Positions 1 to 64,000 of a DNA stretch of 64,000 nucleotides are shown here, in pieces. The notes beneath the pieces were generated by a model. The model did not search any database, was not told where the DNA came from, and saw nothing but the letters and a program-made list of their open reading frames with translations. The stretch is from Fusobacterium massiliense (GTDB taxonomy: Bacteria; Fusobacteriota; Fusobacteriia; Fusobacteriales; Fusobacteriaceae). The stretch's first letter is position 1. Every line of letters starts with the position of its first letter. The stretch is from contig NZ_LT608327.1 of assembly GCF_900095705.1 (NCBI RefSeq), positions 434,001 through 498,000 on the forward strand. The letters run 5' to 3'. The translations under genes were made by a program, and so were the position numbers.

Positions 1-889
1 AAGCCAAAGAAAGATTTAATAAACTTTCTATAATTGTATAGAATTTTGTGTCATTAAGAATGTATTTATTTGAATTATCAAAAATCTTATAATCGTGATT
101 TTTATTTTTATCTACAGCGAAATAAGTCTTAGTAGTAGATGATAAGACTTGAACTTGTAAATCTAAATCATCTGTATATGATATTAAATTTAATTTTATA
201 TTTCTATTAGGCAGAGAAATTTTTTCTAGTAAAAGTTCTTTCTCATTTATATCATTTTTTTCTATTTGAAAAACGAATTCAATTTCATTTTTTTTAGCTA
301 TTTCTTTTAATATAGATTTAAAATTATGTGGGAAATCAACTATATCATAAAATATAATTTTCTTAAATTTTTTCAAATAATCAAAATTTAAATTTTCAAT
401 TCTATCTAACCAGTCTTCTAAAATATAATTATTCTCATCTAAAAAATTATCTAGTTTATTTTTTAAATTAAAAAATAAAGAAAACTTTTCTTCTTGCCAT
501 TTAGATAAAACAACTTTTTCTAGTTCCTCTTTTTTTTCTATATATTTAAAAAATTCAAAAAAATCATTAGCAAGCTCCATTGAATCAAAGTATGAGCTAA
601 TATTATATTTTTTCTTTATTTCATCATCTAATAAAGAATAAAAAACAAAATATTTTTTTATATCTTTTAAATTTTTTCTTTTTGAAATAAAGATATAATC
701 CCAGAACTTATCAAACGAAATAATACTACTTGTTCTAATCATTTTTTTGCTGTTGATATAAGAAAAATAAAATTTTTGTACAAAATCATTTTCAACTACG
801 ATTAAATTTTCACTATTATCGTAATTAAAAATATTTGAATAAAGTTGATTTTCTTTTTCATTGTATGGCATATAATTAAACTTTATCAT
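1..889 (-). CDS. AddB/RexB-like nuclease-helicase subunit, N-terminal part (runs off left edge)
   Basis: The reading frame starts at an ATG at 889, behind an AGGGGGAAGA ribosome site, and stays open to base 1, so about 296 residues of the N-terminus are visible. No catalytic motif falls in this part. The segment IIFYDIVDFP, followed by a Lys/Glu-rich stretch and LDLQVQVLSS, resembles the way the N-terminal half of AddB-like PD-(D/E)XK exonuclease subunits is organised (double-strand break processing). The nuclease domain would be beyond the window edge. It lies 26 bp downstream of the MATE gene on the same strand and may be co-transcribed. The assignment is by overall pattern only; a Fusobacterium-specific hypothetical protein is the alternative. 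Confidence 0.45.
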   Translation of the reverse strand, partial: MIKFNYMPYNEKENQLYSNIFNYDNSENLIVVENDFVQKFYFSYINSKKMIRTSSIISFDKFWDYIFISKRKNLKDIKKYFVFYSLLDDEIKKKYNISSYFDSMELANDFFEFFKYIEKKEELEKVVLSKWQEEKFSLFFNLKNKLDNFLDENNYILEDWLDRIENLNFDYLKKFKKIIFYDIVDFPHNFKSILKEIAKKNEIEFVFQIEKNDINEKELLLEKISLPNRNIKLNLISYTDDLDLQVQVLSSTTKTYFAVDKNKNHDYKIFDNSNKYILNDTKFYTIIESLLNLSLA

Positions 890-915
890 TTCTTCCCCCT
901 ATATAACTAATAAAA

Positions 916-2259
916 TTAAACAGTTAAATATTTCCATTTACCTCTTTTAAATACATAAAGCAATGCTAAACTTCTTACAAATAAATCTATCGTCATTACA
1001 ATCCAAGCTCCAGACAATCCTAGTTTTAAAACATACAAAAATAAATATGTCGTTGGTATTCTTACCAAAAATATTCCTACAAAAGTTATAAATAATACAG
1101 ACTTTGTATCTCCTGCTCCTCTTAATGCCCCACTTAAAACTAATGACATAGCAGAAAATGGTTGACATATAGATACAAGTCTTAAAGCAACAATTGATAA
1201 TGCAACTACATTCTCATCTTTTGAAAATAAAGAAACTAATAAATTTGGAGCCACTAAAAATATTATTCCCATAGTTGACATCACTATAACAGCTATTATC
1301 GTACATATATAACCTTTTTTTAAAGCCTGTTTGGGAGAATTTTTCCCCAGTTCTTGCCCTACTAATGCAGTAGCTGCAAAAGAAAAAGCAAATCCTAAGT
1401 TGAAAGAAAAACTTTCTCCAACTAAAGCAATCTTGTGAGCTGCATAACTCAAATTTCCTAGTGATATAACCATCATTTCAAATATAAGCATTCCAAATCT
1501 TAAGCCTAATTGTTCTATTGCTGCTGGTATAGCTACCTTTAAAATTCTTTTTGATAAATGATAATCAAATTTCATTTTCTTTATATCTAAAGATATCCAC
1601 TGATTTTTATTAATAAAAATCAAATATACACTCAAAATTAAAACAGATAATCTTGCAAAAGTAGTTCCCAAGGCTGCTCCAAATACTCCCCATTTAAATA
1701 TGTAAATGAATAGATAATTACATACTAAATTTACTAATAAAGCCAATGTATTCCCCATCATCGGAATTTTATTTTGTCCCAAAGCTCTAAAAGCATAAAA
1801 TGTTACTATACCGACTGTTAAAAATGGAAAACTTAAAGCAGTAATATTTTGATATATTATAGCTTCTTTCAAATTCATATCTTTAGTGTTTCCTATTAAA
1901 TTTATTATCTGTTCTGAGAAAAGTAAAAATAAAAGCATCAAAAATATTCCTAAAGGCAATGCAATATAAAAACTTTGTGCAAAAGCCTTTTTTCCTTCTT
2001 CTTGATTTTTCGCTCCATATGCTCTGCTTAAAAGAGCTGCTGTCCCAGTTGTAACTGATATTAAAGCTGGTATTAAAGCATACATAGCAGCTGAACCAAC
2101 TCCGACAGAACTTATAGCAGTGGCTCCCAAACTTCCAACCATTATCATATCTGTTGTAGCTATTAATGTCTGTGCCAATAAATCTAATACAGATGGAATT
2201 GCAATTTTAAATATTTTTTTTATAACTTCATTATTATTTTTTATTAATTCTTTTATCAT
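916..2259 (-). CDS. MATE family multidrug/sodium antiporter
   Basis: A 447-residue integral membrane protein, the usual MATE length, with about twelve hydrophobic segments. The N-terminal motif IAIPSVLDLLAQTLIATTDM and the second-half repeat KVAIPAAIEQLGLRFG are the paired MatE domain starts, and GSAAMYALIPALISV plus ALLSRAYGAKN match the conserved loop after helix 2. The family exports cationic drugs or metabolites using Na+ or H+ gradients. The substrate cannot be read from sequence. The start at 2259 has AAAGGAAAAAAGG upstream. The AddB-like gene follows after 26 bp. Confidence 0.9.
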   Translation of the reverse strand: MIKELIKNNNEVIKKIFKIAIPSVLDLLAQTLIATTDMIMVGSLGATAISSVGVGSAAMYALIPALISVTTGTAALLSRAYGAKNQEEGKKAFAQSFYIALPLGIFLMLLFLLFSEQIINLIGNTKDMNLKEAIIYQNITALSFPFLTVGIVTFYAFRALGQNKIPMMGNTLALLVNLVCNYLFIYIFKWGVFGAALGTTFARLSVLILSVYLIFINKNQWISLDIKKMKFDYHLSKRILKVAIPAAIEQLGLRFGMLIFEMMVISLGNLSYAAHKIALVGESFSFNLGFAFSFAATALVGQELGKNSPKQALKKGYICTIIAVIVMSTMGIIFLVAPNLLVSLFSKDENVVALSIVALRLVSICQPFSAMSLVLSGALRGAGDTKSVLFITFVGIFLVRIPTTYLFLYVLKLGLSGAWIVMTIDLFVRSLALLYVFKRGKWKYLTV

Positions 2260-2308
2260 AAATTATACCTTTTTTCCTTTAAATATTAGTATTTTATTAT
2301 ATCATAAA

Positions 2309-2336
2309 AGAAATAAAATTTATACTTTCCTTACAA
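2309..2336. repeat. Solo tail of the terminator-adjacent hairpin repeat (H1)
   Basis: The stretch TTTATACTTTCCTTACAAAT followed by AAAA matches the AT-rich tail of the dispersed hairpin repeat without its palindromic core. It abuts the terminator of the iron-uptake pair, in the same position that full copies occupy elsewhere in the window. Confidence 0.5.
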
Positions 2337-2386
2337 ATAAAAAAAGCCAATTATAGATTTTTAATAGAATCCTATAATTGACTTTC
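2336..2386. terminator. Intrinsic terminator of the fetM-fetP operon
   Basis: Stem AGCCAATTATAG / CTATAATTGACT around a short loop, with an A-run on the plus strand that reads as a T-tract for minus-strand transcripts. It follows the stop codon of the P19-like gene by about 70 bp. It has a T-rich flank on the other side also, so it may work in both directions. Confidence 0.7.
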
Positions 2387-2458
2387 TTAATATTATATTT
2401 CTAATATAATTAAATACTATATTTCGAATTTTAAATTTGAAACAAAGGAAAAAAACTA

Positions 2459-3121
2459 CTATTTATTTTGTAATTGTTCTCCAGTATAAATCCAATCAAA
2501 TTCAACATTTTGAGTTTTGAAAAATTCTTCTGCTGCTTCTTTTCCATTATCTCTAGCTGCTGGTACTCCAGTTTCTGAGTCCACATGTAATAAGTAATCA
2601 GTAGGTGCTTTAATTTCAAGTTGTAATTTATATTTTCCAACTGGGATTAATCCTTTTTTAACATTGATTCCATAGTGTGCTCCATCATCAGCATTCATTG
2701 GCATAAAAGTTCCTGAAGTTATTTCAGTTTTTCCATCTTCAGATAATACTTTATAATTTACTGTTAAATAAGCTGGCCATATATCTTGTCCTTCTCCAAA
2801 TCCATATTTAACTGCAGCTTCTGGTAATAAGTGAATATCTGCTTCTAAGTGCATATCAGATTCAGCTGCTGAAGGTTGTTTTCCTTCAGGTATCATATCA
2901 ACTGCTTGGAAATATACAGCTGCTACTTGATAAGGTCCAACTACTTTTTCTTCACCAATAGGTGTTTCAGCAAATCCAGATTCTCCTGGTTTTTCAGCAG
3001 GTGCTGCTTGAGCTTCAGCTGCTGGTTGTTCTGCAGGTGCTGCTGCCTCTTCTTTCTTTTCTCCACATGCAACAAGCCCCAATGCAAGCAATGCTGCTAA
3101 TAAAAATTTTAAATTTTTCAT
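2459..3121 (-). CDS. fetP: P19/Tp34-type periplasmic ferrous iron-binding lipoprotein (FetP-like)
   Basis: A 220-residue protein with a lipoprotein signal (LLALGLVACG, Cys 19) and an Ala/Pro/Glu-rich linker to about residue 45. The rest matches the Fe2+ transport protein family (P19 of Campylobacter, Tp34 of Treponema, FetP of E. coli): ADIHLLP with a buried His, MHLE with the Met/His pair, and PMNADDGAHYGINV. These proteins bind Fe/Cu-type metals on the outside of the membrane and work with an FTR1 permease. The permease gene lies 48 bp upstream on the same strand, so the two form an operon. The ribosome site is GGGAGGT. The exact ligand set is inferred from the family. Confidence 0.85.
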   Translation of the reverse strand: MKNLKFLLAALLALGLVACGEKKEEAAAPAEQPAAEAQAAPAEKPGESGFAETPIGEEKVVGPYQVAAVYFQAVDMIPEGKQPSAAESDMHLEADIHLLPEAAVKYGFGEGQDIWPAYLTVNYKVLSEDGKTEITSGTFMPMNADDGAHYGINVKKGLIPVGKYKLQLEIKAPTDYLLHVDSETGVPAARDNGKEAAEEFFKTQNVEFDWIYTGEQLQNK

Positions 3122-3169
3122 AAAAAATACCTCCCTAAATTTATAATAAAATATAAAAAACTTTGTAAA

Positions 3170-4477
3170 CTAGTTATTTTCTGCTTCTTTTTTAGCTTTT
3201 TTTTCTTTTAACGAATTATTTAGCAACATCCAGCAAGAAGCAATTACCAACATAATTTGTGGTATTAATGTTTCAGCTCTATCATATATATTAAGCCATG
3301 TATTTTGATATCCATTCATTGCTGGTATAGTTGTACTTCCTGATATAACTCCTGCTTCAGTAAGTTCAACAACACCTTTTCCCATAAACGAAATACATAA
3401 CAAGAATAATAAGATACTTGTAAATTTAAAAAATGGTTTTAATGGTAATCTAACTGTAGTATATCTAAATATAACATAAATTGCTATCAAAACTACAGTT
3501 CCTACTAAAAATCCATAAAAAGCAAACATCTTATTAGTTTGACCTCCAGTTAACATAGCTTTATAGAACAGTACTAATTCTGCCCCTTCTCTTAAAACAG
3601 CTAAAAAAGCCGAAAAAATTAAAGCTCTCCCACTGTTTTGGTCTATTGATTTTTGAACTTGAGATTTTATATATCTTGACCATGCTTCTTCTTCAGAACG
3701 AGATAAAATCCAGTTACTTACCCAGAATAAGACAGCAACAGCTAGAAACATTGTTATCCCTTCCATCATTTCTTGTCCTACTCCACCAAGTAGAATATCT
3801 ATTAAAAATGCTAATATGAATGAACCTATAACTCCTGCTCCCATTCCATAATACACTTGTTTGCACAACTTTTCATTTCCTGTTTTTACTAAGTACGCAA
3901 TAATAGCAACTACTACTAATATAGCTTCTAATCCTTCTCTCAAAAGTAGACCAAAAGAAGCTCCAAAAGATTTTAGTTTTATTGTTGTTTCATCTCCAGT
4001 TACCACAGAGCCACCTTTAAATAATATTTCTCCAACTGAATCTGGAGAATCTTTTGCTACAGCTCCGTCCAACACCATAGCATCTCTATAAACTTTAACA
4101 GCTAATAAATCAATTTCATCATCAAGTTCTTTGACATTTCCTTGAAGATTTCCTTTTAGTACATGCTTAATTCTACGAAATGTAGCTTCAATTTCATTAA
4201 CTCTTTTTGCTGCTATATTTACCATAACATTTTTCTCGAAACCTTGTACTTCATAATAACCAAAATAAGCTCTGTTCATTGCATCATATGCTTCATCATT
4301 ATTCCCAGTTTCAATTGCTTTTTTAGCAGCTTGAAATTCAACATTCATATCTTTGGCTACATCTTGCCAAGTATCATATTTTTTCTTTTGAGCTGCTTCA
4401 ACATTAAGCGATGAAAATGAAACTAATAAAGAAAATATAATCCCGAAAACAAATGACATTTTTAAAAATTTCTTCAC
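3170..4477 (-). CDS. fetM: FTR1 family iron permease (FetM/EfeU-like)
   Basis: A 435-residue protein with a signal peptide, a helical periplasmic domain (about residues 30-170) and a seven-helix permease domain (about 178-425). Both diagnostic REXXE iron-binding motifs of the FTR1 family are present: LLREGLEAILVV and VLREGAELVLFY. The N-terminal extracellular helical extension is typical of bacterial FetM-type members. The start is GTG at 4477 with AGAGGTGAG upstream; an overlapping ATG is out of frame. It is the first gene of the pair with the P19-like lipoprotein. Promoter and palindromes lie just upstream (4529-4557). Confidence 0.9.
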   Translation of the reverse strand: MKKFLKMSFVFGIIFSLLVSFSSLNVEAAQKKKYDTWQDVAKDMNVEFQAAKKAIETGNNDEAYDAMNRAYFGYYEVQGFEKNVMVNIAAKRVNEIEATFRRIKHVLKGNLQGNVKELDDEIDLLAVKVYRDAMVLDGAVAKDSPDSVGEILFKGGSVVTGDETTIKLKSFGASFGLLLREGLEAILVVVAIIAYLVKTGNEKLCKQVYYGMGAGVIGSFILAFLIDILLGGVGQEMMEGITMFLAVAVLFWVSNWILSRSEEEAWSRYIKSQVQKSIDQNSGRALIFSAFLAVLREGAELVLFYKAMLTGGQTNKMFAFYGFLVGTVVLIAIYVIFRYTTVRLPLKPFFKFTSILLFLLCISFMGKGVVELTEAGVISGSTTIPAMNGYQNTWLNIYDRAETLIPQIMLVIASCWMLLNNSLKEKKAKKEAENN

Positions 4478-4528
4478 ATTTACTCACCTCTAATAAAGTA
4501 TTTATTACTTATGCATTCATTTCTTACT

Positions 4529-4557
4529 ATGATATATCAATTAGTTTAAACTGTCAA
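4529..4557 (-). promoter_or_regulatory. Sigma-70 type promoter of fetM with two nested palindromes
   Basis: Read on the minus strand: TTGACA at 4557-4552, a 17-bp spacer, then TATCAT at 4534-4529. Two perfect 10-bp palindromes overlap it: AGTTTAAACT at 4543-4552 and TGATATATCA at 4530-4539, the latter covering the -10 box. They are plausible repressor sites (for example a Fur or DtxR type regulator) but do not spell a classical Fur box. Confidence 0.65.
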
Positions 4558-4639
4558 TATGTTTTATATACAAAATATTTATTTTTGTATTAAAATATGT
4601 TAAAATAAGTTTAAATTAATATCTATTAAGAGGTGAAAA

Positions 4640-6073
4640 ATGAAAAAAATAAATTTTTATATTCTAATTATAATTTCATTATTTTTCTTATCATGTTCAA
4701 AAAAAAATGATGAAAATTCAAATTTAGAAAACAAACAAATTCTCTACACAGTTATGCCTAAAAATGATTATACTTTACAGATAAATAATTACTCTTCTAA
4801 TGAAAGAGCACTAATATCTCAACTTTGGGAAGGTTTAACTGAATTAAAAAATAATGGCATTAGAATGGTTAGTGTAAATAAAATAGAGCATTCTCCTGAT
4901 TTCAAAGAATGGACTTTTTATCTAAGAGATGATTTGAAATGGTCTAACGGAGAAAAAATTTCAGCAGATACTTTTGCTAAAAGTTGGATAGATACCTTAA
5001 CAAAAGAAAATAGTTCTGATGAAATTTACAGAATGTTTGTTATAAAAGGTGCTGAAGATTTTCATAATAAAAATACCAATATTTCTACTCTTGGGATAAA
5101 AGCAGATGGAAATATTTTAAAAGTTATCTTAAATAAAAGTGTTGATAATTTTGATGAATGGGTAAGTAATCCTATATTTTATCCTATCTATGATAGAAAC
5201 AAAAATTTACTTCCAACTGAACTTGTTGTAAACGGTCCTTTTAAGATAAAAGATTTTTCTAACGAACAAATTATTTTAGAGAAAAACAATCAATACTGGG
5301 ATAATGTAAACACCAGATTAAAAGAAATTGTAATAAATTTAGTTGAAGACGAAATAATGGCATATGAAATGTTTTCACGTAATGAAATTGATTTTTTTGG
5401 AGCTCCTTTTTACAGTATCCCTTTTGATAGATTAAATCAAGTTAATTCTCTTCCGGAAAAAATTGTTGTTCCTATTATGAGATATCTATACATTAGTATG
5501 CCAAATATAAAAAATGAGAAAATCTTTAGTAAGAAAGAAATTAGAAAACTTATGTATGATGTTACTGACCCTGAATTTATAGGGGACTCTATTTTAAAAA
5601 ATAATTCTCCTGCTATTTTTGAGCATCCTCATCCTAGTTCTTCAGTTTTAAGTGATGCAAAGGAAAAATTTGAAAAAATTAAAAATATAAACAATTTTAA
5701 AATAGAAGATCTAGTGTTTGTTGCTCATTTTAATGAAAATAATAAAATAGAAAAAAGAATACTTTTATCTACTGTAAAAGAATGGATTAGTTCTTTTAAA
5801 TTTCCTATAAAAGTTACATCTAATGCAAAAAATGATGAAATTACTTTTGATATAAAGGATTACCTTGTTGGAACAAATAAGAAGGAAGATTTTTATTATT
5901 ATTTAAATAAAAAATTTAATTTAAGAATTGAAAATGAAAATGATTTTTTAAATGATTTACCGGTTATACCCATTTTACAAAAAAATGAAACAATATTATT
6001 ACACTCAAATGTTAGAGGATTACTCGTAAGTCCTAATGGAGATATTTATTTTAAATATATAAATATTGATTGA
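4640..6073 (+). CDS. Peptide-type ABC transporter substrate-binding lipoprotein (OppA family, SBP_bac_5)
   Basis: A 477-residue lipoprotein (signal ending FFLSCSKK, Cys 19). The family signature is seen in SQLWEGLTEL, then EWTFYLRDDLKWSNGEKISADTFAKSW and LVVNGPFKIK, the conserved core of cluster 5 solute-binding proteins that bind peptides or nickel. It is shorter than the roughly 540 residues usual for OppA and the C-terminal half is poorly conserved. No permease or ATPase genes are next to it, so it is an orphan binding protein that may serve an Opp/Dpp transporter elsewhere. It diverges from fetM and has AAGAGGTGAAAA as ribosome site. Confidence 0.85.
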   Translation: MKKINFYILIIISLFFLSCSKKNDENSNLENKQILYTVMPKNDYTLQINNYSSNERALISQLWEGLTELKNNGIRMVSVNKIEHSPDFKEWTFYLRDDLKWSNGEKISADTFAKSWIDTLTKENSSDEIYRMFVIKGAEDFHNKNTNISTLGIKADGNILKVILNKSVDNFDEWVSNPIFYPIYDRNKNLLPTELVVNGPFKIKDFSNEQIILEKNNQYWDNVNTRLKEIVINLVEDEIMAYEMFSRNEIDFFGAPFYSIPFDRLNQVNSLPEKIVVPIMRYLYISMPNIKNEKIFSKKEIRKLMYDVTDPEFIGDSILKNNSPAIFEHPHPSSSVLSDAKEKFEKIKNINNFKIEDLVFVAHFNENNKIEKRILLSTVKEWISSFKFPIKVTSNAKNDEITFDIKDYLVGTNKKEDFYYYLNKKFNLRIENENDFLNDLPVIPILQKNETILLHSNVRGLLVSPNGDIYFKYINID

Positions 6074-6082
6074 AATAAACAA

Positions 6083-6198
6083 AGTCTCTGACGTCCGTAT
6101 TAGTTCGAAGAGCCTGTGTTCATTGAGCTCGTAGAACTCATACGGCTGTCAAGAGACTAATTTTAATATTTAAATTTATACTTTCTTATACAATAAAA
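6083..6198. repeat. Hairpin repeat H2 (core inverted relative to tail)
   Basis: Interrupted palindrome at 6083-6158: AGTCTCTGACGTCCGTATTA at one end and ATACGGCTGTCAAGAGACT at the other. The AT-rich tail (TTTATACTTTCTTATACAAT) follows to 6198 and meets the terminator of the FNT gene. The arm next to the tail is the GAACTCATACGG arm, the opposite of most copies. Confidence 0.9.
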
Positions 6199-6232
6199 AT
6201 AGCTCTAATATTCGTATTAATTTAGAGCTTTT
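6196..6232 (-). terminator. Intrinsic terminator of the FNT-family gene
   Basis: Stem AGCTCTAA / TTAGAGCT at 6201-6229 with flanking A-run (minus T-tract). It lies about 55 bp after the stop codon at 6287 and directly against the tail of repeat H2. Confidence 0.7.
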
Positions 6233-6286
6233 ATTAAGCTTTTGAAATTAATACTGGTATTAGGGCTTTACTTTATTTATATAATT

Positions 6287-7069
6287 TTATTTTTCAAGTT
6301 TATTTTCTTTTTTATAATAACAAACATATAATGATAAACCAATAAATAACCCTCCAACTATATTTCCAAGAGTTACATAAAATAAATTATAAAAAATACC
6401 TGCATATGTTATTGTAGGATTAAACATTTTAGCTACATTTAAATAGAACATATTTGCAACCGAGTGATCATAACCAATTAAAACAAAAAGCATAATTGGT
6501 AACCATGCACCTACTAATTTCCCAATAGTATCTCTTGACATATAAGCTAAAATTACTGCCGAACAAACTAAAACATTGCATAGTATTCCTTTTAAGAAAA
6601 GAACATAAGCTGATGCTTCTATTTTACCATGAGCCATAGCATCTACAAAAGCTTGTGAATCTGGGTTGAATGCTCCTGTTTTTGCTGTTATATAAGCAAT
6701 TATGACACTACCAACATAGTTAAAAATATAGACAATTACCCAATTACGAAGTAATGATTTTAGGTTGATATTTTTATTTACAAAACCTACCCCCATCAAC
6801 ACATTTCCTGTAAATAATTCTGTTCCTAAAGTTACAACTAAAATAAGTCCTACAGGGAACACCGATGCTCCTAGAACTTTTGCAGCTCCTGGGTCACTTT
6901 TCAATAAAGTGGAACTTGATACTATGTTTGCAACTCCTCCTAATGCTATAAGTGCTCCAGCAAATAATCCTAAAATTGCTAGTTTAAAGCACTCTTTTTT
7001 TCCCTTTTCTTCAGCTACCGTCAGTAAAAAATCTACTAACTCACTTGGTGTTTTGTGATGTACACTCAT
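6287..7069 (-). CDS. Formate/nitrite transporter (FNT) family channel
   Basis: A 260-residue membrane protein with six hydrophobic segments, the standard size of FocA/NirC pentameric channels for small monovalent anions. Conserved family stretches are GLFAGALIALGGV, GTELFTGN and NWVIVYIFNYVGS in the first half and MLFVLIGYDHSVANM (with the family His in the second half). The longest frame begins at a TTG at 7087, but the ATG at 7069 has GAGAGGGA at the right distance and gives the usual N-terminus, so I use it. In a fermenting anaerobe formate or hydrosulfide is a likely cargo; the sequence does not decide. Confidence 0.9.
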   Translation of the reverse strand: MSVHHKTPSELVDFLLTVAEEKGKKECFKLAILGLFAGALIALGGVANIVSSSTLLKSDPGAAKVLGASVFPVGLILVVTLGTELFTGNVLMGVGFVNKNINLKSLLRNWVIVYIFNYVGSVIIAYITAKTGAFNPDSQAFVDAMAHGKIEASAYVLFLKGILCNVLVCSAVILAYMSRDTIGKLVGAWLPIMLFVLIGYDHSVANMFYLNVAKMFNPTITYAGIFYNLFYVTLGNIVGGLFIGLSLYVCYYKKENKLEK

Positions 7070-7087
7070 TTTTTCCCTCTCTTTCAA

Positions 7088-7380
7088 AATTTTATATTGA
7101 TTATTATACTAAATTTTTTTTATTTTGAAAAACACTTTTTTTATTTTACTAGAAAAAATAAATTTAAAAATTAAATTCCAGAAAAAAGTACATATTAATC
7201 TAAATAGTCTATTTTTTAACTCATCTAACTCAGATATTTTAAATAAAATTATTGAAGGCATTTGAAACAATATTCTTTTAATTTTTATTTGTTAAGCAAA
7301 TAAAAAAATATTTAAAGTTTATTTTTCTATTTTTTATTTTATTTTTTAATTCAAAATTTCTTTTACTTTTATTAAAAATA
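7088..7380. other. AT-rich intergenic stretch upstream of the metal-uptake operon
   Basis: No gene is visible. It separates the divergent FNT and metal-uptake genes and is almost pure A/T with long T-runs. The one structured item is the near-perfect palindrome at 7286-7302, given separately. Confidence 0.6.
7286..7302. promoter_or_regulatory. 17-bp palindrome TATTTGTTAAGCAAATA, possible metal-regulator site
   Basis: The arms TATTTGTT and AGCAAATA match with one G/T mismatch. The inner 13 bases correspond to the perfect palindrome TTTGCTAAGCAAA found in the leader of the His-first periplasmic gene at 59453-59465. Shared by two genes thought to handle divalent metals, it could be an operator. 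It is about 85 bp above the apparent -10 box, which is far for a repressor. Confidence 0.35.
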
Positions 7381-7389
7381 TGCTATACT
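7362..7389 (+). promoter_or_regulatory. Probable promoter of the zinc/manganese uptake operon
   Basis: A good -10 box TATACT at 7384-7389 and a weak -35 TTTACT at 7362-7367 with a 16-bp spacer. It is the only convincing -10 just ahead of the operon. Confidence 0.45.
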
Positions 7390-7452
7390 TATAAAACAAT
7401 CAAATTCGTGAACATCGAAAAATTTAACTTACAAAAGAAAGAGGTGATAAAA

Positions 7453-8022
7453 ATTAATACACATATTGTTAAACCACTTAGCTCAAAAAAAGAAAATCTA
7501 TTTCTTATTTTGACTTTTTTTATTCTACTTTTAATTGCTGGTATTTCTTTGAAATTAACACATAAAGATGAATTTAAAATTGATTTGAAAGAAGGAGAAA
7601 TAATTTCTTTTGATACTTTAAACAGTATTGAATTAGGTCTTTATTCTGATATTAAAAACTCTTTAACTGATATGTCACAGTTAAAAGAAGAAAGTGGAGA
7701 ACTTCCAACTTTAAAAACTTTAATAGAAGAAGAAATTCCACCTTATTACAAAGATCTCACTTGGGAACAAAGAGGAGCTGTAGAGTGGAAAGAATTAAAG
7801 CACGACGGAGAAACTTTTTTACTTGGAGTAGGTAGTAATAAAGTGGGAATTTTCATAATTAAGTTAAATGAAAATCCTGAAAACAGTGATGTTTTTTACC
7901 TTCATGAAAAAGTTAGTCTTGAGAAATTAGAAACAAATTTTGAAAAATATGAAAGTCTTGCAAAAAAGGTTATTCCTTATACAGGAGGAGATGAAAGACA
8001 AAAGTTTGTTGGTAAAGAATAG
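7453..8022 (+). CDS. DUF6162-like membrane-anchored accessory protein of the metal-uptake operon
   Basis: The frame opens at 7408 (GTG) but no ribosome site precedes that codon. A near-perfect anti-Shine-Dalgarno match, AAAGAGGTGAT, lies at 7439-7449; the only in-frame codon at normal spacing is the ATT at 7453, so I place the start there (190 residues). The protein has one membrane segment (LFLILTFFILLLIAGISL) and a soluble domain of about 150 residues facing outside, with conserved-looking EEIPPYYKD and EWKEL blocks. It resembles the DUF6162 proteins found beside Zn/Mn binding-protein genes. Function is unknown. It opens a tight operon with two binding proteins, an ATPase and a permease. 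Confidence 0.6.
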   Translation: MNTHIVKPLSSKKENLFLILTFFILLLIAGISLKLTHKDEFKIDLKEGEIISFDTLNSIELGLYSDIKNSLTDMSQLKEESGELPTLKTLIEEEIPPYYKDLTWEQRGAVEWKELKHDGETFLLGVGSNKVGIFIIKLNENPENSDVFYLHEKVSLEKLETNFEKYESLAKKVIPYTGGDERQKFVGKE

Positions 8023-8048
8023 TATGAAAATGATATTAGGAGGTTAAA

Positions 8049-8963
8049 ATGAAAAAAATATTAATTTCTTTTCTATTCATATTATTTAGTAGTTTTTCCT
8101 ATTCACAAGAAAAATTAAAAATTGGAATTACTTTATTGCCCTATTATAGTTTTGTTAAAAATATAGTAAAAGATAGAGCTGAAGTTATTCCAGTTGTAAA
8201 AGCAGAATCTTTTGATTCTCACACATATCAACCTAAAGTAGAAGATATTCAAAGAGCATCTACTTTAGATGTTATTGTTGTAAATGGCATAGGTCATGAT
8301 GAATTTATATTTAAGATTTTGAATGCCATTGATACAAAAAGAAAAATAGTTGTTATAAATGCTAATAAAGATGTAGCTCTTATGCCAATTGCAGGAACAT
8401 TGAACGATGAAAAGATTATGGATTCTCATACTTTTATCTCAATTACCGCTTCTATTCAGCAAATACATAACATTACAAGAGAGTTGATGAGATTAGATCC
8501 TAAAAATAAAGATTTCTATCAAAAAAACTCAAGAGATTATGTTAAAAAATTAAGAAAACTAAAAACAGATGCTTTAAAAGAAGTCCAAAATATAAATGGA
8601 GAAGAAGTTAGAATTGCAACTTTTTTAGGTGGATATAACTATTTGTTATCTGAATTTGGTATTGATGTTAAAGCTGTTATAGAGCCAACTCATGGTTCTC
8701 AAGTAAACATGGCAGCTCTACAAAAGATGATTGAAAAAATTAAAAAAGATAAAATTGATATCATTTTTGGAGAAAAAACTTATAGTGATGAATATACTAA
8801 AATTTTACATAATGAAACAGGAATTGAAGTTAGAAAATTAGAACATCTAACAACAGGTAAGTATACTGCTGACAGCTTTGAAAAATTTATAAAAATCGAT
8901 TTAGATGAAGTTGTTAAAGCTATAAGAGATATACAGAATAAAAAAAGTAAAAATTTTAATTAA
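8049..8963 (+). CDS. Zn/Mn ABC transporter solute-binding protein (ZnuA/TroA family), copy 1
   Basis: A 304-residue periplasmic protein with signal peptide ending SFSYSQ and no lipobox. Cluster 9 features in order: LLPYYSFVKNIVKDRAEV, DSHTYQPKVEDIQ (first metal His), VVNGIGHDEF, DSHTFISITASIQQ (second His) and EPTHGSQ (third His region), then FGEKTYSDEY. It lacks the long His-rich loop of many ZnuA proteins. It brings Zn2+ or Mn2+ to the permease encoded two genes further on. Ribosome site TTAGGAGG. A close paralogue follows 69 bp downstream, so the pair arose by tandem duplication. Confidence 0.9.
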   Translation: MKKILISFLFILFSSFSYSQEKLKIGITLLPYYSFVKNIVKDRAEVIPVVKAESFDSHTYQPKVEDIQRASTLDVIVVNGIGHDEFIFKILNAIDTKRKIVVINANKDVALMPIAGTLNDEKIMDSHTFISITASIQQIHNITRELMRLDPKNKDFYQKNSRDYVKKLRKLKTDALKEVQNINGEEVRIATFLGGYNYLLSEFGIDVKAVIEPTHGSQVNMAALQKMIEKIKKDKIDIIFGEKTYSDEYTKILHNETGIEVRKLEHLTTGKYTADSFEKFIKIDLDEVVKAIRDIQNKKSKNFN

Positions 8964-9032
8964 ATTAATAATAATTACAAGTAGTATTTTCTACTTATAA
9001 AACAAAATGAAAAACAAAATTAGGAGGATAAA

Positions 9033-9941
9033 ATGTTTAAAAAAATAATGGCATTTCTTATGATTTTATTTAGTTTTACTTCTTTTGCAAAAGATAAATT
9101 AAAAATAGGTGTTACTTTACAACCTTATTATAGTTTTGTTGAAAATGTTGTAAAAGATAAAGCTGAAGTTATCCCAGTAGTAAGATTAGATTTATATGAT
9201 TCTCACAGTTATCAACCAAAACCTGAAGATATTAAAAGAATTAATAATCTAGATGTATTAGTTGTAAATGGTATAGGACATGATGAATTTATTTTTGATA
9301 TTTTAAATGCTGCTGATAGAAAAAAAGATATTAAAGTTTTATATGCAAATAAGAATGTTTCTCTTATGCCAATCGCTGGTTCTATAAGAGGAGAAAAAGT
9401 TATGAACCCTCATACTTTTATTTCTGTAACTACTTCTATTCAACAAGTATATAACATTGCAAAGGAATTGGGTAATATCGATTCTGCTAATAAAGATTTT
9501 TATTTAAAAAATGCAAGAGATTATGCTAAAAAGTTAAGAAAATTAAAATCTGATGCCCTAAATGAAATTAAAAATTTAGGAAATGTTGATATAAGAGTTG
9601 CAACTTTACATGGTGGATATGACTACTTATTATCTGAATTCGGTATCGACGTTAAAGCTGTTATAGAACCATCACATGGTGCTCAACCAAGTGCTGCAGA
9701 TTTAGAAAAAATAATTAAAATTATAAAAAAAGAAAAAATTGATATTATATTTGGAGAAAAGAACTTTAACAATAAATTTGTTGAAACTATTCATAAAGAA
9801 ACTGGTGTTGAAGTAAGATCTTTATCTCATATGACAAATGGCCCTTACGAAGCAAATGGCTTTGAAAAATTTATAAAAATAGACTTAGACGAAGTTGTTA
9901 AAGCTATAAAAGATGTTGCTAAAAAAAGAGGAAATAAATAA
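9033..9941 (+). CDS. Zn/Mn ABC transporter solute-binding protein (ZnuA/TroA family), copy 2
   Basis: A 302-residue paralogue of the preceding protein, collinear over its whole length: LQPYYSFVENVVKDKAEV, DSHSYQPKPEDI, VVNGIGHDEF, NPHTFISVTTSIQQ, EPSHGAQ. The three His positions are kept. Signal peptide ends FTSFA. The stop codon TAA overlaps the ATG of the ATPase gene (9941), which indicates translational coupling. Two binding proteins feeding one transporter may differ in metal preference; this is inferred. Confidence 0.9.
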   Translation: MFKKIMAFLMILFSFTSFAKDKLKIGVTLQPYYSFVENVVKDKAEVIPVVRLDLYDSHSYQPKPEDIKRINNLDVLVVNGIGHDEFIFDILNAADRKKDIKVLYANKNVSLMPIAGSIRGEKVMNPHTFISVTTSIQQVYNIAKELGNIDSANKDFYLKNARDYAKKLRKLKSDALNEIKNLGNVDIRVATLHGGYDYLLSEFGIDVKAVIEPSHGAQPSAADLEKIIKIIKKEKIDIIFGEKNFNNKFVETIHKETGVEVRSLSHMTNGPYEANGFEKFIKIDLDEVVKAIKDVAKKRGNK

Positions 9942-10630
9942 TGAATGGAATTGAAATACAAATAAAAGATTTAAATCTTATTTTATCGGGAAGTGAAATT
10001 TTAAGAAATATTAATTTAACTGTAAAATCTGGTGAAATCCATTGTTTGGTTGGTCCTAACGGTGGAGGAAAGACTTCTTTTTTAAGATGTGTTTTAGGAC
10101 AAATGCCTTTTTCAGGATCTATTAAAATGAATTATGAGGAAGATAAAATTATTGGTTATGTCCCTCAAGTTTTAGACTTTGAAAGAACTTTACCTATTAC
10201 AGTTGAAGACTTTATGGCAATGACATATCAAACAAGACCTTGTTTTATGGGAATTTCAAAAAAATATAAAGATGAAGTTGATAATTTGCTAAGAAAGTTA
10301 AACGTGTTTGAAAAAAAGAAGAGATTACTAGGAAATCTATCTGGGGGTGAAAGACAAAGAGTGTTATTAGCTCAAGCTCTTTTCCCAAAACCTAATCTTT
10401 TAATATTAGATGAACCTCTAACTGGAATAGATAAAATCGGTGAGGACTATTTTAAAAATATTATAAAAGAATTAAAAGAAGAAGGAATCACAATTCTTTG
10501 GATACATCACAATCTGGCACAAGTTAGAGAACTTGCCGATACTGTAACTTGTATAAAAAAAGAAGTTATTTTTAGTGGAGATCCAAAAGAAGAGTTAAAA
10601 GAAGATAAAATAATGAGAATTTTTGAATAG
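9941..10630 (+). CDS. Metal ABC transporter ATP-binding protein (ZnuC-like)
   Basis: A 229-residue ABC ATPase: Walker A GPNGGGKTSF (about residue 40), Q-loop GYVPQV, signature LSGGERQRVLLAQAL, Walker B LLILDEPLTGID, switch His in WIHHNL. Length and the Leu-Thr-Gly after the Walker B Glu fit the Zn/Mn (cluster 9) family. It begins inside the stop codon of the second binding-protein gene and is followed 8 bp later by the permease, so it is part of the same transcript. Confidence 0.93.
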   Translation: MNGIEIQIKDLNLILSGSEILRNINLTVKSGEIHCLVGPNGGGKTSFLRCVLGQMPFSGSIKMNYEEDKIIGYVPQVLDFERTLPITVEDFMAMTYQTRPCFMGISKKYKDEVDNLLRKLNVFEKKKRLLGNLSGGERQRVLLAQALFPKPNLLILDEPLTGIDKIGEDYFKNIIKELKEEGITILWIHHNLAQVRELADTVTCIKKEVIFSGDPKEELKEDKIMRIFE

Positions 10631-10638
10631 GAGAAATT

Positions 10639-11532
10639 ATGCTAGAAAATTTTAGAATTTTTTTAATAAGTTTAGCAGAAAAAGGAGATATTCCTTCCTC
10701 TTTTAAGTATGGATTTGTTATTAACGCAATGATTTGTGCTTTATTAATTGGACCTATACTTGGTGGAATAGGAACTATGGTTGTTACTAAAAAGATGGCT
10801 TTCTTTTCAGAAGCAGTTGGTCATGCTGCTATGACTGGGATAGCAATAGGTGTTTTATTGGGGGAACCTTTTTCAGCACCTTATATATCTTTATTTACTT
10901 ATTGTATATTATTTGGATTAATTATTAATTATACTAAAAATAGAACTAAAATGGCTTCGGATACCTTGATAGGAGTCTTTCTAGCAATGTCTATTGCTTT
11001 AGGAGGTTCTCTACTTATTTATGTATCAGCTAAAGTAAACTCACATGCTCTTGAAAGTATATTGTTTGGTTCTATCTTAACAGTTAGTGATATAGATATT
11101 TATATTTTAGTTGTTTCTGCTATTATAATTTTATTTGTGCTAGTACCTTATTTAAACAAAATGTTACTAGCAAGTTTTAACCCTAGCTTAGCTATTGTAA
11201 GAGGGGTTAATGTTAAATTAATAGAGTATATTTTTATAATAATAGTAACTATTATTACTATTGCTTCTGTAAAAATAATAGGTTCTATTTTGGTGGAAGC
11301 TCTTTTACTTATACCTGCTGCTGCTGCTAAGAATCTATCAAAATCTATAAAAGGATTTGTCTATTACAGTATATTTTTTGCTTTAGTTAGTTGTTTATTA
11401 GGTGTGTATTTACCAATACATTTTGATATATCTATCCCATCTGGTGGAGCTATAATTTTAATATCATCTGCTATATTCGTAGTAACTGTTGTTATTAAAA
11501 TGATATTTAAAAAATTTGCTGAAGGAGAATAA
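10639..11532 (+). CDS. Metal ABC transporter permease (ZnuB-like)
   Basis: A 297-residue membrane protein with eight or nine hydrophobic segments. ABC-3 family landmarks are FKYGFVINAMICALLIGPIL, KMAFFSEAVGHAAMTGIAIG and LVEALLLIPAAAAK, the last being the coupling region. It forms the channel for Zn2+ or Mn2+ with the neighbouring ATPase. The stop codon is at 11532, and the next gene starts at 11534 using an AGGAGAA site inside this gene's end. Confidence 0.93.
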   Translation: MLENFRIFLISLAEKGDIPSSFKYGFVINAMICALLIGPILGGIGTMVVTKKMAFFSEAVGHAAMTGIAIGVLLGEPFSAPYISLFTYCILFGLIINYTKNRTKMASDTLIGVFLAMSIALGGSLLIYVSAKVNSHALESILFGSILTVSDIDIYILVVSAIIILFVLVPYLNKMLLASFNPSLAIVRGVNVKLIEYIFIIIVTIITIASVKIIGSILVEALLLIPAAAAKNLSKSIKGFVYYSIFFALVSCLLGVYLPIHFDISIPSGGAIILISSAIFVVTVVIKMIFKKFAEGE

Positions 11533-11533
11533 A

Positions 11534-12415
11534 ATGAAAAAAATATTATTTGCTATTATGTTAGCAATGTTTTCAACATTAGCTTTTGCTGAAAATATTG
11601 TTATTACATCTATACAACCTTTGTATTCATTAACTAGTTATTTAACTAAAGGAACTGATATAAAAGTTCACTCAGTATTCTCTTCTGATATTTCTATGAC
11701 TATGTCTAAGGATTCTATAAGAGAAGAAGATTTCGATATATCTGTTGCAAATAAGGCTCAAGCCGTTGTTGATATTGCTAAGATTTGGCCTGAAGATGTT
11801 ATCTATGGAAAAGCTAGAATGACAAAATTAGGAATTTTAGAAATTGATGCTAGTCACCCTTATGATGAAAAAATGACTAATGTATTCTTAAATGACTATT
11901 CTAATGGTAGTGTAAATCCATATATTTGGACTGGTACAAAAAATTTAGTTAGAATGGCTAATATTGTTGCTAGAGACCTTGAAAGATTATATCCTAAAAA
12001 TAAAGCTCAAATAGAAAAAAATGTAAATAACTTTACAAATGATTTATTAAAACTTGAAAATAATGTCAATGAAAGATTACTTTCAATAAATAATTCTGAA
12101 GTTATTTCTCTTAGTGAAAATTTACAATATTTTCTAAACGATTTAAATATTTATGCAGACTATCTTAATTATGATGATATAACTGCTGAAAATATTGAAA
12201 AAATAGTTACAGAAAAAGGTATAAAGGTTATAGTTTCAGATAGATGGTTAAAGAAAAATGTTATAAAAGCTCTTAAAAATGCTGGTGGAGAATTTGTAAT
12301 TATAAATACATTAGATATTCCAGTTGATAAAGATGGAAAAATGGATCCTGAAGCATTATTAAAAGTTTATAAAGAAAATACTGATAATTTATTAGATGCA
12401 TTATCTAAATTTTAA
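11534..12415 (+). CDS. Divergent third metal-binding-protein homologue with altered ligands
   Basis: A 293-residue periplasmic protein with signal ending STLAFA. The fold order is that of ZnuA-type proteins (SIQPLYSLTSYLTKG at the start, NPYIWTGTKNLVRMANIVARDL in the middle, an IVSDRWL block near the end), but the metal His of the DPH(I/V)W motif is Tyr and the SH-x-YQP segment of its neighbours is replaced by SSDISMTMSKDSIR. It therefore probably binds a different ligand or none, or acts as an accessory. ATG 11534 is chosen over an ATG at 11516 because AAGGAGAA precedes it. The stop codon lies in the terminus of the MITE-like element A. Confidence 0.75.
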   Translation: MKKILFAIMLAMFSTLAFAENIVITSIQPLYSLTSYLTKGTDIKVHSVFSSDISMTMSKDSIREEDFDISVANKAQAVVDIAKIWPEDVIYGKARMTKLGILEIDASHPYDEKMTNVFLNDYSNGSVNPYIWTGTKNLVRMANIVARDLERLYPKNKAQIEKNVNNFTNDLLKLENNVNERLLSINNSEVISLSENLQYFLNDLNIYADYLNYDDITAENIEKIVTEKGIKVIVSDRWLKKNVIKALKNAGGEFVIINTLDIPVDKDGKMDPEALLKVYKENTDNLLDALSKF

Positions 12416-12713
12416 TTTGTCAGCCTTATCATAGCCCCTGATAGCCGTATGAGTTCTACGAGCTCAATAAACACAGGCTCTTCGAACTAATACGGACATC
12501 GGGGCTATCTTTTGGAAATTTAAAAAATAAGTGAGTTATTTTTCCAGATTTTAGATTAAAAATCAAATAGAGTGAGCCGAACAAATCTTGGCGTGTCTGA
12601 GCTAACTTGTTAGCAAGTTAGGGAGTTTTGCCAAATTTGTAGCGAACTCTTGATTTTTAATCGTTAAAAAATCTGGTTATAACGAACTATTTTTAATTAA
12701 TAAATTAAATTTT
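12407..12713. mobile_element. MITE-like composite element A (about 307 bp, inverted twin of the one at 33540-33847)
   Basis: The ends are AAATTTTAATTT and AAATTAAATTT, a short terminal inverted repeat. Inside are a hairpin-repeat core (12431-12508) whose outer arms read ATAGCCCC / GGGGCTAT, and a second large palindrome from CCAGATTTTAGATTAAAAAT to GATTTTTAATCGTTAAAAAA-TCTGG (12545-12675) containing the small stem GCTAACTTGTTAGC. No open reading frame of note. The element fills the whole gap between the metal operon and the next gene and starts inside the preceding stop codon. Confidence 0.8.
12431..12508. repeat. Hairpin repeat core H3, within element A
   Basis: The same 60-bp interior as the other hairpin repeats (GCCGTATGAGTTCTACGAGC ... 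TTCGAACTAATACGGACATC) but the outer stem is ATAGCCCC / GGGGCTAT in place of AGTCTCT / AGAGACT. The usual tail is absent. Confidence 0.9.
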
Positions 12714-12737
12714 TTTATATATTACAAGGAGGATTTT

Positions 12738-13157
12738 ATGAAAAAAAGAATGATACTTATTATGGGACTATTAATGTCTTCACTTGCTTTTGCACATGCT
12801 CCAATAATTTCTGTTGATGATAACGGAGATGGAACTGTTTATGTTGAAGGTGGATTTTCTAATGGTGCTCCAGCTGAAGGTGTTGAAATAATAGTTGTAA
12901 AAGATAAACCTTACAATGGACCAGAAGATACATTTAAAGGTAAAGAGATTATATACAAAGGAAAATTAGGTTCTGACAACAGTATTACTTTCCCTAAACC
13001 TGCAACAGATAAGTATGAAGTATATTTTAATGCCGGTGAAGGTCATGTTATTGGAAAAAAAGGTCCTGCTTTAACTGATGCTGAAAAAGAAAAATGGAAT
13101 AAAGCTGTATCAGGATATAATTTTGGAGATTGGAAAGACTTAATGATGGAAAAATAA
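12738..13157 (+). CDS. Small periplasmic protein with predicted N-terminal His after signal cleavage
   Basis: A 139-residue secreted protein. The signal peptide ends SSLAFA and the mature chain would begin HAPIISV. The domain (about 120 residues) is a short beta-rich module with GDGTVYVEGGFSNG and a VEIIVVKDKPYNGPE segment, reminiscent of small carboxypeptidase-regulatory-like or CopC-type metal proteins. No family is named with certainty. AAGGAGG precedes the ATG. It is followed 84 bp later by a DUF4198-like protein that also matures at His, and it sits just after the Zn/Mn operon, so a metal-related role is inferred. Confidence 0.7.
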   Translation: MKKRMILIMGLLMSSLAFAHAPIISVDDNGDGTVYVEGGFSNGAPAEGVEIIVVKDKPYNGPEDTFKGKEIIYKGKLGSDNSITFPKPATDKYEVYFNAGEGHVIGKKGPALTDAEKEKWNKAVSGYNFGDWKDLMMEK

Positions 13158-13198
13158 AAATTATAAAAAGGTTGGAAATGATACTAAATAAAAGTTAA

Positions 13199-13217
13199 TA
13201 ACTATTATAAATAGTTA
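13199..13217. promoter_or_regulatory. 19-bp palindrome upstream of the DUF4198 gene
   Basis: TAACTAT and ATAGTTA separated by five bases, 24 bp ahead of the start codon and next to a TATAAT-like sequence. It could be an operator or a short RNA hairpin. Confidence 0.3.
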
Positions 13218-13240
13218 AAATATAATACGGAGGTATCAAT

Positions 13241-14032
13241 ATGAAAAAAAGTTTAGTTTTAATTGGTAGTATTTTATTAGCAGCGAATTTATTTGCTCAC
13301 GATCATTTTCTTTATACATCTAACTTAGATGTAACTGGACAAAAAGAAGTTAAAATGAAAGCTACGTTGGGACACCCAGCAGAAGGTCCAGAAGCAGAAC
13401 CAATTAGTATAGGAACTGTAGATGGAAAAACTACTCTACCAAAAGCATTTTTTGTTGTGCATGATGGAGTAAAAACAGATTTAACTTCAAAAGTAAAACC
13501 TGGAAGTATAAAAGCTAATTCAGAACATGTGGCTTTTGATGCAACTTTCACTATGGAAGATGGATTAAAAGGTGGAGGAAGCTGGGTATTTTTCATGGAT
13601 AGCGGAAATACAAAAGACTCTGGATTTATGTTCAATCCAACTGAAAAACTTATTGTAACTAAAGATAATGCTGGATCTGACTACAACCAAAGAGTAGCTC
13701 CAGGATACAATGAAATCGTTCCTTTAGTTAATCCAGTTAATGCTTGGAAAGAAAATGTTTTCAGAGCAAAATTTGTAGATAAAGATGGAAATCCTATAAA
13801 GAATGCAAGAATAGATGTTGACTTTATAAATGGTAAATTAGATATGACTAACAACACTTGGAAAGCTAATCCAGAAGCTCCTAAAACAAGTTTAAGAGTA
13901 TTTACTGATGATAATGGAGTATTTGCTTTTGTTCCATCTAGAAGTGGACAATGGGTAATCAGAGCCGTTGCTTCTATGGATAGAGTAAATAAAGTTGTTC
14001 ATGACTCTTCATTAGTTGTACAATTTAACTAA
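13241..14032 (+). CDS. DUF4198 family periplasmic protein (NikK-like), copy 1
   Basis: A 263-residue secreted protein. Signal ends AANLFA and the mature chain would begin HDHFLYTS, with two His in the first three residues. DUF4198 features: KATLGHPAEGPEAEP with a further His, GGGSWVFFMDSG in the middle, a TPVNPVNAWKENVFRAK-like transition to a C-terminal Ig-like domain (KDGNPIKNARIDVDF) and a final GQWVIRAVA. Some DUF4198 proteins (NikK) are the extracytoplasmic Ni2+ or Co2+ subunits of ECF-type transporters. Which metal is unknown. A paralogue is at 58620-59432. ACGGAGG ribosome site. Confidence 0.8.
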   Translation: MKKSLVLIGSILLAANLFAHDHFLYTSNLDVTGQKEVKMKATLGHPAEGPEAEPISIGTVDGKTTLPKAFFVVHDGVKTDLTSKVKPGSIKANSEHVAFDATFTMEDGLKGGGSWVFFMDSGNTKDSGFMFNPTEKLIVTKDNAGSDYNQRVAPGYNEIVPLVNPVNAWKENVFRAKFVDKDGNPIKNARIDVDFINGKLDMTNNTWKANPEAPKTSLRVFTDDNGVFAFVPSRSGQWVIRAVASMDRVNKVVHDSSLVVQFN

Positions 14033-14065
14033 TTTGTAAATTAAATTTATAAAACAGAATAAAAT

Positions 14066-14143
14066 AAGTCCCTAAAGTCATATAAGTTTCTCAATTTTAA
14101 AAAATACTTTTGAGAACTCATGTAAGCATTAGGGACTTTTTTT
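14066..14143 (+). terminator. Terminator of the DUF4198 gene, resembling a diverged hairpin repeat
   Basis: Long stem with outer arms AAGTCCCTAA / TTAGGGACTT followed by eight T. The arms also contain GTCATATAAGTTTCTCAA and TTGAGAACTCATGTAAGC, which follow the plan of the hairpin repeat arms (GAACTCATACGGC). It lies directly against the tail of repeat H4. Confidence 0.75.
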
Positions 14144-14256
14144 GCTCTATAGGAAAGTCTAGAATTAAATACTGAAAATTAGTCTCTGACGTCCATATTA
14201 GTTCGAAGAGCCTGTGTTCATTAAACTCGTAAAACTCATACGGCTGTCAAGAGACT
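14144..14256. repeat. Hairpin repeat H4
   Basis: Tail CTCTATAGGAAAGTCTAGAA first (14144-14180), then the palindrome 14181-14256 (AGTCTCTGACGTCC ... GGCTGTCAAGAGACT). The tail abuts the terminator of the DUF4198 gene. Its far end, followed by a T-run, may also end the convergent cobD transcript. Confidence 0.9.
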
Positions 14257-14283
14257 TTTTTATTTAAGTTTTGAAGATTTTAT

Positions 14284-15366
14284 TTACTTGTTATTTAAAT
14301 CTATAACAGATTTAAATGATTCTAACATTTTTAAATTTGAATTTCTATCTTTTACTGCGACTCTTATATAGCTTTCATTTAGAAATTTAAAATTTGCAGC
14401 ATCTCTCACTAAAATATTATTCTCTATCATTTTTTCTCTAAATTCATTTGATTTAAAAGTGAAAAGTTTAATTAAAAGAAAATTGCATTCTCCTTTAAAA
14501 ACTTTAATATTTTCTACTTTTGATAATTCATTATATAAAAATTTTTTTTCTTCCAATATCCATCTTTCAGATTTATCTATATATTCTTTATCATCTAACA
14601 TAACAAGACCTGCTAAATTAGCAAATGTATTAACTGACCATGGCTCTTTCTCTTCCAACATTCGCTCTTTTAAATCATCATCAAAAATTATTCCATAACC
14701 TAATCTCAGGCCTGGTATAGCAAAAAATTTTGTAAATGCTCTCATTATAAAAATATTTTTATTTTTCAACAAACAAACCGTTTTATTTTTCCAATCTTCT
14801 ACAAATTCAATAAAAGCCTCATCAACAAAGATTTTTGTATCTTTTTTATTACAACTTTCAATAATTTTTTCTATATCTTCCAATTTTATGAATTGACCAG
14901 TTGGATTATTAGGATTACAAAATAGTAATAAATCATAATTATTATCTTCTATCTCTTTTTTTAAATTTAAAATATTAGGATAAAAATTATCTTTTTCTTC
15001 TAATTTAAAATATTCTATTTTGGCCTCAATCGACTTTAAAGCTCTTTCATATTCTGCAAAACAAGGTGCTAGTATTAATACTTTTTTAGGCTTTAAAGCT
15101 CTCATATACAAAAAAAGTATTTCAGTTGCTCCATTCCCGACGATAATATCATCTGATTTTATTGAATTAAATTTAGCTATTTTTTCTCTTAACTCAATAT
15201 AATAAGGATCCGGATAGTTTACTAAATTATTAAAACTTTCTTTTGCTATATCTATAAATTTTTGTGGTACTCCCAAAGGGTTAATATTAGAACTATAATC
15301 TAAAATATTGCTTTTTCCTTCTCTCTGAAACTTATAAATATTTCCTCCATGTAAATCTTTACTCAT
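14284..15366 (-). CDS. cobD: L-threonine-O-3-phosphate decarboxylase
   Basis: A 360-residue fold-type I PLP enzyme of the HisC-like group. The N-terminus LHGGNIYKF...LDYSSNINPLGVP is the characteristic CobD start, and other motifs are NPYPDPYYIELREKIA-like substrate loop, VGNGATEIL, NPNNPTGQ, DEAFIEF and TKFFAIPGLRLGYG with the PLP lysine. It makes (R)-1-amino-2-propanol phosphate for the nucleotide loop of cobalamin. Its start overlaps the end of cbiB by 4 bp, and cbiP lies upstream, so the three form a late-cobalamin operon. Confidence 0.93.
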   Translation of the reverse strand: MSKDLHGGNIYKFQREGKSNILDYSSNINPLGVPQKFIDIAKESFNNLVNYPDPYYIELREKIAKFNSIKSDDIIVGNGATEILFLYMRALKPKKVLILAPCFAEYERALKSIEAKIEYFKLEEKDNFYPNILNLKKEIEDNNYDLLLFCNPNNPTGQFIKLEDIEKIIESCNKKDTKIFVDEAFIEFVEDWKNKTVCLLKNKNIFIMRAFTKFFAIPGLRLGYGIIFDDDLKERMLEEKEPWSVNTFANLAGLVMLDDKEYIDKSERWILEEKKFLYNELSKVENIKVFKGECNFLLIKLFTFKSNEFREKMIENNILVRDAANFKFLNESYIRVAVKDRNSNLKMLESFKSVIDLNNK

Positions 15367-16337
15367 TTTATTACTCCAATAATATTAATTAATATAAATG
15401 TTATAGTTGCTATGAAAGATACAACATATAAGATATTGACTGCTTTTTTTATATCTTCATATTCAAATTCTTTAGTTTTATCCCCTATAGTTGGTTTTTC
15501 ATAATCTTTACCAAAATAACTAATTTTTCCTCCAAATTGTATTCCTAAAGCACCTGCATAAGCTGATTCACTCTGACCTGAGTTTGGACTTGAATGTTTA
15601 TTTCTGTCTCTAAAAAATATTTTTAAAGAGTTTTTAAAATTATATCCTAATATAAAACTTGCTAAAGGTATAAATATTAAACCTGTAAGTCTTGCTGGAA
15701 TAAAGTTTGCAACATCATCTACTCTTGCAGAAACTTTTCCAAAATCTATATATCTTTCATTTTTATACCCAACCATAGAATCTAAAGTATTTATTGCCTT
15801 ATATGTCATAGCAAAAGGTAAGGCAAGAGAAACATCTTTTCCAAATATTGAAATTGAAAAAAAACTTCCAATAAAAGCATAAAATGCAGGAGAAGCAAAA
15901 CCATCCACTGTATTTTCTGCTATTGTTTCAACTACACTCATAATAATTTTATCTAACGATAAAGTATTTGTATCTCTACTAACAAGATACGATAACTCTT
16001 TTTTAGCCTTTTCAATATCCCCTGACTTTAAAATATTATAAACTTTTTTCCCTTCATCAGCTAAACTTTTAGTTGCAAGTGTTGTCCATATAAATATTAT
16101 TTCTATAATATATCCTAGTCTTGCTAATAATAATGATACAAAAAAAGTTATTCCTAAAGTTAAAATATTTAAGATAGCTCCTGTAAATATCTTATTTTTA
16201 AATTTATACAAAATTTTTTCTAAAAAACTTATTAATTTTCCTATTATTATAACAGGATGATATAGCCATCTTGGATCACCTAATATCAAATCTATAATAT
16301 AAGCTATACCAAATTTTATTGTAAAGTATTCAAACAT
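15363..16337 (-). CDS. cbiB: Adenosylcobinamide-phosphate synthase
   Basis: A 324-residue membrane protein of the CbiB/CobD(Pseudomonas) family: IDLILGDPRWLYHPVIIIGKLI, then AKKELSYLVSRDT, SVVETIAENTVDGFASPAFYAFIG, and the C-terminal RDRNKHSSPNSGQSESAYAG block, all family hallmarks. It attaches aminopropanol phosphate to adenosylcobyric acid. The longest frame starts at 16349, but that ATG lies within the GGAG ribosome site of the ATG at 16337, which gives the normal N-terminus MFEYF. The gene overlaps cobD by 4 bp. Confidence 0.93.
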   Translation of the reverse strand: MFEYFTIKFGIAYIIDLILGDPRWLYHPVIIIGKLISFLEKILYKFKNKIFTGAILNILTLGITFFVSLLLARLGYIIEIIFIWTTLATKSLADEGKKVYNILKSGDIEKAKKELSYLVSRDTNTLSLDKIIMSVVETIAENTVDGFASPAFYAFIGSFFSISIFGKDVSLALPFAMTYKAINTLDSMVGYKNERYIDFGKVSARVDDVANFIPARLTGLIFIPLASFILGYNFKNSLKIFFRDRNKHSSPNSGQSESAYAGALGIQFGGKISYFGKDYEKPTIGDKTKEFEYEDIKKAVNILYVVSFIATITFILINIIGVIK

Positions 16338-16403
16338 TTTTTTCTCCATTTAAAAATTACTAAATTTATTTTTTATTTATAACACTTCTCATCGACTTTT
16401 ATT

Positions 16404-17888
16404 TTAATCAAGTATCTTATATATTTCATCTATATCAACAGATTCTCTAACTAATTTTTCTAATTTATCAAATTCTTTTAACTTATACTCTTCATAAGAA
16501 ATATTATTATTAATCTCATTCAAACCTTTTCTTCTTCTAATTTCATTTAAAAGAGTATCTGTAAATTCTTTATTATCAAAAATTCCATGTAAATAAGTTG
16601 CAATAATATTATCTCTATTTACAAAAATAGTTCTATCATCGGTAGTTAAATTTTTTTCATTTCCTTCTGTAATACCTTGGTGAATTTCATAGCCCTTTAT
16701 ATCTAAAGTATTTAATTTTTTTAGAAATCCATTATTAACAACTAATTTCCCTTGATATTGAACCATAGTTTTTTCATTTTCCATAATAGTTTCTAAATCT
16801 AAAAGTCCTAAACCATTTAATTCTTCTATATCTCCCTCAATATGATGAGGATCTTTAACTTTATTTCCTAGAATTTGAAAACCCCCACAAATACCAAAAA
16901 TAATAGTTTCAGTTCTAGCTCTTTTTATTATTTCTTCTGCAATTCCACTTTCTTTAAGCCATTTTAAATCATCTATGGTATTTTTAGAACCTGGTATTAT
17001 TAATAAATCTTCATTTCCTATTTGACTTCTTTCTTTTACAAATTGTATTTCAACATCTTCAAAAATTGATAGAGCATCAATATCCGTAACATTTGAGATA
17101 TGTTTTAACTTTATTACAGAAATTTTTATTTTATTAGAATTTTTATTTAACTTAAAACTTTTATATTTTTCTGTAAGACTATCTTCATCTTCTATATCTA
17201 TGTCTGCATAAGGAATAACTCCTAAAGTTTTAATTCCTGTTAATTTCTCTATTATTTCAAAGCCTGGTTTTAAAACTTCCTTATTACCTCTAAATTTATT
17301 TATAACTATCCCTTTAACTCTTTTTCTATCTTCCTCTTTTAAAAGCATAATTGTTCCATAAATCGAAGCAAAAACTCCTCCTCTATCTATATCTGCAACT
17401 AAAATTACAGGTGCATCAGCTATTCTTGCCATAGCAAAATTCGAAATATCCTCTTCTTTTATGTTTATTTCTGCTGGGCTTCCTGCTCCTTCAATTACAA
17501 CTATATCATTTTTACTATCTATTTTCTCATAAGTTTCTTTTAAAATTGGAATTAAATTTTTTTTATATTGGTTATATTCAACTCCAGACATATTTCCTAT
17601 AGATTTTCCATTTACAATTATTTGTATTTTATTCATTGTAGAAGGTTTCAAAAGAATAGGATTCATATTAACATCAGGTTCTAAACCACTTGCTTCAGCT
17701 TGAACAACCTGTGCTCTTCCCATTTCCTTACCATCTTTTGTAATATATGAATTAAGTGCCATATTTTGTGACTTAAAAGGAGAAACTTTATATCCATCTT
17801 TATAAAAAATTCTGCACAAAGCTGTTACAAATAAACTTTTCCCTGCTCCTGATGATGTACCAACAACCATTATATTTTTATTATTCAT
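16404..17888 (-). CDS. cbiP: Cobyric acid synthase (glutamine-hydrolysing)
   Basis: A 494-residue two-domain amidotransferase. The N-terminal dethiobiotin-synthetase-like domain has the P-loop GTSSGAGKSLFVTALCR and SPFKSQNMALNSYIT with EMGRAQVVQAEA; the C-terminal type 1 glutaminase has FGICGGFQILG (nucleophile Cys) and YLHGIFDN (catalytic His). It amidates four carboxylates of adenosylcobyrinic acid diamide. A GTG at 17897 opens the frame, but the ATG at 17888 has GGAGTG at the right spacing. It is 66 bp upstream of cbiB. No cobalamin riboswitch is seen upstream. Confidence 0.94.
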   Translation of the reverse strand: MNNKNIMVVGTSSGAGKSLFVTALCRIFYKDGYKVSPFKSQNMALNSYITKDGKEMGRAQVVQAEASGLEPDVNMNPILLKPSTMNKIQIIVNGKSIGNMSGVEYNQYKKNLIPILKETYEKIDSKNDIVVIEGAGSPAEINIKEEDISNFAMARIADAPVILVADIDRGGVFASIYGTIMLLKEEDRKRVKGIVINKFRGNKEVLKPGFEIIEKLTGIKTLGVIPYADIDIEDEDSLTEKYKSFKLNKNSNKIKISVIKLKHISNVTDIDALSIFEDVEIQFVKERSQIGNEDLLIIPGSKNTIDDLKWLKESGIAEEIIKRARTETIIFGICGGFQILGNKVKDPHHIEGDIEELNGLGLLDLETIMENEKTMVQYQGKLVVNNGFLKKLNTLDIKGYEIHQGITEGNEKNLTTDDRTIFVNRDNIIATYLHGIFDNKEFTDTLLNEIRRRKGLNEINNNISYEEYKLKEFDKLEKLVRESVDIDEIYKILD

Positions 17889-17986
17889 TATTTTCACTCC
17901 ATTAAATATAATATATAAAATTATTTTTATTAACTTTATATATTATACTGTAAAATTAATAAATATTGCAAATTAATATTAAATAA

Positions 17987-18088
17987 AGTCTCTGACGTCC
18001 GTATTAGTTCGAAGAGCCTGTATTTATTGAGCTCGTAGAACTCATACGGCTGTCAAGAGACTAATTTTGTACTTTCCAATAGAATTAA
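17987..18088. repeat. Hairpin repeat H5 (core inverted relative to tail)
   Basis: Palindrome 17987-18062 (AGTCTCTGACGTCCGTATTA ... TACGGCTGTCAAGAGACT), then a short tail (TTTTGTACTTTCCAATAGAA) reaching the upp terminator. It lies between upp and cbiP, both minus-strand genes. The interior points the opposite way to most copies. Confidence 0.9.
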
Positions 18089-18140
18089 AAATGGGACTCA
18101 AATATTCTATTCTATCAATAGTAGTATATTTGAATCCCTT
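18086..18140 (-). terminator. Intrinsic terminator of upp
   Basis: Stem GGGACTCAAATATTCTA / TAGTATATTTGAATCCC with an A-run on the plus strand giving the T-tract for minus transcripts. It follows the upp stop codon by about 30 bp. Confidence 0.7.
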
Positions 18141-18168
18141 ATTTTAAAATATATTTAAGAATTTTATA

Positions 18169-18792
18169 CTATTTAGTTCCAAAAATTCTATCTCCACAAT
18201 CTCCTAGACCTGGATAAATATAACCTTGTTCATTTAATCCTTGGTCTATTTTAGCTGTATAAATAGGAACATCTGGATGTTTATTTAATAATCTTGCTAT
18301 TCCATCTGGAGCAGATACTAAACACATAAATACTATATCAGTAACCCCTTGAGATTTTAAATAATCTATTGCATAAACAGCAGATCCTCCTGTTGCAAGC
18401 ATAGGATCAACAACGATTACTTTTCTGTTAGCTATATCTGTAGGTAATTTACAATAGTAGTAAACTGGTTCTAAAGTTTCTTCATTTCTATATACTCCAA
18501 TATGACCTACTTTTGCAGTTGGAATTAAATCTAATATTCCAGCTGTCATTCCAAGCCCTGCTCTTAATATAGGAACAATAGCAACTTTATCTTGTAGAGT
18601 ATATGCTGTTGTCTTCATTAATGGAGTAGTAACTTCTGTAGTTTCTAATTTTAAATTTTTAGTTGCCTCATAAGTCATAAGTTTTGCAATTTCATTTAAA
18701 TTTTCTCTGAATGATTTTGTATCAGTGTCAACACTTCTAAGTATAGTCATTTTATGTTCTATTAAAGGGTGATTTACTTCGATTACTGCCAT
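18169..18792 (-). CDS. upp: Uracil phosphoribosyltransferase
   Basis: A 207-residue enzyme of standard length. The N-terminal [17 protein letters not shown], the [10 protein letters not shown] loop, the PRPP-binding [14 protein letters not shown] and the C-terminal uracil-binding [16 protein letters not shown] are all present. It converts uracil and PRPP to UMP in pyrimidine salvage. The ATG has ACGGAGGT upstream. Hairpin repeat H6 begins only about 37 bp before the start codon, so either the leader carries the hairpin or upp is transcribed from a promoter beyond it. Confidence 0.97.
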
Positions 18793-18828
18793 TTTTAATA
18801 CCTCCGTTTTAATATTTTTTCTAAATAA

Positions 18829-18945
18829 AGTCCATTGATAGCAATATAAGTTTTATGAGCTCAATAAACAAAAACTCTTCAAACTAATACGATCATCAAG
18901 GTCTAATTTTACTTTTAATTTTATACTTTCGTGTATAATAAAAAC
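18829..18945. repeat. Hairpin repeat H6 (decayed arms)
   Basis: A diverged copy: AGTCCATTGATAGCAATATA ... ACTAATACGATCATCAAGGTCT (18829-18904) followed by the tail TTTTATACTTTCGTGTATAA. The tail abuts the L31 terminator; the far end is in the leader of upp. Confidence 0.8.
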
Positions 18946-18950
18946 CCATA

Positions 18951-18980
18951 AAAAAACAGGATAAAAATCCCGTTTTTCTA
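18951..18980 (-). terminator. Intrinsic terminator of rpmE
   Basis: Stem AAAACAGGAT / ATCCCGTTTT with one mismatch, A-run on the plus strand before it. Just after the stop codon of the L31 gene. Confidence 0.65.
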
Positions 18981-18985
18981 AAGTA

Positions 18986-19228
18986 TTATTTTCCCAAGTT
19001 GAATTTTTTATTAAATTTGTCAACTCTTCCAGCTGTATCAACAAATCTTTGTTCTCCAGTATAGAATGGATGAGATTTTGAGCTAACAGCTACTTTTATT
19101 ACAGGGTATTCTTTCCCTTCGAATGTTGTTGTTTCAGCAGGGACTTTTGTAGATCTAGTCAAAAATTGATGCCCAGCCATATCTTCAAAAACAACTTCTT
19201 TGAATTCAGGATGTATTCCTTTTTTCAT
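18986..19228 (-). CDS. rpmE2: Ribosomal protein L31, cysteine-free type B
   Basis: An 80-residue protein: [16 protein letters not shown] start, [23 protein letters not shown] core. It lacks the zinc-binding CxxC pairs of the A-type protein and has the extra residues of the type B (zinc-independent) form. In many bacteria the C- form replaces the C+ form under zinc shortage; here nothing shows whether a C+ copy exists elsewhere. GGAAGGTG precedes the ATG. Confidence 0.95.
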
Positions 19229-19431
19229 TTTATCACCTTCCTAAAATTTATCTGATATCTCAATAATCATACCATATAAAGTTCTATATTGCAATAGCTA
19301 ATTTTTAGATTTTATACAATTTCATAATTTAAAATCTTACTTTTTTCTATCAAGATATTATTTCATTTATATATAAAAAATTAAAAAAATATGTTAAAAT
19401 AAAAATAAAAGATAAGGAGACTAGTTATAAA

Positions 19432-21114
19432 ATGTCTTTAGAAAATATGAAAAAATTTATTTTTGATATAGAAATTTATCCGAATTATTTTTGTGTAGTC
19501 ATAAAAGAATTTGAAAAAAATAATATTTTTGTATTAGATAGCTCTAACTTTCATAGTAAAAAAAATGAGATATTTGAACTTTTAAAAAATTCACTATTAA
19601 TTTCCTATGCTGGAAATAGTTTTGATGATAAAGTTTTGAATTATTTATTCACATTTAAAAATATAAATAAAATTTCTATGAAAGAAATTCATAATAACAT
19701 AAAAAATATTAATAAAAATATTCTTGTTCCTACTACAAAAAGATTTTTTTCATTTGATATTTATAGAGAATATGACTGTACTGTTGGAATTAAAGGATTT
19801 AGTTTTAATATTGGGGAAGCTATTGTGGAACCTAAAGAAAACTTTGAATTTCCAGTTGATAGAAAAAAAACTCAAACAATTATTGATTATTGCACTAATG
19901 ACGTACTTGTCACAGAAAAGCTATTTATTCATATGATAAAGAATAGGGATCTTATATCTGAAAAAGAGAATATTATAAAAAAGATTTTAAGAAAAGAAAA
20001 AATTGATAACAGTGAGCTTTTTAAATATTTAAAATACACTATTAATGAGCTAATTGTAATATTTTTAACAAAAAATAATAACAAAAATTTTAAGAAAAAA
20101 AATTCTCCTTCATATTTAAAATATAATAAATATGATAATATAAAAACTTACTTTGATAATGTTAAGAGTTCTAAAGTTTGTATATTTGAACTTGAAAATA
20201 CTTATTTTTATAAAATAATTAAAAAACTTTATGAAGTTAAAAAACTTAGATTAAAAGTTTTGAACTATGAGAAAATTGCTTCTTTAGATGAAAAATATTT
20301 ATCCGATATTTTTGAAATTATAACCACATCAGAAGTAAGTGTTTTAAAGAAAACTGACGCTCTTTATTTTAAAAAAATAAAAACTATTTTCTTAAAAAAA
20401 ATTGATTTATTTATTGAAAGAAATAATGCTAAATTACTAAAATTCAATAAAAATAAAATTTTTATTGAATTTTCAGATAATAATGAAAGACTTTCTTCTA
20501 TTATTGCTTCGTATTTTAATTTATTAGGTATTGACTTTAATATTATTTTTCCACAAAAGTTTCTTAGACTAAATGATCATAAGAAAAATTTTATATATGA
20601 ATACGATAATCAATTATACTTTAGTAAAAAATTTAACTATGATATTACTATAAATCCTAAAGACCATAAGTGGTTAGCAGAAGTTTTGAAACTTCACTAT
20701 TTAGAAAAATTAGATATAAAAAAAGCTATAAAAGATATTTATAAAAATAATCCTGACTATTTTTTTATGTACTACACTGCTAGTTCTCAAGTATTTAAAT
20801 GCTCTGAAAAAGGAAAAATTTTAAATTCAAAAACTTTATCTTCCGGAAAAAAATACAGAGTTTACTATTCAAAAACTGGAGTATTTAAACCTATTGATTT
20901 TAAGAAACTTTCCAATGATGAAACTGAAAGTTTAAAATATAAAAGTAATTTTGCTTTTGGAGAACTTGATAGTCCTTATTACAAATTAAAAACTTTTGAT
21001 GATAATTTAGAAAAGTTTTTAGATTATGATGACTTTGATTTAGAAAGCTATTACCTTTATGCTAAAGAATATATAAAAAATGATGAAAATAAAGATTTAG
21101 ATGTCGGAGACTAA
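19432..21114 (+). CDS. DEDDy exonuclease with a degenerate phage-type family B polymerase body
   Basis: 560 residues. Exo I is FDIEIYPN (D12, E14), Exo II is YAGNSFDDKV (N62, D66), Exo III is DYCTNDVLVTEKLF (Y153, D157), a complete DEDDy 3'-5' exonuclease; KGFSFNIGEAIVEPKENFEF matches the region between Exo II and III in phage DNA polymerases. The C-terminal part keeps the order of a phage family B palm, but where NTDG (motif C) is expected it reads FNKNKIFIEF (about 338-346), and the motif A region reads CIFELENTYFYKI without the Asp and Ser-Leu-Tyr-Pro. The KFLRLNDHKKNFIYEYDNQLYF segment resembles the post-motif C RDVNNYI block. Polymerase activity is therefore unlikely; a nuclease role is inferred. 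No phage genes are near. Its last residues and stop codon come from a decayed hairpin repeat. Confidence 0.65.
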   Translation: MSLENMKKFIFDIEIYPNYFCVVIKEFEKNNIFVLDSSNFHSKKNEIFELLKNSLLISYAGNSFDDKVLNYLFTFKNINKISMKEIHNNIKNINKNILVPTTKRFFSFDIYREYDCTVGIKGFSFNIGEAIVEPKENFEFPVDRKKTQTIIDYCTNDVLVTEKLFIHMIKNRDLISEKENIIKKILRKEKIDNSELFKYLKYTINELIVIFLTKNNNKNFKKKNSPSYLKYNKYDNIKTYFDNVKSSKVCIFELENTYFYKIIKKLYEVKKLRLKVLNYEKIASLDEKYLSDIFEIITTSEVSVLKKTDALYFKKIKTIFLKKIDLFIERNNAKLLKFNKNKIFIEFSDNNERLSSIIASYFNLLGIDFNIIFPQKFLRLNDHKKNFIYEYDNQLYFSKKFNYDITINPKDHKWLAEVLKLHYLEKLDIKKAIKDIYKNNPDYFFMYYTASSQVFKCSEKGKILNSKTLSSGKKYRVYYSKTGVFKPIDFKKLSNDETESLKYKSNFAFGELDSPYYKLKTFDDNLEKFLDYDDFDLESYYLYAKEYIKNDENKDLDVGD

Positions 21115-21150
21115 TTTTTATATTAAATTTATACTTTCCTATAAAATAAA
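21099..21150. repeat. Fossil right end of a hairpin repeat (H7), overlapping a stop codon
   Basis: GATGTCGGAGACTAATTTTT followed by TTTATACTTTCCTATAAAAT matches the right arm end and tail of the repeat. The first 16 bases encode the last residues (DVGD) and the TAA stop of the preceding exonuclease gene. Confidence 0.75.
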
Positions 21151-21152
21151 AA

Positions 21153-21268
21153 AGTCTCTGACGTCCGTATTAGTTCGAAGAGCCTGTGTTCATTGAGCTC
21201 GTAGAACTCATACGGCTATCAAGAGACTATTTTTTTATATTTATTTTTATACTTTCTTATAGAATAAT
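21153..21268. repeat. Hairpin repeat H8 (core inverted relative to tail)
   Basis: Palindrome 21153-21228 (AGTCTCTGACGTCCGTATTA ... TACGGCTATCAAGAGACT) with tail TTTTTATACTTTCTTATAGA to 21268, abutting the flavodoxin terminator. It directly follows fossil H7, so two copies were once in tandem. Confidence 0.9.
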
Positions 21269-21320
21269 AAAAACCCTTAATATTCTTATGATAAACATAC
21301 AAATATCAAGGGTTTTTATT
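21268..21320. terminator. Bidirectional terminator between the exonuclease gene and flavodoxin 1
   Basis: AAAACCCTTAATATT and the matching CAAATATCAAGGGTTTTT pair into a stem with A and T runs on its two sides. It serves the minus-strand flavodoxin and could also stop plus-strand transcripts. Confidence 0.7.
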
Positions 21321-21338
21321 TGTAAATATAATTTTTTA

Positions 21339-21842
21339 TTATACAAATTCTTTTTTTACTTCATTTATCCAATCTTCAATTCTTTTTGGTGTTAAATCTG
21401 CTTGATTTTCTTCATCAAGAGCAAGTCCAATGAATTTTCCATTTTCAATAATTTCTGTTTCTTCAAAATGATATCCATCAACACTTGTAAATCCTACAAC
21501 TTTTCCACCTTTTCTTTTTACTATATCATATAGATATTTTATACCTCCACAAAAAGATTCACCAAAAGCAAATTGATTTCCTAAACCAACAAGTCCTATA
21601 ACTTTTCCAGTAAAATCAATTTCTTCTAATTTTTTTAAGTTGTTCATCCATGCTGCATGAGCTTCTCCAACTTGATAAGTAGGAGTTACTAATATAAGAT
21701 TTTGAAAATTTTCAATTTCTTTTATAGCACTTTTTACATTAAATGTCTTAAAATCATCTTTTCTTAAAAAAAATTCAATCTCATCAACAACTCCAGTTGT
21801 AGTTTTTGTAAGTGTTGCATAAAAAATTCCTATCGTTTTCAT
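21339..21842 (-). CDS. Flavodoxin, paralogue 1
   Basis: A 167-residue long-chain-type flavodoxin. The N-terminal phosphate loop is degenerate (FYATLTKTTTGVVDEI in place of the usual T-x-T-G-x-T), whereas the flavin loops VTPTYQVGEAHAAW and GLGNQFAFGESFCGG are present. It carries electrons at low potential. Next upstream is tcdA, 13 bp away on the same strand, so they share a transcript. A better conserved paralogue is at 23553-24056. Confidence 0.88.
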   Translation of the reverse strand: MKTIGIFYATLTKTTTGVVDEIEFFLRKDDFKTFNVKSAIKEIENFQNLILVTPTYQVGEAHAAWMNNLKKLEEIDFTGKVIGLVGLGNQFAFGESFCGGIKYLYDIVKRKGGKVVGFTSVDGYHFEETEIIENGKFIGLALDEENQADLTPKRIEDWINEVKKEFV

Positions 21843-21855
21843 ATAAATTCCTCCA

Positions 21856-22560
21856 TTAAAGTTTACAAATATCTTTTATAACTTCCCCAGCCAATATATA
21901 TCCAACAACTGGTGGAACAAAAGAAATGCTTCCAACATTTTTATTTTTTTCACGACTTCCAGTAGTGTTTAAAGGTTTTTTTGGTAACTCCTTAGAATAT
22001 ACAACCTTTAGTTTTTTAATTCCTCTAGCTCTTAATTCTTTTCTAACAATTTTAGCTAAAGGACAAACAGATGTATTCTTAATATCAGCTACTTCAAAAG
22101 ATGACGGATTCAATTTATTTCCAGTACCCATAGATGATATTATAGGTATGCCTAAATTATTAGCCAATTCAATTAAGTCAAGTTTCGGAGTAACTAAGTC
22201 AATAGCATCTATAATATAATCGTATTTTTTATCTTTAAAAAATAAATCTGAATTATCTTTTAAAAACTTTTCATGATACACAGTTAAATTTATATCTTCA
22301 CTTATTGAAAGTGCTCTATTTTTTGCAACTTCTACCTTAGGAAGACCTATCGCATCACGAGTTGTAATGATTTGTCTATTAAGGTTAGTCACATCTACAT
22401 TGTCAAAATCAACTATTGATAAATTTCCAATACCTGCTCTGACCAATGCTTCAAAAGCAGTACCTCCAACTCCTCCAAGACCAAAAATAATAACATTAGC
22501 ATTTTTTAAAATTTCTAGATTTTCTGAGCCTATTAAAAGCTCTGTTCTTTGAGAAAACAT
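21856..22560 (-). CDS. tcdA: tRNA threonylcarbamoyladenosine dehydratase (TcdA/CsdL), ThiF/E1 family
   Basis: A 234-residue E1-like adenylating enzyme. ATP-binding motif GLGGVGGTAFEALVRAGIGN, then DFDNVDVTNLNRQ with the conserved Asp, the VDAI-type motif DYIIDAIDLVTPKLDL, a basic RKELRARGIKKLKVVYSKE segment and the end GYILAGEVIKD. Length and RxxARGI-KLxVVYS are typical of TcdA, which cyclises t6A to ct6A at position 37 of ANN-decoding tRNAs. No sulfur carrier or MoaE partner is nearby, which argues against MoeB or ThiF. Confidence 0.88.
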   Translation of the reverse strand: MFSQRTELLIGSENLEILKNANVIIFGLGGVGGTAFEALVRAGIGNLSIVDFDNVDVTNLNRQIITTRDAIGLPKVEVAKNRALSISEDINLTVYHEKFLKDNSDLFFKDKKYDYIIDAIDLVTPKLDLIELANNLGIPIISSMGTGNKLNPSSFEVADIKNTSVCPLAKIVRKELRARGIKKLKVVYSKELPKKPLNTTGSREKNKNVGSISFVPPVVGYILAGEVIKDICKL

Positions 22561-22664
22561 GTCATCTCCTTAATTCCTTACTATAATAATAAATAATATC
22601 ACATATTTAAAAAATTGTAAACTCAGAAAGTCAGATTTTATATTTTGTTTTTTTGTATGAACAA

Positions 22665-22739
22665 AGTCTCTCGATAGCCATATGAGTTCTACAATCTCAA
22701 TAAAAAAGTCTCTTCAAACTAATACAGACATCAGAGACT
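22665..22739. repeat. Hairpin repeat H9 in a divergent intergenic region
   Basis: AGTCTCTCGATAGCCATATG ... CTAATACAGACATCAGAGACT. The tail beyond 22739 is decayed. No terminator abuts it. It lies between the divergent tcdA and yefM genes, upstream of the yefM promoter; the rest of this 326-bp gap is plain AT-rich sequence. Confidence 0.85.
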
Positions 22740-22831
22740 AATTTTCATTTATCATGTTTTTTAATTATTTTATATCTAAATAAAAATAAATAAACAATCA
22801 AAATTTAATAGTAGAATTTTTATTTGAATAA

Positions 22832-22865
22832 TTGACTTTTTTAAATAAGTACTCTATAATGTACG
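22832..22865 (+). promoter_or_regulatory. yefM-yoeB promoter with paired GTAC-core operator sites
   Basis: TTGACT (22832-22837), 17-bp spacer, TATAAT (22855-22860). Two six-base GTAC-core sites, AGTACT at 22848-22853 and TGTACG at 22860-22865, flank the -10 box with centres 12 bp apart. In E. coli the YefM repressor binds two TGTACA-core palindromes over its own promoter, so this is a probable autoregulatory operator. Confidence 0.7.
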
Positions 22866-22886
22866 TATTAAAGGAGGAGATTATCT

Positions 22887-23126
22887 ATGACAAATATAAA
22901 TGCCACAAATTTAAGAAAAAATCTATTTTCTTACTTGGATTCAACAATAGAATATAATGACATTGTTAATATTAATACAAAAAAAGGAAATGTTATTATG
23001 ATAAGTGAAGTTGAATATAATGGTTTGCTTGAAACTTTATATCTAACTTCTATTCCTAGTATGAAAAAAAGATTTGAAGAAGCATTAAATGCTACTAAAG
23101 AAGATTACGAGGAATTTGAATGGTAG
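22887..23126 (+). CDS. yefM: YefM/Phd-type antitoxin
   Basis: A 79-residue protein: INATNLRKNLFSYLDSTIEYNDIVNI and KKGNVIMISEVEYNGLLETLYL are the YefM DNA-binding and dimer core, and the acidic C-terminus (KEDYEEFEW) is the toxin-wrapping tail. It neutralises the YoeB nuclease and represses the operon. AAAGGAGGAG precedes the ATG. Its end overlaps the toxin start by 7 bp, the usual translational coupling in such pairs. Confidence 0.93.
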   Translation: MTNINATNLRKNLFSYLDSTIEYNDIVNINTKKGNVIMISEVEYNGLLETLYLTSIPSMKKRFEEALNATKEDYEEFEW

Positions 23127-23395
23127 AAGAATATAAGGTTTTCATATTAAAAAAAGCAAATAAAGATAAAGAAAAGATTAAACAATATCCAGCACTAAAA
23201 ACTAATGTTGAGAAATTAATTAATCTTATAAAGCAAGATCCCTTTAAAGTCCCTCCGTCTTATGAGGCATTAGTTGGAAATCTAAAGGGCTATTATTCAC
23301 GAAGAATAAATCATCAACACAGACTTGTATATGAAGTTATTGAAGAAGAAAAGAGAATAAATATAATTAGTATGTGGACGCATTATGACTTTTAA
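23120..23395 (+). CDS. yoeB: YoeB/Txe-type mRNA interferase toxin
   Basis: A 91-residue RelE-fold toxin. Conserved YoeB/Txe blocks: KDPFKVPPSYEALVG-like PSYEALVGNLKGYYSRRIN, QHRLVYEV and the C-terminal WTHYDF (catalytic Glu, Arg, His and Tyr positions of YoeB are all kept). It cleaves mRNA at the ribosomal A site when freed from YefM. It starts inside the antitoxin gene. Confidence 0.95.
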   Translation: MVEEYKVFILKKANKDKEKIKQYPALKTNVEKLINLIKQDPFKVPPSYEALVGNLKGYYSRRINHQHRLVYEVIEEEKRINIISMWTHYDF

Positions 23396-23444
23396 AAAAG
23401 AGAAACTCTATTATATGAATACTGGATATTTTTATTTTCTTGAA

Positions 23445-23507
23445 AGTCTCTTCCAGCTAATACAAATGTCAGAGACTAATTTTTACTTTTATACTTTCCT
23501 ATAGAAA
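23445..23507. repeat. Hairpin repeat H10, internally deleted
   Basis: The left arm is lost: AGTCTCTTCCAGCTAATACA joins almost directly to ATGTCAGAGACTAATTTT and the tail TTTTATACTTTCCTATAGAA. The tail abuts the flavodoxin 2 terminator. Confidence 0.85.
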
Positions 23508-23540
23508 AAAAGGCTAGTAATTTATACTAGCCTTTTTCAG
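23508..23540. terminator. Bidirectional terminator between yoeB and flavodoxin 2
   Basis: Perfect stem AAAAGGCTAGTA / TACTAGCCTTTT around a short loop, with A and T runs on both sides, between two convergent genes. Confidence 0.85.
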
Positions 23541-23552
23541 TTATTTAGTTAA

Positions 23553-24056
23553 TTATAATAATTCGTCTTTTACTTTATTTTCTAACCAATCTTCAACTTT
23601 AGAAGTAATTTCATCTGTATCGAATGAAGCATCTATAGCTAATCCCATAAATTTATCTCCATCAATAACTGCTTCAGAAGCTTCGAAATCATATCCATCA
23701 GTAGAAGTAAATCCTACTATTTTTGCTCCTTTAGGTTCTACAGCATCATAGAAGTGTTTCATTGATTCTACATAGTTACCTCCAAATATTGCAGCATCTC
23801 CTACACCAACAAATGCTACAACTTTTCCAGAGAAATCCATGTCTGCAACTTCATCTATAACAGAAGCCCAATCATCTTGTAATTCTCCCATTCCATAAGT
23901 TGGAGAAGCTAATATAATGTTGTCGAACATTTCTATTTCATCAACACCGTTAGCTACATCAAATACTTGTGCATCTCCTAATTGAGAAGCTATAATATCT
24001 ACAACTTCTTGTGTTTTTCCTCCTGTAGTTCCAAAAAAGATACCAACTGTCTTCAT
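23553..24056 (-). CDS. fldA: Flavodoxin, paralogue 2
   Basis: A 167-residue flavodoxin with a canonical phosphate loop GTTGGKTQEV, the first flavin loop SPTYGMGELQDDW and the second GVGDAAIFGGNY, and an acidic surface as expected for a small electron carrier. It belongs to the long-chain class (VGFTSTDGYDFEAS insertion). A strong promoter lies upstream. Compared with paralogue 1 it has the complete phosphate loop, so it is the likelier housekeeping copy. Confidence 0.93.
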   Translation of the reverse strand: MKTVGIFFGTTGGKTQEVVDIIASQLGDAQVFDVANGVDEIEMFDNIILASPTYGMGELQDDWASVIDEVADMDFSGKVVAFVGVGDAAIFGGNYVESMKHFYDAVEPKGAKIVGFTSTDGYDFEASEAVIDGDKFMGLAIDASFDTDEITSKVEDWLENKVKDELL

Positions 24057-24087
24057 TAAAAATACCTCCTTAAAATGTTATTACTTA

Positions 24088-24116
24088 ATTTTATAATTTT
24101 AGCTAATTATTGTCAA
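24088..24116 (-). promoter_or_regulatory. Promoter of flavodoxin 2
   Basis: Minus strand TTGACA (24116-24111), 17-bp spacer, TAAAAT (24093-24088), about 30 bp before the start codon. Confidence 0.7.
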
Positions 24117-24205
24117 GTACTTTCAAAAAAAATAAAAAAATATTTAATTTTTAAACTTTTTTCTATTTTTTTTAGTCTATATAAATGTTAAATTCTAATA
24201 AAAAT

Positions 24206-24233
24206 TTGATTTTATAAGACTTCATGTTATAAT
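24206..24233 (+). promoter_or_regulatory. Probable promoter of miaB, upstream of repeat H11
   Basis: TTGATT (24206-24211), 16-bp spacer, TATAAT (24228-24233). Transcripts from here would carry the whole repeat H11 in their 5' leader. Confidence 0.55.
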
Positions 24234-24246
24234 GTGACGTTATTTA

Positions 24247-24358
24247 CTCTATAGGAAAGTATAAAATTAAATAATGAAAATTAGTCTCTGACGTCCGTAT
24301 TAGTTCGAAGAGCCTATGTTTATTGAGCTAGTAGAACTCATACGGCTGTCGAGAGACT
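24247..24358. repeat. Hairpin repeat H11 in the miaB leader
   Basis: Tail CTCTATAGGAAAGTATAAAA first, then palindrome 24283-24358 (AGTCTCTGACGTCCGTATTA ... GGCTGTCGAGAGACT). No terminator abuts the tail here. It lies between the presumed miaB promoter and the ribosome site. Confidence 0.9.
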
Positions 24359-24390
24359 TTATTTATACATAAATTAATTAGGGGGAAATT

Positions 24391-25698
24391 GTGAAAAAGG
24401 CATCAATTATTACTTATGGATGTCAGATGAATGTAAATGAAAGTGCTAAAATAAAAAAAATATTTCAAAACTTAGGTTACATTGTTACTGATGAAATAGA
24501 TGATTCTGACGCAGTGTTTTTAAATACTTGTACAGTCAGAGAAGGAGCAGCTACTCAAATATTTGGTAAATTAGGAGAGTTAAAGGCTTTAAAAGAAAAA
24601 AAAGGAACAATTATTGGAATTACAGGTTGCTTTGCTCAAGAACAAGGTGAAGAATTAATAAAAAAATTTCCAATAATAGATATTGTAATGGGAAACCAAA
24701 ATATAGGTAGAATCCCTCAAGCAATTGAAAAAATAGAAAATAATGAAAGTTCTCACGAAATATACACAGATAACGAAGATGAATTACCTCCAAGATTAGA
24801 TGCAGATTTTGGTTCTGATCAAACAGCATCTATATCTATAACATATGGCTGTAACAACTTCTGTACTTTTTGTATAGTTCCTTATGTTAGAGGGCGTGAG
24901 AGATCTGTTCCTCTAGAAGAAATTGTTCGTGATGTCGAGCAATATGTAAAAAAAGGAGCTAAAGAAATAGTTTTACTAGGTCAAAATGTAAATTCATATG
25001 GAAAAGACTTTAAAAATGGAGATTCTTTTGCTAAGTTATTAGATGAAATTTGTAAAGTTGAAGGAGAATTTATCGTTAGATTTGTATCTCCACATCCAAG
25101 GGATTTTACTGACGATGTTATAGATGTTATAGCTAAAAATGATAAAATATCTAAGTGTTTACATCTTCCATTGCAATCTGGTTCTACTCAAATATTGAAA
25201 AAAATGGCTAGGGGATACACTAAAGAAAAATATTTAAATTTAGTTGAAAAAATTAAAGATAGAATTCCTAATGTTGCTTTAACTGCAGATATAATAGTTG
25301 GTTTTCCTGGAGAAACAGAAGAAGATTTCTTAGATACTATTGATGTAGTAAAAAAAGTTAGTTTTGATAATTCTTATATGTTTATGTACTCAATAAGACA
25401 AGGAACTAAAGCTGCAACAATGGATAATCAAATAGATGATAATACAAAAAAAGAGAGATTACAAAGATTAATGGAAGTTCAAAATGAGTGCTCATATAAC
25501 GAAAGCAAAAAATATATGGGAACAACCGTTAGAGTTTTAGTTGAAGGTCCAAGTAAAAAAAATAAAGAAGTTTTATCAGGAAGAACTTCAACTAATAAAA
25601 TAGTATTGTTTAAAGGGGAGCTTGGATTAAAGGGAACTTTTGTCAATGTAAAAATAAATGAGTGTAAAACTTGGACTCTATACGGAGACATAGTATAA
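24391..25698 (+). CDS. miaB: tRNA-2-methylthio-N6-dimethylallyladenosine synthase
   Basis: A 435-residue radical SAM methylthiotransferase. N-terminal UPF0004 domain with TYGCQMNVNES, FLNTCTVREGA and GITGCFAQ (three Cys for one cluster), radical SAM motif CNNFCTFCIVPYVRGRERS, then HLPLQSGSTQILKKMARGYT and a C-terminal TRAM domain. The VPYVRGRERS sequence points to MiaB rather than MtaB or RimO. It modifies A37 of tRNAs reading UNN codons. The start is GTG at 24391 after AGGGGG. Confidence 0.96.
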   Translation: MKKASIITYGCQMNVNESAKIKKIFQNLGYIVTDEIDDSDAVFLNTCTVREGAATQIFGKLGELKALKEKKGTIIGITGCFAQEQGEELIKKFPIIDIVMGNQNIGRIPQAIEKIENNESSHEIYTDNEDELPPRLDADFGSDQTASISITYGCNNFCTFCIVPYVRGRERSVPLEEIVRDVEQYVKKGAKEIVLLGQNVNSYGKDFKNGDSFAKLLDEICKVEGEFIVRFVSPHPRDFTDDVIDVIAKNDKISKCLHLPLQSGSTQILKKMARGYTKEKYLNLVEKIKDRIPNVALTADIIVGFPGETEEDFLDTIDVVKKVSFDNSYMFMYSIRQGTKAATMDNQIDDNTKKERLQRLMEVQNECSYNESKKYMGTTVRVLVEGPSKKNKEVLSGRTSTNKIVLFKGELGLKGTFVNVKINECKTWTLYGDIV

Positions 25699-25741
25699 AA
25701 TTAAAAACTATTCTTTCCGTATTTTAAAGTAAGGGGATAAA

Positions 25742-26980
25742 ATGGAAATACTAGATAAGCTACTATTAAAAGAATTAGTAGAAATCACAAAAACTTTAGA
25801 GATAGAAAATATCTCTGGTCATAAAAAAGAAGATTATAAAAATGCTATAACAAGTTTTTTAAATGATTATGATACAGAAATCGTATTTGGACTTTTAGAA
25901 ATAGCTCCAGATGGATATGGCTTCATCAGACAAACTACAAATGGAAAAGACGCTTATGTTTCAGCATCACAAATTAGAAAATTCAAATTAAGAAGAGGAG
26001 ATTCTTTACTATGTGAAGTCAGAAAACCTATTGGTGATGAAAAAAATTATGCTCTAAGAAGATTAATTAAAGCTAATGGTGTTGATCTTGAAACTCTTGA
26101 AAATAGAGTTCCTTTTGAAGATTTAACTCCTTCATATCCAAATGAAAAATTTGAATTAGGTCTTGAAAAAACTAATATTTCAGGTAGAATTTTAGATTTA
26201 GTTGCACCTATTGGAAGAGGTCAAAGATCTCTTATAATAGCTCCTCCAAAAGCTGGTAAAACTACTTTTATAAGTTCTATTGCTAATTCTTTAGTAAAAG
26301 GAAAAAAAGCTGATGATGTTTGGATCTTACTTATAGATGAAAGACCTGAAGAAGTTACCGATATAAAAGAAAATGTCGAAGGAGCTCAAGTATTTTCATC
26401 TACGTTTGATGATGATCCTAAAAATCATATAAAAGTTACTGAAGAACTACTTGAAAAGGCTAAAACAAAAGTTGAGGATGGACAAAATATTGTTATATTA
26501 TTAGACTCATTAACTAGACTAGCAAGAGCATACAATATTGTTATGCCATCTAGTGGAAAATTGCTATCCGGTGGTATAGATCCAACTGCACTATACTATC
26601 CTAAGAATTTTTTTGGTGCTGCAAGAAATATTAGAGGTGGAGGAAGTCTTACTATCATTGCAACAATACTTGTTGATACTGGCAGCAAAATGGACGATAT
26701 TATTTACGAAGAATTTAAGTCAACTGGTAACTGTGATATCTATTTAGATAGACAACTAGCTGAACTAAGGATATTTCCAGCTATTGATATAACAAAATCT
26801 GGAACAAGAAAAGAAGAATTACTTTTAGATAAAAAACAAATAGATAACATTTGGAAGTTGAGAAGAGTTTTAAATGATTTTGACAATAAAATGAATGCAA
26901 CCTCAGCACTAATAAAAGCAATGAAAATAACTAAGGACAATAATGAGTTACTGAATAATATTCCAAAAATATTATTTTAA
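25742..26980 (+). CDS. rho: Transcription termination factor Rho
   Basis: 412 residues, without the large insertion found in some phyla. N-terminal Rho-N helical part, cold-shock-like RNA-binding domain ([13 protein letters not shown]), then the RecA-type ATPase with Walker [24 protein letters not shown], Walker [15 protein letters not shown] and the Q-loop/R-loop region [12 protein letters not shown]. It is a hexameric RNA helicase that ends untranslated transcripts. It follows miaB by 43 bp and precedes the M23 peptidase by 18 bp, suggesting one transcript. Confidence 0.97.
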
Positions 26981-26998
26981 CTAGTATGGAGTAATTTT

Positions 26999-28153
26999 AT
27001 GAATAAAAAAATAAAAAAAATTATATCTTATTTACTAATATTGCTTATAGTAATATTTAGCTTTAGGTTATATATAAATTCAGATAGAGAAATAGTAAAC
27101 TATGAAAACTTTACAGATTACTTCCAAGCTGGAGAAGCAGATAACGGTGGACTAGAAATTGCCGATTCAAACTTTACAACTTTTACTAAAGACTATACTT
27201 TCATTAAAAAAGAGGAAGAAAAAGTTGAAGAAGAAAAGAAAAAACCAGTAAAAAAAGAAGTAACAACTGTTCAATACAAAGTACAAAAAAGAGATAATGT
27301 TGCTAGTATTGCTAAAAAATTTGGTGTTAGTCAAGATACTATAAAAATGAATAATACTGATGTCATGAATGGTCGATTGAAAGTAGGTTCTACTCTTACA
27401 TTCCCATCTCAAAATGGTCTTTACTATAAAATACAAAAAGGAGAAACTCTTTCAAAAATAGCTAAAAAATATGGTATAAGTGTAGTTGATATTGTTGATA
27501 ATAATAATATTAACCCAAAAAGATTAAAACCTGGTACAACTCTATATCTGAAAAATGTAAGTCTGAAAAAGTTTCAAGATGTTGAAGAAAGATTAATAGC
27601 AGCTAGTAAACCTAAAGAAAAAGTTAAAGAAAAGGATAAAGAAAAAGTAAAGGGGTCAAAAAAGGACTCCCACCAAACAACTGATACATCTATTCCTACA
27701 ACACATGAATCAAAAGCTTCTAAAGAAACAGCTGTTGAGGAAGAAAATGACTATACACCTCATGAAAGTGAAAGCTTTGCTTTCCCTGTTAGGTATGCTG
27801 GAGTATCAAGTCCTTTTGGTAACAGATATCACCCTGTTTTAAGAAGATATATTTTACATACAGGTGTCGACTTAAATGCTAAATATGTTCCATTAAGAGC
27901 AGCTAAAGATGGTGTTGTTACTTTTGCTGGTTATATGAGTGGGTATGGAAAAATTATTATTATAAAACATGCCAATGGATATGAAACTAGATACGCTCAT
28001 TTAAGTGTTATATCTACAAATGTTGGAGAACATGTTAATCAAGGAGATTTAATCGGAAAAACAGGTAATTCAGGTAGAGTTACTGGTCCACATCTACATT
28101 TTGAAATAAGATACAATGGAGTTCCAAAAAATCCAATGAAATATTTAAGATAA
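26999..28153 (+). CDS. LysM and M23 metallopeptidase domain protein (murein hydrolase or activator)
   Basis: 384 residues. N-terminal membrane anchor or signal (about 8-25), two LysM peptidoglycan-binding repeats (VQYKVQKRDNVASIAKKFGV and LYYKIQKGETLSKIAKKYGI, about residues 90-190), a Lys/Glu-rich linker, and a C-terminal M23 domain with HTGVDLNA (Zn-binding His and Asp) and GPHLHFEIR (HxH). All zinc ligands are present, so it should be an active endopeptidase rather than an EnvC-type degenerate one. A terminator follows. Confidence 0.92.
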   Translation: MNKKIKKIISYLLILLIVIFSFRLYINSDREIVNYENFTDYFQAGEADNGGLEIADSNFTTFTKDYTFIKKEEEKVEEEKKKPVKKEVTTVQYKVQKRDNVASIAKKFGVSQDTIKMNNTDVMNGRLKVGSTLTFPSQNGLYYKIQKGETLSKIAKKYGISVVDIVDNNNINPKRLKPGTTLYLKNVSLKKFQDVEERLIAASKPKEKVKEKDKEKVKGSKKDSHQTTDTSIPTTHESKASKETAVEEENDYTPHESESFAFPVRYAGVSSPFGNRYHPVLRRYILHTGVDLNAKYVPLRAAKDGVVTFAGYMSGYGKIIIIKHANGYETRYAHLSVISTNVGEHVNQGDLIGKTGNSGRVTGPHLHFEIRYNGVPKNPMKYLR

Positions 28154-28160
28154 TTAAAAT

Positions 28161-28219
28161 AAGGTAAAAATAACTAATTTACATCTTAGTAATGAAGTAT
28201 TTTTACTTTATTTTTATTT
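28161..28219 (+). terminator. Intrinsic terminator of the miaB-rho-M23 run
   Basis: Arms AAGGTAAAAATAACT and AAGTATTTTTACTTT, imperfect, followed by a T-rich tract. It runs straight into the tail of repeat H12. Confidence 0.6.
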
Positions 28220-28327
28220 CTATAGGAAAGTATAAATTAAAATAGCAAAAATAGTTTTGATGTCCGTATTAGTCTAAAAAACCTATGTTAATTGAGCTCG
28301 TAGAACTCATACGGCTGTCAAGAGACT
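28218..28327. repeat. Hairpin repeat H12 (worn on the tail side)
   Basis: Tail TTTCTATAGGAAAGTATAAA, then a decayed left arm (TAGTTTTGATGTCCGTATTA) and a good right arm (GAACTCATACGGCTGTCAAG-AGACT). Its end is only 8 bp before the ispG ribosome site. Confidence 0.85.
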
Positions 28328-28346
28328 TTGCTTAATAGGAGAAAAA

Positions 28347-29402
28347 ATGAGAAAAAATACTCGTGTAATTAATGTGAAAAATTTAAAAATTGGTGGTAAT
28401 AATCCAATTATAATTCAATCTATGACAAATACCAATTCAGCAGATGTTGAAGCAACTGTAAGGCAAATTAATGAATTAGAGCTTGCAGGTTGCCAGTTGG
28501 TAAGAATGACTATAAACAATACAAAAGCTGCTGAGGCCATAAAAGAAATTAAAAAAAGAGTAAATTTACCTTTAGTGGCAGACATCCACTTTGACTATAA
28601 ACTTGCAATTTTAGCTGTTGAAAATGGCATTGATAAATTAAGAATTAATCCAGGAAATATTGGTTCTGATGAAAATGTAGAAAAAGTTGTAAAAGTTGCC
28701 AAAGAAAAAAATATTCCAATAAGAATCGGTGTAAATTCTGGCTCAATTGAAAAAGAAATTTTAGAAAAATATGGAGCTCCTTGTTCTGATGCATTGGTCG
28801 AAAGTGCACTTTACCATGTAAGACTACTTGAAAAATTTGATTTTCACGATATAGTCATTTCTTTAAAAGCTAGTAATGTAAAAATGATGGTTGATGCTTA
28901 TAGAAAAATTAGTAATATTGTTGACTATCCTTTACATTTGGGAGTAACTGAAGCTGGAACTAAATTTCAGGGAACTGTTAAGTCTTCAATAGGTATTGGT
29001 GCTTTATTAGTTGATGGGATTGGAGATACATTAAGAGTGTCTTTAACAGAAAATCCAGTTGAAGAAATAAAAGTTGCAAAAGAAATTTTGAAAGTATTAG
29101 ATCTATCAGATGAAGGAGTAGAAATTATTTCTTGCCCAACTTGTGGTAGAACTGAAATAGATCTTATAGGACTTGCAAAACAAGTTGAAAAAGAATTTGA
29201 AAATGAAAAAAAGAAATTTAAAATAGCAGTTATGGGTTGTGTTGTAAATGGACCTGGAGAAGCTAGAGAAGCTGACTACGGTATTGCAGCTGGAAGAGGA
29301 ATTGGGATACTATTTAAAAAAGGAAGTATTATAAAAAAAGTTAAAGAAACTGAGTTACTTGATGAACTGAAAAAAATTATTAAAGAAGATATAAAAGTTT
29401 AA
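28347..29402 (+). CDS. ispG: 4-hydroxy-3-methylbut-2-enyl diphosphate synthase
   Basis: A 351-residue enzyme of the MEP isoprenoid pathway. N-terminal TIM barrel ([42 protein letters not shown]) and C-terminal 4Fe-4S domain with [11 protein letters not shown] and [12 protein letters not shown] (three Cys plus Glu). It reductively opens MEcPP to HMBPP; the nearby flavodoxins are plausible electron donors, as in E. coli. AGGAGAA precedes the ATG. Confidence 0.97.
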
Positions 29403-29457
29403 ACTTTTTAGATATTTTCTTCGTCTAATTTAATAAAATAACATAATGAGGTATAAA

Positions 29458-29907
29458 ATGGATTTTGATAACATTTATGAAGAATATTTCGATAGAATCT
29501 ATTATAAGGTCTTGAGTGTTGTCAAAAATGATGATGATGCTGAAGATATCTGTCAAGAAACATTTATAAGTGTATATAAAAACTTATCTAAATTCAGGGA
29601 AGAAAGTAATATATATACTTGGATTTATAGGATTGCTATTAATAAGACCTATGATTTTTTTAAAAAAAGAAAGTTGGAGTTTGAGATAAATGAAGATGTT
29701 TTATCTCTTCCTGAAGATATCAATTTTGATACTTCTTTAATCTTAGAAGAAAAATTAAAACTTATCCCTGAAAAGGAAAAAGAAATAGTATTAATGAAAG
29801 ATATTTATGGTTATAAACTAAAAGAAATAGCTGAAATCAAGAATATGAATTTATCTACTGTTAAATCAGTTTATTATAAGGCTATTAAAGATATGGGAGG
29901 AAATTAA
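29458..29907 (+). CDS. ECF-type RNA polymerase sigma factor
   Basis: 149 residues. Region 2 is FDNIYEEYFDRIYYKVLSVV...DDAEDICQETFISVYKNL with TWIYRIAINKTYDF, and region 4 has the helix-turn-helix YKLKEIAEIKNMNLSTVKSVYYKA. I start at the ATG at 29458, which has ATGAGGT before it; an ATG at 29446 is also in frame. The next gene begins one base after its stop codon and encodes a small membrane protein, followed by a Spy-like periplasmic protein, the arrangement of a stress-sensing module. Confidence 0.92.
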   Translation: MDFDNIYEEYFDRIYYKVLSVVKNDDDAEDICQETFISVYKNLSKFREESNIYTWIYRIAINKTYDFFKKRKLEFEINEDVLSLPEDINFDTSLILEEKLKLIPEKEKEIVLMKDIYGYKLKEIAEIKNMNLSTVKSVYYKAIKDMGGN

Positions 29908-29908
29908 T

Positions 29909-30214
29909 ATGTCACCTAAAGAGAGAGTAAGAGCAAATGTATATAAAGCTCTTTTAGAAGAAGAAAAAAGAAGAAACAAAAAAATGTCAATATTTTCTGT
30001 TGGATTATTTTTTGTTGGAATGGTAACAGTTTCTACTTACAATTTATTTTTAGATAAACCTAATACATTGAATAACACTTCATCTGTTGCTTCTATGGTT
30101 CAGGTTGATAAAGAGGAGTTAATATCTAGTATGTATGATAATAACAATATCGTATCTAAGAAAAATGTAGAATTAAATCCAGATGAATTATTTATATACA
30201 ATACACAAATTTAA
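29909..30214 (+). CDS. Small single-pass membrane protein, candidate anti-sigma factor
   Basis: 101 residues: a charged cytoplasmic segment of about 25 residues, one membrane helix (IFSVGLFFVGMVTVSTYNLF) and an outer tail of about 55 residues. No known anti-sigma motif is visible. Its position between an ECF sigma factor (1 bp upstream) and a Spy-like periplasmic protein (19 bp downstream) is what suggests it holds the sigma factor at the membrane. GGGAGGAAAT ribosome site. Confidence 0.6.
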   Translation: MSPKERVRANVYKALLEEEKRRNKKMSIFSVGLFFVGMVTVSTYNLFLDKPNTLNNTSSVASMVQVDKEELISSMYDNNNIVSKKNVELNPDELFIYNTQI

Positions 30215-30233
30215 TTAGGGGGATAGTTTAATA

Positions 30234-30632
30234 ATGAAGAAAATTTTTACAATGTTATTCCTTTCTTTTTCTTTATTCTCTTTTGCTTCGGAAGAAAATG
30301 GATTAGGAATAGTAGATGATGCTGACCTAAAAGCTGTTGGTGTCAAAGTTGAAAATATTAAAAAAGCTAAGGAGCTTATGAATCAAGTTTCTAGTAATTA
30401 TCAATTAAAGGTTTTAGAAAGAAGACAACTAGAACTTCAAATTAATAAATATGTTCTTGATGGACCAGAAAAATATATGAAGCAAATTGATGATATGTTT
30501 GATAAAATTGGTGCTATAGAAGCTACAATTCTTAAAGAAAGACTAAAAAGTCAAATTCAAATGAAAAAATATATTACTACTGAACAATATATGAAAGCTA
30601 AAGAAGTTGCTTTAAAGAGATTAGCTAAATAA
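30234..30632 (+). CDS. Spy/CpxP-like periplasmic helical protein
   Basis: 132 residues with a signal peptide ending LFSFAS. The mature part is all-helical and rich in Lys, Glu, Gln and Met (KAKELMNQVSSNYQLKVLERRQLELQ ... LKSQIQMKKYITTEQYMKAKEVAL, given here in pieces), with a closing TxEQ motif like the LTxxQ of Spy/CpxP/ZraP chaperones. It may sense envelope stress or metals for the sigma factor encoded two genes upstream. The assignment is by composition, motif and context. Confidence 0.6.
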   Translation: MKKIFTMLFLSFSLFSFASEENGLGIVDDADLKAVGVKVENIKKAKELMNQVSSNYQLKVLERRQLELQINKYVLDGPEKYMKQIDDMFDKIGAIEATILKERLKSQIQMKKYITTEQYMKAKEVALKRLAK

Positions 30633-30646
30633 TTATTATATGTTAT

Positions 30647-30695
30647 AAAAACTATTGTTTTTTATACTATTAGTGAAAAACAATAGTTTTTTTTA
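30647..30695 (+). terminator. Intrinsic terminator of the sigma/Spy-like operon
   Basis: AAACTATTGTTTTT and AAAAACAATAGTTTTTTTT form a strong stem with a T-tract. It abuts the tail of repeat H13. Confidence 0.85.
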
Positions 30696-30806
30696 TTCTG
30701 TAAGAAAAAGTATAAATTTAATATTAAAAAAGTCTCTTGACGTCCGTATGAGTTCTACGAGCTCAATGAACACAGGCTCTTCGAACTAATACGGACGTCA
30801 GAGACT
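30694..30806. repeat. Hairpin repeat H13 (fully reversed core)
   Basis: Tail ATTCTGTAAGAAAAAGTATA first, then palindrome 30731-30806 (AGTCTCTTGACGTCCGTATG ... ACGGACGTCAGAGACT). The GAGTTC arm is next to the tail and the GACTAATTTT edge is at the far end, so core and edges are reversed together. Its arms pair better than in other copies. Confidence 0.9.
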
Positions 30807-30856
30807 AATTTTCTTTATTTATAATAATAGATTTTATTTATTGGAGATGATTTTGA

Positions 30857-31402
30857 GTGATTTATAATCTGAATATCCTAGGATTTTTATTAATAATTTT
30901 AGCATTCTTTTTAGGAATAAAATTACCTGATTGGGATTTTAAATTAAGATTAAAACATAGAAATATTTTAACTCATAGTCCTTTTTTGACTTTTATCTTT
31001 ATTTCTTTATATGAATTAAAGACTGCTTATTTTTTTAAATATTTCATAGTTGGGTTTTCTAGTGCTATTGCAGTCCACATAATATTTGATTTATTTCCTA
31101 AAAAATGGAGTGGAGGAGCATTATTAAAAATTCCAATTTTTAGTATTAGTTGCTCTAAAAAAACTACAATTTATTTTTTTTGGATAACTGTTATTTTAAG
31201 TGAATTCTTAGCTGTATTTTATATAACTGATATCAATGAATTTATATTTCTTTCAATTTTAGTTATTTATACTTTTATAAAAAAAATAAGGTATGAGAAA
31301 GTATTTTTTAGACCAACTTTAATATTTTTTACTTTATATATTGCTTTAGGTATGTTAAAATTTAATGTAATGTATAGTTACTTAATTTATTTATTAAATT
31401 AA
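30857..31402 (+). CDS. Membrane-bound metal-dependent hydrolase family protein (YdjM/DUF457-like)
   Basis: 181 residues with four or five membrane segments. The conserved acidic/His cluster of the family is present: LPDWDF, KHRNILTHSPF and AVHIIFDLFPKKWSGGAL. These proteins are membrane-embedded and of unknown substrate (phospholipase-C/P1-nuclease-like superfamily assignment). The start is GTG at 30857, 10 bases after GGAG. The following gene begins 24 bp after the stop codon. Confidence 0.75.
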   Translation: MIYNLNILGFLLIILAFFLGIKLPDWDFKLRLKHRNILTHSPFLTFIFISLYELKTAYFFKYFIVGFSSAIAVHIIFDLFPKKWSGGALLKIPIFSISCSKKTTIYFFWITVILSEFLAVFYITDINEFIFLSILVIYTFIKKIRYEKVFFRPTLIFFTLYIALGMLKFNVMYSYLIYLLN

Positions 31403-31426
31403 ATAGCTATAAAGGAGGATAATAAA

Positions 31427-32275
31427 ATGATAAAAGTCGGAAAAAGACAAAAATTAGTTATAAATAACTTTTCAAATGTAGGAGCATACCTTTTTGCTGG
31501 AACAGATGATGATAAAGACAATATATTATTGCCTAACAATGAAATTGAGGGTAAAGATTTAAAAGAGGGAGATGAAGTTGAAGTTTTAATTTATAGAGAT
31601 TCTGAAGATAGACTGATAGCTACCTTTAGAAAAACTGAAGCATTAATTGGAACTTTAGCTAAATTGGAAGTTGTTGATAACAATCCAAAATTGGGTGCTT
31701 TTATGGATTGGGGACTTAATAAAGACTTAATGTTACCTAATTCTCAAAAAGAAACTAAGGTTGAGATTGGAAAAAAATATCTTGTTGGTCTTTATGAAGA
31801 TAGCAAAGGTAGAATATCTGCTACAATGAAAATTTATAAGTTCTTAATGCCTTCTTCTAGTATATCTAAAGGAGATATAGTAAATGCCACTGTTTATAGG
31901 ATAACAGATGACATTGGTGTTTTTGTTGCTGTTGAAGATAGATATTTTGGACTTATTCCTAAATCTGAATGTTATGATGAAACTTATAATGTTGGAGATG
32001 AGTTAGTCTTAAGAGTTATTCGTGTTAGAGAAGATGGTAAAATAGATTTAAGTCCTAAGAAAATTATATCTGAACAAATGGAAAAAGATGCTGAAAAGAT
32101 TTTAAGTAAAATGAAAATATTAAAAGATAAATTTTTATTTAATGATGAAAGCTCACCAGAAGATATAAAAGAATACTTTGGAATTAGTAAAAAAGCATTT
32201 AAAAGAGCCATTGGAAATCTATTAAAGAATGGTCATATAGAGAAAAAAGAAAACTACTTTATAATAAAAAAATAA
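31427..32275 (+). CDS. CvfB-like S1-type RNA-binding protein
   Basis: 282 residues made of S1-like beta-barrels and a C-terminal winged helix, the CvfB/YitL plan: GKRQKLVINNFSNVGAYLF, GTLAKLEVVDNNPKLGAFMDWGLNKDLMLP, IRVREDGKIDLSPKK, and ISKKAFKRAIGNLLKNGHI at the end. Family members bind RNA and modulate virulence or growth in Staphylococcus; no specific target can be given here. AAAGGAGGAT ribosome site. Confidence 0.88.
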   Translation: MIKVGKRQKLVINNFSNVGAYLFAGTDDDKDNILLPNNEIEGKDLKEGDEVEVLIYRDSEDRLIATFRKTEALIGTLAKLEVVDNNPKLGAFMDWGLNKDLMLPNSQKETKVEIGKKYLVGLYEDSKGRISATMKIYKFLMPSSSISKGDIVNATVYRITDDIGVFVAVEDRYFGLIPKSECYDETYNVGDELVLRVIRVREDGKIDLSPKKIISEQMEKDAEKILSKMKILKDKFLFNDESSPEDIKEYFGISKKAFKRAIGNLLKNGHIEKKENYFIIKK

Positions 32276-32305
32276 TTATTGAAACTGTATAATAGGGGGT
32301 ATTTT

Positions 32306-33541
32306 ATGTATTCTACAATGAAAGAAAGATTTTTTAGATATGTTAAATTTGAAACTCGTTCAGATGAAAATAGTCAAACTATTCCATCAACAGAAACTCA
32401 ACTTAAATTTGCAGAAATGTTAAAAAAAGAGTTAGAAGATATAGGTTTAGAAAATATTTTTATTAACAAAGCATGTTTTGTTAATGCTACTTTACCTTCT
32501 AATATTGACAAGAAAGTTCCTACCATAGGTTTTATTGCTCATATGGATACTGCTGATTTTAATGCTGTTGGAGTCAATCCTCAAGTTATAGAAAATTATG
32601 ATGGTAATGATATTGTTTTAAACAAAGAAAAAAATATTATTATGAAAGTTGATGAATTTCCTAATTTAAAAAATTATATTTCTAAGACACTTGTAACAAC
32701 AGATGGTACAACTCTTTTAGGAGCTGATGATAAGGCTGGAATAACTGAAATAGTTGAAGCTATGAAATATCTAATAGAACACCCTGAAATAAAACATGGA
32801 ACAGTTAAAGTAGCATTTGGTCCAGATGAGGAAATTGGAAGAGGAGCAGACTATTTTAATGTTGATGAGTTTGGAGCTGATTTTGCTTATACTATGGATG
32901 GTGGTCCTTTAGGAGAATTGGAATATGAAAGTTTTAATGCAGCACAAGCAAGTTTTAAAATAAAAGGTGTTAGTGTACATCCTGGAACAGCAAAAGGAAA
33001 AATGATTAATGCCAGTCTTGTTATAAATGAAATAATAAATATGTTCCCTAAAGATGAAGTTCCTGAAAAAACTGAAGGATACGAAGGCTTTTTCTATTTA
33101 GTTGAAGTAAAATCAACTTGTGAAGATGGAGAATTAATTTATATTATAAGAGATCATAGTAAAGAAAAATTTGAAAATAAAAAAGAATTTATTAGAAATA
33201 TAGTTAAAAATATAAATGACAAATATGGAAAAGAAATAGTTACTGTCGAATTAAAAGATCAGTACTATAATATGGGAGAAATCATAAAAGATCATATGTA
33301 CGTTGTAGATATAGCTAAGGATGCTATGGAGAATTTAGGTATAAAGCCTATTATTCAACCTATTCGTGGAGGTACTGATGGTTCAAAAATATCATTTATG
33401 GGCTTACCTACTCCTAATATTTTTGCAGGTGGAGAAAATTTCCATGGAAAGTATGAATTTGTTTCTTGGGAAAGTATGAAATCTGCAACTGATGTAATTA
33501 TAGAAATAATAAAATTAAATGTTTTAAAAGAATATAAATAA
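32306..33541 (+). CDS. pepT: Peptidase T (aminotripeptidase)
   Basis: 411 residues, M20 family. Zinc-site motifs in order: FIAHMDTADF (His, Asp), LGADDKAGI (bridging Asp), GPDEEIGRGAD (catalytic and ligand Glu), YTMDGGPLGELEYE and PIRGGTDGSKISFMGLPTPNIFAGG near the end. It releases the N-terminal residue of tripeptides. The longest frame opens with TTG at 32279; ATG 32306 has AGGGGGT before it and gives the normal MYSTMKERF start. The stop codon shares bases with element B. Confidence 0.95.
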   Translation: MYSTMKERFFRYVKFETRSDENSQTIPSTETQLKFAEMLKKELEDIGLENIFINKACFVNATLPSNIDKKVPTIGFIAHMDTADFNAVGVNPQVIENYDGNDIVLNKEKNIIMKVDEFPNLKNYISKTLVTTDGTTLLGADDKAGITEIVEAMKYLIEHPEIKHGTVKVAFGPDEEIGRGADYFNVDEFGADFAYTMDGGPLGELEYESFNAAQASFKIKGVSVHPGTAKGKMINASLVINEIINMFPKDEVPEKTEGYEGFFYLVEVKSTCEDGELIYIIRDHSKEKFENKKEFIRNIVKNINDKYGKEIVTVELKDQYYNMGEIIKDHMYVVDIAKDAMENLGIKPIIQPIRGGTDGSKISFMGLPTPNIFAGGENFHGKYEFVSWESMKSATDVIIEIIKLNVLKEYK

Positions 33542-33847
33542 ATTTTAATTTGTTGATTTAAAAATAGTTCGTTATAACCAGATTTCTTAACGATTAAAAA
33601 TCAAGAGTTCGCTACAAATTTGGCAAAACTCGCTAACTTGCTAACAAGTTAGCTCAAACACGCCAAGATTTGTTCGGCTCACTCTATTTGATTTTTAATC
33701 TAAAATCTGGAAAAATAACTCACTTATTTTTAAATTATCCAAAAGATAGCCCCGATGTCCGTATTAGTTCGAAGAGCCTGTGTTTATTGAGCTCGTAGAA
33801 CTCATACGGCTATCAGGGGCTATAATAAGGTTGATAAATTAAAATTT
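33540..33847. mobile_element. MITE-like composite element B (about 308 bp, inverted twin of element A)
   Basis: Near-identical reverse complement of 12407-12713. Ends AAATTTTAATTT and AAATTAAAATTT. It contains the large palindrome with the ATTTTTAATCTAAAATCTGG arm and the hairpin-repeat core with ATAGCCCC outer stem. It fills the gap between pepT and the YgiQ gene, begins inside the pepT stop codon, and has no coding capacity. Confidence 0.8.
33746..33823. repeat. Hairpin repeat core H14, within element B
   Basis: ATAGCCCCGATGTCCGTATT ... CATACGGCTATCAGGGGCTAT. Same interior as the solitary repeats with the alternative outer stem shared only with H3. Confidence 0.9.
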
Positions 33848-33873
33848 ATTTTACTTTCAGAAGGGATTGATAT

Positions 33874-35601
33874 ATGAAATTTTTACCAACAACAAGAGAA
33901 GAAATGAAGCAACTAGGTTGGGACAGCATAGATATTTTACTTATATCTGGAGATACCTATCTTGATACTTCATACAATGGAAGTGCTTTAGTTGGAAAAT
34001 GGTTAGTTAAGCATGGCTTTAAAGTTGGAATTATTGCTCAACCTGAAGTTGATGTTCCAACTGATATAACTCGTTTGGGTGAACCTAATTTATTTTTTGC
34101 TATTTCAGGGGGTTGTGTAGATTCTATGGTGGCAAACTATACTGCTACTAAAAAAAGAAGACAACAAGATGACTTTACTCCTGGGGGAATAAATAATAAA
34201 AGACCTGATAGAGCTGTTTTAGTTTATTCAAATATGATAAGAAGATTTTTTAAGGGTACAACAAAAAAAATAGTTATAAGTGGTATTGAATCAAGTCTTA
34301 GAAGAATTACACATTATGACTACTGGACTAACAAATTAAGAAAACCAATTTTGTTTGATGCTAAAGCTGATATTTTATCTTATGGTATGGGAGAGATTTC
34401 CATGCTTTCTTTAGCTAAAGCTCTTCAAAATAATGAAGATTGGACTAATATAAGAGGTCTTTGTTATTTATCAAAAGAGCCAAAAGCTGAATACATATCT
34501 ATACCTTCTCATGCTGAATGTCTAGAAAGTAAAGATGCCTTTAGTAAAGCTTTCCATCATTTTTATCTTAATTGTGACCCTATTACTGCTAAAGGGCTTA
34601 ATCAGAAATGTGATGATAGATATTTAATACAAAATCCTCCTTCAGAAACTTATTCTGAACAAATTATGGACGAAATTTATTCGATGGAATTTGCAAGAGA
34701 TGTTCACCCTTATTATAAAAAAATGGGTATGGTTAGAGCTTTAGATACTATTAAATATTCTGTAACAACTCATAGAGGTTGCTATGGGGAATGTAATTTT
34801 TGTGCCATAGCAATTCATCAAGGAAGAACTGTTATGTCTAGAAGTCAGAAATCTATTATTAACGAGGTTAAAGATATATCAAATATTCCAAAATTTCATG
34901 GAAATATTTCCGATGTAGGTGGACCTACGGCTAATATGTACAATGTTGAATGTAAGAAAAAATTAAAATTAGGTGCTTGTCCTGATAGAAGATGTCTTTA
35001 TCCTAAAAAATGTCCTCATCTACAAATAAATCATAATCAACAAGTAGAACTATTAAAAGAGCTTAAAAAAATTCCAAAAATAAAGAAGATTTTTATTGCC
35101 TCTGGTATAAGATATGATATGATACTTGACGATAATAAATGTGGACAAATGTATTTAAAAGAAATTATTAAAGACCATATATCAGGTCAAATGAAAATAG
35201 CACCTGAACATACTGAAGATAAGATATTAGGATTAATGGGAAAAGATGGAAAGTCTTGCTTAAATGAATTTAAAAATAAATTTTATCAAATTAATAAAGA
35301 ACTAGGGAAAAAACAATTTTTAACATATTATCTAATTGCTGCTCACCCTGGTTGCAATGAAAATGATATGAAGGATTTAAAAAGGTATGCTTCTCAAGAA
35401 TTAAAGGTTAATCCTGAGCAGGTACAAATATTTACTCCTACTCCATCAACATATTCTACATTAATGTATTATACCGAAAAAGATCCTTTTACTGGAAAAA
35501 AATTATTTGTTGAAAAAGATAATGGAAGAAAACAAAAACAAAAAGATATTGTTACTGATAAAAAAAATAGTAAAAATTTTAGGAGTGACATTAATTTTTG
35601 A
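33874..35601 (+). CDS. YgiQ family radical SAM protein
   Basis: 575 residues. N-terminal FLPTTREEMKQLGWDSIDI and the B12-binding-like GKWLVKHGFKVGIIAQP region, then THRGCYGECNFCAIAIHQGR, the CxxxCxxC radical SAM motif, and the YgiQ-type segments PDRRCLYPKKCPHL and PEHTEDKILGLM. The family (UPF0313) is widespread but its reaction is unknown. The N-terminal domain and the extra Cys motif (about 365-385) are typical. AGAAGGG precedes the ATG. Confidence 0.93.
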   Translation: MKFLPTTREEMKQLGWDSIDILLISGDTYLDTSYNGSALVGKWLVKHGFKVGIIAQPEVDVPTDITRLGEPNLFFAISGGCVDSMVANYTATKKRRQQDDFTPGGINNKRPDRAVLVYSNMIRRFFKGTTKKIVISGIESSLRRITHYDYWTNKLRKPILFDAKADILSYGMGEISMLSLAKALQNNEDWTNIRGLCYLSKEPKAEYISIPSHAECLESKDAFSKAFHHFYLNCDPITAKGLNQKCDDRYLIQNPPSETYSEQIMDEIYSMEFARDVHPYYKKMGMVRALDTIKYSVTTHRGCYGECNFCAIAIHQGRTVMSRSQKSIINEVKDISNIPKFHGNISDVGGPTANMYNVECKKKLKLGACPDRRCLYPKKCPHLQINHNQQVELLKELKKIPKIKKIFIASGIRYDMILDDNKCGQMYLKEIIKDHISGQMKIAPEHTEDKILGLMGKDGKSCLNEFKNKFYQINKELGKKQFLTYYLIAAHPGCNENDMKDLKRYASQELKVNPEQVQIFTPTPSTYSTLMYYTEKDPFTGKKLFVEKDNGRKQKQKDIVTDKKNSKNFRSDINF

Positions 35602-35676
35602 TTTAAAATAATAAATTGAGAGTGTAAAAATTATTAAGCAACTCTAATTATAAAAAAAGTTCACAGTCTCTAATAA

Positions 35677-35788
35677 AGCCTCTTGACAGCCGTATGAGTT
35701 CTACGAGCTCAATGAACACAGGCTCTTCAAACTAATACGGACATCAGAGACTAATTTTCATTTTTTAATTTTATATTTTTCTACAAAA
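35677..35788. repeat. Hairpin repeat H15
   Basis: AGCCTCTTGACAGCCGTATG ... TAATACGGACATCAGAGACT (35677-35752), tail TTTTATATTTTTCTACAAAA to the etfA terminator. It sits between convergent YgiQ and etfA genes. Confidence 0.9.
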
Positions 35789-35820
35789 AAAAGCTGTTAC
35801 AAATGTAACAGCTTTTCTAT
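35789..35820. terminator. Bidirectional terminator of etfA
   Basis: AAAAGCTGTTACA / TGTAACAGCTTTT, a perfect stem with A and T runs on its two sides, 20 bp after the etfA stop codon. Confidence 0.85.
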
Positions 35821-35841
35821 TTTATTCAAAATTATTTAAAA

Positions 35842-37014
35842 CTATTTAGTAGCTTTATATTTTTTGATTTCTTCAGTTAAGATAGGTAAAATTTTATGTA
35901 AATCTCCAACTATTCCTAAATCTGCAACTGAGAATATAGGTGCAAATCTATCTTTATTTATAGCTATAATAAATTCAGATTCTTCCATACCTGCAACGTG
36001 TTGGATAGCTCCAGAAATTCCACATGCAAAGTAAACTTCTGGTCTAACTGTTTTACCAGTTTGTCCAACTTGTCTATCATGAGGCATATTTCCAGCATCA
36101 ACTTGAGCTCTTGAAGAAGAAACAATACCACCAATTTCTTTTGCTAAATCTTCTAGTAATTCGAAGTTTTGTTTTGCTCCAACTCCTCTTCCTCCAGAAA
36201 CAAGTATTTTAGCTTCAGAAATATCTACTTTATTTCCTCCTTCTTTAACAACTTCAAGTACTTTTACTTTTAATTTAGAAGTATCTAATTCTACAGAGAA
36301 ATCAACGATTTGTCCTTCTCTTCCTTCTAATTTAGCTATTTTTTTCATAACTCCTGGTCTAACAGTAGCCATTTGTGGTCTATGATCTGGAGAAACTATT
36401 GTTGCCATTAAGTTTCCACCAAATGCAGGTCTTGTCATACCAAGTTGTCTTTCTTTATCTTTTAGTAATTCAAGTTTTGTACAGTCTGCTGTAAGTCCTG
36501 TTGCTAATCTTGAAGATACTCTTGGTGCTAAATCTCTTCCTAAAGTAGTTGCTCCAAATAGAACTATTTCAGGTTTTTCAGTTGTAATAACAGAGTTTAA
36601 AACTTGAGTATAAGCTTCAGTATCAAATAATTTTAATTCAGGTCTATCTACTACTAAAACTTTGTCAGCTCCAAATTCTACTAGTTCTTGAGCAAGATTT
36701 TTTACATCATGTCCAATTAATACAGCAGTTACTTTTGCTGCATCTGGATGATTAGCTTTTATTCCAGCAATTTTTGCTGTCATTTCTTCATCTTCTTCTA
36801 AAGTAGCTGCTACAACATCTATTGTATTAAATGCAGTTTCTTGTTTACCAGAAAATTCTGATAATTCATCTCCAGATTCTTTTAATGCTAATTGTTTATT
36901 AATATCGTGTGCTAATTCTGTTGCTTTTCCTAATAATTCTAATCCTACATTTTGTAGTACACCTTCTCTTTGTTCAGCATACACTAGGATTCCTTTATAA
37001 TCATTTAAATTCAT
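35842..37014 (-). CDS. etfA: Electron transfer flavoprotein alpha subunit
   Basis: 390 residues. The C-terminal FAD domain carries LVSGGRGVGAKQNFELLEDL, SSSRAQVDAGNMPHDRQVGQTGK and CGISGAIQHVAGM. The N-terminal domain is longer than the roughly 335 residues of ordinary EtfA because of an insertion at about residues 45-80 (KESGDELSEFSGKQE region). It transfers electrons between an acyl-CoA dehydrogenase and other carriers. In butyrate-forming anaerobes EtfAB with Bcd couples crotonyl-CoA reduction to ferredoxin reduction (bifurcation); whether this pair bifurcates is inferred from context. Confidence 0.95.
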   Translation of the reverse strand: MNLNDYKGILVYAEQREGVLQNVGLELLGKATELAHDINKQLALKESGDELSEFSGKQETAFNTIDVVAATLEEDEEMTAKIAGIKANHPDAAKVTAVLIGHDVKNLAQELVEFGADKVLVVDRPELKLFDTEAYTQVLNSVITTEKPEIVLFGATTLGRDLAPRVSSRLATGLTADCTKLELLKDKERQLGMTRPAFGGNLMATIVSPDHRPQMATVRPGVMKKIAKLEGREGQIVDFSVELDTSKLKVKVLEVVKEGGNKVDISEAKILVSGGRGVGAKQNFELLEDLAKEIGGIVSSSRAQVDAGNMPHDRQVGQTGKTVRPEVYFACGISGAIQHVAGMEESEFIIAINKDRFAPIFSVADLGIVGDLHKILPILTEEIKKYKATK

Positions 37015-37039
37015 ATTATTTTCTCCTTTGTCAATTAGA

Positions 37040-37828
37040 TTAGATTATAAATTTTTCTTTTAATTTTTCTAATATAATATTTGCTGCTTCTTTAGCATCA
37101 ACTTCATGTAATACTCCAGGTTCTTTAACTCCCTTAGTAAATGATTTATTTACTTTTGTTGGTGATCCAGCTAATCCAATTTTTGCAGGATCTACATCTA
37201 TATCATCAAATGTCCAAGTTTCTATTGGTCTGTCAAATACATCAACTATAGCTCCAACATTCATATATCTTGGTTGGTTAGCTTCAGCAAGAACTGTTAC
37301 TAATCCAGGAGTAGGTAATTCTAATAAGAAGTATCCATCTTCAGTTGCTCTTTTTATAACAAATGATTTTGTATCTTCTTTATATTTCATTTCTTTTACA
37401 TAAGATACTTGTGGTAATCCTAAGTGTTCAGCAATTTGTGGTCCTACTTGAGCAGTATCTCCATCTATTGCTTGTCTTCCTGCAACTATTAAATCTATAT
37501 TTTCTATTTTTCTAATTGCAGCTGCTATTGTATTAGAAGTTGCTAAAGTATCAGCTCCTCCAAATTTTCTATCTGTTATAAGGATAGCTCTGTCAGCTCC
37601 CATTGCATAAGCTTCTCTTAATATAGCTTCTGCTTGAGGTGGTCCCATTGTTATAACTATAACTTCTGCTCCATGTAAATCTTTTAATTTTAGAGCTTCT
37701 TCTAGTCCACCTTTATCATCTGGGTTCATAATACTAGGAACTCCATCTCTGATAATTGTTCCTTTTACTGGATCTATTTTAACTTCAGTTGTATCTGGAA
37801 CTTGTTTTATACAAACTACTATTCTCAT
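37040..37828 (-). CDS. etfB: Electron transfer flavoprotein beta subunit
   Basis: 262 residues. VCIKQVPDTTEVKIDPVKGT start, MNPDDKGGLEEALKLKD, IVAGRQAIDGDTAQVGPQIAEHLG and the recognition-loop region LLELPTPGLVTVLAEANQPRYM. The ADGDTAQVGP-type segment binds AMP or a second FAD; in bifurcating forms this site holds FAD. It lies 25 bp upstream of etfA and 20 bp downstream of the dehydrogenase, a three-gene operon. Confidence 0.96.
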   Translation of the reverse strand: MRIVVCIKQVPDTTEVKIDPVKGTIIRDGVPSIMNPDDKGGLEEALKLKDLHGAEVIVITMGPPQAEAILREAYAMGADRAILITDRKFGGADTLATSNTIAAAIRKIENIDLIVAGRQAIDGDTAQVGPQIAEHLGLPQVSYVKEMKYKEDTKSFVIKRATEDGYFLLELPTPGLVTVLAEANQPRYMNVGAIVDVFDRPIETWTFDDIDVDPAKIGLAGSPTKVNKSFTKGVKEPGVLHEVDAKEAANIILEKLKEKFII

Positions 37829-37848
37829 CTTTATTCCTCCACATGTAA

Positions 37849-38994
37849 TTATTTTATAATATTAGCTGCTATTACCATTCTTTGAACTTCTGAAGTTCCT
37901 TCATAAATTTCTGTAATCTTAGCATCTCTCATCATTCTTTCAACTGGATATTCTCTTGTGTATCCATATCCACCGAATATTTGAACAGCTTTAGTTGTAA
38001 CTTCCATAGCTGTTTCTGCAGCAAATAATTTAGCTCTTGCAGCATCTACTGAATATGGTAATCCATTTGTTTCTCTGAATGCAGCTTTATATACTAATAA
38101 TCTTGAAGCTTCTACTTTTACATCAAGATTAGCTATTTGGAATTGAGTATTTTGGAATTGAGCTAATGTTCTTCCAAATTGTTTTCTTTCTTTTGCATAT
38201 CCTATAGCTTCATCTAAAGCTCCTTGAGCTATTCCTAATGCTTGAGAAGCAATTCCTATTCTTCCTCCATCAAGAGTCATCATAGCAATTTTAAATCCTT
38301 TACCTTTGTCACCTAATAAGTTTTCTTTAGGTATTCTACAGTTTTCAAATATCAATTCACAAGTTGCAGAACCTCTGATTCCAAGTTTCTTTTCTTTTTT
38401 ACCAATAGAGAAACCAGGTGTATTTGCTTCAACTATGAAAGCTGATATACCTTTTAATCCTTTAGATTTATCTGTCATTGCAAATACTACATATACATTA
38501 GCATACCCAGCATTTGTTATAAATATTTTAGAACCATTTAAAATCCATTCTCCAGTTTCAGGATCTTGAACAGCCATAGTTTGTTGTCCAGCAGCATCAG
38601 TTCCAGCATTTGGTTCTGTAAGTCCGAATGCTCCTATCCATTCTCCACTAGCCATTTTTGGTAAGTATTTTTGTTTTTGTTTTTCATTACCAAATTTTAA
38701 GATTGGCCAAGTTCCTAATGATGTATGTGCAGATACAATAACTCCAGTAGTTCCACAAGCTCTTGATAATTCTTCAACAGCCATAGCATACATTAAGTAA
38801 TCTCCTCCAGCACCTCCATATTGTTTAGGTATAGGGATTCCCATTATTCCAATTTTAGCCATTTTTTCAACAGTTTCAACTGGAAATCTTTCTTCTTCAT
38901 CTACCTCCGCAGCAATAGGTTTTACTTCTTTTTCAACAAATTCTCTAATCATTTGTCTAAAAAGTTCATGTGTTTTAGGTACATTAAATTCCAT
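37849..38994 (-). CDS. bcd: Short-chain acyl-CoA (butyryl-CoA) dehydrogenase
   Basis: 381 residues. All acyl-CoA dehydrogenase signatures: AFGLTEPNAGTDAAG, GSKIFITNAGYANVYVV, RIGIASQALGIAQGALD, the AVQIFGGYGYTREYPVERMMRDAKI block and IYEGTSEVQRMVIA with the catalytic Glu. The linkage to etfBA and the genus point to butyryl-CoA dehydrogenase of the butyrate pathway. The ATG at 38994 follows GAGGAGGAAA and is preferred to an upstream in-frame start at 39009. Confidence 0.93.
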   Translation of the reverse strand: MEFNVPKTHELFRQMIREFVEKEVKPIAAEVDEEERFPVETVEKMAKIGIMGIPIPKQYGGAGGDYLMYAMAVEELSRACGTTGVIVSAHTSLGTWPILKFGNEKQKQKYLPKMASGEWIGAFGLTEPNAGTDAAGQQTMAVQDPETGEWILNGSKIFITNAGYANVYVVFAMTDKSKGLKGISAFIVEANTPGFSIGKKEKKLGIRGSATCELIFENCRIPKENLLGDKGKGFKIAMMTLDGGRIGIASQALGIAQGALDEAIGYAKERKQFGRTLAQFQNTQFQIANLDVKVEASRLLVYKAAFRETNGLPYSVDAARAKLFAAETAMEVTTKAVQIFGGYGYTREYPVERMMRDAKITEIYEGTSEVQRMVIAANIIK

Positions 38995-39199
38995 TATTTT
39001 CCTCCTCATTATGGATTTTATAAAAACTTTGTTTTAATTCTACATTTTATTTATACTTATGTCAAGTATTTTATATACTATTACATACTTTTTTAAAAAC
39101 ACTAGACATATTGTTTGTATATTGAACTTTAATATATAATTTTATTATTTTAAAATAAATATGATATAATATTACACACAAAGGAGTGATTAAATTATT

Positions 39200-39931
39200 A
39201 TGAACAACAATCTTGAGAGTGTTATTCCTCTTTTAAATAAAAAATTAAAAATTATACAAAGGAGTGATTATTTTAACTTTTCTATTGATTCACTACTTGT
39301 TTCTGAGTTTGTATCTATAAAAAAAGATACAAAAAATATCATAGATTTAGGAACAGGTAATGCTGTTATACCCCTTTTTTTATCTAAAAAAACTTCAGCA
39401 AAGATATTTGGTATGGAAATACAAAAAATATCTTTTGAACTTGCTCAGAGAAATATTAACATTAATAATTTAAATGAACAAATATATATAATATATGATG
39501 ATATGAAAAATTATAAAAAATATTTCTTAAATGGTAGCTTTGACATTGTAGTTTCAAATCCACCATTTTTTAAATTTAATGGAAATAAAGAATTATTAAA
39601 TGATTTAGAACAATTAAGTATTGCACGACACGAAATAGAGATTACTTTAGAAGAATTAATACAAACTGCTTCTCTTTTAGTAAAAGATAGAGGATATTTT
39701 TATCTTGTTCATCGTGCTGATAGATTAACTGAAATTATTTCTGCTTTACAAAAATTCAATTTTGAAGCAAAGAAAATAAAATTTTGTTATACAACCGAAA
39801 ATAAAAATGCTAAAATTGTTCTTATTGAAGCTATTAAAAGTGGTAAAGCTGGTTTAACTATTTTACCACCATTAGTTATTAATAAGAATAATGGAGAATA
39901 TACCGAAGAAGTATTGGAAATGTTTAAATAG
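39200..39931 (+). CDS. tRNA1(Val) (adenine-37-N6)-methyltransferase-like protein (TrmN6)
   Basis: 243 residues, class I SAM methyltransferase. SAM loop IDLGTGNAVIPLFLS, motif II FGMEIQK, and the amino-methylating motif NPPFF (VSNPPFFKFNG) followed by ARHEIEITLEELIQTA, which is characteristic of the TrmN6/YfiC family acting on A37 of tRNA-Val. Starts with ATG 39200 after AAGGAGTGAT. The ThrE-type gene starts 9 bp after it. Confidence 0.88.
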   Translation: MNNNLESVIPLLNKKLKIIQRSDYFNFSIDSLLVSEFVSIKKDTKNIIDLGTGNAVIPLFLSKKTSAKIFGMEIQKISFELAQRNININNLNEQIYIIYDDMKNYKKYFLNGSFDIVVSNPPFFKFNGNKELLNDLEQLSIARHEIEITLEELIQTASLLVKDRGYFYLVHRADRLTEIISALQKFNFEAKKIKFCYTTENKNAKIVLIEAIKSGKAGLTILPPLVINKNNGEYTEEVLEMFK

Positions 39932-39940
39932 AGGTGAAAT

Positions 39941-40702
39941 ATGGAATATGATGTTTATGTCATGAAAATATTAACAACAGCAAATTTGATTGGAAAAATT
40001 TTACTTACAAGTGGTGCTGAAACATATAGAGTTGAAGAAACTATATCTTTAGTTTGTAAAAGATTTGGTTTAAAATCTGAGTCTTTTGTTACTATGACTT
40101 GTGTTTTAACTTCTGCTAAAAAATCTAACGGAGAAATCATTACAGAAGTTAATAGAATTTACACAATATCTAACAACCTTGATAAAATAGATAGGATTCA
40201 TAAAATAATTTTAAATATTAATAATTACACTTTAGAAACCTTACAAAAAGAGATAAATATATTACAAACACAGACTATTTATAAAAATAGAACTATATTG
40301 ATTTCTTATTCATTAGCCGCAGCTTTTTTTGCTCCACTTTTTGGTGGTGATTTTTATGATGCTATAATTGCTGCATTAGGTGGAGTTATTGTTTTCTATA
40401 TGACAAAATTTGCTAATATATTAAAAGTTAATAACTTTTTTATAAATACATTAGGTGGCTTTCTTATAACCATATTTTCAATTTTAGCTACAAAAATAGG
40501 CTTTTTAACATCTCCTTCTTATTCTGCAATAGGAATACTTATGCTTTTAGTGCCTGGTCTAGCTTTAACAAATGCCATAAGAGACTTGATTAATGGTGAT
40601 TTAATAGCTGGAACATCTCGAACTATGGAAGCCTGTCTTGTTGGTTCAGCTCTAGCTATAGGTACTGGTTTTGCTTTATTTACTATGTCTAAAATTTCTT
40701 AG
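39941..40702 (+). CDS. Threonine/serine exporter family protein, N-terminal half (ThrE/YjjP-like)
   Basis: 253 residues. Cytoplasmic start with TANLIGKILLTSGAETYRVEETI and the DUF1212 pattern, then five membrane helices; LGGVIVFYMTKFANI and LVPGLALTNAIRDLINGDLIAGTSR are diagnostic. In this split form two proteins together make the exporter (as YjjP-YjjB export succinate in E. coli and ThrE exports threonine and serine). The partner follows 9 bp downstream. Confidence 0.9.
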   Translation: MEYDVYVMKILTTANLIGKILLTSGAETYRVEETISLVCKRFGLKSESFVTMTCVLTSAKKSNGEIITEVNRIYTISNNLDKIDRIHKIILNINNYTLETLQKEINILQTQTIYKNRTILISYSLAAAFFAPLFGGDFYDAIIAALGGVIVFYMTKFANILKVNNFFINTLGGFLITIFSILATKIGFLTSPSYSAIGILMLLVPGLALTNAIRDLINGDLIAGTSRTMEACLVGSALAIGTGFALFTMSKIS

Positions 40703-40711
40703 GAGGAGAAT

Positions 40712-41197
40712 ATGTTATATTTACAAGTTTTATATGCTTTTTTCTCAACAGTATTTTTTGCAATAATTTTTAATTTAACTGGTAGGAAAATTTTATATAG
40801 CAGTATCAACGGTGCTTTAGGTTGGTTTACCCATCTTTTTTTCTTCTATGAATTAAAGTATACAAAAACTGCTTCATATCTTATTGCAGCTATTGTTATA
40901 ACAATTTTTGCAGAAGCAGTTGCAAAAAAGGAAAAAAATACTGTAACTTCCACTTTAATTCCAGCATTAATACCCTTAGTTCCTGGTGGTGGAATATATT
41001 ATACGATGTCTAATTTTGTTGAAAATAATCTTGTTCAGGCTTTTGCCAAAGGAAAAGAAACATTATTTTTAACTGTTGCTTTAAGTGTTGGAATATTTTT
41101 AGTTTCAACTTTTTCTCAAATTTTCTACAGAACTTTAAAATATAGTAAAGTTATAAAAAAATATCCTTATTTAAAAAATAAAAATAAAGTCTCTTAA
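40712..41197 (+). CDS. Threonine/serine exporter family protein, C-terminal half (DUF3815/YjjB-like)
   Basis: 161 residues, four or five membrane helices, with LIPALIPLVPGGGIYYTM, the conserved PLVPGG motif of this half. It acts with the preceding gene product. The last residues (NKVS) and the stop codon are encoded by the outer edge of hairpin repeat H16, so the C-terminus was set by the repeat. Confidence 0.9.
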   Translation: MLYLQVLYAFFSTVFFAIIFNLTGRKILYSSINGALGWFTHLFFFYELKYTKTASYLIAAIVITIFAEAVAKKEKNTVTSTLIPALIPLVPGGGIYYTMSNFVENNLVQAFAKGKETLFLTVALSVGIFLVSTFSQIFYRTLKYSKVIKKYPYLKNKNKVS

Positions 41198-41300
41198 TAG
41201 CCATATGAGTTCTAGGAGCTCAATTAACAAAGTCTCTTCGAACTAATACGGATGTTAGAGACTAATTTTTATTTAAATTTATACTTTTCTATACAATAAA
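41188..41300. repeat. Hairpin repeat H16, overlapping a stop codon
   Basis: AGTCTCTTAATAGCCATATG ... TAATACGGATGTTAGAGACT (41188-41263) and tail TTTATACTTTTCTATACAAT. The TAA of the upstream exporter gene lies in the first bases of the repeat. The tail abuts the terminator at 41301. Confidence 0.9.
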
Positions 41301-41339
41301 AAAGAGAATTTTTAAGTTTTTATTCTCAAAAATTCTCTC
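41301..41339 (-). terminator. Intrinsic terminator at the left edge of the toxin island
   Basis: AGAGAATTTTTAAG / CTCAAAAATTCTCT with an A-run on the plus strand. The minus-strand gene it once served is probably the remnant at 41340-41479. Confidence 0.65.
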
Positions 41340-41479
41340 AATTATGCTAAGTCATAGTCTAAACTTTTTCATCAATACTATTTGATAAATAATATATTAT
41401 CATAGCTATTTCTTAAAAAATCTCTTGGTTCTTTTACACATCAAACTTTTTAAACTCCTCAAGAATAAAGAAAAAAGAT
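41340..41479 (-). pseudogene. Remnant of a minus-strand gene end
   Basis: Only short frames remain. One reads ..FILEEFKKFDV-stop (about 41437-41472), a plausible C-terminus, then KEPRDFLRNSYDNILF in another frame. It sits between two terminators on the minus strand and looks like what is left of a further small gene of the cassette series. Confidence 0.3.
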
Positions 41480-41517
41480 TTAGTAGTTGAATTAAAATTC
41501 AACTACTAATTTTTTTA
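41480..41517. terminator. Terminator after the decayed immunity gene
   Basis: TTAGTAGTTGAATT / AATTCAACTACTAA, a perfect stem with a T-run on the plus side and an A-run on the other, directly after the stop codon at 41522. Confidence 0.8.
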
Positions 41518-41521
41518 AAAA

Positions 41522-41888
41522 TTATAAATTATTAATTTTAACTATCATTCTTCTATATGGATCTTTTGGTAATGATATAAATTTTTTCCATCCAATTAAC
41601 GCTTTTTTATACTCAATAGTAGGACATTCCCAATCTTCCCAATATCCTTGATTTTGCTCAAATTTTACTACATCCTTATATATCAAACATAGTAATTCCT
41701 CCTTCTGATACTTCTATTTCATTATTTTCTAATTTTCTTATATCTTCGAGAATAGAAATGGTTCCACGTAAAGATAAAAATCGTACTGTATTCGCAAAAT
41801 ATTTAGAGTAAAAAATATTATATCTTTCTGGATCTTTTATTCTAGCCACTGGCCACATAAGACTATTATAGGAAAATATAACTTTCAT
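41522..41888 (-). pseudogene. Frameshifted small gene, probable immunity gene of decayed cassette 3
   Basis: Starts at ATG 41888 (GGAGGTATTTAAT upstream) with KVIFSYNSLMWPVARIKDPE and runs to a stop at 41676. The sequence continues in a second frame from about 41690 as IYKDVVKFEQNQGYWEDWEC ... GWKKFISLPKDPYRRMIVKI to a stop at 41522. Together they give one protein of about 123 residues, so a single-base change split it. Its start overlaps the end of a toxin-tip remnant (TAA then ATG, one base between), the layout of a toxin-immunity pair. The family is not recognised. Confidence 0.7.
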
Positions 41889-41889
41889 A

Positions 41890-42345
41890 TTAAATACCTC
41901 CATTATAAAGTGGAAAAGCTGTAACTTTACTTTTATTTACATAACCTTTTATCTTTACTTGTATTATAAATACACAAAGTATTATCTATATAACCTCCTT
42001 ATATAATAATATATTTAGATTGATAAAGGCAACCTATAATCTTTTCAATAACCCTTTACCATATCTCTTACTGCTTCTTTTAAGTCTTCTTCATTAATTG
42101 TTCGAGCTTTAAACTGTCTACCTAGTTCTTCCATTCTTGAGCCTGTTACATTATAGAAACTTGTACTCCATCTTTGTGCTCTTAGATTTTCAAATACATT
42201 TCTTTTATCTTCTCCTGGTAGATTTACAGTATTTTTTACTACATTTCCTATATCTGTAATTTCATTTTTAGCTTTTTGTAAATCTTCTTTAAAGGCTTCT
42301 GGATTTAAAGCATATTTAATAGTTTGAGATTCAATAAAGCTATAT
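41890..42345 (-). pseudogene. Decayed orphan toxin cassette 3 (CdiA C-terminal module remnants)
   Basis: From 42345 the frame reads QTIKYALNPEAFKEDLQKAK, then NTVNLPGEDKRNVFENLRAQ and RMEELGRQFKARTINEEDLK up to a stop at 42054; the same sequences occur in the main effector and in cassette 2. After a deletion, a second open piece (about 41890-41975) ends VKIKGYVNKSKVTAFPLYNG-GI-stop right at the immunity gene. So only the two ends of a toxin module remain. Confidence 0.7.
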
Positions 42346-42373
42346 AAATAATTTTCAATTTATATAGTTTTTC
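42336..42373. terminator. Stem-loop at the border of cassette 3
   Basis: AAAGCTATATAAAT / ATTTATATAG followed by TTTTTCTTT on the plus strand. Almost the same stem-loop occurs at 47996-48033 at the border of cassette 2, which marks the joints between cassettes. Confidence 0.6.
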
Positions 42374-42419
42374 TTTAAATTATTTAATTATATATTCTTT
42401 TCTTTCTGGCAAGAAGCCT

Positions 42420-42510
42420 TTTGTTTAAGTTCCGTTGTCAATACTTTATTTGATTCTTTTAACTTCTTCAGTTATATTTGTTATTTTTACTATCTCTTCT
42501 GAAAGATTTA
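42420..42510 (-). pseudogene. Remnant of a small gene C-terminus
   Basis: One frame reads NLSEEIVKITNITEEVKRIK-stop; a second frame continues ESNKVLTTELKQKASCQKEK-NI-stop. They look like one coiled, Lys-rich C-terminus broken by a frameshift. No start remains. Confidence 0.4.
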
Positions 42511-42517
42511 AAAACTA

Positions 42518-43042
42518 TTAAAAGAAAAATAAAAATAATCCCATAATATACACTAATACTGCTGTAATATATTGAAAAAAATAAATAAAAGTAGAAATTA
42601 GACCTATCTTAAAAATCTCATCAATTATATTTTTCCAATTTTTTATCTTTATTTTAATTTTATGAATAAAAATAAACAAAACTTCAATTGAAAGAAAAAC
42701 TATAACTATAACTATTTTTCTACTTGAATAGAAAAAAAGTGGTTCTTTAGATACATAAAAAAATATTATTATTAAATTTGTTAAAATAAAATATTTTTTT
42801 AATTTATACTCTATTTTAGTTTTAAATTTTTTTTTACAAAACAGAAGTATAATATTATAAAAAATTATTAATAAAGCATAAAACATTTCAACATAGATAA
42901 ATACATCTGAATAATGTAAAAATCCTACATTTTTTTCAACTAATAACTTCAAATCTAAATTTATATATATATTTCTTAATATTATTATGATTGTAGCTAC
43001 TACAAAAATTTCATTAAAACTGTAACAATTCTTTTTAGTCAT
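42518..43042 (-). CDS. Four-helix membrane protein, candidate immunity component of cassette 1
   Basis: 174 residues, very hydrophobic, about four or five membrane segments (for example IEMFYALLIIFYNIILLF-like and IVIVIVFLSIEVLFIFIHKI). No family recognised. It overlaps the preceding gene by 8 bp and both follow the toxin tip of cassette 1, so it may be part of the immunity function or a separate protein of the cassette. Confidence 0.55.
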   Translation of the reverse strand: MTKKNCYSFNEIFVVATIIIILRNIYINLDLKLLVEKNVGFLHYSDVFIYVEMFYALLIIFYNIILLFCKKKFKTKIEYKLKKYFILTNLIIIFFYVSKEPLFFYSSRKIVIVIVFLSIEVLFIFIHKIKIKIKNWKNIIDEIFKIGLISTFIYFFQYITAVLVYIMGLFLFFF

Positions 43043-43436
43043 ATATAGTAACTCCTTTTTCTTGCATAAAAGTCTCTACATTTTTTAGTATTATTCCTTT
43101 TTCAATTATAATATCTTTTGAAGAACTATAACTAAATTTATTTGTTTTTTTATCTAAAATATAATAATTTTCCTCTTCTTTTTCATCTTCAAAAGATAAA
43201 AAGAAAAATGCAAAATAACTATTATTTTCTCCAATTTTTTCTAAATTTTCAAATTCATATTCAAGAAAAATTAATTTATAGTTTTCTCTAAAAGTTTTTT
43301 CTAAAATATATTCAGTAATTTTATTTTCATCTGTAAATTTATAAATTTTTTTTTCTTTTATTATCATAAAAAATGAAGTTATTGAATAAACTAGAATTAA
43401 AATTAAAAATAATTTCTTATTTTTTAGAATTTTCAT
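43035..43436 (-). CDS. Small membrane-anchored protein, candidate immunity protein of cassette 1
   Basis: 133 residues: one N-terminal membrane helix (LFLILILVYSITSFFMI) and an outer acidic domain. Its ATG at 43436 lies 20 bp inside the end of the second-frame toxin tip (which stops at 43417), so toxin and immunity would be translationally coupled. Not a known family; the immunity role is inferred from position. Confidence 0.6.
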   Translation of the reverse strand: MKILKNKKLFLILILVYSITSFFMIIKEKKIYKFTDENKITEYILEKTFRENYKLIFLEYEFENLEKIGENNSYFAFFFLSFEDEKEEENYYILDKKTNKFSYSSSKDIIIEKGIILKNVETFMQEKGVTIYD

Positions 43437-45992
43437 ATGTATTTCCTTTACTATTAGCTTTTTTTATCTCACTTGTTATCCCAAAAAAACTTATTTCATT
43501 TAAGTTACTAACTTTTTTATTAATCTCTATTTCTTTAACTTCTGTTTCAAAATAAAATCCTTTTCCTCCTTTAAATTCTTTTTTTCTATCTTGCTTAGCA
43601 TTTGATAATGGATTAATATTTTTAACATCATCAAATTTATCTTTATACTGAAATAATATTTTTATATTTACATCATATTTTCCATCTTTAGTTTTAGTAA
43701 TAGTTCCATAAGTTGATTGAAATAAGGTTGTAGTACCAAATGCATAAAAATTCTCTATCTTTAGTAAAATTAACAGCATTCCTCATTTTTTCTCTATTAT
43801 CATAATCTAGTGTAAAAGTTTCATTTTCATTCATTTGTTTTTCCCAATATTTAACAATTTGATCAATATTTTTTGTAGTTTCTCTTCTTAAGAAAAGTAA
43901 ATCTATTTTTTTATCTGAAACAATATCATCTAATACTAATACTTCTCTTGTTTCTAATTTCTTTTTATTTTTTATGTTTACCTCTTCTTCCCTTGTTTTT
44001 AAAACTAAACTTCTAATTTCAGGAGAAGCACCATATATTGAAAGTAAATTTTTTGAGACTTCAGAAATCATAGTGCTTGTACTTATTTCTTTAGACATCT
44101 CTTTGACCATATTTCTTTTTGCATTTCTTTCATTTTCCTCTTTATTTAGTTTATACTCTCCTAATTCTAAATTTTCTTGATAAATTTCTTTATATTTTAA
44201 AATATTTTCTTTATCTTTTAATATTTTAAAATCTTTTTCCATTTTTTCAGCATTAAAATCTGCTATAGTATCAAAAATCACTTCTACTTTATCTATTTTA
44301 GGAAGTCCTTCTTCTCTATAGTATTTTTTAAATTTTAAATCTTCAGGACTTATATAATCTCCAACATTTTCCCCAAAATCAACATTAGAATAATCTTTTC
44401 CATCACTCTTTAATTCTATGGCTTTATCATTCTTACTATATTGTTTCTTAAAGTAATCATTTGTTGGCTTTCCTAAACTTTCTAAACCTTTTTGACTTCC
44501 ATCTGGAACTACTTTTTGTCTTCCTTCTTTCTTTCCTATTACATGGCTTTGCTCTTCAGCTATTGTTCCTATTACTCCTGCTTTTGTACTATTAGCTGGT
44601 GATTCAGTATTTACTAGAATATATCCTATTCCTGTTTTCTTATCTATATAAGCTGTTCCATCTTTTATATATTTATTTCCATTTTTATCTACTCCAATTA
44701 ATTGTGGAGAGTTACTTGGGTCTGTATAGATTACCTTTACCTTATAATCTAAATCTTCTGATACTCCTTCAAAGGCTTTTGCGATATCATCTTGATTTTC
44801 TGCTATATCTAATCTTGAATCTATTACATTTAATATTACTTTAGCCTGTCTTACTTCTCCAAGTTGTTCTAATATATTTCTGTCTTCTTTTCCTTGTAAA
44901 TTTACTGTACTATCTACTGCATGGTAAATATCATGTATTTCATTTTTAGCTTTTTGTAAATCTTCTTTAAACTTTTCAGGATTTTTTATATAGTTAATTG
45001 TTTGAGATTCTATATTTATATCTGTTTTAAAATCTCTATCTTTTGTTATTTCTGTCATAGAGCCTAAATCTTTATTGATTTCATCTCCAGAAGATTTTCC
45101 TATTTCTACATTACCTATTACTGTATTCTTTGTTATTCCTTCTTGTTTTCTATCAGAATAATTTACTCCTAGACTTGTTATTCCAGAAGTTGATACTCCT
45201 ACTGAACCACCTACTGTTTTTAATTTATCTACATTTTCTAAGTTATGTCCTACATATTCATCTATTGATAGTTTTCCATTTCCACTTGTACCTATCGCAG
45301 CAGCTGTATTTTCTACCTTTTCTACTTTTAAATTACTTCCATCTCCTATTATGAAAGTACTTGCATTATCTACAACTCTTCTTTCTCCATTTGTTTGTGA
45401 ATAGTTTGCACTTCCTGATGGCATTCCATTTGGTGCTATACTTAGACTTCCTCCTACTGTTCTTCCTTTTGTTATAGATGTATTTTGTTTACTTTCAATA
45501 GTTAGATTTTCTATATTTCCACTAACTGTTCCACCTTCTTGATTAAATCCAGAAAGAGTCATATTTTTTGTATTATTATGTACTTCATCTACATTTACAA
45601 ATCTACCATTTTGGTAAGTAGTTCCATTGGTATTCATTTTTGATTTAGAAGCTGAAATACTTACTCCATTTCCTTCAGTTTGTATTCCATCTCCATAACC
45701 TATAGTTACTCCTGTTGATATTCCACTACTTTTGCTACTTGATGAAGAATAGTTATTTAATTCAACAGCTGTCTTATTAATATTTTCTACATTATTATAG
45801 ATAATTTTAGTATCTTGTGCTTGTGTTCCAACATATTCAACATTCTTTACATTTTTCTAACAGTTCATTTTCATAATAGGTATCTCCTAATCTTTTCACC
45901 CTATCCCATTTTTCTTCATAGCCTACTCTTTTTATGAAGTAATCACTTCCATAGAAACTATCTTGATTTATATATTTAAGTCTAATTTCCAT
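43417..45992 (-). pseudogene. Orphan cassette 1: CdiA/FhaB remnant with frameshifted toxin tip
   Basis: Three pieces on the minus strand. (1) 45992-45837: RLKYINQDSFYGSDYFIKRV ... ENELLEK, matching an internal part of the main effector near residue 1250. (2) After a deletion joint at about 45857 the frame reads KNVKNVEYVGTQAQDTKIIY and continues, nearly identical to effector residues from about 1895, through the pretoxin region with AEEQSHVIGKKEGRQ, to a stop at 43694; the first ATG in this frame is at 45637. (3) The last 120 codons lie in another frame (to 43417). A run of five T (minus strand, 43750-43746) is the break: with four the frame reads DREFYAFGTTTLFQ onward. The toxin family is not named. 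Confidence 0.75.
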
Positions 45993-46009
45993 AATTTAGA
46001 AAATGTAAG

Positions 46010-46042
46010 TAATAGATAGCCTAAAATCTTTAAGCTATCTAT
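46010..46042 (-). terminator. Possible terminator of the cassette 2 immunity gene
   Basis: ATAGATAGCC / GGCTATCTAT-like arms (TAGATAGC and GCTATCTA) around a 12-base loop, 20 bp after the stop codon at 46061. T-tract is poor. Confidence 0.45.
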
Positions 46043-46060
46043 TCCAAACTACTACTAAAA

Positions 46061-46612
46061 TTACATTGAAAATGATTTTAGTCCAGCACTTTCATAATAA
46101 ATATGTATATTGTCTCTTTTTATTATTAAACTTTTATTTGTCTTTAAATCTTTTATATAGATATCTATATAAAATCTTCCATCCTCTAATGAATCATAAA
46201 CTTCTGCATTTTTTCCTAAAATTCTTAAAAATTCCTTTTGTAATGGATAAATCTTTCTAATAATTTTTTCTTTTGTTTTTTCATCAATATAGGGTTCTGC
46301 AAAATCTTCTAATTCATTTAAATTTTTATTTATTTCTGCTATTCCTATTATTTCATCATTAAAACGAAAATTAATTTTTTTTAATTCTAAATTTATTGGT
46401 TCTGTATATTTTATATATAAATCTGTACTATACATAAAACTAATTTCTTTTAATTCAGGGTAATCTTTTAATTTTACTTTACCTGTTTGATCTAAAATAC
46501 TATAATTATTTTTAGGAACTATATATGTATATTGTGATATAAAAGCTATGAAACCTAATAATAAAATTCCACTTATAGAAAATATCCATATTAATTTTTT
46601 TTTTAATTTCAT
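46061..46612 (-). CDS. Membrane-anchored protein, candidate immunity protein of cassette 2
   Basis: 183 residues with one N-terminal membrane segment (LIWIFSISGILLLGFIAFIS) and a soluble outer domain of about 155 residues rich in charged residues. Not a recognised family. It begins 29 bp after the toxin gene of cassette 2 on the same strand with AGGAGAAAG upstream, the normal position of an immunity gene. A periplasm-facing domain would suit a toxin acting at the membrane or in the periplasm; this is inferred. Confidence 0.55.
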   Translation of the reverse strand: MKLKKKLIWIFSISGILLLGFIAFISQYTYIVPKNNYSILDQTGKVKLKDYPELKEISFMYSTDLYIKYTEPINLELKKINFRFNDEIIGIAEINKNLNELEDFAEPYIDEKTKEKIIRKIYPLQKEFLRILGKNAEVYDSLEDGRFYIDIYIKDLKTNKSLIIKRDNIHIYYESAGLKSFSM

Positions 46613-46641
46613 TCTTCTTTCTCCTAATTTATAAACTATTT

Positions 46642-47993
46642 TTAGTTTATCATTTTATAAATTTCGTTTTTTCTTTTATTTTCAGCTGTTTCTTCAATTT
46701 TATTTATAATTTCTTTTAATTCATTAGATGAAACACTATCTTTTTCTCTTGTATTTAATTCCTTTTCTATTTCTCTATAATATTTTTGAATTTTATACCC
46801 AAATATAAAACCTCCTATTTCTTCTCTTTCTTCTCTTGTTGTTGGATCATTTGGACCTGTCCCATACTTTTTCCACAAATTAATATCTTTTACATGACTT
46901 ACAAAATCTATTGGATTTTTTACTACACTTTTATATGTATGAAAATTGTAAGTTCCTGCAACTACTGGGTCATATACTGGTTTATTACTTTGATCTAATA
47001 TTACTTCATAACCATCTTCATTTACATATTTTTTATAACGAGTTTCTTCACTAAAAATAAAATATATTATTCCATTTTTCTTCTCAATATTATGATAGAT
47101 AGCCTGATTAGCCTCTATTTCTTTTAATCTTAATTTTTCTCCATTATCTCTTGTAATTTCAATATAGCCTTTTCCTATTTTATCAATAGTCTTTGCTTTT
47201 ACAAAGTGTTTAGCTTGATAAAAATAATAATTTGTTTGTTCTCTATATTCATAATCTTCGTTATATTTTTTCCAATCAACCTTATATAATTTTTTTTCAT
47301 CAATTTTATTGATAGTTTCCTGTATTTCTTTTTCTGTATATGGTTTATCTGTAAATTTTAGATCACGAGTTCCAATACTATCTTCATTTATTCCCAATCT
47401 TAAATCATATCTAAACAGTTTGTATCCTTCATTAGCTTTATCCCCAACTTTTTCTCCAACATCAGCATTACTTAAATCTATTCCATCTGTTGCTAGTTTT
47501 ATCTTACTGTTGTTATCTTCTCCAAACTTTTTCTTTACATATTCATTTGCTGGTCTTCCTAAAGTTTCTAAACCTTCTTCATCATTTGAATTATCTTCTG
47601 CTACTTTCTTATCTTGTCTTCCTTCTAAAGCATCTTTTCCATGAGCTACTTCTTCTGTTACAGTTCCTAATAATTCCTTTATGTCTTCTATTTTATTTAC
47701 ATCTATTGGTATTAATACTTTCCTATTTTTTCTATCTACTATATAGGATGAACCTGTACTTCCCTTAGATTTTTTTGGCATTGTAAATTCATCTAAGTAT
47801 GCTACTTCAAAGTCTATTCCTATATCTTTTCCATAGCCCTTTACTATATCTCTTACTGCTTCTTTTAAGTCTTCTTCATTAATTGTTCGAGCTTTAAACT
47901 GTCTACCTAGTTCTTCCATTCTTGAGCCTGTTACATTATAGAAACTTGTAACCCATCTTTGTGCTCTTAGATTTGCAAAGATAGTTTATATAA
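46642..47993 (-). CDS. Orphan CdiA C-terminal toxin module (cassette 2)
   Basis: An in-frame module without signal or secretion domain. The first ATG is at 47919 (425 residues) but homology runs further up to about 47993 (ANLRAQRWVTSFYNVTGSR), where a stop codon interrupts, so it is a displaced C-terminus. Pretoxin part: VTEEVAHGKDALEGRQ, related to AEEQSHVIGKKEGRQ in the main effector, and ETLGRPANEYVKKKF. The toxin tip (about residues 240-425) has AGTYNFHTYKSVV and INLWKKYGTGPNDPTTREER, a motif pattern seen in other polymorphic toxins; activity unknown. It could be expressed only after recombination into the main gene. Confidence 0.7.
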
Positions 47994-47995
47994 AA

Positions 47996-48033
47996 AGCTA
48001 TATAAATATTTTTCAATCTATATAGCTTTTTCT
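47996..48033. terminator. Stem-loop after the EndoU immunity gene
   Basis: AAAAAGCTATATAAAT / ATCTATATAGCTTTTT, strong stem with runs on both sides, just after the stop codon at 48038. It marks the border to cassette 2. Confidence 0.75.
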
Positions 48034-48037
48034 GATT

Positions 48038-48427
48038 TTAATCTACTTCTATTATTTCTTCATATTCTTCATAATTTTCTGGAATTTTTTTCTTTCTAAA
48101 TTCTATCCATTTTTTCATTAATTTTAACATACCTTTTCTTGATATTTCTGCTTTTCCCTCCTCATTATCTGGATCAAACACCCAATAAATATGAACCTTA
48201 TCTTTAAGAAAATCTGCTCCCCATACTTGACCATCTAATCCTGAAGATTTTCTTTTATCTAACTCTCCACATATTTCAGTTAAATTACTTTCAAAATTAC
48301 TAATATCATCTATATAACATCCTATAATAATTTCATTTTGTGTTTTATTAATAGGAGCACAAATTAAATCAATTTTTTCATGTACAGTTTTTTTTAAAAT
48401 TTTTTCATAACAGAATTTAAACTTCAT
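48038..48427 (-). CDS. Predicted immunity protein of the EndoU effector
   Basis: 129 residues, cytosolic, acidic (ends EEYEEIIEVD), with ICAPINKTQNEIIIGCYIDD and a QVWGADFLKDKVHIYWVFDP core. Family not recognised. It starts 27 bp after the stop of the EndoU tip in its second frame, the standard toxin-immunity order. An acidic cytosolic inhibitor suits a basic nuclease toxin. TTTCAGGAGGAAAA ribosome site. Confidence 0.65.
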   Translation of the reverse strand: MKFKFCYEKILKKTVHEKIDLICAPINKTQNEIIIGCYIDDISNFESNLTEICGELDKRKSSGLDGQVWGADFLKDKVHIYWVFDPDNEEGKAEISRKGMLKLMKKWIEFRKKKIPENYEEYEEIIEVD

Positions 48428-48454
48428 TTTTCCTCCTGATTAAATTATTTATTT

Positions 48455-48658
48455 TTATTGTAAAGGGTAAACTGTTGTATTAGGATATAGAAATCCTCTT
48501 ACTTCGATTCCTGATGGAGTAGTTCCTTTCCATACATTAGGCTTAGAGTGTGAGATAGTCTTATTTTTATAAGCAAAATCTACTTCTACTTTTATTCTAT
48601 TTGGTGTCCAATATTCTGGAAATAATGTCGTTTCTTGTGGTGTTATCCCATTTTTTTT
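48455..48658 (-). pseudogene. C-terminal part of the EndoU toxin, out of frame with the effector
   Basis: The frame after the run of eight A (minus strand, 48658-48651) reads KKNGITPQETTLFPEYWTPN, then RIKVEVDFAYKNKT and SGIEVRGFLYPNTTVYPL to a stop at 48455. This is the second half of a bacterial EndoU domain (TxFPxxW, SGVxIxG, final YP). The effector frame instead ends KKMG-stop at 48643. One more A, or a -1 slip on A-AAA-AAA, would join the two. A separate ATG at 48673 exists in this frame but cuts off the catalytic His residues. Confidence 0.8.
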
Positions 48659-51600
48659 ACTTTTAATATCCATTGATTAGTATTCTGATCAAATACTGAA
48701 ATATCCGCTGTACGCACTCCATTAGAACTTACCGAATGTAAACGTTCAATTCTAACATTATTATTGACTCCTGCTGTACTATGTCCCCCTACTGCTAATC
48801 CCCTAGCATTAATTTCTCCATTTATAATGTGTCCATCAAAATCTATAGGAGCTGTTACTTGGTTTACTAACTTATCAGCTTGTAAGTTAACATAATGCTC
48901 CTTTCCTCTAGTATTTATTACATTATTTAAGTCCTTATTTCCTGTTTTTGTCCCAACAATATTTTTAACAGGTTTTATTTTTGGAGTTTCTACTTCTATT
49001 TTTGGAATTGAAGTATTTGTAGATGAAATAATTTTTTTAGTATTATTTGTACCTCTTATGGTATCATCAACATTTATTGTAAGCCTAGTTCCATCTGCAA
49101 ATACAGCTTCCACTTTTCTTGTAGGTGTTAGTAATTTTATTCCACTTCTACCAGTCTTATAAATATCATCAAAAACTGGAATAATTCCCATCGTTCTTGT
49201 AACTAATTCAAGCTTTTCTCCAGTTATTGTATCATACCCCAGTATAGCCTCTGTAATACCCTTTGCAATACCCAAAGGTGAAAAATCTAATCCTATACTT
49301 AAACTATTATTTAGAAAATTTTGATAACTTTCATTATATGGTAATACTTTATCTCTATAATTTTTCTTAAATTTTAAATCTTCAGGGCTTATATGATCCC
49401 CAACATTTTCCCCAAAGTCAACATTAGAATAATCTTTTCCATCACTCTTTAAGCCTATGGCTTTATCATTCTTACTATATTGTATCTTAAAGTAATCATT
49501 TGTTGGCTTTCCTAAACTTTCTAAGCCTTTTTCACTTCCATCTGGAACTACTTTTTGTCTTCCTTCTTTCTTACCTATTACATGACTTTGCTCTTCAGCT
49601 ATTGTTCCTATTACTCCTGCCTTAGTACTATTAGCTGGTGATTCAGTATTTACTAGAATATATCCTATTCCTGTATCTTTATCTACATAAGCTGTTCCAT
49701 CTTTTATATATTTATTTCCATTTTTATCTACTCCAATTAATTGTGGAGAGTTACTTGGGTCTGTATAGATTACCTTTACCTTATAATCTAAATCTTCTGA
49801 TACTCCTTCAAAGGCTTTTGCGATATCATCTTGATTTTCTGCTATATCTAATCTTGAATCTATTACATTTAATATTACTTTAGCCTGTCTTACTTCTCCA
49901 AGTTGTTTTAATATATTTCTGTCTTCTTTTCCTTGTAAATTTACTGTACTATCTACTGCATGGTAAATATCGTATATTTCATTTTTAGCCTTTTGTAAAT
50001 CTTCTTTAAACTTTTCAGGATTTTTAATATAGTTAATTGTTTGTGATTCTATATTTATATCTGTTTTAAAATCTCTATCTTTTGTTATTTCTGTCATAGA
50101 GCCTAAATCTTTATTGATTTCATCTCCAGAAGATTTTCCTATTTCTACATTACCTATTACTGTATTCTTTGTTATCCCTTCTTGTTTTCTATCAGAATAA
50201 TTTACTCCTAGACTTGTTATTCCAGAAGTTGATACTCCTACTGAACCACCTACTGTTTTTAATTTATCTACATTTTCTAAGTTATGTCCTACATATTCAT
50301 CTATTGATAGTTTTCCATTTCCACTTGTTCCTATCGCAGAAGCTGTATTTTCTACCTTACCTACTTTTAAATTACTTCCATCTCCTATTATGAAAGTACT
50401 TGCATTATCTACAACTCTTCTTTCTCCATTGGTTTGTGAATAATTTGCACTTCCTGATGGCATTCCATTTGGTGCTATACTTAGGCTTCCTCCTATTGTT
50501 CTTCCTTTTGTTATAGATGTATTTTGTTTACTTTCAATAGTTAGATTTTCTATATTTCCAGTAACTTTTCCACCTTCTTGATTAAATCCAGAAAGGGTCA
50601 TATTCTTAGTATTGTTATGTACTTCATCTACATTTACAAATCTTCCATTTTGGTAAGTAGTTCCATTGGTATTCATTTTTGATTGAGAAGCTGAAACTTT
50701 AACTGCATCTATTGATGTTTGTGTTCCATCTCCATAACCTATAGTTACTCCTGTTGATATTCCACTACTTTTGCTACTTGATAAAGAATAGTTTTTTAAT
50801 TCAACAGCTTTTTTAGTAATATTTTCTACATTGTTATAGATAAATTTAGTATCTTGTGCTTGTGTTCCAACATATTCAACATTCTTTACAGCATTGTAAG
50901 TTATACTTGAATTTTCATCTTTTCCCTTTATTGTTGTTACAACTGCACTTTCACTATGGGAGTTTGATTTAGAACTTGATTTATTAAATCCTAAGTTTAC
51001 ACCTATATTCGCATAGAAATTATTATTTGCTTGTGCTGCTTTTAGATTATCTTTTCCAACAGTATTAGTTTGATTATTTTTATCATCATCATCATCGTCA
51101 TCATCATTAGAATTATTTTTATTAACAGCACTTGTAGGAAGTTTTGTTCCTTGATTAGAAGCAAGTCCACTAACTATTCCTGTGACAGTGTTAGTTGTTG
51201 AAGCTATCCCTCCAAGTATATCTCCTGACTTCATTTGATTAAATGAATCTATTCCTTGTTTTGCTCTATCTAAGGCAGGTGATTTTATTCTTACTGATAG
51301 ATTTATTCCACTGCTCTTTGATGATGTTTCTATATCTCTTGTATCTTTTCTTGCTCCATAAGTAATATTTCCATTATTTATTTCAATATTACCATGTTTG
51401 AAATTTGTTGCTGTTATTTCTGCACCCTTATTAAGAGTTACATTATCTCCTAATACTAGATTAGATTTAGCATTTGTTAAATCTTTTTCTTTTAACTTAC
51501 TTTCTGATTTTCCATATCCAACAGAAAATCCTCCACTTCCTATACTTCCACTAAATCCTTTTTTACTTTCTTCATAGGAATATGTGCTATTTAAAGCTAT

Positions 51601-54600
51601 TGAATCTGTTGTTAATTTACCTAAAACTTGTGAATTATCTCCCAATATTAAATTAGAACCTACAACATCAATATCTTTTGTGATTATTCCTTGATTCTTT
51701 ACATAAAGATTGCTCGCTGAATTTTCTTCATCGTGGACTTTTTCTTTTTTAGATTTTGAACTCAAGAATCCTTTTTGTTTACTTCTACTTTCTCTATCCT
51801 CTGAATCAACTTCAGATTTTACTAGAACTTTTGCATCAATTAAAGCATTATCTGCTATTACTGTTGAACCTAAAATATTTAAATTATCAGCAGAAATACT
51901 TAGATTTTCAGTTTCTAATTGAGAGCCTACATTTCTTACAAAAGCATAGGAATTAAAGTTATTATCATCTTTTCCAAACTTTTGCTCTCCACTTAATTTT
52001 AAGCCTTCAATATTTACATTAATAGCTTCTATATTTGTATTTATAGCTCTAGTTATAGCTGCTATACTTGAATAATTTTTTGCAAAAATATTTAAGTTGT
52101 TTGCGCTTATTTCTGAAATATTTTCTAGCTCCGTATGTCTTGTTCTGTTAAGTTCTCCAAAATTGTAATTAAAACCTTTTATTGTAGTTCTATTAAAAAT
52201 ATTTTCATTTGAAATTAAATTCAAATTATTTCTCGCAAATATTTTCGAACCTTGATTTATTATACTATTTTTTCCTATTAACTCAACATCAAAACCTTTT
52301 ATTTCTGCTTGGCTATTTCCTATACTTTTATTTAAGATTTCATCTGCTTCTAAATATGTTTTTCCACTTCCACCAATAATTCCTGCATTATCAATCTTAT
52401 TAGCAACTATTGTTGTTTTTTCTATTCCGGCTATTCTATTTTTCCCACTAGAGTTAATATTATTTAAAGTATCTTTTGATAAGTAAACTCTTGGCGCTAA
52501 AACATTTAAATCATTTACTTTTTGATACTCATACCAAAGTATATCTCTTTCTAAATTAGCTATCTGTTCTCTTGTTAAAGGACTTCCAATAGTTAAATTT
52601 TGTTTTTTGCTTTCAATTTCTGCATTATCAATTAATTCTTTCATTGAAAATGCTTTTCCATTTAAAAATCTTGTTCCAAGTTTTTCAAATAAGGTTTTTT
52701 CTACTAATTGATTTTCATAGAAAGCATCTCCAAGTCTTCTAACATTGTCCCACTTATCTTTATACCCTATTTTATTTAAGAAATAATCGCTTCCATAGTA
52801 ATTGCTTTTAGAAATATATTTAAGTCTTGTTTCTAAAATATATTTTGATGTAGGATTTGTACTTTCAACAAATAGAGCTGATGGAATGTTTGATATTGGT
52901 TCAATTTTCCCAGTATTTATTATATTTTGAATCTCAGACATATTACTAACAACTTCAATTTCTCTATTTATATTCTTGTCAGTAATTTCTAATTCGTTAT
53001 TTATAATAGAATTGCCTTGAGCAACAGTTTCTTTTTTCATTTCAGGAATAATGACAGGTTTATTTTCCCTTTTTCTTCCATTAGCTTCATCTATTGCTTG
53101 AACAACTTCATTTTTTACTTTTATATCTAGAGATTTACCCTCAATTACGCTTGGTTGACCTGTTACATAACCATATCTTCCTATGTATATTCTTTCATAA
53201 GGAACTCTTACTCTAATGCCATCATCTAAATAAGTATAGTTCTTTTTTTCTACACTTCTTTCTTTTCTTCCATTTGGGAAAGTATACTCATAAACGTAAT
53301 CGTTTTGAAAATCTCTTACATAAGAAATACTATCTGTCGTCTTATGATAAGGCTTCCTTGCATTAGGACTTCTATGATTTTCAGATAAACTTAAACTTTC
53401 TTCTCCTGTTTTAACTTTTATCTTACCACCAGAAGTACTTACTAGATTTTCTAATTTATCTGCATTGATGGTTACAATCTCTTTTGTAGAAATTATTGAA
53501 TCTTTATTCAAAATTTCTTTTGCTTCAATATCAATATTATCATTCGCTAAAATCTTTCCATGATGAGTCTTAGCTTTACTTATCAGTCTCTCTTTTAATG
53601 CAGTTTTTTGTATATCAGCTGTTCCTGTTCCTGTTGTATTATTTCCACCCCCTAAATCTTTTCGCATTTTTGCATCATATTTTTGAAACAATAATGATGG
53701 ATGTGGATTTTCAATCATTCTTTTAGCTATTTCTTCATATTTTCTTTTCTGATTTCTTCTTGGAGCTCTTTTTGAAGAACTCTCAGTGAGACTTCTTTTT
53801 GAATATGAACTTGAAATATTTTCTTTCCACAAATTATTTACTTCATCTAAAGTTAAATAATCCACATCCCAAGTTTCATAAAAACTTTCATAACTATTGT
53901 AATCATCTACTTTCCCAATGTTCTCTACAATATCGGACTTAATTCTTAGCTTATTTTCTGCTTGAATAGTTCCAATATTATTTGTTAATTTCTTACTTTC
54001 AATGAAAATATTATTTGCTAATATTTCGCCCTCTTGGTTTTCAATAATATTTCCTGTTATATCCAAATTCTTACCGGCATAAATTGTTTTAGCCTTTTGA
54101 TTTTCTATTTTTCCTAAAGAATTTATTTTCAAATCATTTTCACTTGCAAGTAAATCTTTATTTACCAAATCTTTAGTTTTAATATCTACATTAGTCCCAC
54201 TAAGTATAGCTTTATTTTCTATTTTTTCATTAGCTTTTAATTTTAGATCTTGAGCTGATAAATCTTTTTTGTTTGTAAAATTTCTACTATCTATTGAAAT
54301 TAAATTCTTTCCTGTTGTTTCTCCATCATTTACAACATCTTTAGCTTTTATTGTAAGGCTATTTTCTCCGTGTAATTTTGAAACTAAATTTACATCTTGA
54401 CTTGTTGTTAAGATTACATCTGTTCCTGTAATTTCTCCAGTATTTGAAAAATTTTTTAAATCTTTCATTTCAATAGTATTTGAAGCTATCTTTCCTGTAT
54501 TTGCCAAATCTGTTTCATTTAACTTTATTTCTTTATTTGAAACTATTTCACCGGAATTTTTTAACTCATTATTATTTGCTTCAATTTTATTTAATGCCTT

Positions 54601-56577
54601 AATATTTTTTGTATTAGTTAATTTATTCGTTGTTAGAACTATATTATTTAAAGCTAGTAAATCGCCTGTATTTTCAACTGTATTTACATTAGCCATTATA
54701 TTATCAACTTTAATTAATGAATTATTTCCATTGTTTTTTAATTCATTTCCAATAATATTTAGATTTCCTGTTTCAATAGTATTTTCATTTATTACAGAAC
54801 CTTTAGTTGTAATATTTTTAGCATGAACAATCCCTTTATTTTCTATAGCTCCTGAACTTATATCATCTTTAACAAAAATATTTTTTGTATTTTTAATATC
54901 TTTTGCTACTAATGATGAATTAGTTAAAATATTTCCACTGTTAGTTAGATTATCAATATTAATTTTTTCTTTAACTTTAATATCTCCACTATTGATAGTA
55001 TTCTTTCCAGTTAATGTTAAATTTGTTGAGATATTACCTGTATTCAATATATCAGAAAAAACTTTAATACTTTTTTCAACTTCTATATCTTTAGTATTTT
55101 TTAGACTTCCAGCTATATCTAATTTTCCTTCGGTTGCAACTAATCCCTCATTTGTTAAATTTCCTACTGCAATATTTTCTTTAGCTAATAATTTTTTTGT
55201 TGTTTTTGTATCTTTAGCTGTAAAACTTCCACCAGTTACTATCTCTCCAGTATTTTCAGCATTTCCTGTAATCTTTATATTTCCACTTGCTTGAATATCT
55301 TTAGTATTATTTAATTTCCCATTTATATTAAGTGTAGAACTTGTCCCAACTACTCCAGAATTTTCTAAATTCTTAACTGAAATATCGCTAACTGCAACTA
55401 ATTTATTTGTTGTTTTTACATTATCTGCTGTAAATTTTGAATTAGTAACAATTTCTCCTGTATTATTTACATTGTTAACCTTTATATCTTTTAATGTAGC
55501 TACATTTCCACTATTTATTAAATCTTTAGTTTCTAAAAATTCTTTTGTATATATATTGGCTGAATTTTCTACATTACCTTTTAATACTATTTCTTTTTCA
55601 GCTTGAGTTTTATCTCCAGCAAGTTTTATTTTTTGAGCATCTATTTTAATATTGTCTTGTGATAGTCCAGAATTAGTTTGTTCATATTCTTTGGCTTTAA
55701 TATCTATTCCATTTCCTTGAACATTTTTAACTTTTACCTTACCCTCAGCTGTTATTTCTAAATTTTGTTTTAATGCAAAAATTCCACCCATATTAAGTAG
55801 AGAATTTTTGTCAGTCAGATGGATTTTAATTTGATTGGCATACATACTTCCTGCTCCAATCATATCTCCACTGATAACTAAGGTCCCACCTTTTTTATCT
55901 TTGTTTCTAATATGTTCTTCCATATCAAAAGTATGTTCGCCAGTTACTAAATCTAATTTTTCTCCAGCAACTAATTTACCTTGTATTTCTAGCAATTTAG
56001 ATAAGATTTGAGATTTATCTGTACTACTTAAATCAAAACCTTTATCTCCAATTAGAATTTTTCCTTTTTCAACATCAAAATTTTTAACATTACCATCAAC
56101 AAAATTTACTTTTCCTGTTGTTGCTGTGAAGTTTTTGATATTGATAGTTCCTGCTCCATTTAAGTAAATTCCATTTTCATTACTTAAAATCACATTTAAT
56201 TTTTCTCTACTTAGAGCTTCAATATATCCTTCTATATCGGATCTATTCGCTCCTTTTACTTGGATAACTGCAAGATTTGCTGCTTGGTGTGGTCCTAGAT
56301 TGGGATTTGAATTAATTAGTCCAGCTAGATGAGATCTTCCGATATTGTCAGCATTATTAAGAACTTGTCCTTCTTTACCGACATTGTATTCCAAAAAATT
56401 ATTTACACTAACGCCTCTATGATTAGGAGTAGCAATATTTACTATTGGAATACCTGTTTGAGATTTATCTAAACTTGTATTTTGATTTGAGTTTGGATCT
56501 AAAACTAGATTAGCAGAAAAAATATTCCAACTTAGTAGAAACTGAAAAAATATAGATATTAATCTTTTGTTTTTCAT
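48643..56577 (-). CDS. cdiA: CdiA/FhaB-type two-partner secreted effector with EndoU tip (frameshifted end)
   Basis: 2644 residues. Signal peptide (about 1-22); TPS secretion domain with SNPNLGPH and LSNENGIYLNGAG (variants of the NPNL and NPNGI motifs); long beta-helical filamentous repeats with alternating NTGEIVTN-like units (about 250-900); a middle region with SYYGSDYF-like block; hemagglutinin-type repeats; an eight-Asp run near 1850; pretoxin region with AEEQSHVIGKKEGRQ and LSIGLDFSPLGIAKGITEAI; C-terminal EndoU start DGHIINGEINARGLAVGGHS with two catalytic-type His. The gene lies 15 bp after its transporter. The tip is completed only in another frame (48455-48658). Function: delivery of an RNase to neighbouring cells, inferred from the family. 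Confidence 0.88.
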   Translation of the reverse strand: MKNKRLISIFFQFLLSWNIFSANLVLDPNSNQNTSLDKSQTGIPIVNIATPNHRGVSVNNFLEYNVGKEGQVLNNADNIGRSHLAGLINSNPNLGPHQAANLAVIQVKGANRSDIEGYIEALSREKLNVILSNENGIYLNGAGTINIKNFTATTGKVNFVDGNVKNFDVEKGKILIGDKGFDLSSTDKSQILSKLLEIQGKLVAGEKLDLVTGEHTFDMEEHIRNKDKKGGTLVISGDMIGAGSMYANQIKIHLTDKNSLLNMGGIFALKQNLEITAEGKVKVKNVQGNGIDIKAKEYEQTNSGLSQDNIKIDAQKIKLAGDKTQAEKEIVLKGNVENSANIYTKEFLETKDLINSGNVATLKDIKVNNVNNTGEIVTNSKFTADNVKTTNKLVAVSDISVKNLENSGVVGTSSTLNINGKLNNTKDIQASGNIKITGNAENTGEIVTGGSFTAKDTKTTKKLLAKENIAVGNLTNEGLVATEGKLDIAGSLKNTKDIEVEKSIKVFSDILNTGNISTNLTLTGKNTINSGDIKVKEKINIDNLTNSGNILTNSSLVAKDIKNTKNIFVKDDISSGAIENKGIVHAKNITTKGSVINENTIETGNLNIIGNELKNNGNNSLIKVDNIMANVNTVENTGDLLALNNIVLTTNKLTNTKNIKALNKIEANNNELKNSGEIVSNKEIKLNETDLANTGKIASNTIEMKDLKNFSNTGEITGTDVILTTSQDVNLVSKLHGENSLTIKAKDVVNDGETTGKNLISIDSRNFTNKKDLSAQDLKLKANEKIENKAILSGTNVDIKTKDLVNKDLLASENDLKINSLGKIENQKAKTIYAGKNLDITGNIIENQEGEILANNIFIESKKLTNNIGTIQAENKLRIKSDIVENIGKVDDYNSYESFYETWDVDYLTLDEVNNLWKENISSSYSKRSLTESSSKRAPRRNQKRKYEEIAKRMIENPHPSLLFQKYDAKMRKDLGGGNNTTGTGTADIQKTALKERLISKAKTHHGKILANDNIDIEAKEILNKDSIISTKEIVTINADKLENLVSTSGGKIKVKTGEESLSLSENHRSPNARKPYHKTTDSISYVRDFQNDYVYEYTFPNGRKERSVEKKNYTYLDDGIRVRVPYERIYIGRYGYVTGQPSVIEGKSLDIKVKNEVVQAIDEANGRKRENKPVIIPEMKKETVAQGNSIINNELEITDKNINREIEVVSNMSEIQNIINTGKIEPISNIPSALFVESTNPTSKYILETRLKYISKSNYYGSDYFLNKIGYKDKWDNVRRLGDAFYENQLVEKTLFEKLGTRFLNGKAFSMKELIDNAEIESKKQNLTIGSPLTREQIANLERDILWYEYQKVNDLNVLAPRVYLSKDTLNNINSSGKNRIAGIEKTTIVANKIDNAGIIGGSGKTYLEADEILNKSIGNSQAEIKGFDVELIGKNSIINQGSKIFARNNLNLISNENIFNRTTIKGFNYNFGELNRTRHTELENISEISANNLNIFAKNYSSIAAITRAINTNIEAINVNIEGLKLSGEQKFGKDDNNFNSYAFVRNVGSQLETENLSISADNLNILGSTVIADNALIDAKVLVKSEVDSEDRESRSKQKGFLSSKSKKEKVHDEENSASNLYVKNQGIITKDIDVVGSNLILGDNSQVLGKLTTDSIALNSTYSYEESKKGFSGSIGSGGFSVGYGKSESKLKEKDLTNAKSNLVLGDNVTLNKGAEITATNFKHGNIEINNGNITYGARKDTRDIETSSKSSGINLSVRIKSPALDRAKQGIDSFNQMKSGDILGGIASTTNTVTGIVSGLASNQGTKLPTSAVNKNNSNDDDDDDDDKNNQTNTVGKDNLKAAQANNNFYANIGVNLGFNKSSSKSNSHSESAVVTTIKGKDENSSITYNAVKNVEYVGTQAQDTKFIYNNVENITKKAVELKNYSLSSSKSSGISTGVTIGYGDGTQTSIDAVKVSASQSKMNTNGTTYQNGRFVNVDEVHNNTKNMTLSGFNQEGGKVTGNIENLTIESKQNTSITKGRTIGGSLSIAPNGMPSGSANYSQTNGERRVVDNASTFIIGDGSNLKVGKVENTASAIGTSGNGKLSIDEYVGHNLENVDKLKTVGGSVGVSTSGITSLGVNYSDRKQEGITKNTVIGNVEIGKSSGDEINKDLGSMTEITKDRDFKTDINIESQTINYIKNPEKFKEDLQKAKNEIYDIYHAVDSTVNLQGKEDRNILKQLGEVRQAKVILNVIDSRLDIAENQDDIAKAFEGVSEDLDYKVKVIYTDPSNSPQLIGVDKNGNKYIKDGTAYVDKDTGIGYILVNTESPANSTKAGVIGTIAEEQSHVIGKKEGRQKVVPDGSEKGLESLGKPTNDYFKIQYSKNDKAIGLKSDGKDYSNVDFGENVGDHISPEDLKFKKNYRDKVLPYNESYQNFLNNSLSIGLDFSPLGIAKGITEAILGYDTITGEKLELVTRTMGIIPVFDDIYKTGRSGIKLLTPTRKVEAVFADGTRLTINVDDTIRGTNNTKKIISSTNTSIPKIEVETPKIKPVKNIVGTKTGNKDLNNVINTRGKEHYVNLQADKLVNQVTAPIDFDGHIINGEINARGLAVGGHSTAGVNNNVRIERLHSVSSNGVRTADISVFDQNTNQWILKVKKMG

Positions 56578-56592
56578 TTATACTTCCTTTCG

Positions 56593-58392
56593 TTAAAATT
56601 TTACTTTTAATGATGTAGCAAAATATATTTCGTGATTTTTAGGTTTCAAATAGCTTGAATGTTTATGAGCTCTTCCATAACCAAAATCTATGTCTAAATA
56701 TTTTGCGCTATATCTCATTCCTATTTGTATTCCTGTCGCATAGCCTGTTCCATACTTTGATTTATCTCTGTTATTTTCTATAGCTCCGTATGAATAAGAT
56801 AAATATGGGCTTAAAGTTCCTAAATTTTTAGGAATTTTTATATTATATGCTAACTCTGTTCCTATATCTATTGCTTTATCTCCCATTAAATTATCACTTC
56901 TGTGATATCCTGGAACACTTCCTATTCCACCTATTGTTTGTCTTTCTGACGAATAAAGCACATCAGATGAATATGAAGCTTGTATATTTGTTCTTGAAAT
57001 TAAGTTATGTGTTAAAGGTTTGTAATACATGGCTGAAAAATTATACTTTTTGAATTGAGCTTTTGGTGTTTTATCTATTTTGTTTTTATCTATCTCAGCT
57101 CCAAAATTTTTAAGTCCTTTTTCATATTGAAATCCCAAACTTAAAATTCCTTTTTTTATAGCTGTTGTGTAGTTTAATCCTATACTCGCAATAGATAATC
57201 TTCTATTTATCAATGTTGCTTCTTCTAAATAGTTTTCATTGTGCTTAGTTTTTATCCCAGCTTCAATGCTAAGTTTACTTTGTTTATTTCTCCAAATTAT
57301 TTTTTCTATGTCAAAACCTACTGTGTTGTTAATTGATTGCATGTCGTATATTGTATTAAAAGTATAAAAACTACTATCTTTTACACTTTTACTTGTTGAG
57401 AATTTAAAATTGTAATCTTTGTATCTTAATATATATCTAAAATTATACATATCAAGCTGTCTTTTATATGGTAGTACATCTCCCTTGCTTGGGTCATATC
57501 CAGGAGGTCCTATTGGTAATATTCCACCTGCTGGAAGTGTATCTGAACTTTGTTTCCAGCTTCTATCTGGATTTTTCTTGTGAACAGTCATATATGAAAA
57601 AAATAGATTATCGCCAATTCCTAATGGACTGTCAATATTTAATGATATTCCTCCTCTCCAAAAGGCATTTTGATAATCTTCTCCATAGTTATTTGTATTT
57701 AATGAAAGAGTAAATTTTTCTTTCATTTCATTATTAACTTTAATTATCCAATAATTAGGCTTAGTGCCTTCAACTATATCAACTGACACATTATTTGCTC
57801 CTAAAGAATTAAAATTCTCAACAACTGTATCAATTTTTGTATTATCTAAAACATCTCCATTTTTTAAAGGAAACATAAAAAACTTTTTTAATTTATCAAG
57901 ATTAGTTTCATCATTAAAAACTATATTTTCAACTCTACCAGCAACAAAATCTATCTTTAAAAGCCCAGCTAATACATCGCTATTATCAGAAATTTTAGCA
58001 TAGCTTGTTACATAGCCTTTAGAAATTAATTGATTAGTTAATTCAGAAAGTAAATTTTCTAAATCATTAGAGTTTAAATCTTTATTAATATATTTTTTTA
58101 CAATTTTTTCTTCTAGCAAGTCATTTAAAAGATTTTCAGAGTCAGATATTTCTATTTTTGAAATATGATATTTAAGTGTGTTCATTTTTTCTTCATTCAA
58201 AATACTTTTATTTAATTTTTCGATTTCTTCGGAAGAAAAATTTAAGATTTCAGAATTTTTAAGATTTCTTTCATTAATTCTATTTTCTTGTTCAAAATTT
58301 TGAACATCTCTTTCAATAAGTCTATCTAAATTTTCCGTGGCAAAAGAAAATGAACTAAGTAAAAGTATCAAAAAAGAAATTAATATCTTCAT
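56593..58392 (-). CDS. cdiB: Outer-membrane transporter of the two-partner system (CdiB/FhaC/ShlB family)
   Basis: 599 residues. Signal peptide (LLLSSFSFA), an N-terminal helix, POTRA domains (about 75-225, KIVKKYINKDLNSNDLENLL and LLKIDFVAGRVENIVF) and a C-terminal 16-strand beta barrel ending in KVKF. The loop-6 motif that is usually VRGF or VRGY reads SVPGYHRSDN, with Pro in place of the conserved Arg. It moves the effector encoded next to it across the outer membrane. AAGGAGGTGT ribosome site and a clear promoter precede it. Confidence 0.92.
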   Translation of the reverse strand: MKILISFLILLLSSFSFATENLDRLIERDVQNFEQENRINERNLKNSEILNFSSEEIEKLNKSILNEEKMNTLKYHISKIEISDSENLLNDLLEEKIVKKYINKDLNSNDLENLLSELTNQLISKGYVTSYAKISDNSDVLAGLLKIDFVAGRVENIVFNDETNLDKLKKFFMFPLKNGDVLDNTKIDTVVENFNSLGANNVSVDIVEGTKPNYWIIKVNNEMKEKFTLSLNTNNYGEDYQNAFWRGGISLNIDSPLGIGDNLFFSYMTVHKKNPDRSWKQSSDTLPAGGILPIGPPGYDPSKGDVLPYKRQLDMYNFRYILRYKDYNFKFSTSKSVKDSSFYTFNTIYDMQSINNTVGFDIEKIIWRNKQSKLSIEAGIKTKHNENYLEEATLINRRLSIASIGLNYTTAIKKGILSLGFQYEKGLKNFGAEIDKNKIDKTPKAQFKKYNFSAMYYKPLTHNLISRTNIQASYSSDVLYSSERQTIGGIGSVPGYHRSDNLMGDKAIDIGTELAYNIKIPKNLGTLSPYLSYSYGAIENNRDKSKYGTGYATGIQIGMRYSAKYLDIDFGYGRAHKHSSYLKPKNHEIYFATSLKVKF

Positions 58393-58425
58393 TATTTTTA
58401 CACCTCCTTGTAATTTAATTTTGTT

Positions 58426-58456
58426 AAGTATACTATACTTTTTTTATGTTTGTCAA
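58426..58456 (-). promoter_or_regulatory. Promoter of cdiB-cdiA with a palindromic -10 region
   Basis: Minus strand TTGACA (58456-58451), 18-bp spacer, TATACT (58432-58427). The 15-bp perfect palindrome AAGTATACTATACTT (58426-58440) covers the -10 box and could be a repressor site. Confidence 0.65.
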
Positions 58457-58522
58457 GAGATTTTTTATTTTTTTCTTTCTTCCCTAAATTGCAATAGTAA
58501 GTATCGCACTAATAATTTTTTT

Positions 58523-58566
58523 AGTTTAGAACTAATTTTGCTATTTAAATTTATACTTTCTTATAA
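58523..58566. repeat. Solo tail of the hairpin repeat (H17)
   Basis: GAACTAATTTTGCTATTTAA then TTTATACTTTCTTATAAAAA: the edge and tail of the repeat without its core, abutting the terminator of the DUF4198 gene. Confidence 0.6.
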
Positions 58567-58604
58567 AAAAATCAGAAAATAAAAACTATTTCCTGATTTT
58601 TTTC
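58566..58604. terminator. Terminator of the second DUF4198 gene
   Basis: AAAAAATCAGAAAATA / TATTTCCTGATTTTTTT stem with A and T runs, about 20 bp after the stop codon at 58620. Confidence 0.75.
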
Positions 58605-58619
58605 TATTTTTTATTTTAA

Positions 58620-59432
58620 TTATTTTGCTTCTATCCAAAGAACTGCATCTTGTGATAATTCTTTTCCGTTTAATTGCATTTCTCCACCAGCACCTAGAGC
58701 TGCAAATCCCCAGTATCCTTTATGAACAGGAACGAATGAGAAATAACCATTCATATCTGCATATATAACTGTTGCAACCTTATCTTCTTGTAATTTCCCT
58801 TCAAATTTAGAATCTTTTATATTAGAATTTAAATATTCAATTTCAATTTCAGCATTAGGTACAGGTTTTCCTTCCTTATCCACTACTTGAGCTCTAAATA
58901 TTTCTCCAACCCAAGTTATTGGATTACTTAAAGGTAATATTTCTGGATAACCTTCAGCTAATCTATTATTCCAATCTGTTGCTAACTCATCTTTATTTAC
59001 TAAAACTTTTGTTACTTGTTGGATATATGATTCTTCAGCAGCTTCATAATAAGGAGCAGGTACTACAACTAATCCCCAATCTCCTCCACCTTTTAAACCA
59101 GTAGTTTTATCTAAATTAAATGTATATGATGTAACTTGTTTTGGAGCTTCCCCAAATTTTGAAGGTTTTAAAGCAGCTTTTAAATCTTTCTTTTCTCCAT
59201 TATGTACTGAGAAAAATTCTACTACAGGATGAATTTTCCCTTTTTCATCTTTTCCGATATCCATGCTATGAGCTTCAACACCATCTGATGGATGTGTAAA
59301 AACTAATTCAAATGGTACTGAAGTTTTTCCACTAATATTACTATCAGCAGTATGTATCATTTGAAAGTGTGCAAACGAAGTCATTGATACTGACATAGCT
59401 AAACCAGCTATCATTAATTTTTTTGAAAACAT
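58620..59432 (-). CDS. DUF4198 family periplasmic protein, copy 2
   Basis: 270 residues, paralogue of the protein at 13241-14032. Signal ends SMTSFA and the mature chain would begin HFQMIHTADS. Further family features: VFTHPSDGVEAHSMD (two His), GLKGGGDWGLVVVPAPYYE, NRLAEGYPEILPLSNPITWV and the Ig-like KEGKPVPNAEIEIEYLN. Likely binds a divalent metal such as Ni2+ in the periplasm (NikK-type); substrate not proven. It has its own strong promoter. Confidence 0.8.
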   Translation of the reverse strand: MFSKKLMIAGLAMSVSMTSFAHFQMIHTADSNISGKTSVPFELVFTHPSDGVEAHSMDIGKDEKGKIHPVVEFFSVHNGEKKDLKAALKPSKFGEAPKQVTSYTFNLDKTTGLKGGGDWGLVVVPAPYYEAAEESYIQQVTKVLVNKDELATDWNNRLAEGYPEILPLSNPITWVGEIFRAQVVDKEGKPVPNAEIEIEYLNSNIKDSKFEGKLQEDKVATVIYADMNGYFSFVPVHKGYWGFAALGAGGEMQLNGKELSQDAVLWIEAK

Positions 59433-59452
59433 TGTATACCTCCTAATATTAT

Positions 59453-59465
59453 TTTGCTAAGCAAA
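59453..59465. promoter_or_regulatory. 13-bp perfect palindrome TTTGCTAAGCAAA in the DUF4198 leader
   Basis: Lies between the -10 box and the ribosome site of the minus-strand gene. The same motif, with one mismatch, is upstream of the Zn/Mn operon (7286-7302). A repressor or a small RNA hairpin are both possible. Confidence 0.4.
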
Positions 59466-59478
59466 GTTTTATAATATT

Positions 59479-59507
59479 ATTATATCAGTTATAATTTTAA
59501 AGGTCAA
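59479..59507 (-). promoter_or_regulatory. Promoter of the second DUF4198 gene
   Basis: Minus strand TTGACC (59507-59502), 17-bp spacer, TATAAT (59484-59479). Near-consensus sigma-70 type. Confidence 0.75.
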
Positions 59508-59540
59508 ACTATTTCTACCTTTCATTCCTACACTTTGAAA

Positions 59541-59650
59541 AATAAATAAAGTATTTTAACAGCTATATGACTTATTCCAAACTCAATGAACTCGGAATCT
59601 TTGACTAACAGCTCATTTTCGTTATTTAACTTTCTTTTCATATAAAATAA
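59541..59650. repeat. Strongly decayed hairpin repeat (H18)
   Basis: AATAAATAAAGTATTTTAAC, then AGCTATATGACTTATTCCAA and AACTCAATGAACTCG follow the order of a repeat copy with many changes; a tail-like TTCTTTTCATATAAAATAAA ends it. Confidence 0.45.
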
Positions 59651-59672
59651 AAAATATTATAATTTTAAAATT

Positions 59673-60326
59673 TTATATGCTTTGTTTTAAAAGCTCTCTT
59701 ATTTTTTTGTAATCAGGCATAAAACTCTGAACTAATGCCCAAAACTCCTTTTGATGATTCATATGAAATATATGACATAATTCATGTAAAACAACATATT
59801 CTATGCATTCTATATTTTTCTCAATAAGTTCCGAATTAAAAGTAATATAATTTCCTCTTCTATGATAAATTCCCCAAGCAGATGTCATTTTTTTTATCAT
59901 AAAATAATCTATATTCTTTCCTAATAAAATTGAATATTTTTTTATATATTCTTCTAATAAATTTTTTAATTCATCTTTTTTCCATTCATTTATAACTTTT
60001 TCTATCTCAACGAAATCTTTATTTGAAGTATATAAAAATAAAATTTTTTCTGTTTTTTTTATCCTAAATAATTCAGAATCTATTATTTTTAAATTCAATA
60101 TTTTTCCCAAAAACTTTATTTTCTCTTTTGAATTATTTTCATTTTTTATTTCTTGTATTTTTTTTATTTTTGAAATTGTTTTTTCTATCCATTCCTTTTT
60201 GGAATCTACAAATTTTTCTATATCTATATCTGATGTTCTAAGAGGAACAGAAACTACCACCTCTAAATTAGGATAAATTCTTAGTATAAAATTTTTAATT
60301 TTTTTTCTTTTCACTAAATATTTCAA
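59673..60326 (-). CDS. YgjP/DUF45 family zinc metallopeptidase-like protein
   Basis: 217 residues. C-terminal zinc site VVLHELCHIFHMNHQKEFW (HExxH plus a third His) and WALVQSFMPDYKK, with the upstream TSAWGIYHRRGNYITFN strand motif, the signature of the YgjP/DUF45 (SprT-like, gluzincin-related) family. Members are believed to be proteases but substrates are unknown. The N-terminus carries YPNLEVVVSVPLR, also typical. The gene stands alone on the minus strand, downstream of repeat H19. Confidence 0.9.
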   Translation of the reverse strand: MKYLVKRKKIKNFILRIYPNLEVVVSVPLRTSDIDIEKFVDSKKEWIEKTISKIKKIQEIKNENNSKEKIKFLGKILNLKIIDSELFRIKKTEKILFLYTSNKDFVEIEKVINEWKKDELKNLLEEYIKKYSILLGKNIDYFMIKKMTSAWGIYHRRGNYITFNSELIEKNIECIEYVVLHELCHIFHMNHQKEFWALVQSFMPDYKKIRELLKQSI

Positions 60327-60346
60327 TATTTTCCCCTTATTTTTTT

Positions 60347-60463
60347 AATAAAATCTTGATAGCCATGAGTTCTACGAGCTCAATAAACACAGGCTCTTCG
60401 AACTAATATGGACATCAGAGACTAATTTTATTATTTAATTTTATATTTTTCTATAAATATATA
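60347..60463. repeat. Hairpin repeat H19
   Basis: A slightly worn left arm (AAATCTTGATAGCCATGAGT) and a good right arm (CTAATATGGACATCAGAGACT), then tail TTTTATATTTTTCTATAAAT up to the coaX terminator. Confidence 0.85.
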
Positions 60464-60465
60464 TA

Positions 60466-60510
60466 AGGGCTGTTATAAATTAAAATTTTATTAAAATATA
60501 ACAACCCCTA
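60466..60510 (-). terminator. Terminator of coaX
   Basis: AGGGCTGTTATA / TATAACAACCCC arms about 20 bases apart, 27 bp after the coaX stop codon. One bulge; T-tract moderate. Confidence 0.6.
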
Positions 60511-60536
60511 GTATTTAATTATCACTTATCAAAGTT

Positions 60537-61307
60537 TTATTTATTCATTTCATATAAAGTGTAAAGTCCTTTTAGACTTAAATTTGCATCATACTCATCA
60601 ATTTCATCAATTTCTGCTGATAAAATTTTCCCTAATCCTCCAGTAGCAAGAACAAATATATTTTCATCAAGCTCCTCTTTAATCTTTTTAATAATATGCT
60701 TTATTTGTCCAGCATACCCAAAGAATATAGCTGCTTGAATTTGTTTCATAGTATCAGTTCCTAAAACACTATTAGGAGTTGTAAATTTTACTCTAGGAAG
60801 TTTTGCTGTATTTCCATATAATGCATTTATTGACATATCAATCCCAGGTAAAATACCTCCACCTATATATACTCCTTTTTTTAATACATCATAAGTTGTT
60901 GCCGTTCCAAAATCAAAAATAACTAAGTTTTTATCCGGATATTTTTTCATTGCTTCGGTAATATCAATTATTCTATCAGCACCAAATCCACTATAATTCA
61001 TTCCTTCTGCAAAAGTGAAAGGAATTTTTTTTTCTATGTCAACTACTATTGCTTCAACATCAAAATACTTTCTAGCAAAAAATTGAAAAATTATAATTAT
61101 ATTAGGTACAACTGATGATATAAGTATAGCATCAACTTTTTTTATAGAAATTTCATTATACTTTGTAATAGTATTAAAATAAGAAAAATATTCATCTTCT
61201 GTCATTTTATCGTTTGTTGCTAATCTAAAAGTAGATATAAGCTTTCCATTATCATCATATATTCCTGTAACTATATGTGTATTTCCAATATCTATTCCAA
61301 TAATCAT
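60537..61307 (-). CDS. coaX: Type III pantothenate kinase
   Basis: 256 residues, ASKHA-fold kinase. Phosphate 1 motif IGIDIGNTHIVTGIY, MNYSGFGADRIIDI, phosphate 2 NLVIFDFGTATTYDVL, the GGILPGIDMSINALYGNTAKLP block and VLATGGLGKIL. It does the first step of coenzyme A synthesis. The frame opens 28 codons earlier (61391) but that region is repeat-adjacent sequence; ATG 61307 has AGAGGAGAA before it and gives the family N-terminus MIIGIDIGNTH. Confidence 0.96.
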   Translation of the reverse strand: MIIGIDIGNTHIVTGIYDDNGKLISTFRLATNDKMTEDEYFSYFNTITKYNEISIKKVDAILISSVVPNIIIIFQFFARKYFDVEAIVVDIEKKIPFTFAEGMNYSGFGADRIIDITEAMKKYPDKNLVIFDFGTATTYDVLKKGVYIGGGILPGIDMSINALYGNTAKLPRVKFTTPNSVLGTDTMKQIQAAIFFGYAGQIKHIIKKIKEELDENIFVLATGGLGKILSAEIDEIDEYDANLSLKGLYTLYEMNK

Positions 61308-61395
61308 TTTATTCTCCTCTTGATAACGTAATAATATATGTTGCCTAATTATATAGTTATATTTATTTAATGTCAAGAAAGAAGAAAACAAATAA

Positions 61396-61500
61396 AGTCT
61401 CTTGATAGTCGTATGAGTTCTATAAACTCAATGAATACAGGCTCTTAGAACTAAAAACTAATTTTTGCTATTTAATTTTATACTTTCCTATAGAATAAAA
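61396..61500. repeat. Hairpin repeat H20, right arm deleted
   Basis: AGTCTCTTGATAGTCGTATG on the left; on the right the arm stops at TAGAACTAA and joins AAACTAATTTTT, losing about 14 bases. Tail TTTTATACTTTCCTATAGAA follows. It lies between the divergent coaX and CcpN-like genes without an abutting terminator. Confidence 0.85.
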
Positions 61501-61577
61501 TATAGATATAACCATTAGTTTAAATCTAATCTAAATTTAACTTTTAAAAATAATGCACATTTATTTAAAAAAACAAC

Positions 61578-61606
61578 TTGATTTTTATTTTTAAACTATG
61601 TTATAT
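61578..61606 (+). promoter_or_regulatory. Promoter of the CcpN-like regulator and ppdK
   Basis: TTGATT (61578-61583), 17-bp spacer, TTATAT (61601-61606), 36 bp before the start codon. Confidence 0.6.
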
Positions 61607-61642
61607 TTCCAATATAATAGTAGTAGAAAAAAGGAGAACATT

Positions 61643-62242
61643 ATGACATTAACCGAAAGACAACATAGAATATTAGAAATTATTAAAAAAAAATCTCCTA
61701 TTTCTGGAGATGAAATAGCAGAGCTATTATCCCTTTCAAAATCGGCTTTAAGAACTGATTTCTCTATTTTAACGAAATTAAATTTAGTAATTTCTAAACA
61801 AAATAAAGGGTATATTTTTAATAATAAATGTACATTATTAGAAGTGAAAAATTATATGAGTCCCCAAAATTCAATAGATATTAAAACTACTGTTTATGAT
61901 GCAATTATACATTTATTTAATTTTGATTTAGGAACTCTTGTTGTCGTTGATAAAGATAAATTAGCAGGAATAATTTCTAGAAAAGATTTATTAAAATCTG
62001 TTTTAAATAATAAAAATATTGAAAAAACTCCTGTTAGCATGATAATGACAAGAATGCCAAATATCGTTTACTGTTTTGAAGATGATAGTGTTTTAGAAGC
62101 AACAAAAAAATTAATAGATCATGAAATTGATTCTTTACCTGTACTAAGAAGAGAAAATGGTAAAATTTCATTAGTTGGTAGATTTACAAAGACTAATGTT
62201 ATGAAACTATATTATCAAGAGTTAAAAAGTAAAAATATTTAG
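61643..62242 (+). CDS. HTH-CBS domain transcriptional regulator (CcpN/YqzB-like)
   Basis: 200 residues. N-terminal DeoR-like winged helix TERQHRILEIIKKKSPISGDE (in pieces: ISGDEIAELLSLSKSALRTD), then two CBS domains (LVVVDKDKLAGIISRKDLLK and SLPVLRRENGKISLVGRFT). In Bacillus the homologue CcpN represses gluconeogenic genes and is genetically linked to the PPDK regulator; here it is directly upstream of ppdK (9 bp). ATG 61643 follows AAAGGAGAA; an earlier in-frame ATG at 61598 overlaps the promoter. Confidence 0.9.
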   Translation: MTLTERQHRILEIIKKKSPISGDEIAELLSLSKSALRTDFSILTKLNLVISKQNKGYIFNNKCTLLEVKNYMSPQNSIDIKTTVYDAIIHLFNFDLGTLVVVDKDKLAGIISRKDLLKSVLNNKNIEKTPVSMIMTRMPNIVYCFEDDSVLEATKKLIDHEIDSLPVLRRENGKISLVGRFTKTNVMKLYYQELKSKNI

Positions 62243-62251
62243 GAGGAAGAT

Positions 62252-64000
62252 ATGAAGCAAGTTTATGAATTTAAAGATGGTGGAAAAGATATGTTATCAA
62301 TACTAGGTGGAAAAGGAGCTAACCTAGCCGAAATGTCTAAAATTGGACTTTCAATTCCTAACGGAATAATTATTTCCACAACAGCCTGCAATAAATATTT
62401 TGAAGAAGATAAAAAGATAAATAATATATTAGAAGAAGAAATTTTTAGTAAACTTCGTGTTTTAGAATATGAAACTGGAAAAAAATTTCAATCTGAAAAT
62501 CCTTTATTAGTATCAGTTAGATCAGGAGCACCTGTGTCTATGCCAGGAATGATGGATACAATATTAAATTTAGGTTTTAATGACTATGTTGCCGCAAAAT
62601 TAATACAAATAACAAAAGATGAAAAATTCGTTTATTCTTCATATCTAAGATTTGTGCAAATGTTCTCAGAAATTGCCAAAGGTATAGATAGAAAAAAATT
62701 CTTACACTTGAAATCTACATCTTACATTGAACAAATAGAAGAAAGTAAAAAAATATACACAGATGAATGTGGGGAAATTTTTCCTGAAAATTTTCAAAAT
62801 CAAATTTTAATAGCTGTAAAATCTATTTTTGATTCATGGAATAATGAAAGAGCTATACTATATAGAAAATTACACAATATCGATGATAATATGGGAACTG
62901 CAGTCGTTATTCAAGAAATGGTTTTTGGAAACTATAATGATAAATCTGGAACTGGTGTTCTTTTTACAAGAAACCCATCGACAGGTGAAAATAAAATTTT
63001 TGGTGAATTACTATTAAATGCACAAGGAGAAGATATTGTTGCTGGAATTAGAACTCCTGATAATATTGAACTTTTAAAAGAAACTATGCCAAACATTTAT
63101 GAAGAACTTTCAGAAACAGCTAAAAAATTAGAACAACATAATAAAGATATGCAAGATATTGAATTTACAATTGAAAATGGAAAATTATTTATATTGCAAA
63201 CAAGAAATGGAAAGAGAACTGCAGAAGCTTCATTAAAAATTGCAATGGATCTTGTTAAGGAAGGAATATTAACAAAAAAAGAAGCTATAATGAAAGTTGA
63301 TCCAAGTTCTATTAATAAATTATTAAATGGAGATTTTGATGAGAATCATTTAAAAAATGCTACATTATTAACAAAAGGACTTGCTGCCTCTTCTGGTGTT
63401 GCCGTTGGTCGTATAATGTTTAATGCTAAAAAAGCTAAAATAAGAGAAAAAACAATTTTAATAAGAGAAGAAACATCTCCAGAGGACTTAAAAGGAATGG
63501 CTCTAGCTCAAGGAATTGTAACAGTTAAAGGTGGAGCTACTTCTCACGGAGCTGTTGTTGCCAGAGGAATGGGTAAATGTTGTGTTACTGGTTGCTCTGA
63601 AATAAAAATTGATGAAATAAATGAAACTATGACTATCGGAAATAGAGTTCTAAAAGAAGGAGACTTTATATCAGTTAATGGACATACTGGGGAAATTTTT
63701 TTAGGTAAAATCCCTTTAAAAGAAAATAGTTTTTCTGATGAGTTAAAAGAATTTGTTTCTTGGGCAAGTGAAATAAAAAGAATGACAGTTAGAATGAATG
63801 CAGATACTCCAGAAGATGTAGCTCAAGGAAAATCTTTTGGTGCAAAAGGGATAGGACTATGTAGAACCGAGCATATGTTTTTCAAAGAAGATAAAATATG
63901 GGCTATAAGAAACTTTATCTTAAGTGATAGAGGAGAAGAAAAGAAAAAATCCCTTACTAAACTTTATGAATTACAAAAAAAGGATTTTTTAGATATATTT
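62252..64000 (+). CDS. ppdK: Pyruvate, phosphate dikinase, N-terminal two thirds (runs off right edge)
   Basis: About 583 residues are visible of the usual 870-880. Nucleotide-binding domain start VYEFKDGGKDMLSILGGKGANLAEM, SVRSGAPVSMPGMMDTILNLG, FTRNPSTGENKIFGE; swivelling phospho-His domain KGGATSHGAVVARGMGKCCVTG with the catalytic His; then the PEP-binding barrel start FGAKGIGLCRTEHMFF. It interconverts pyruvate, ATP and Pi with PEP, AMP and PPi, and in anaerobes often runs towards pyruvate and ATP. AGGAGGAAG precedes the ATG at 62252. Co-transcribed with the CcpN-like regulator. Confidence 0.97.
   Translation, partial: MKQVYEFKDGGKDMLSILGGKGANLAEMSKIGLSIPNGIIISTTACNKYFEEDKKINNILEEEIFSKLRVLEYETGKKFQSENPLLVSVRSGAPVSMPGMMDTILNLGFNDYVAAKLIQITKDEKFVYSSYLRFVQMFSEIAKGIDRKKFLHLKSTSYIEQIEESKKIYTDECGEIFPENFQNQILIAVKSIFDSWNNERAILYRKLHNIDDNMGTAVVIQEMVFGNYNDKSGTGVLFTRNPSTGENKIFGELLLNAQGEDIVAGIRTPDNIELLKETMPNIYEELSETAKKLEQHNKDMQDIEFTIENGKLFILQTRNGKRTAEASLKIAMDLVKEGILTKKEAIMKVDPSSINKLLNGDFDENHLKNATLLTKGLAASSGVAVGRIMFNAKKAKIREKTILIREETSPEDLKGMALAQGIVTVKGGATSHGAVVARGMGKCCVTGCSEIKIDEINETMTIGNRVLKEGDFISVNGHTGEIFLGKIPLKENSFSDELKEFVSWASEIKRMTVRMNADTPEDVAQGKSFGAKGIGLCRTEHMFFKEDKIWAIRNFILSDRGEEKKKSLTKLYELQKKDFLDIF

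Follow-up and report, generated by a model that had tools for sequence, protein, structure and literature searches.

Archaeal PolB2 and its bacterial homologues are chromosomal derivatives of family B DNA polymerases with altered catalytic motifs (Rogozin 2008, PMC2527604; PMC8764526). They are characterized by the loss of Exo I (DIE) and by a retained distal aspartate in motif C (PMC2527604). Archaeal PolB2 was predicted to be dead and proved to be an active polymerase, which counts against over-reading degenerate motifs such as those described below (PMC8764526). A dead family B polymerase module also forms the C-terminal part of eukaryotic Pol epsilon (PMC2669801), and chordopoxvirus F12 is a probable phage-derived polymerase with a dead palm, in which the exonuclease motifs are better kept than the polymerase motifs (PMC4304020). 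In the polymerase of Enterococcus phage IME199, which is related to the protein described here, alanine at the exonuclease residues kills the exonuclease and leaves the polymerase, and the motif C mutation D596A almost abolishes the polymerase and leaves the exonuclease (PMC10590003). Hence, the two functions are separable. In the open-licence papers searched, no bacterial family B derivative was found in which the exonuclease is kept and the polymerase lost. Stand-alone PolB-like exonucleases (the DNA_pol_B_exo2 and RNase_H_2/YprB types of Pfam) are predicted family-B-like 3'-5' exonucleases with no active polymerase.

The gene analysed in this study, termed X, encodes a protein that shares its length (560 versus 577 aa), domain order, exonuclease residues and thumb with the phrog_1252 polymerases, represented by that of Staphylococcus phage phiST9-C. 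In contrast to these enzymes it lacks the motif A and motif C aspartates, the Lys and Gly of motif B, the KxGG segment and the Asn of Exo II, and it is chromosomal and located outside any phage. Compared with PolB2 the situation is reversed. PolB2, which in Sulfolobus is an active polymerase, has lost Exo I and the exonuclease, whereas X has kept FDIE and lost the aspartate of motif C. Unlike X, the Pol epsilon module has both its exonuclease and its polymerase inactivated and is fused to an active polymerase (PMC2669801), while F12 is a viral morphogenesis protein whose exonuclease is probably inactivated too (PMC4304020). From the stand-alone PolB-like exonucleases X differs in matching no Pfam model and in carrying a polymerase thumb and palm remnants.

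X is located at 19432..21114 (+) of the window, i.e. the whole stretch of 64,000 nucleotides that was analysed, and its 560-aa product, read from an ATG start, is a derivative of a phage-type family B DNA polymerase with the exonuclease centre kept and the polymerase centre gone. A sequence-only reading of this DNA had claimed an intact frame, codon use similar to that of the neighbours and the absence of phage genes nearby. The frame is real and uninterrupted over 560 codons, and AAGGAG at 19414..19419 (+), 12 nt 5' of the ATG, reads as a putative Shine-Dalgarno-like site; a promoter scan stayed at chance level (26 versus 24.8). The similarity in codon use holds only marginally, as the codon fit of X ranks last among the ten genes compared (0.503 versus 0.506-0.740 bits/codon in the neighbours). 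Its GC content is 20.1% versus 24-34% across nine neighbours, which is compatible with a foreign origin or with a protein rich in Lys, Asn and Ile and decides nothing between them. The adjoining genes are upp, rpmE, a flavodoxin gene, a ThiF-family gene and a YefM-YoeB pair, none of them a phage gene. In the window genome X is solitary, divergent from rpmE and convergent with the flavodoxin gene, and it sits at a rearrangement, because upp-rpmE and the flavodoxin-ThiF pair are separate in congeners. The YefM-YoeB pair, identified by Pfam as a Phd/YefM antitoxin gene overlapping a YoeB-like toxin gene, lies 1.8 kb from X (22887-23395, +). Two nearby flavodoxin genes (21339-21842 and 23553-24056, both -) are 44% identical and flank the ThiF-family gene and the toxin-antitoxin genes; in both congeners the flavodoxin copies are far apart or on different contigs.

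A search of PHROGs assigned X to phrog_1252 'DNA polymerase' (2.8e-14, residues 4-234), which was matched by all 13 X members. Sequence searches of Pfam, NCBIfam and PDB gave no usable match, Pfam being blank for the C-terminal half, and direct tblastn against phage genomes detected the exonuclease only (residues 11-165). The relatives that still have complete polymerase motifs are small siphophage or prophage family B polymerases, such as the 577-aa enzyme of phiST9-C and those on many IMG/VR contigs. The family B assignment made from the sequence alone is thus upheld, while the closest group is this phiST9-C/phrog_1252 siphophage type and not phi29 itself. X and the phage polymerases align collinearly from end to end (profile-profile E 1.6e-16, 474 columns). 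Since the exonuclease drives this score, homology was retested with the exonuclease removed. The remainder of X scored 42.4 and the thumb alone 35.5, whereas 60 column shuffles reached no more than 22.2 and 18.8, respectively. Homology of the predicted thumb is independently supported by these profiles. The palm alone scored 17.6 versus a maximum of 18.3 in the shuffles, which is not significant, and its identity is deduced from its place between two homologous domains.

An AlphaFold model of the window protein, computed from this protein, two Leptotrichia sequences and 14 viral sequences, reached a pLDDT of 67 and a pTM of 0.65, and is not fully independent because phage sequences stood in its alignment. 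It contains a motif-C-like beta hairpin (strands 333-338 and 342-347) in which NKNK forms the turn. The model made for Leptotrichia X is poor across the palm. Foldseek matches in PDB at E <= 0.001 were family B polymerases, with TM-scores so low (0.20-0.29) and rmsd so large that the domain arrangement is unreliable. Matches in BFVD at E <= 0.001 were viral DNA polymerases or unnamed viral proteins, the best being a Siphoviridae DNA polymerase (E 4.7e-16, 653 columns). A polymerase-like palm is thus predicted, as judged from the modelled hairpin with its NKNK turn and from the family B matches. In a tree of the exonuclease domain X forms a single group with 100/99 support, consistent with a single loss of polymerase function before the lineages leading to the window and Leptotrichia X split. 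Placement of the phage parent in the tree was rejected as unreliable in view of long branches.

The DEDDy 3'-5' exonuclease domain comprises about residues 5-175 (19444..19956, +), as indicated by the phrog_1252 match, by AlphaFold blocks mostly above pLDDT 70 and by the lowest dN/dS in Leptotrichia. Its catalytic state was read from an alignment of 13 X proteins with 30 phage polymerases. Exo I, FDIE with D12 and E14 (19462..19473, +), is invariant in all of these sequences; Exo II reads YAGNSFDD (19606..19629, +), with D65 retained and G61 at the Asn position, and Exo III reads DYCTND, with Y153 and D157 (19885..19902, +). The X family and its phage relatives share D12, E14, D65, Y153 and D157 without exception, so that the DEDDy ligands and the Exo III tyrosine are all present. 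The sequence-only reading had named D12, E14, Y153 and D157 correctly and had placed the Exo II Asp at D66, which is a conserved neighbour and not the ligand according to the pattern N-N-x-x-Y/F-D in the alignment with the 30 phage polymerases. Nor is N62 the Exo II Asn, as that reading had it: this residue is His or Arg in relatives, and the true position, four residues ahead of the Asp, carries Gly in 13 of 13 aligned X proteins. In the phage rows Asn occupies this position in 28 of 30, with G or S in the rest. The Exo II Asn aids single-strand binding in phi29-type enzymes, and its loss suggests an altered hold on the 3' end.

The degenerate palm/fingers region spans about residues 248-405 (20173..20646, +), placed there by the collinear alignment and the model hairpin, the palm sequence similarity alone being not significant. 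As had been claimed, motif A is without its Asp and Tyr-Pro. The remnant reads VCIFELENTYFYK (residues 249-261; 20176..20214, +), with E253 at the Asp position in the collinear and 43-row alignments; Leptotrichia X has Ser or Thr there. At the position of motif B (EIITTSEVS; 20314..20340, +), where the alignment is uncertain, Lys, Asn and Gly are lost. Some Leptotrichia X retain LLLNSSF against LVLNSVYG, although Lys and Gly are lost. The motif C remnant KFNKNKIFIE (20440..20469, +), located by alignment and by the model hairpin, includes the NKNK noticed earlier (339-342), with N341 in place of the catalytic Asp. This Asp is Asn in all X, and the following residue varies (D, E, N, K); hence, there is no conserved shifted aspartate. 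The KxGG segment is absent and the segment between motifs B and C is shortened. The sequence-only reading held that homologues keeping the motif A and C aspartates would speak against it; they are kept in none of the 13 aligned X proteins versus all 30 aligned phage polymerases. The thumb-like C-terminal region, about residues 405-553 (20644..21090, +), is defined by its profile score against shuffles and contains R476, which X shares with the phage polymerases and which is invariant in one of the alignments. As far as the sequence goes, the polymerase residues of X are gone, and the exonuclease residues are kept and are the most constrained.

In a search of the phylum X was found once in the window genome and, again at a single locus per genome, in 13 genomes of Leptotrichia, among them Leptotrichia sp. 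oral taxon 879 and L. hongkongensis. Twelve of these 13 copies have an intact frame and share 33-36% identity with the window protein over its whole length. The thirteenth (L014 in genome G046) shifts frame near residue 257, at about 2265-2271, with the exonuclease domain intact, which may be a real mutation or an assembly error. X was absent from both congeners of the window species and from the other sampled genera of the phylum. A wider sample of 389 genomes from 292 genera added just one weak 34-residue match. No X was found on the plasmids searched or in three scans of viral contigs with X queries, which needed short exact peptide patterns that distant members may escape. Searching phrog_1252 over 98 genomes revealed no active polymerase donor in the Fusobacteriota; the only matches were X and a distinct PolB-like exonuclease. 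The latter (L049 in G038, 1423-3183, +) is a 586-aa ORF that joins a PolB-like 3'-5' exonuclease to an apparent dTDP-4-dehydrorhamnose reductase, named by eye, and may be a fusion or a frame error.

The gene order cls-truB-X-ruvC-trmL-thyA is constant in Leptotrichia, with X present in 13 of 13 genomes, beginning 17-33 nt past truB and ending 40-118 nt ahead of ruvC. In several sister genera truB adjoins ruvC with nothing between them, which indicates that X was inserted into an older cluster and then kept. No remnants of X were detected by tblastn beside ruvC in the sister genera or beside upp and the flavodoxin gene in the congeners of the window species, and the gain of X is placed at the base of Leptotrichia. 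One sister genus (G040) carries a different 241-aa gene between truB and ruvC (L128, 2263-2988, -); thus, this gap took inserts more than once. The link of X to ruvC is weak, because the truB-ruvC adjacency predates X and in the window genome X sits elsewhere. Median pairwise dN/dS in Leptotrichia X was 0.04 for the exonuclease, 0.19 for the palm region and 0.13 for the thumb, and 0.12 for the whole gene compared with 0.04 for ruvC and 0.12 for truB; these values are rough, because many pairs are near synonymous saturation. In Leptotrichia, the low dN/dS together with the constant gene order shows that selection keeps X, as had been proposed earlier.

On balance, X is probably a host DNA 3'-5' exonuclease for repair or recombination, with the dead siphophage-type polymerase as a DNA-holding scaffold, its activity being predicted from the conserved catalytic residues. 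In this scheme a DNA duplex or a 3' end would be held by what remains of the palm together with the thumb, and nucleotides would be stripped off the held 3' end at the two-metal DEDDy site. X would thus be a stand-alone exonuclease that edits DNA or trims its ends during repair or recombination. The nonsignificant palm score, the missing Exo II Asn and the frameshifted Leptotrichia copy weigh against this reading. Its fixed place in every examined Leptotrichia genome suggests that the cell reuses X as a nuclease. The domesticated phage-type polymerase with lost polymerase motifs that had been proposed from the sequence is supported by the motif alignment, the Foldseek matches, dN/dS and the fixed synteny. 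Compensation for a missing DnaQ-like exonuclease was also considered and dropped given the PF00929 counts: each Leptotrichia genome has 2, as do most sister genera, and the window genome and its two congeners have 1 each.

It is unlikely that the dead-polymerase protein was instead retargeted to RNA as a 3'-5' exonuclease trimming tRNA or mRNA. DEDD enzymes in general work on DNA or RNA, the loss of the Exo II Asn would fit such a change, and the genes near X in Leptotrichia include two for tRNA modification, truB and trmL. However, the protein retains the thumb, which grips duplex DNA in polymerases, and the neighbours say little, since the truB-ruvC-trmL cluster was in place before X. Slightly less probable still is a catalytically idle or mainly structural protein whose task would be to bind DNA or a partner in replication, the role initially suggested for inactivated family B polymerases. 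The Pol epsilon module provides a precedent (PMC2669801), and purifying selection also on the thumb (0.13) and the palm (0.19), as well as the missing Exo II Asn, would agree with it; against it, the five exonuclease residues are invariant within the most constrained domain, and the known idle domains had lost Exo I (PMC2527604).

We attach a low probability to an anti-phage defence function, in which the host would use an enzyme taken from a phage to degrade invading or replicating phage DNA. The phage origin of the protein and its patchy presence within the window's genus would be expected of such a nuclease, but in Leptotrichia X is a fixed single-copy gene between housekeeping genes and lies outside any defence island. 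PADLOC was blank for the window protein and gave one stray match (0.0018) in 1 of 13 members, and the YefM-YoeB pair near the window copy is absent from the Leptotrichia neighbourhood. That X is not derived from a polymerase at all, and consists of a PolB-like exonuclease domain fused to an unrelated C-terminal half, is very improbable. Stand-alone PolB-like exonucleases do exist, as at L049, the palm score alone is not significant, and Pfam is blank for the C-terminal half; yet the thumb similarity exceeds all 60 shuffles, the collinear alignment runs from end to end with remnants of the motif A and C strands, and the fold matches span 600-700 columns. Continued DNA synthesis through altered motifs is hardly credible: Sulfolobus Dpo2, predicted to be inactivated, is a robust polymerase (PMC8764526) and the window protein has an acidic residue, E253, where motif A would have its Asp, but Dpo2 lost its exonuclease and retains the distal Asp of motif C along with its PolA and PolB motifs, whereas X has Ser, Thr or Glu in motif A, Asn in motif C, no motif B Lys or Gly, no KxGG and a short B-C segment.

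In PolB2, the Pol epsilon module and poxvirus F12 the exonuclease has been lost or probably lost, and the X family, which is bacterial and conserved, shows the reverse. The family also offers a gain at the base of Leptotrichia, an empty site for comparison and phage relatives that are still recognisable. With somewhat better than even confidence in the preferred reading, we propose that in a bacterial genus the replicative polymerase of a phage became a dedicated 3'-5' exonuclease, in which the dead palm and thumb would serve as a DNA grip, the mirror image of archaeal PolB2. X allows a simple test of whether a replicative polymerase stripped down to proofreading works as a nuclease, and of what use such an enzyme may be to an oral genus.
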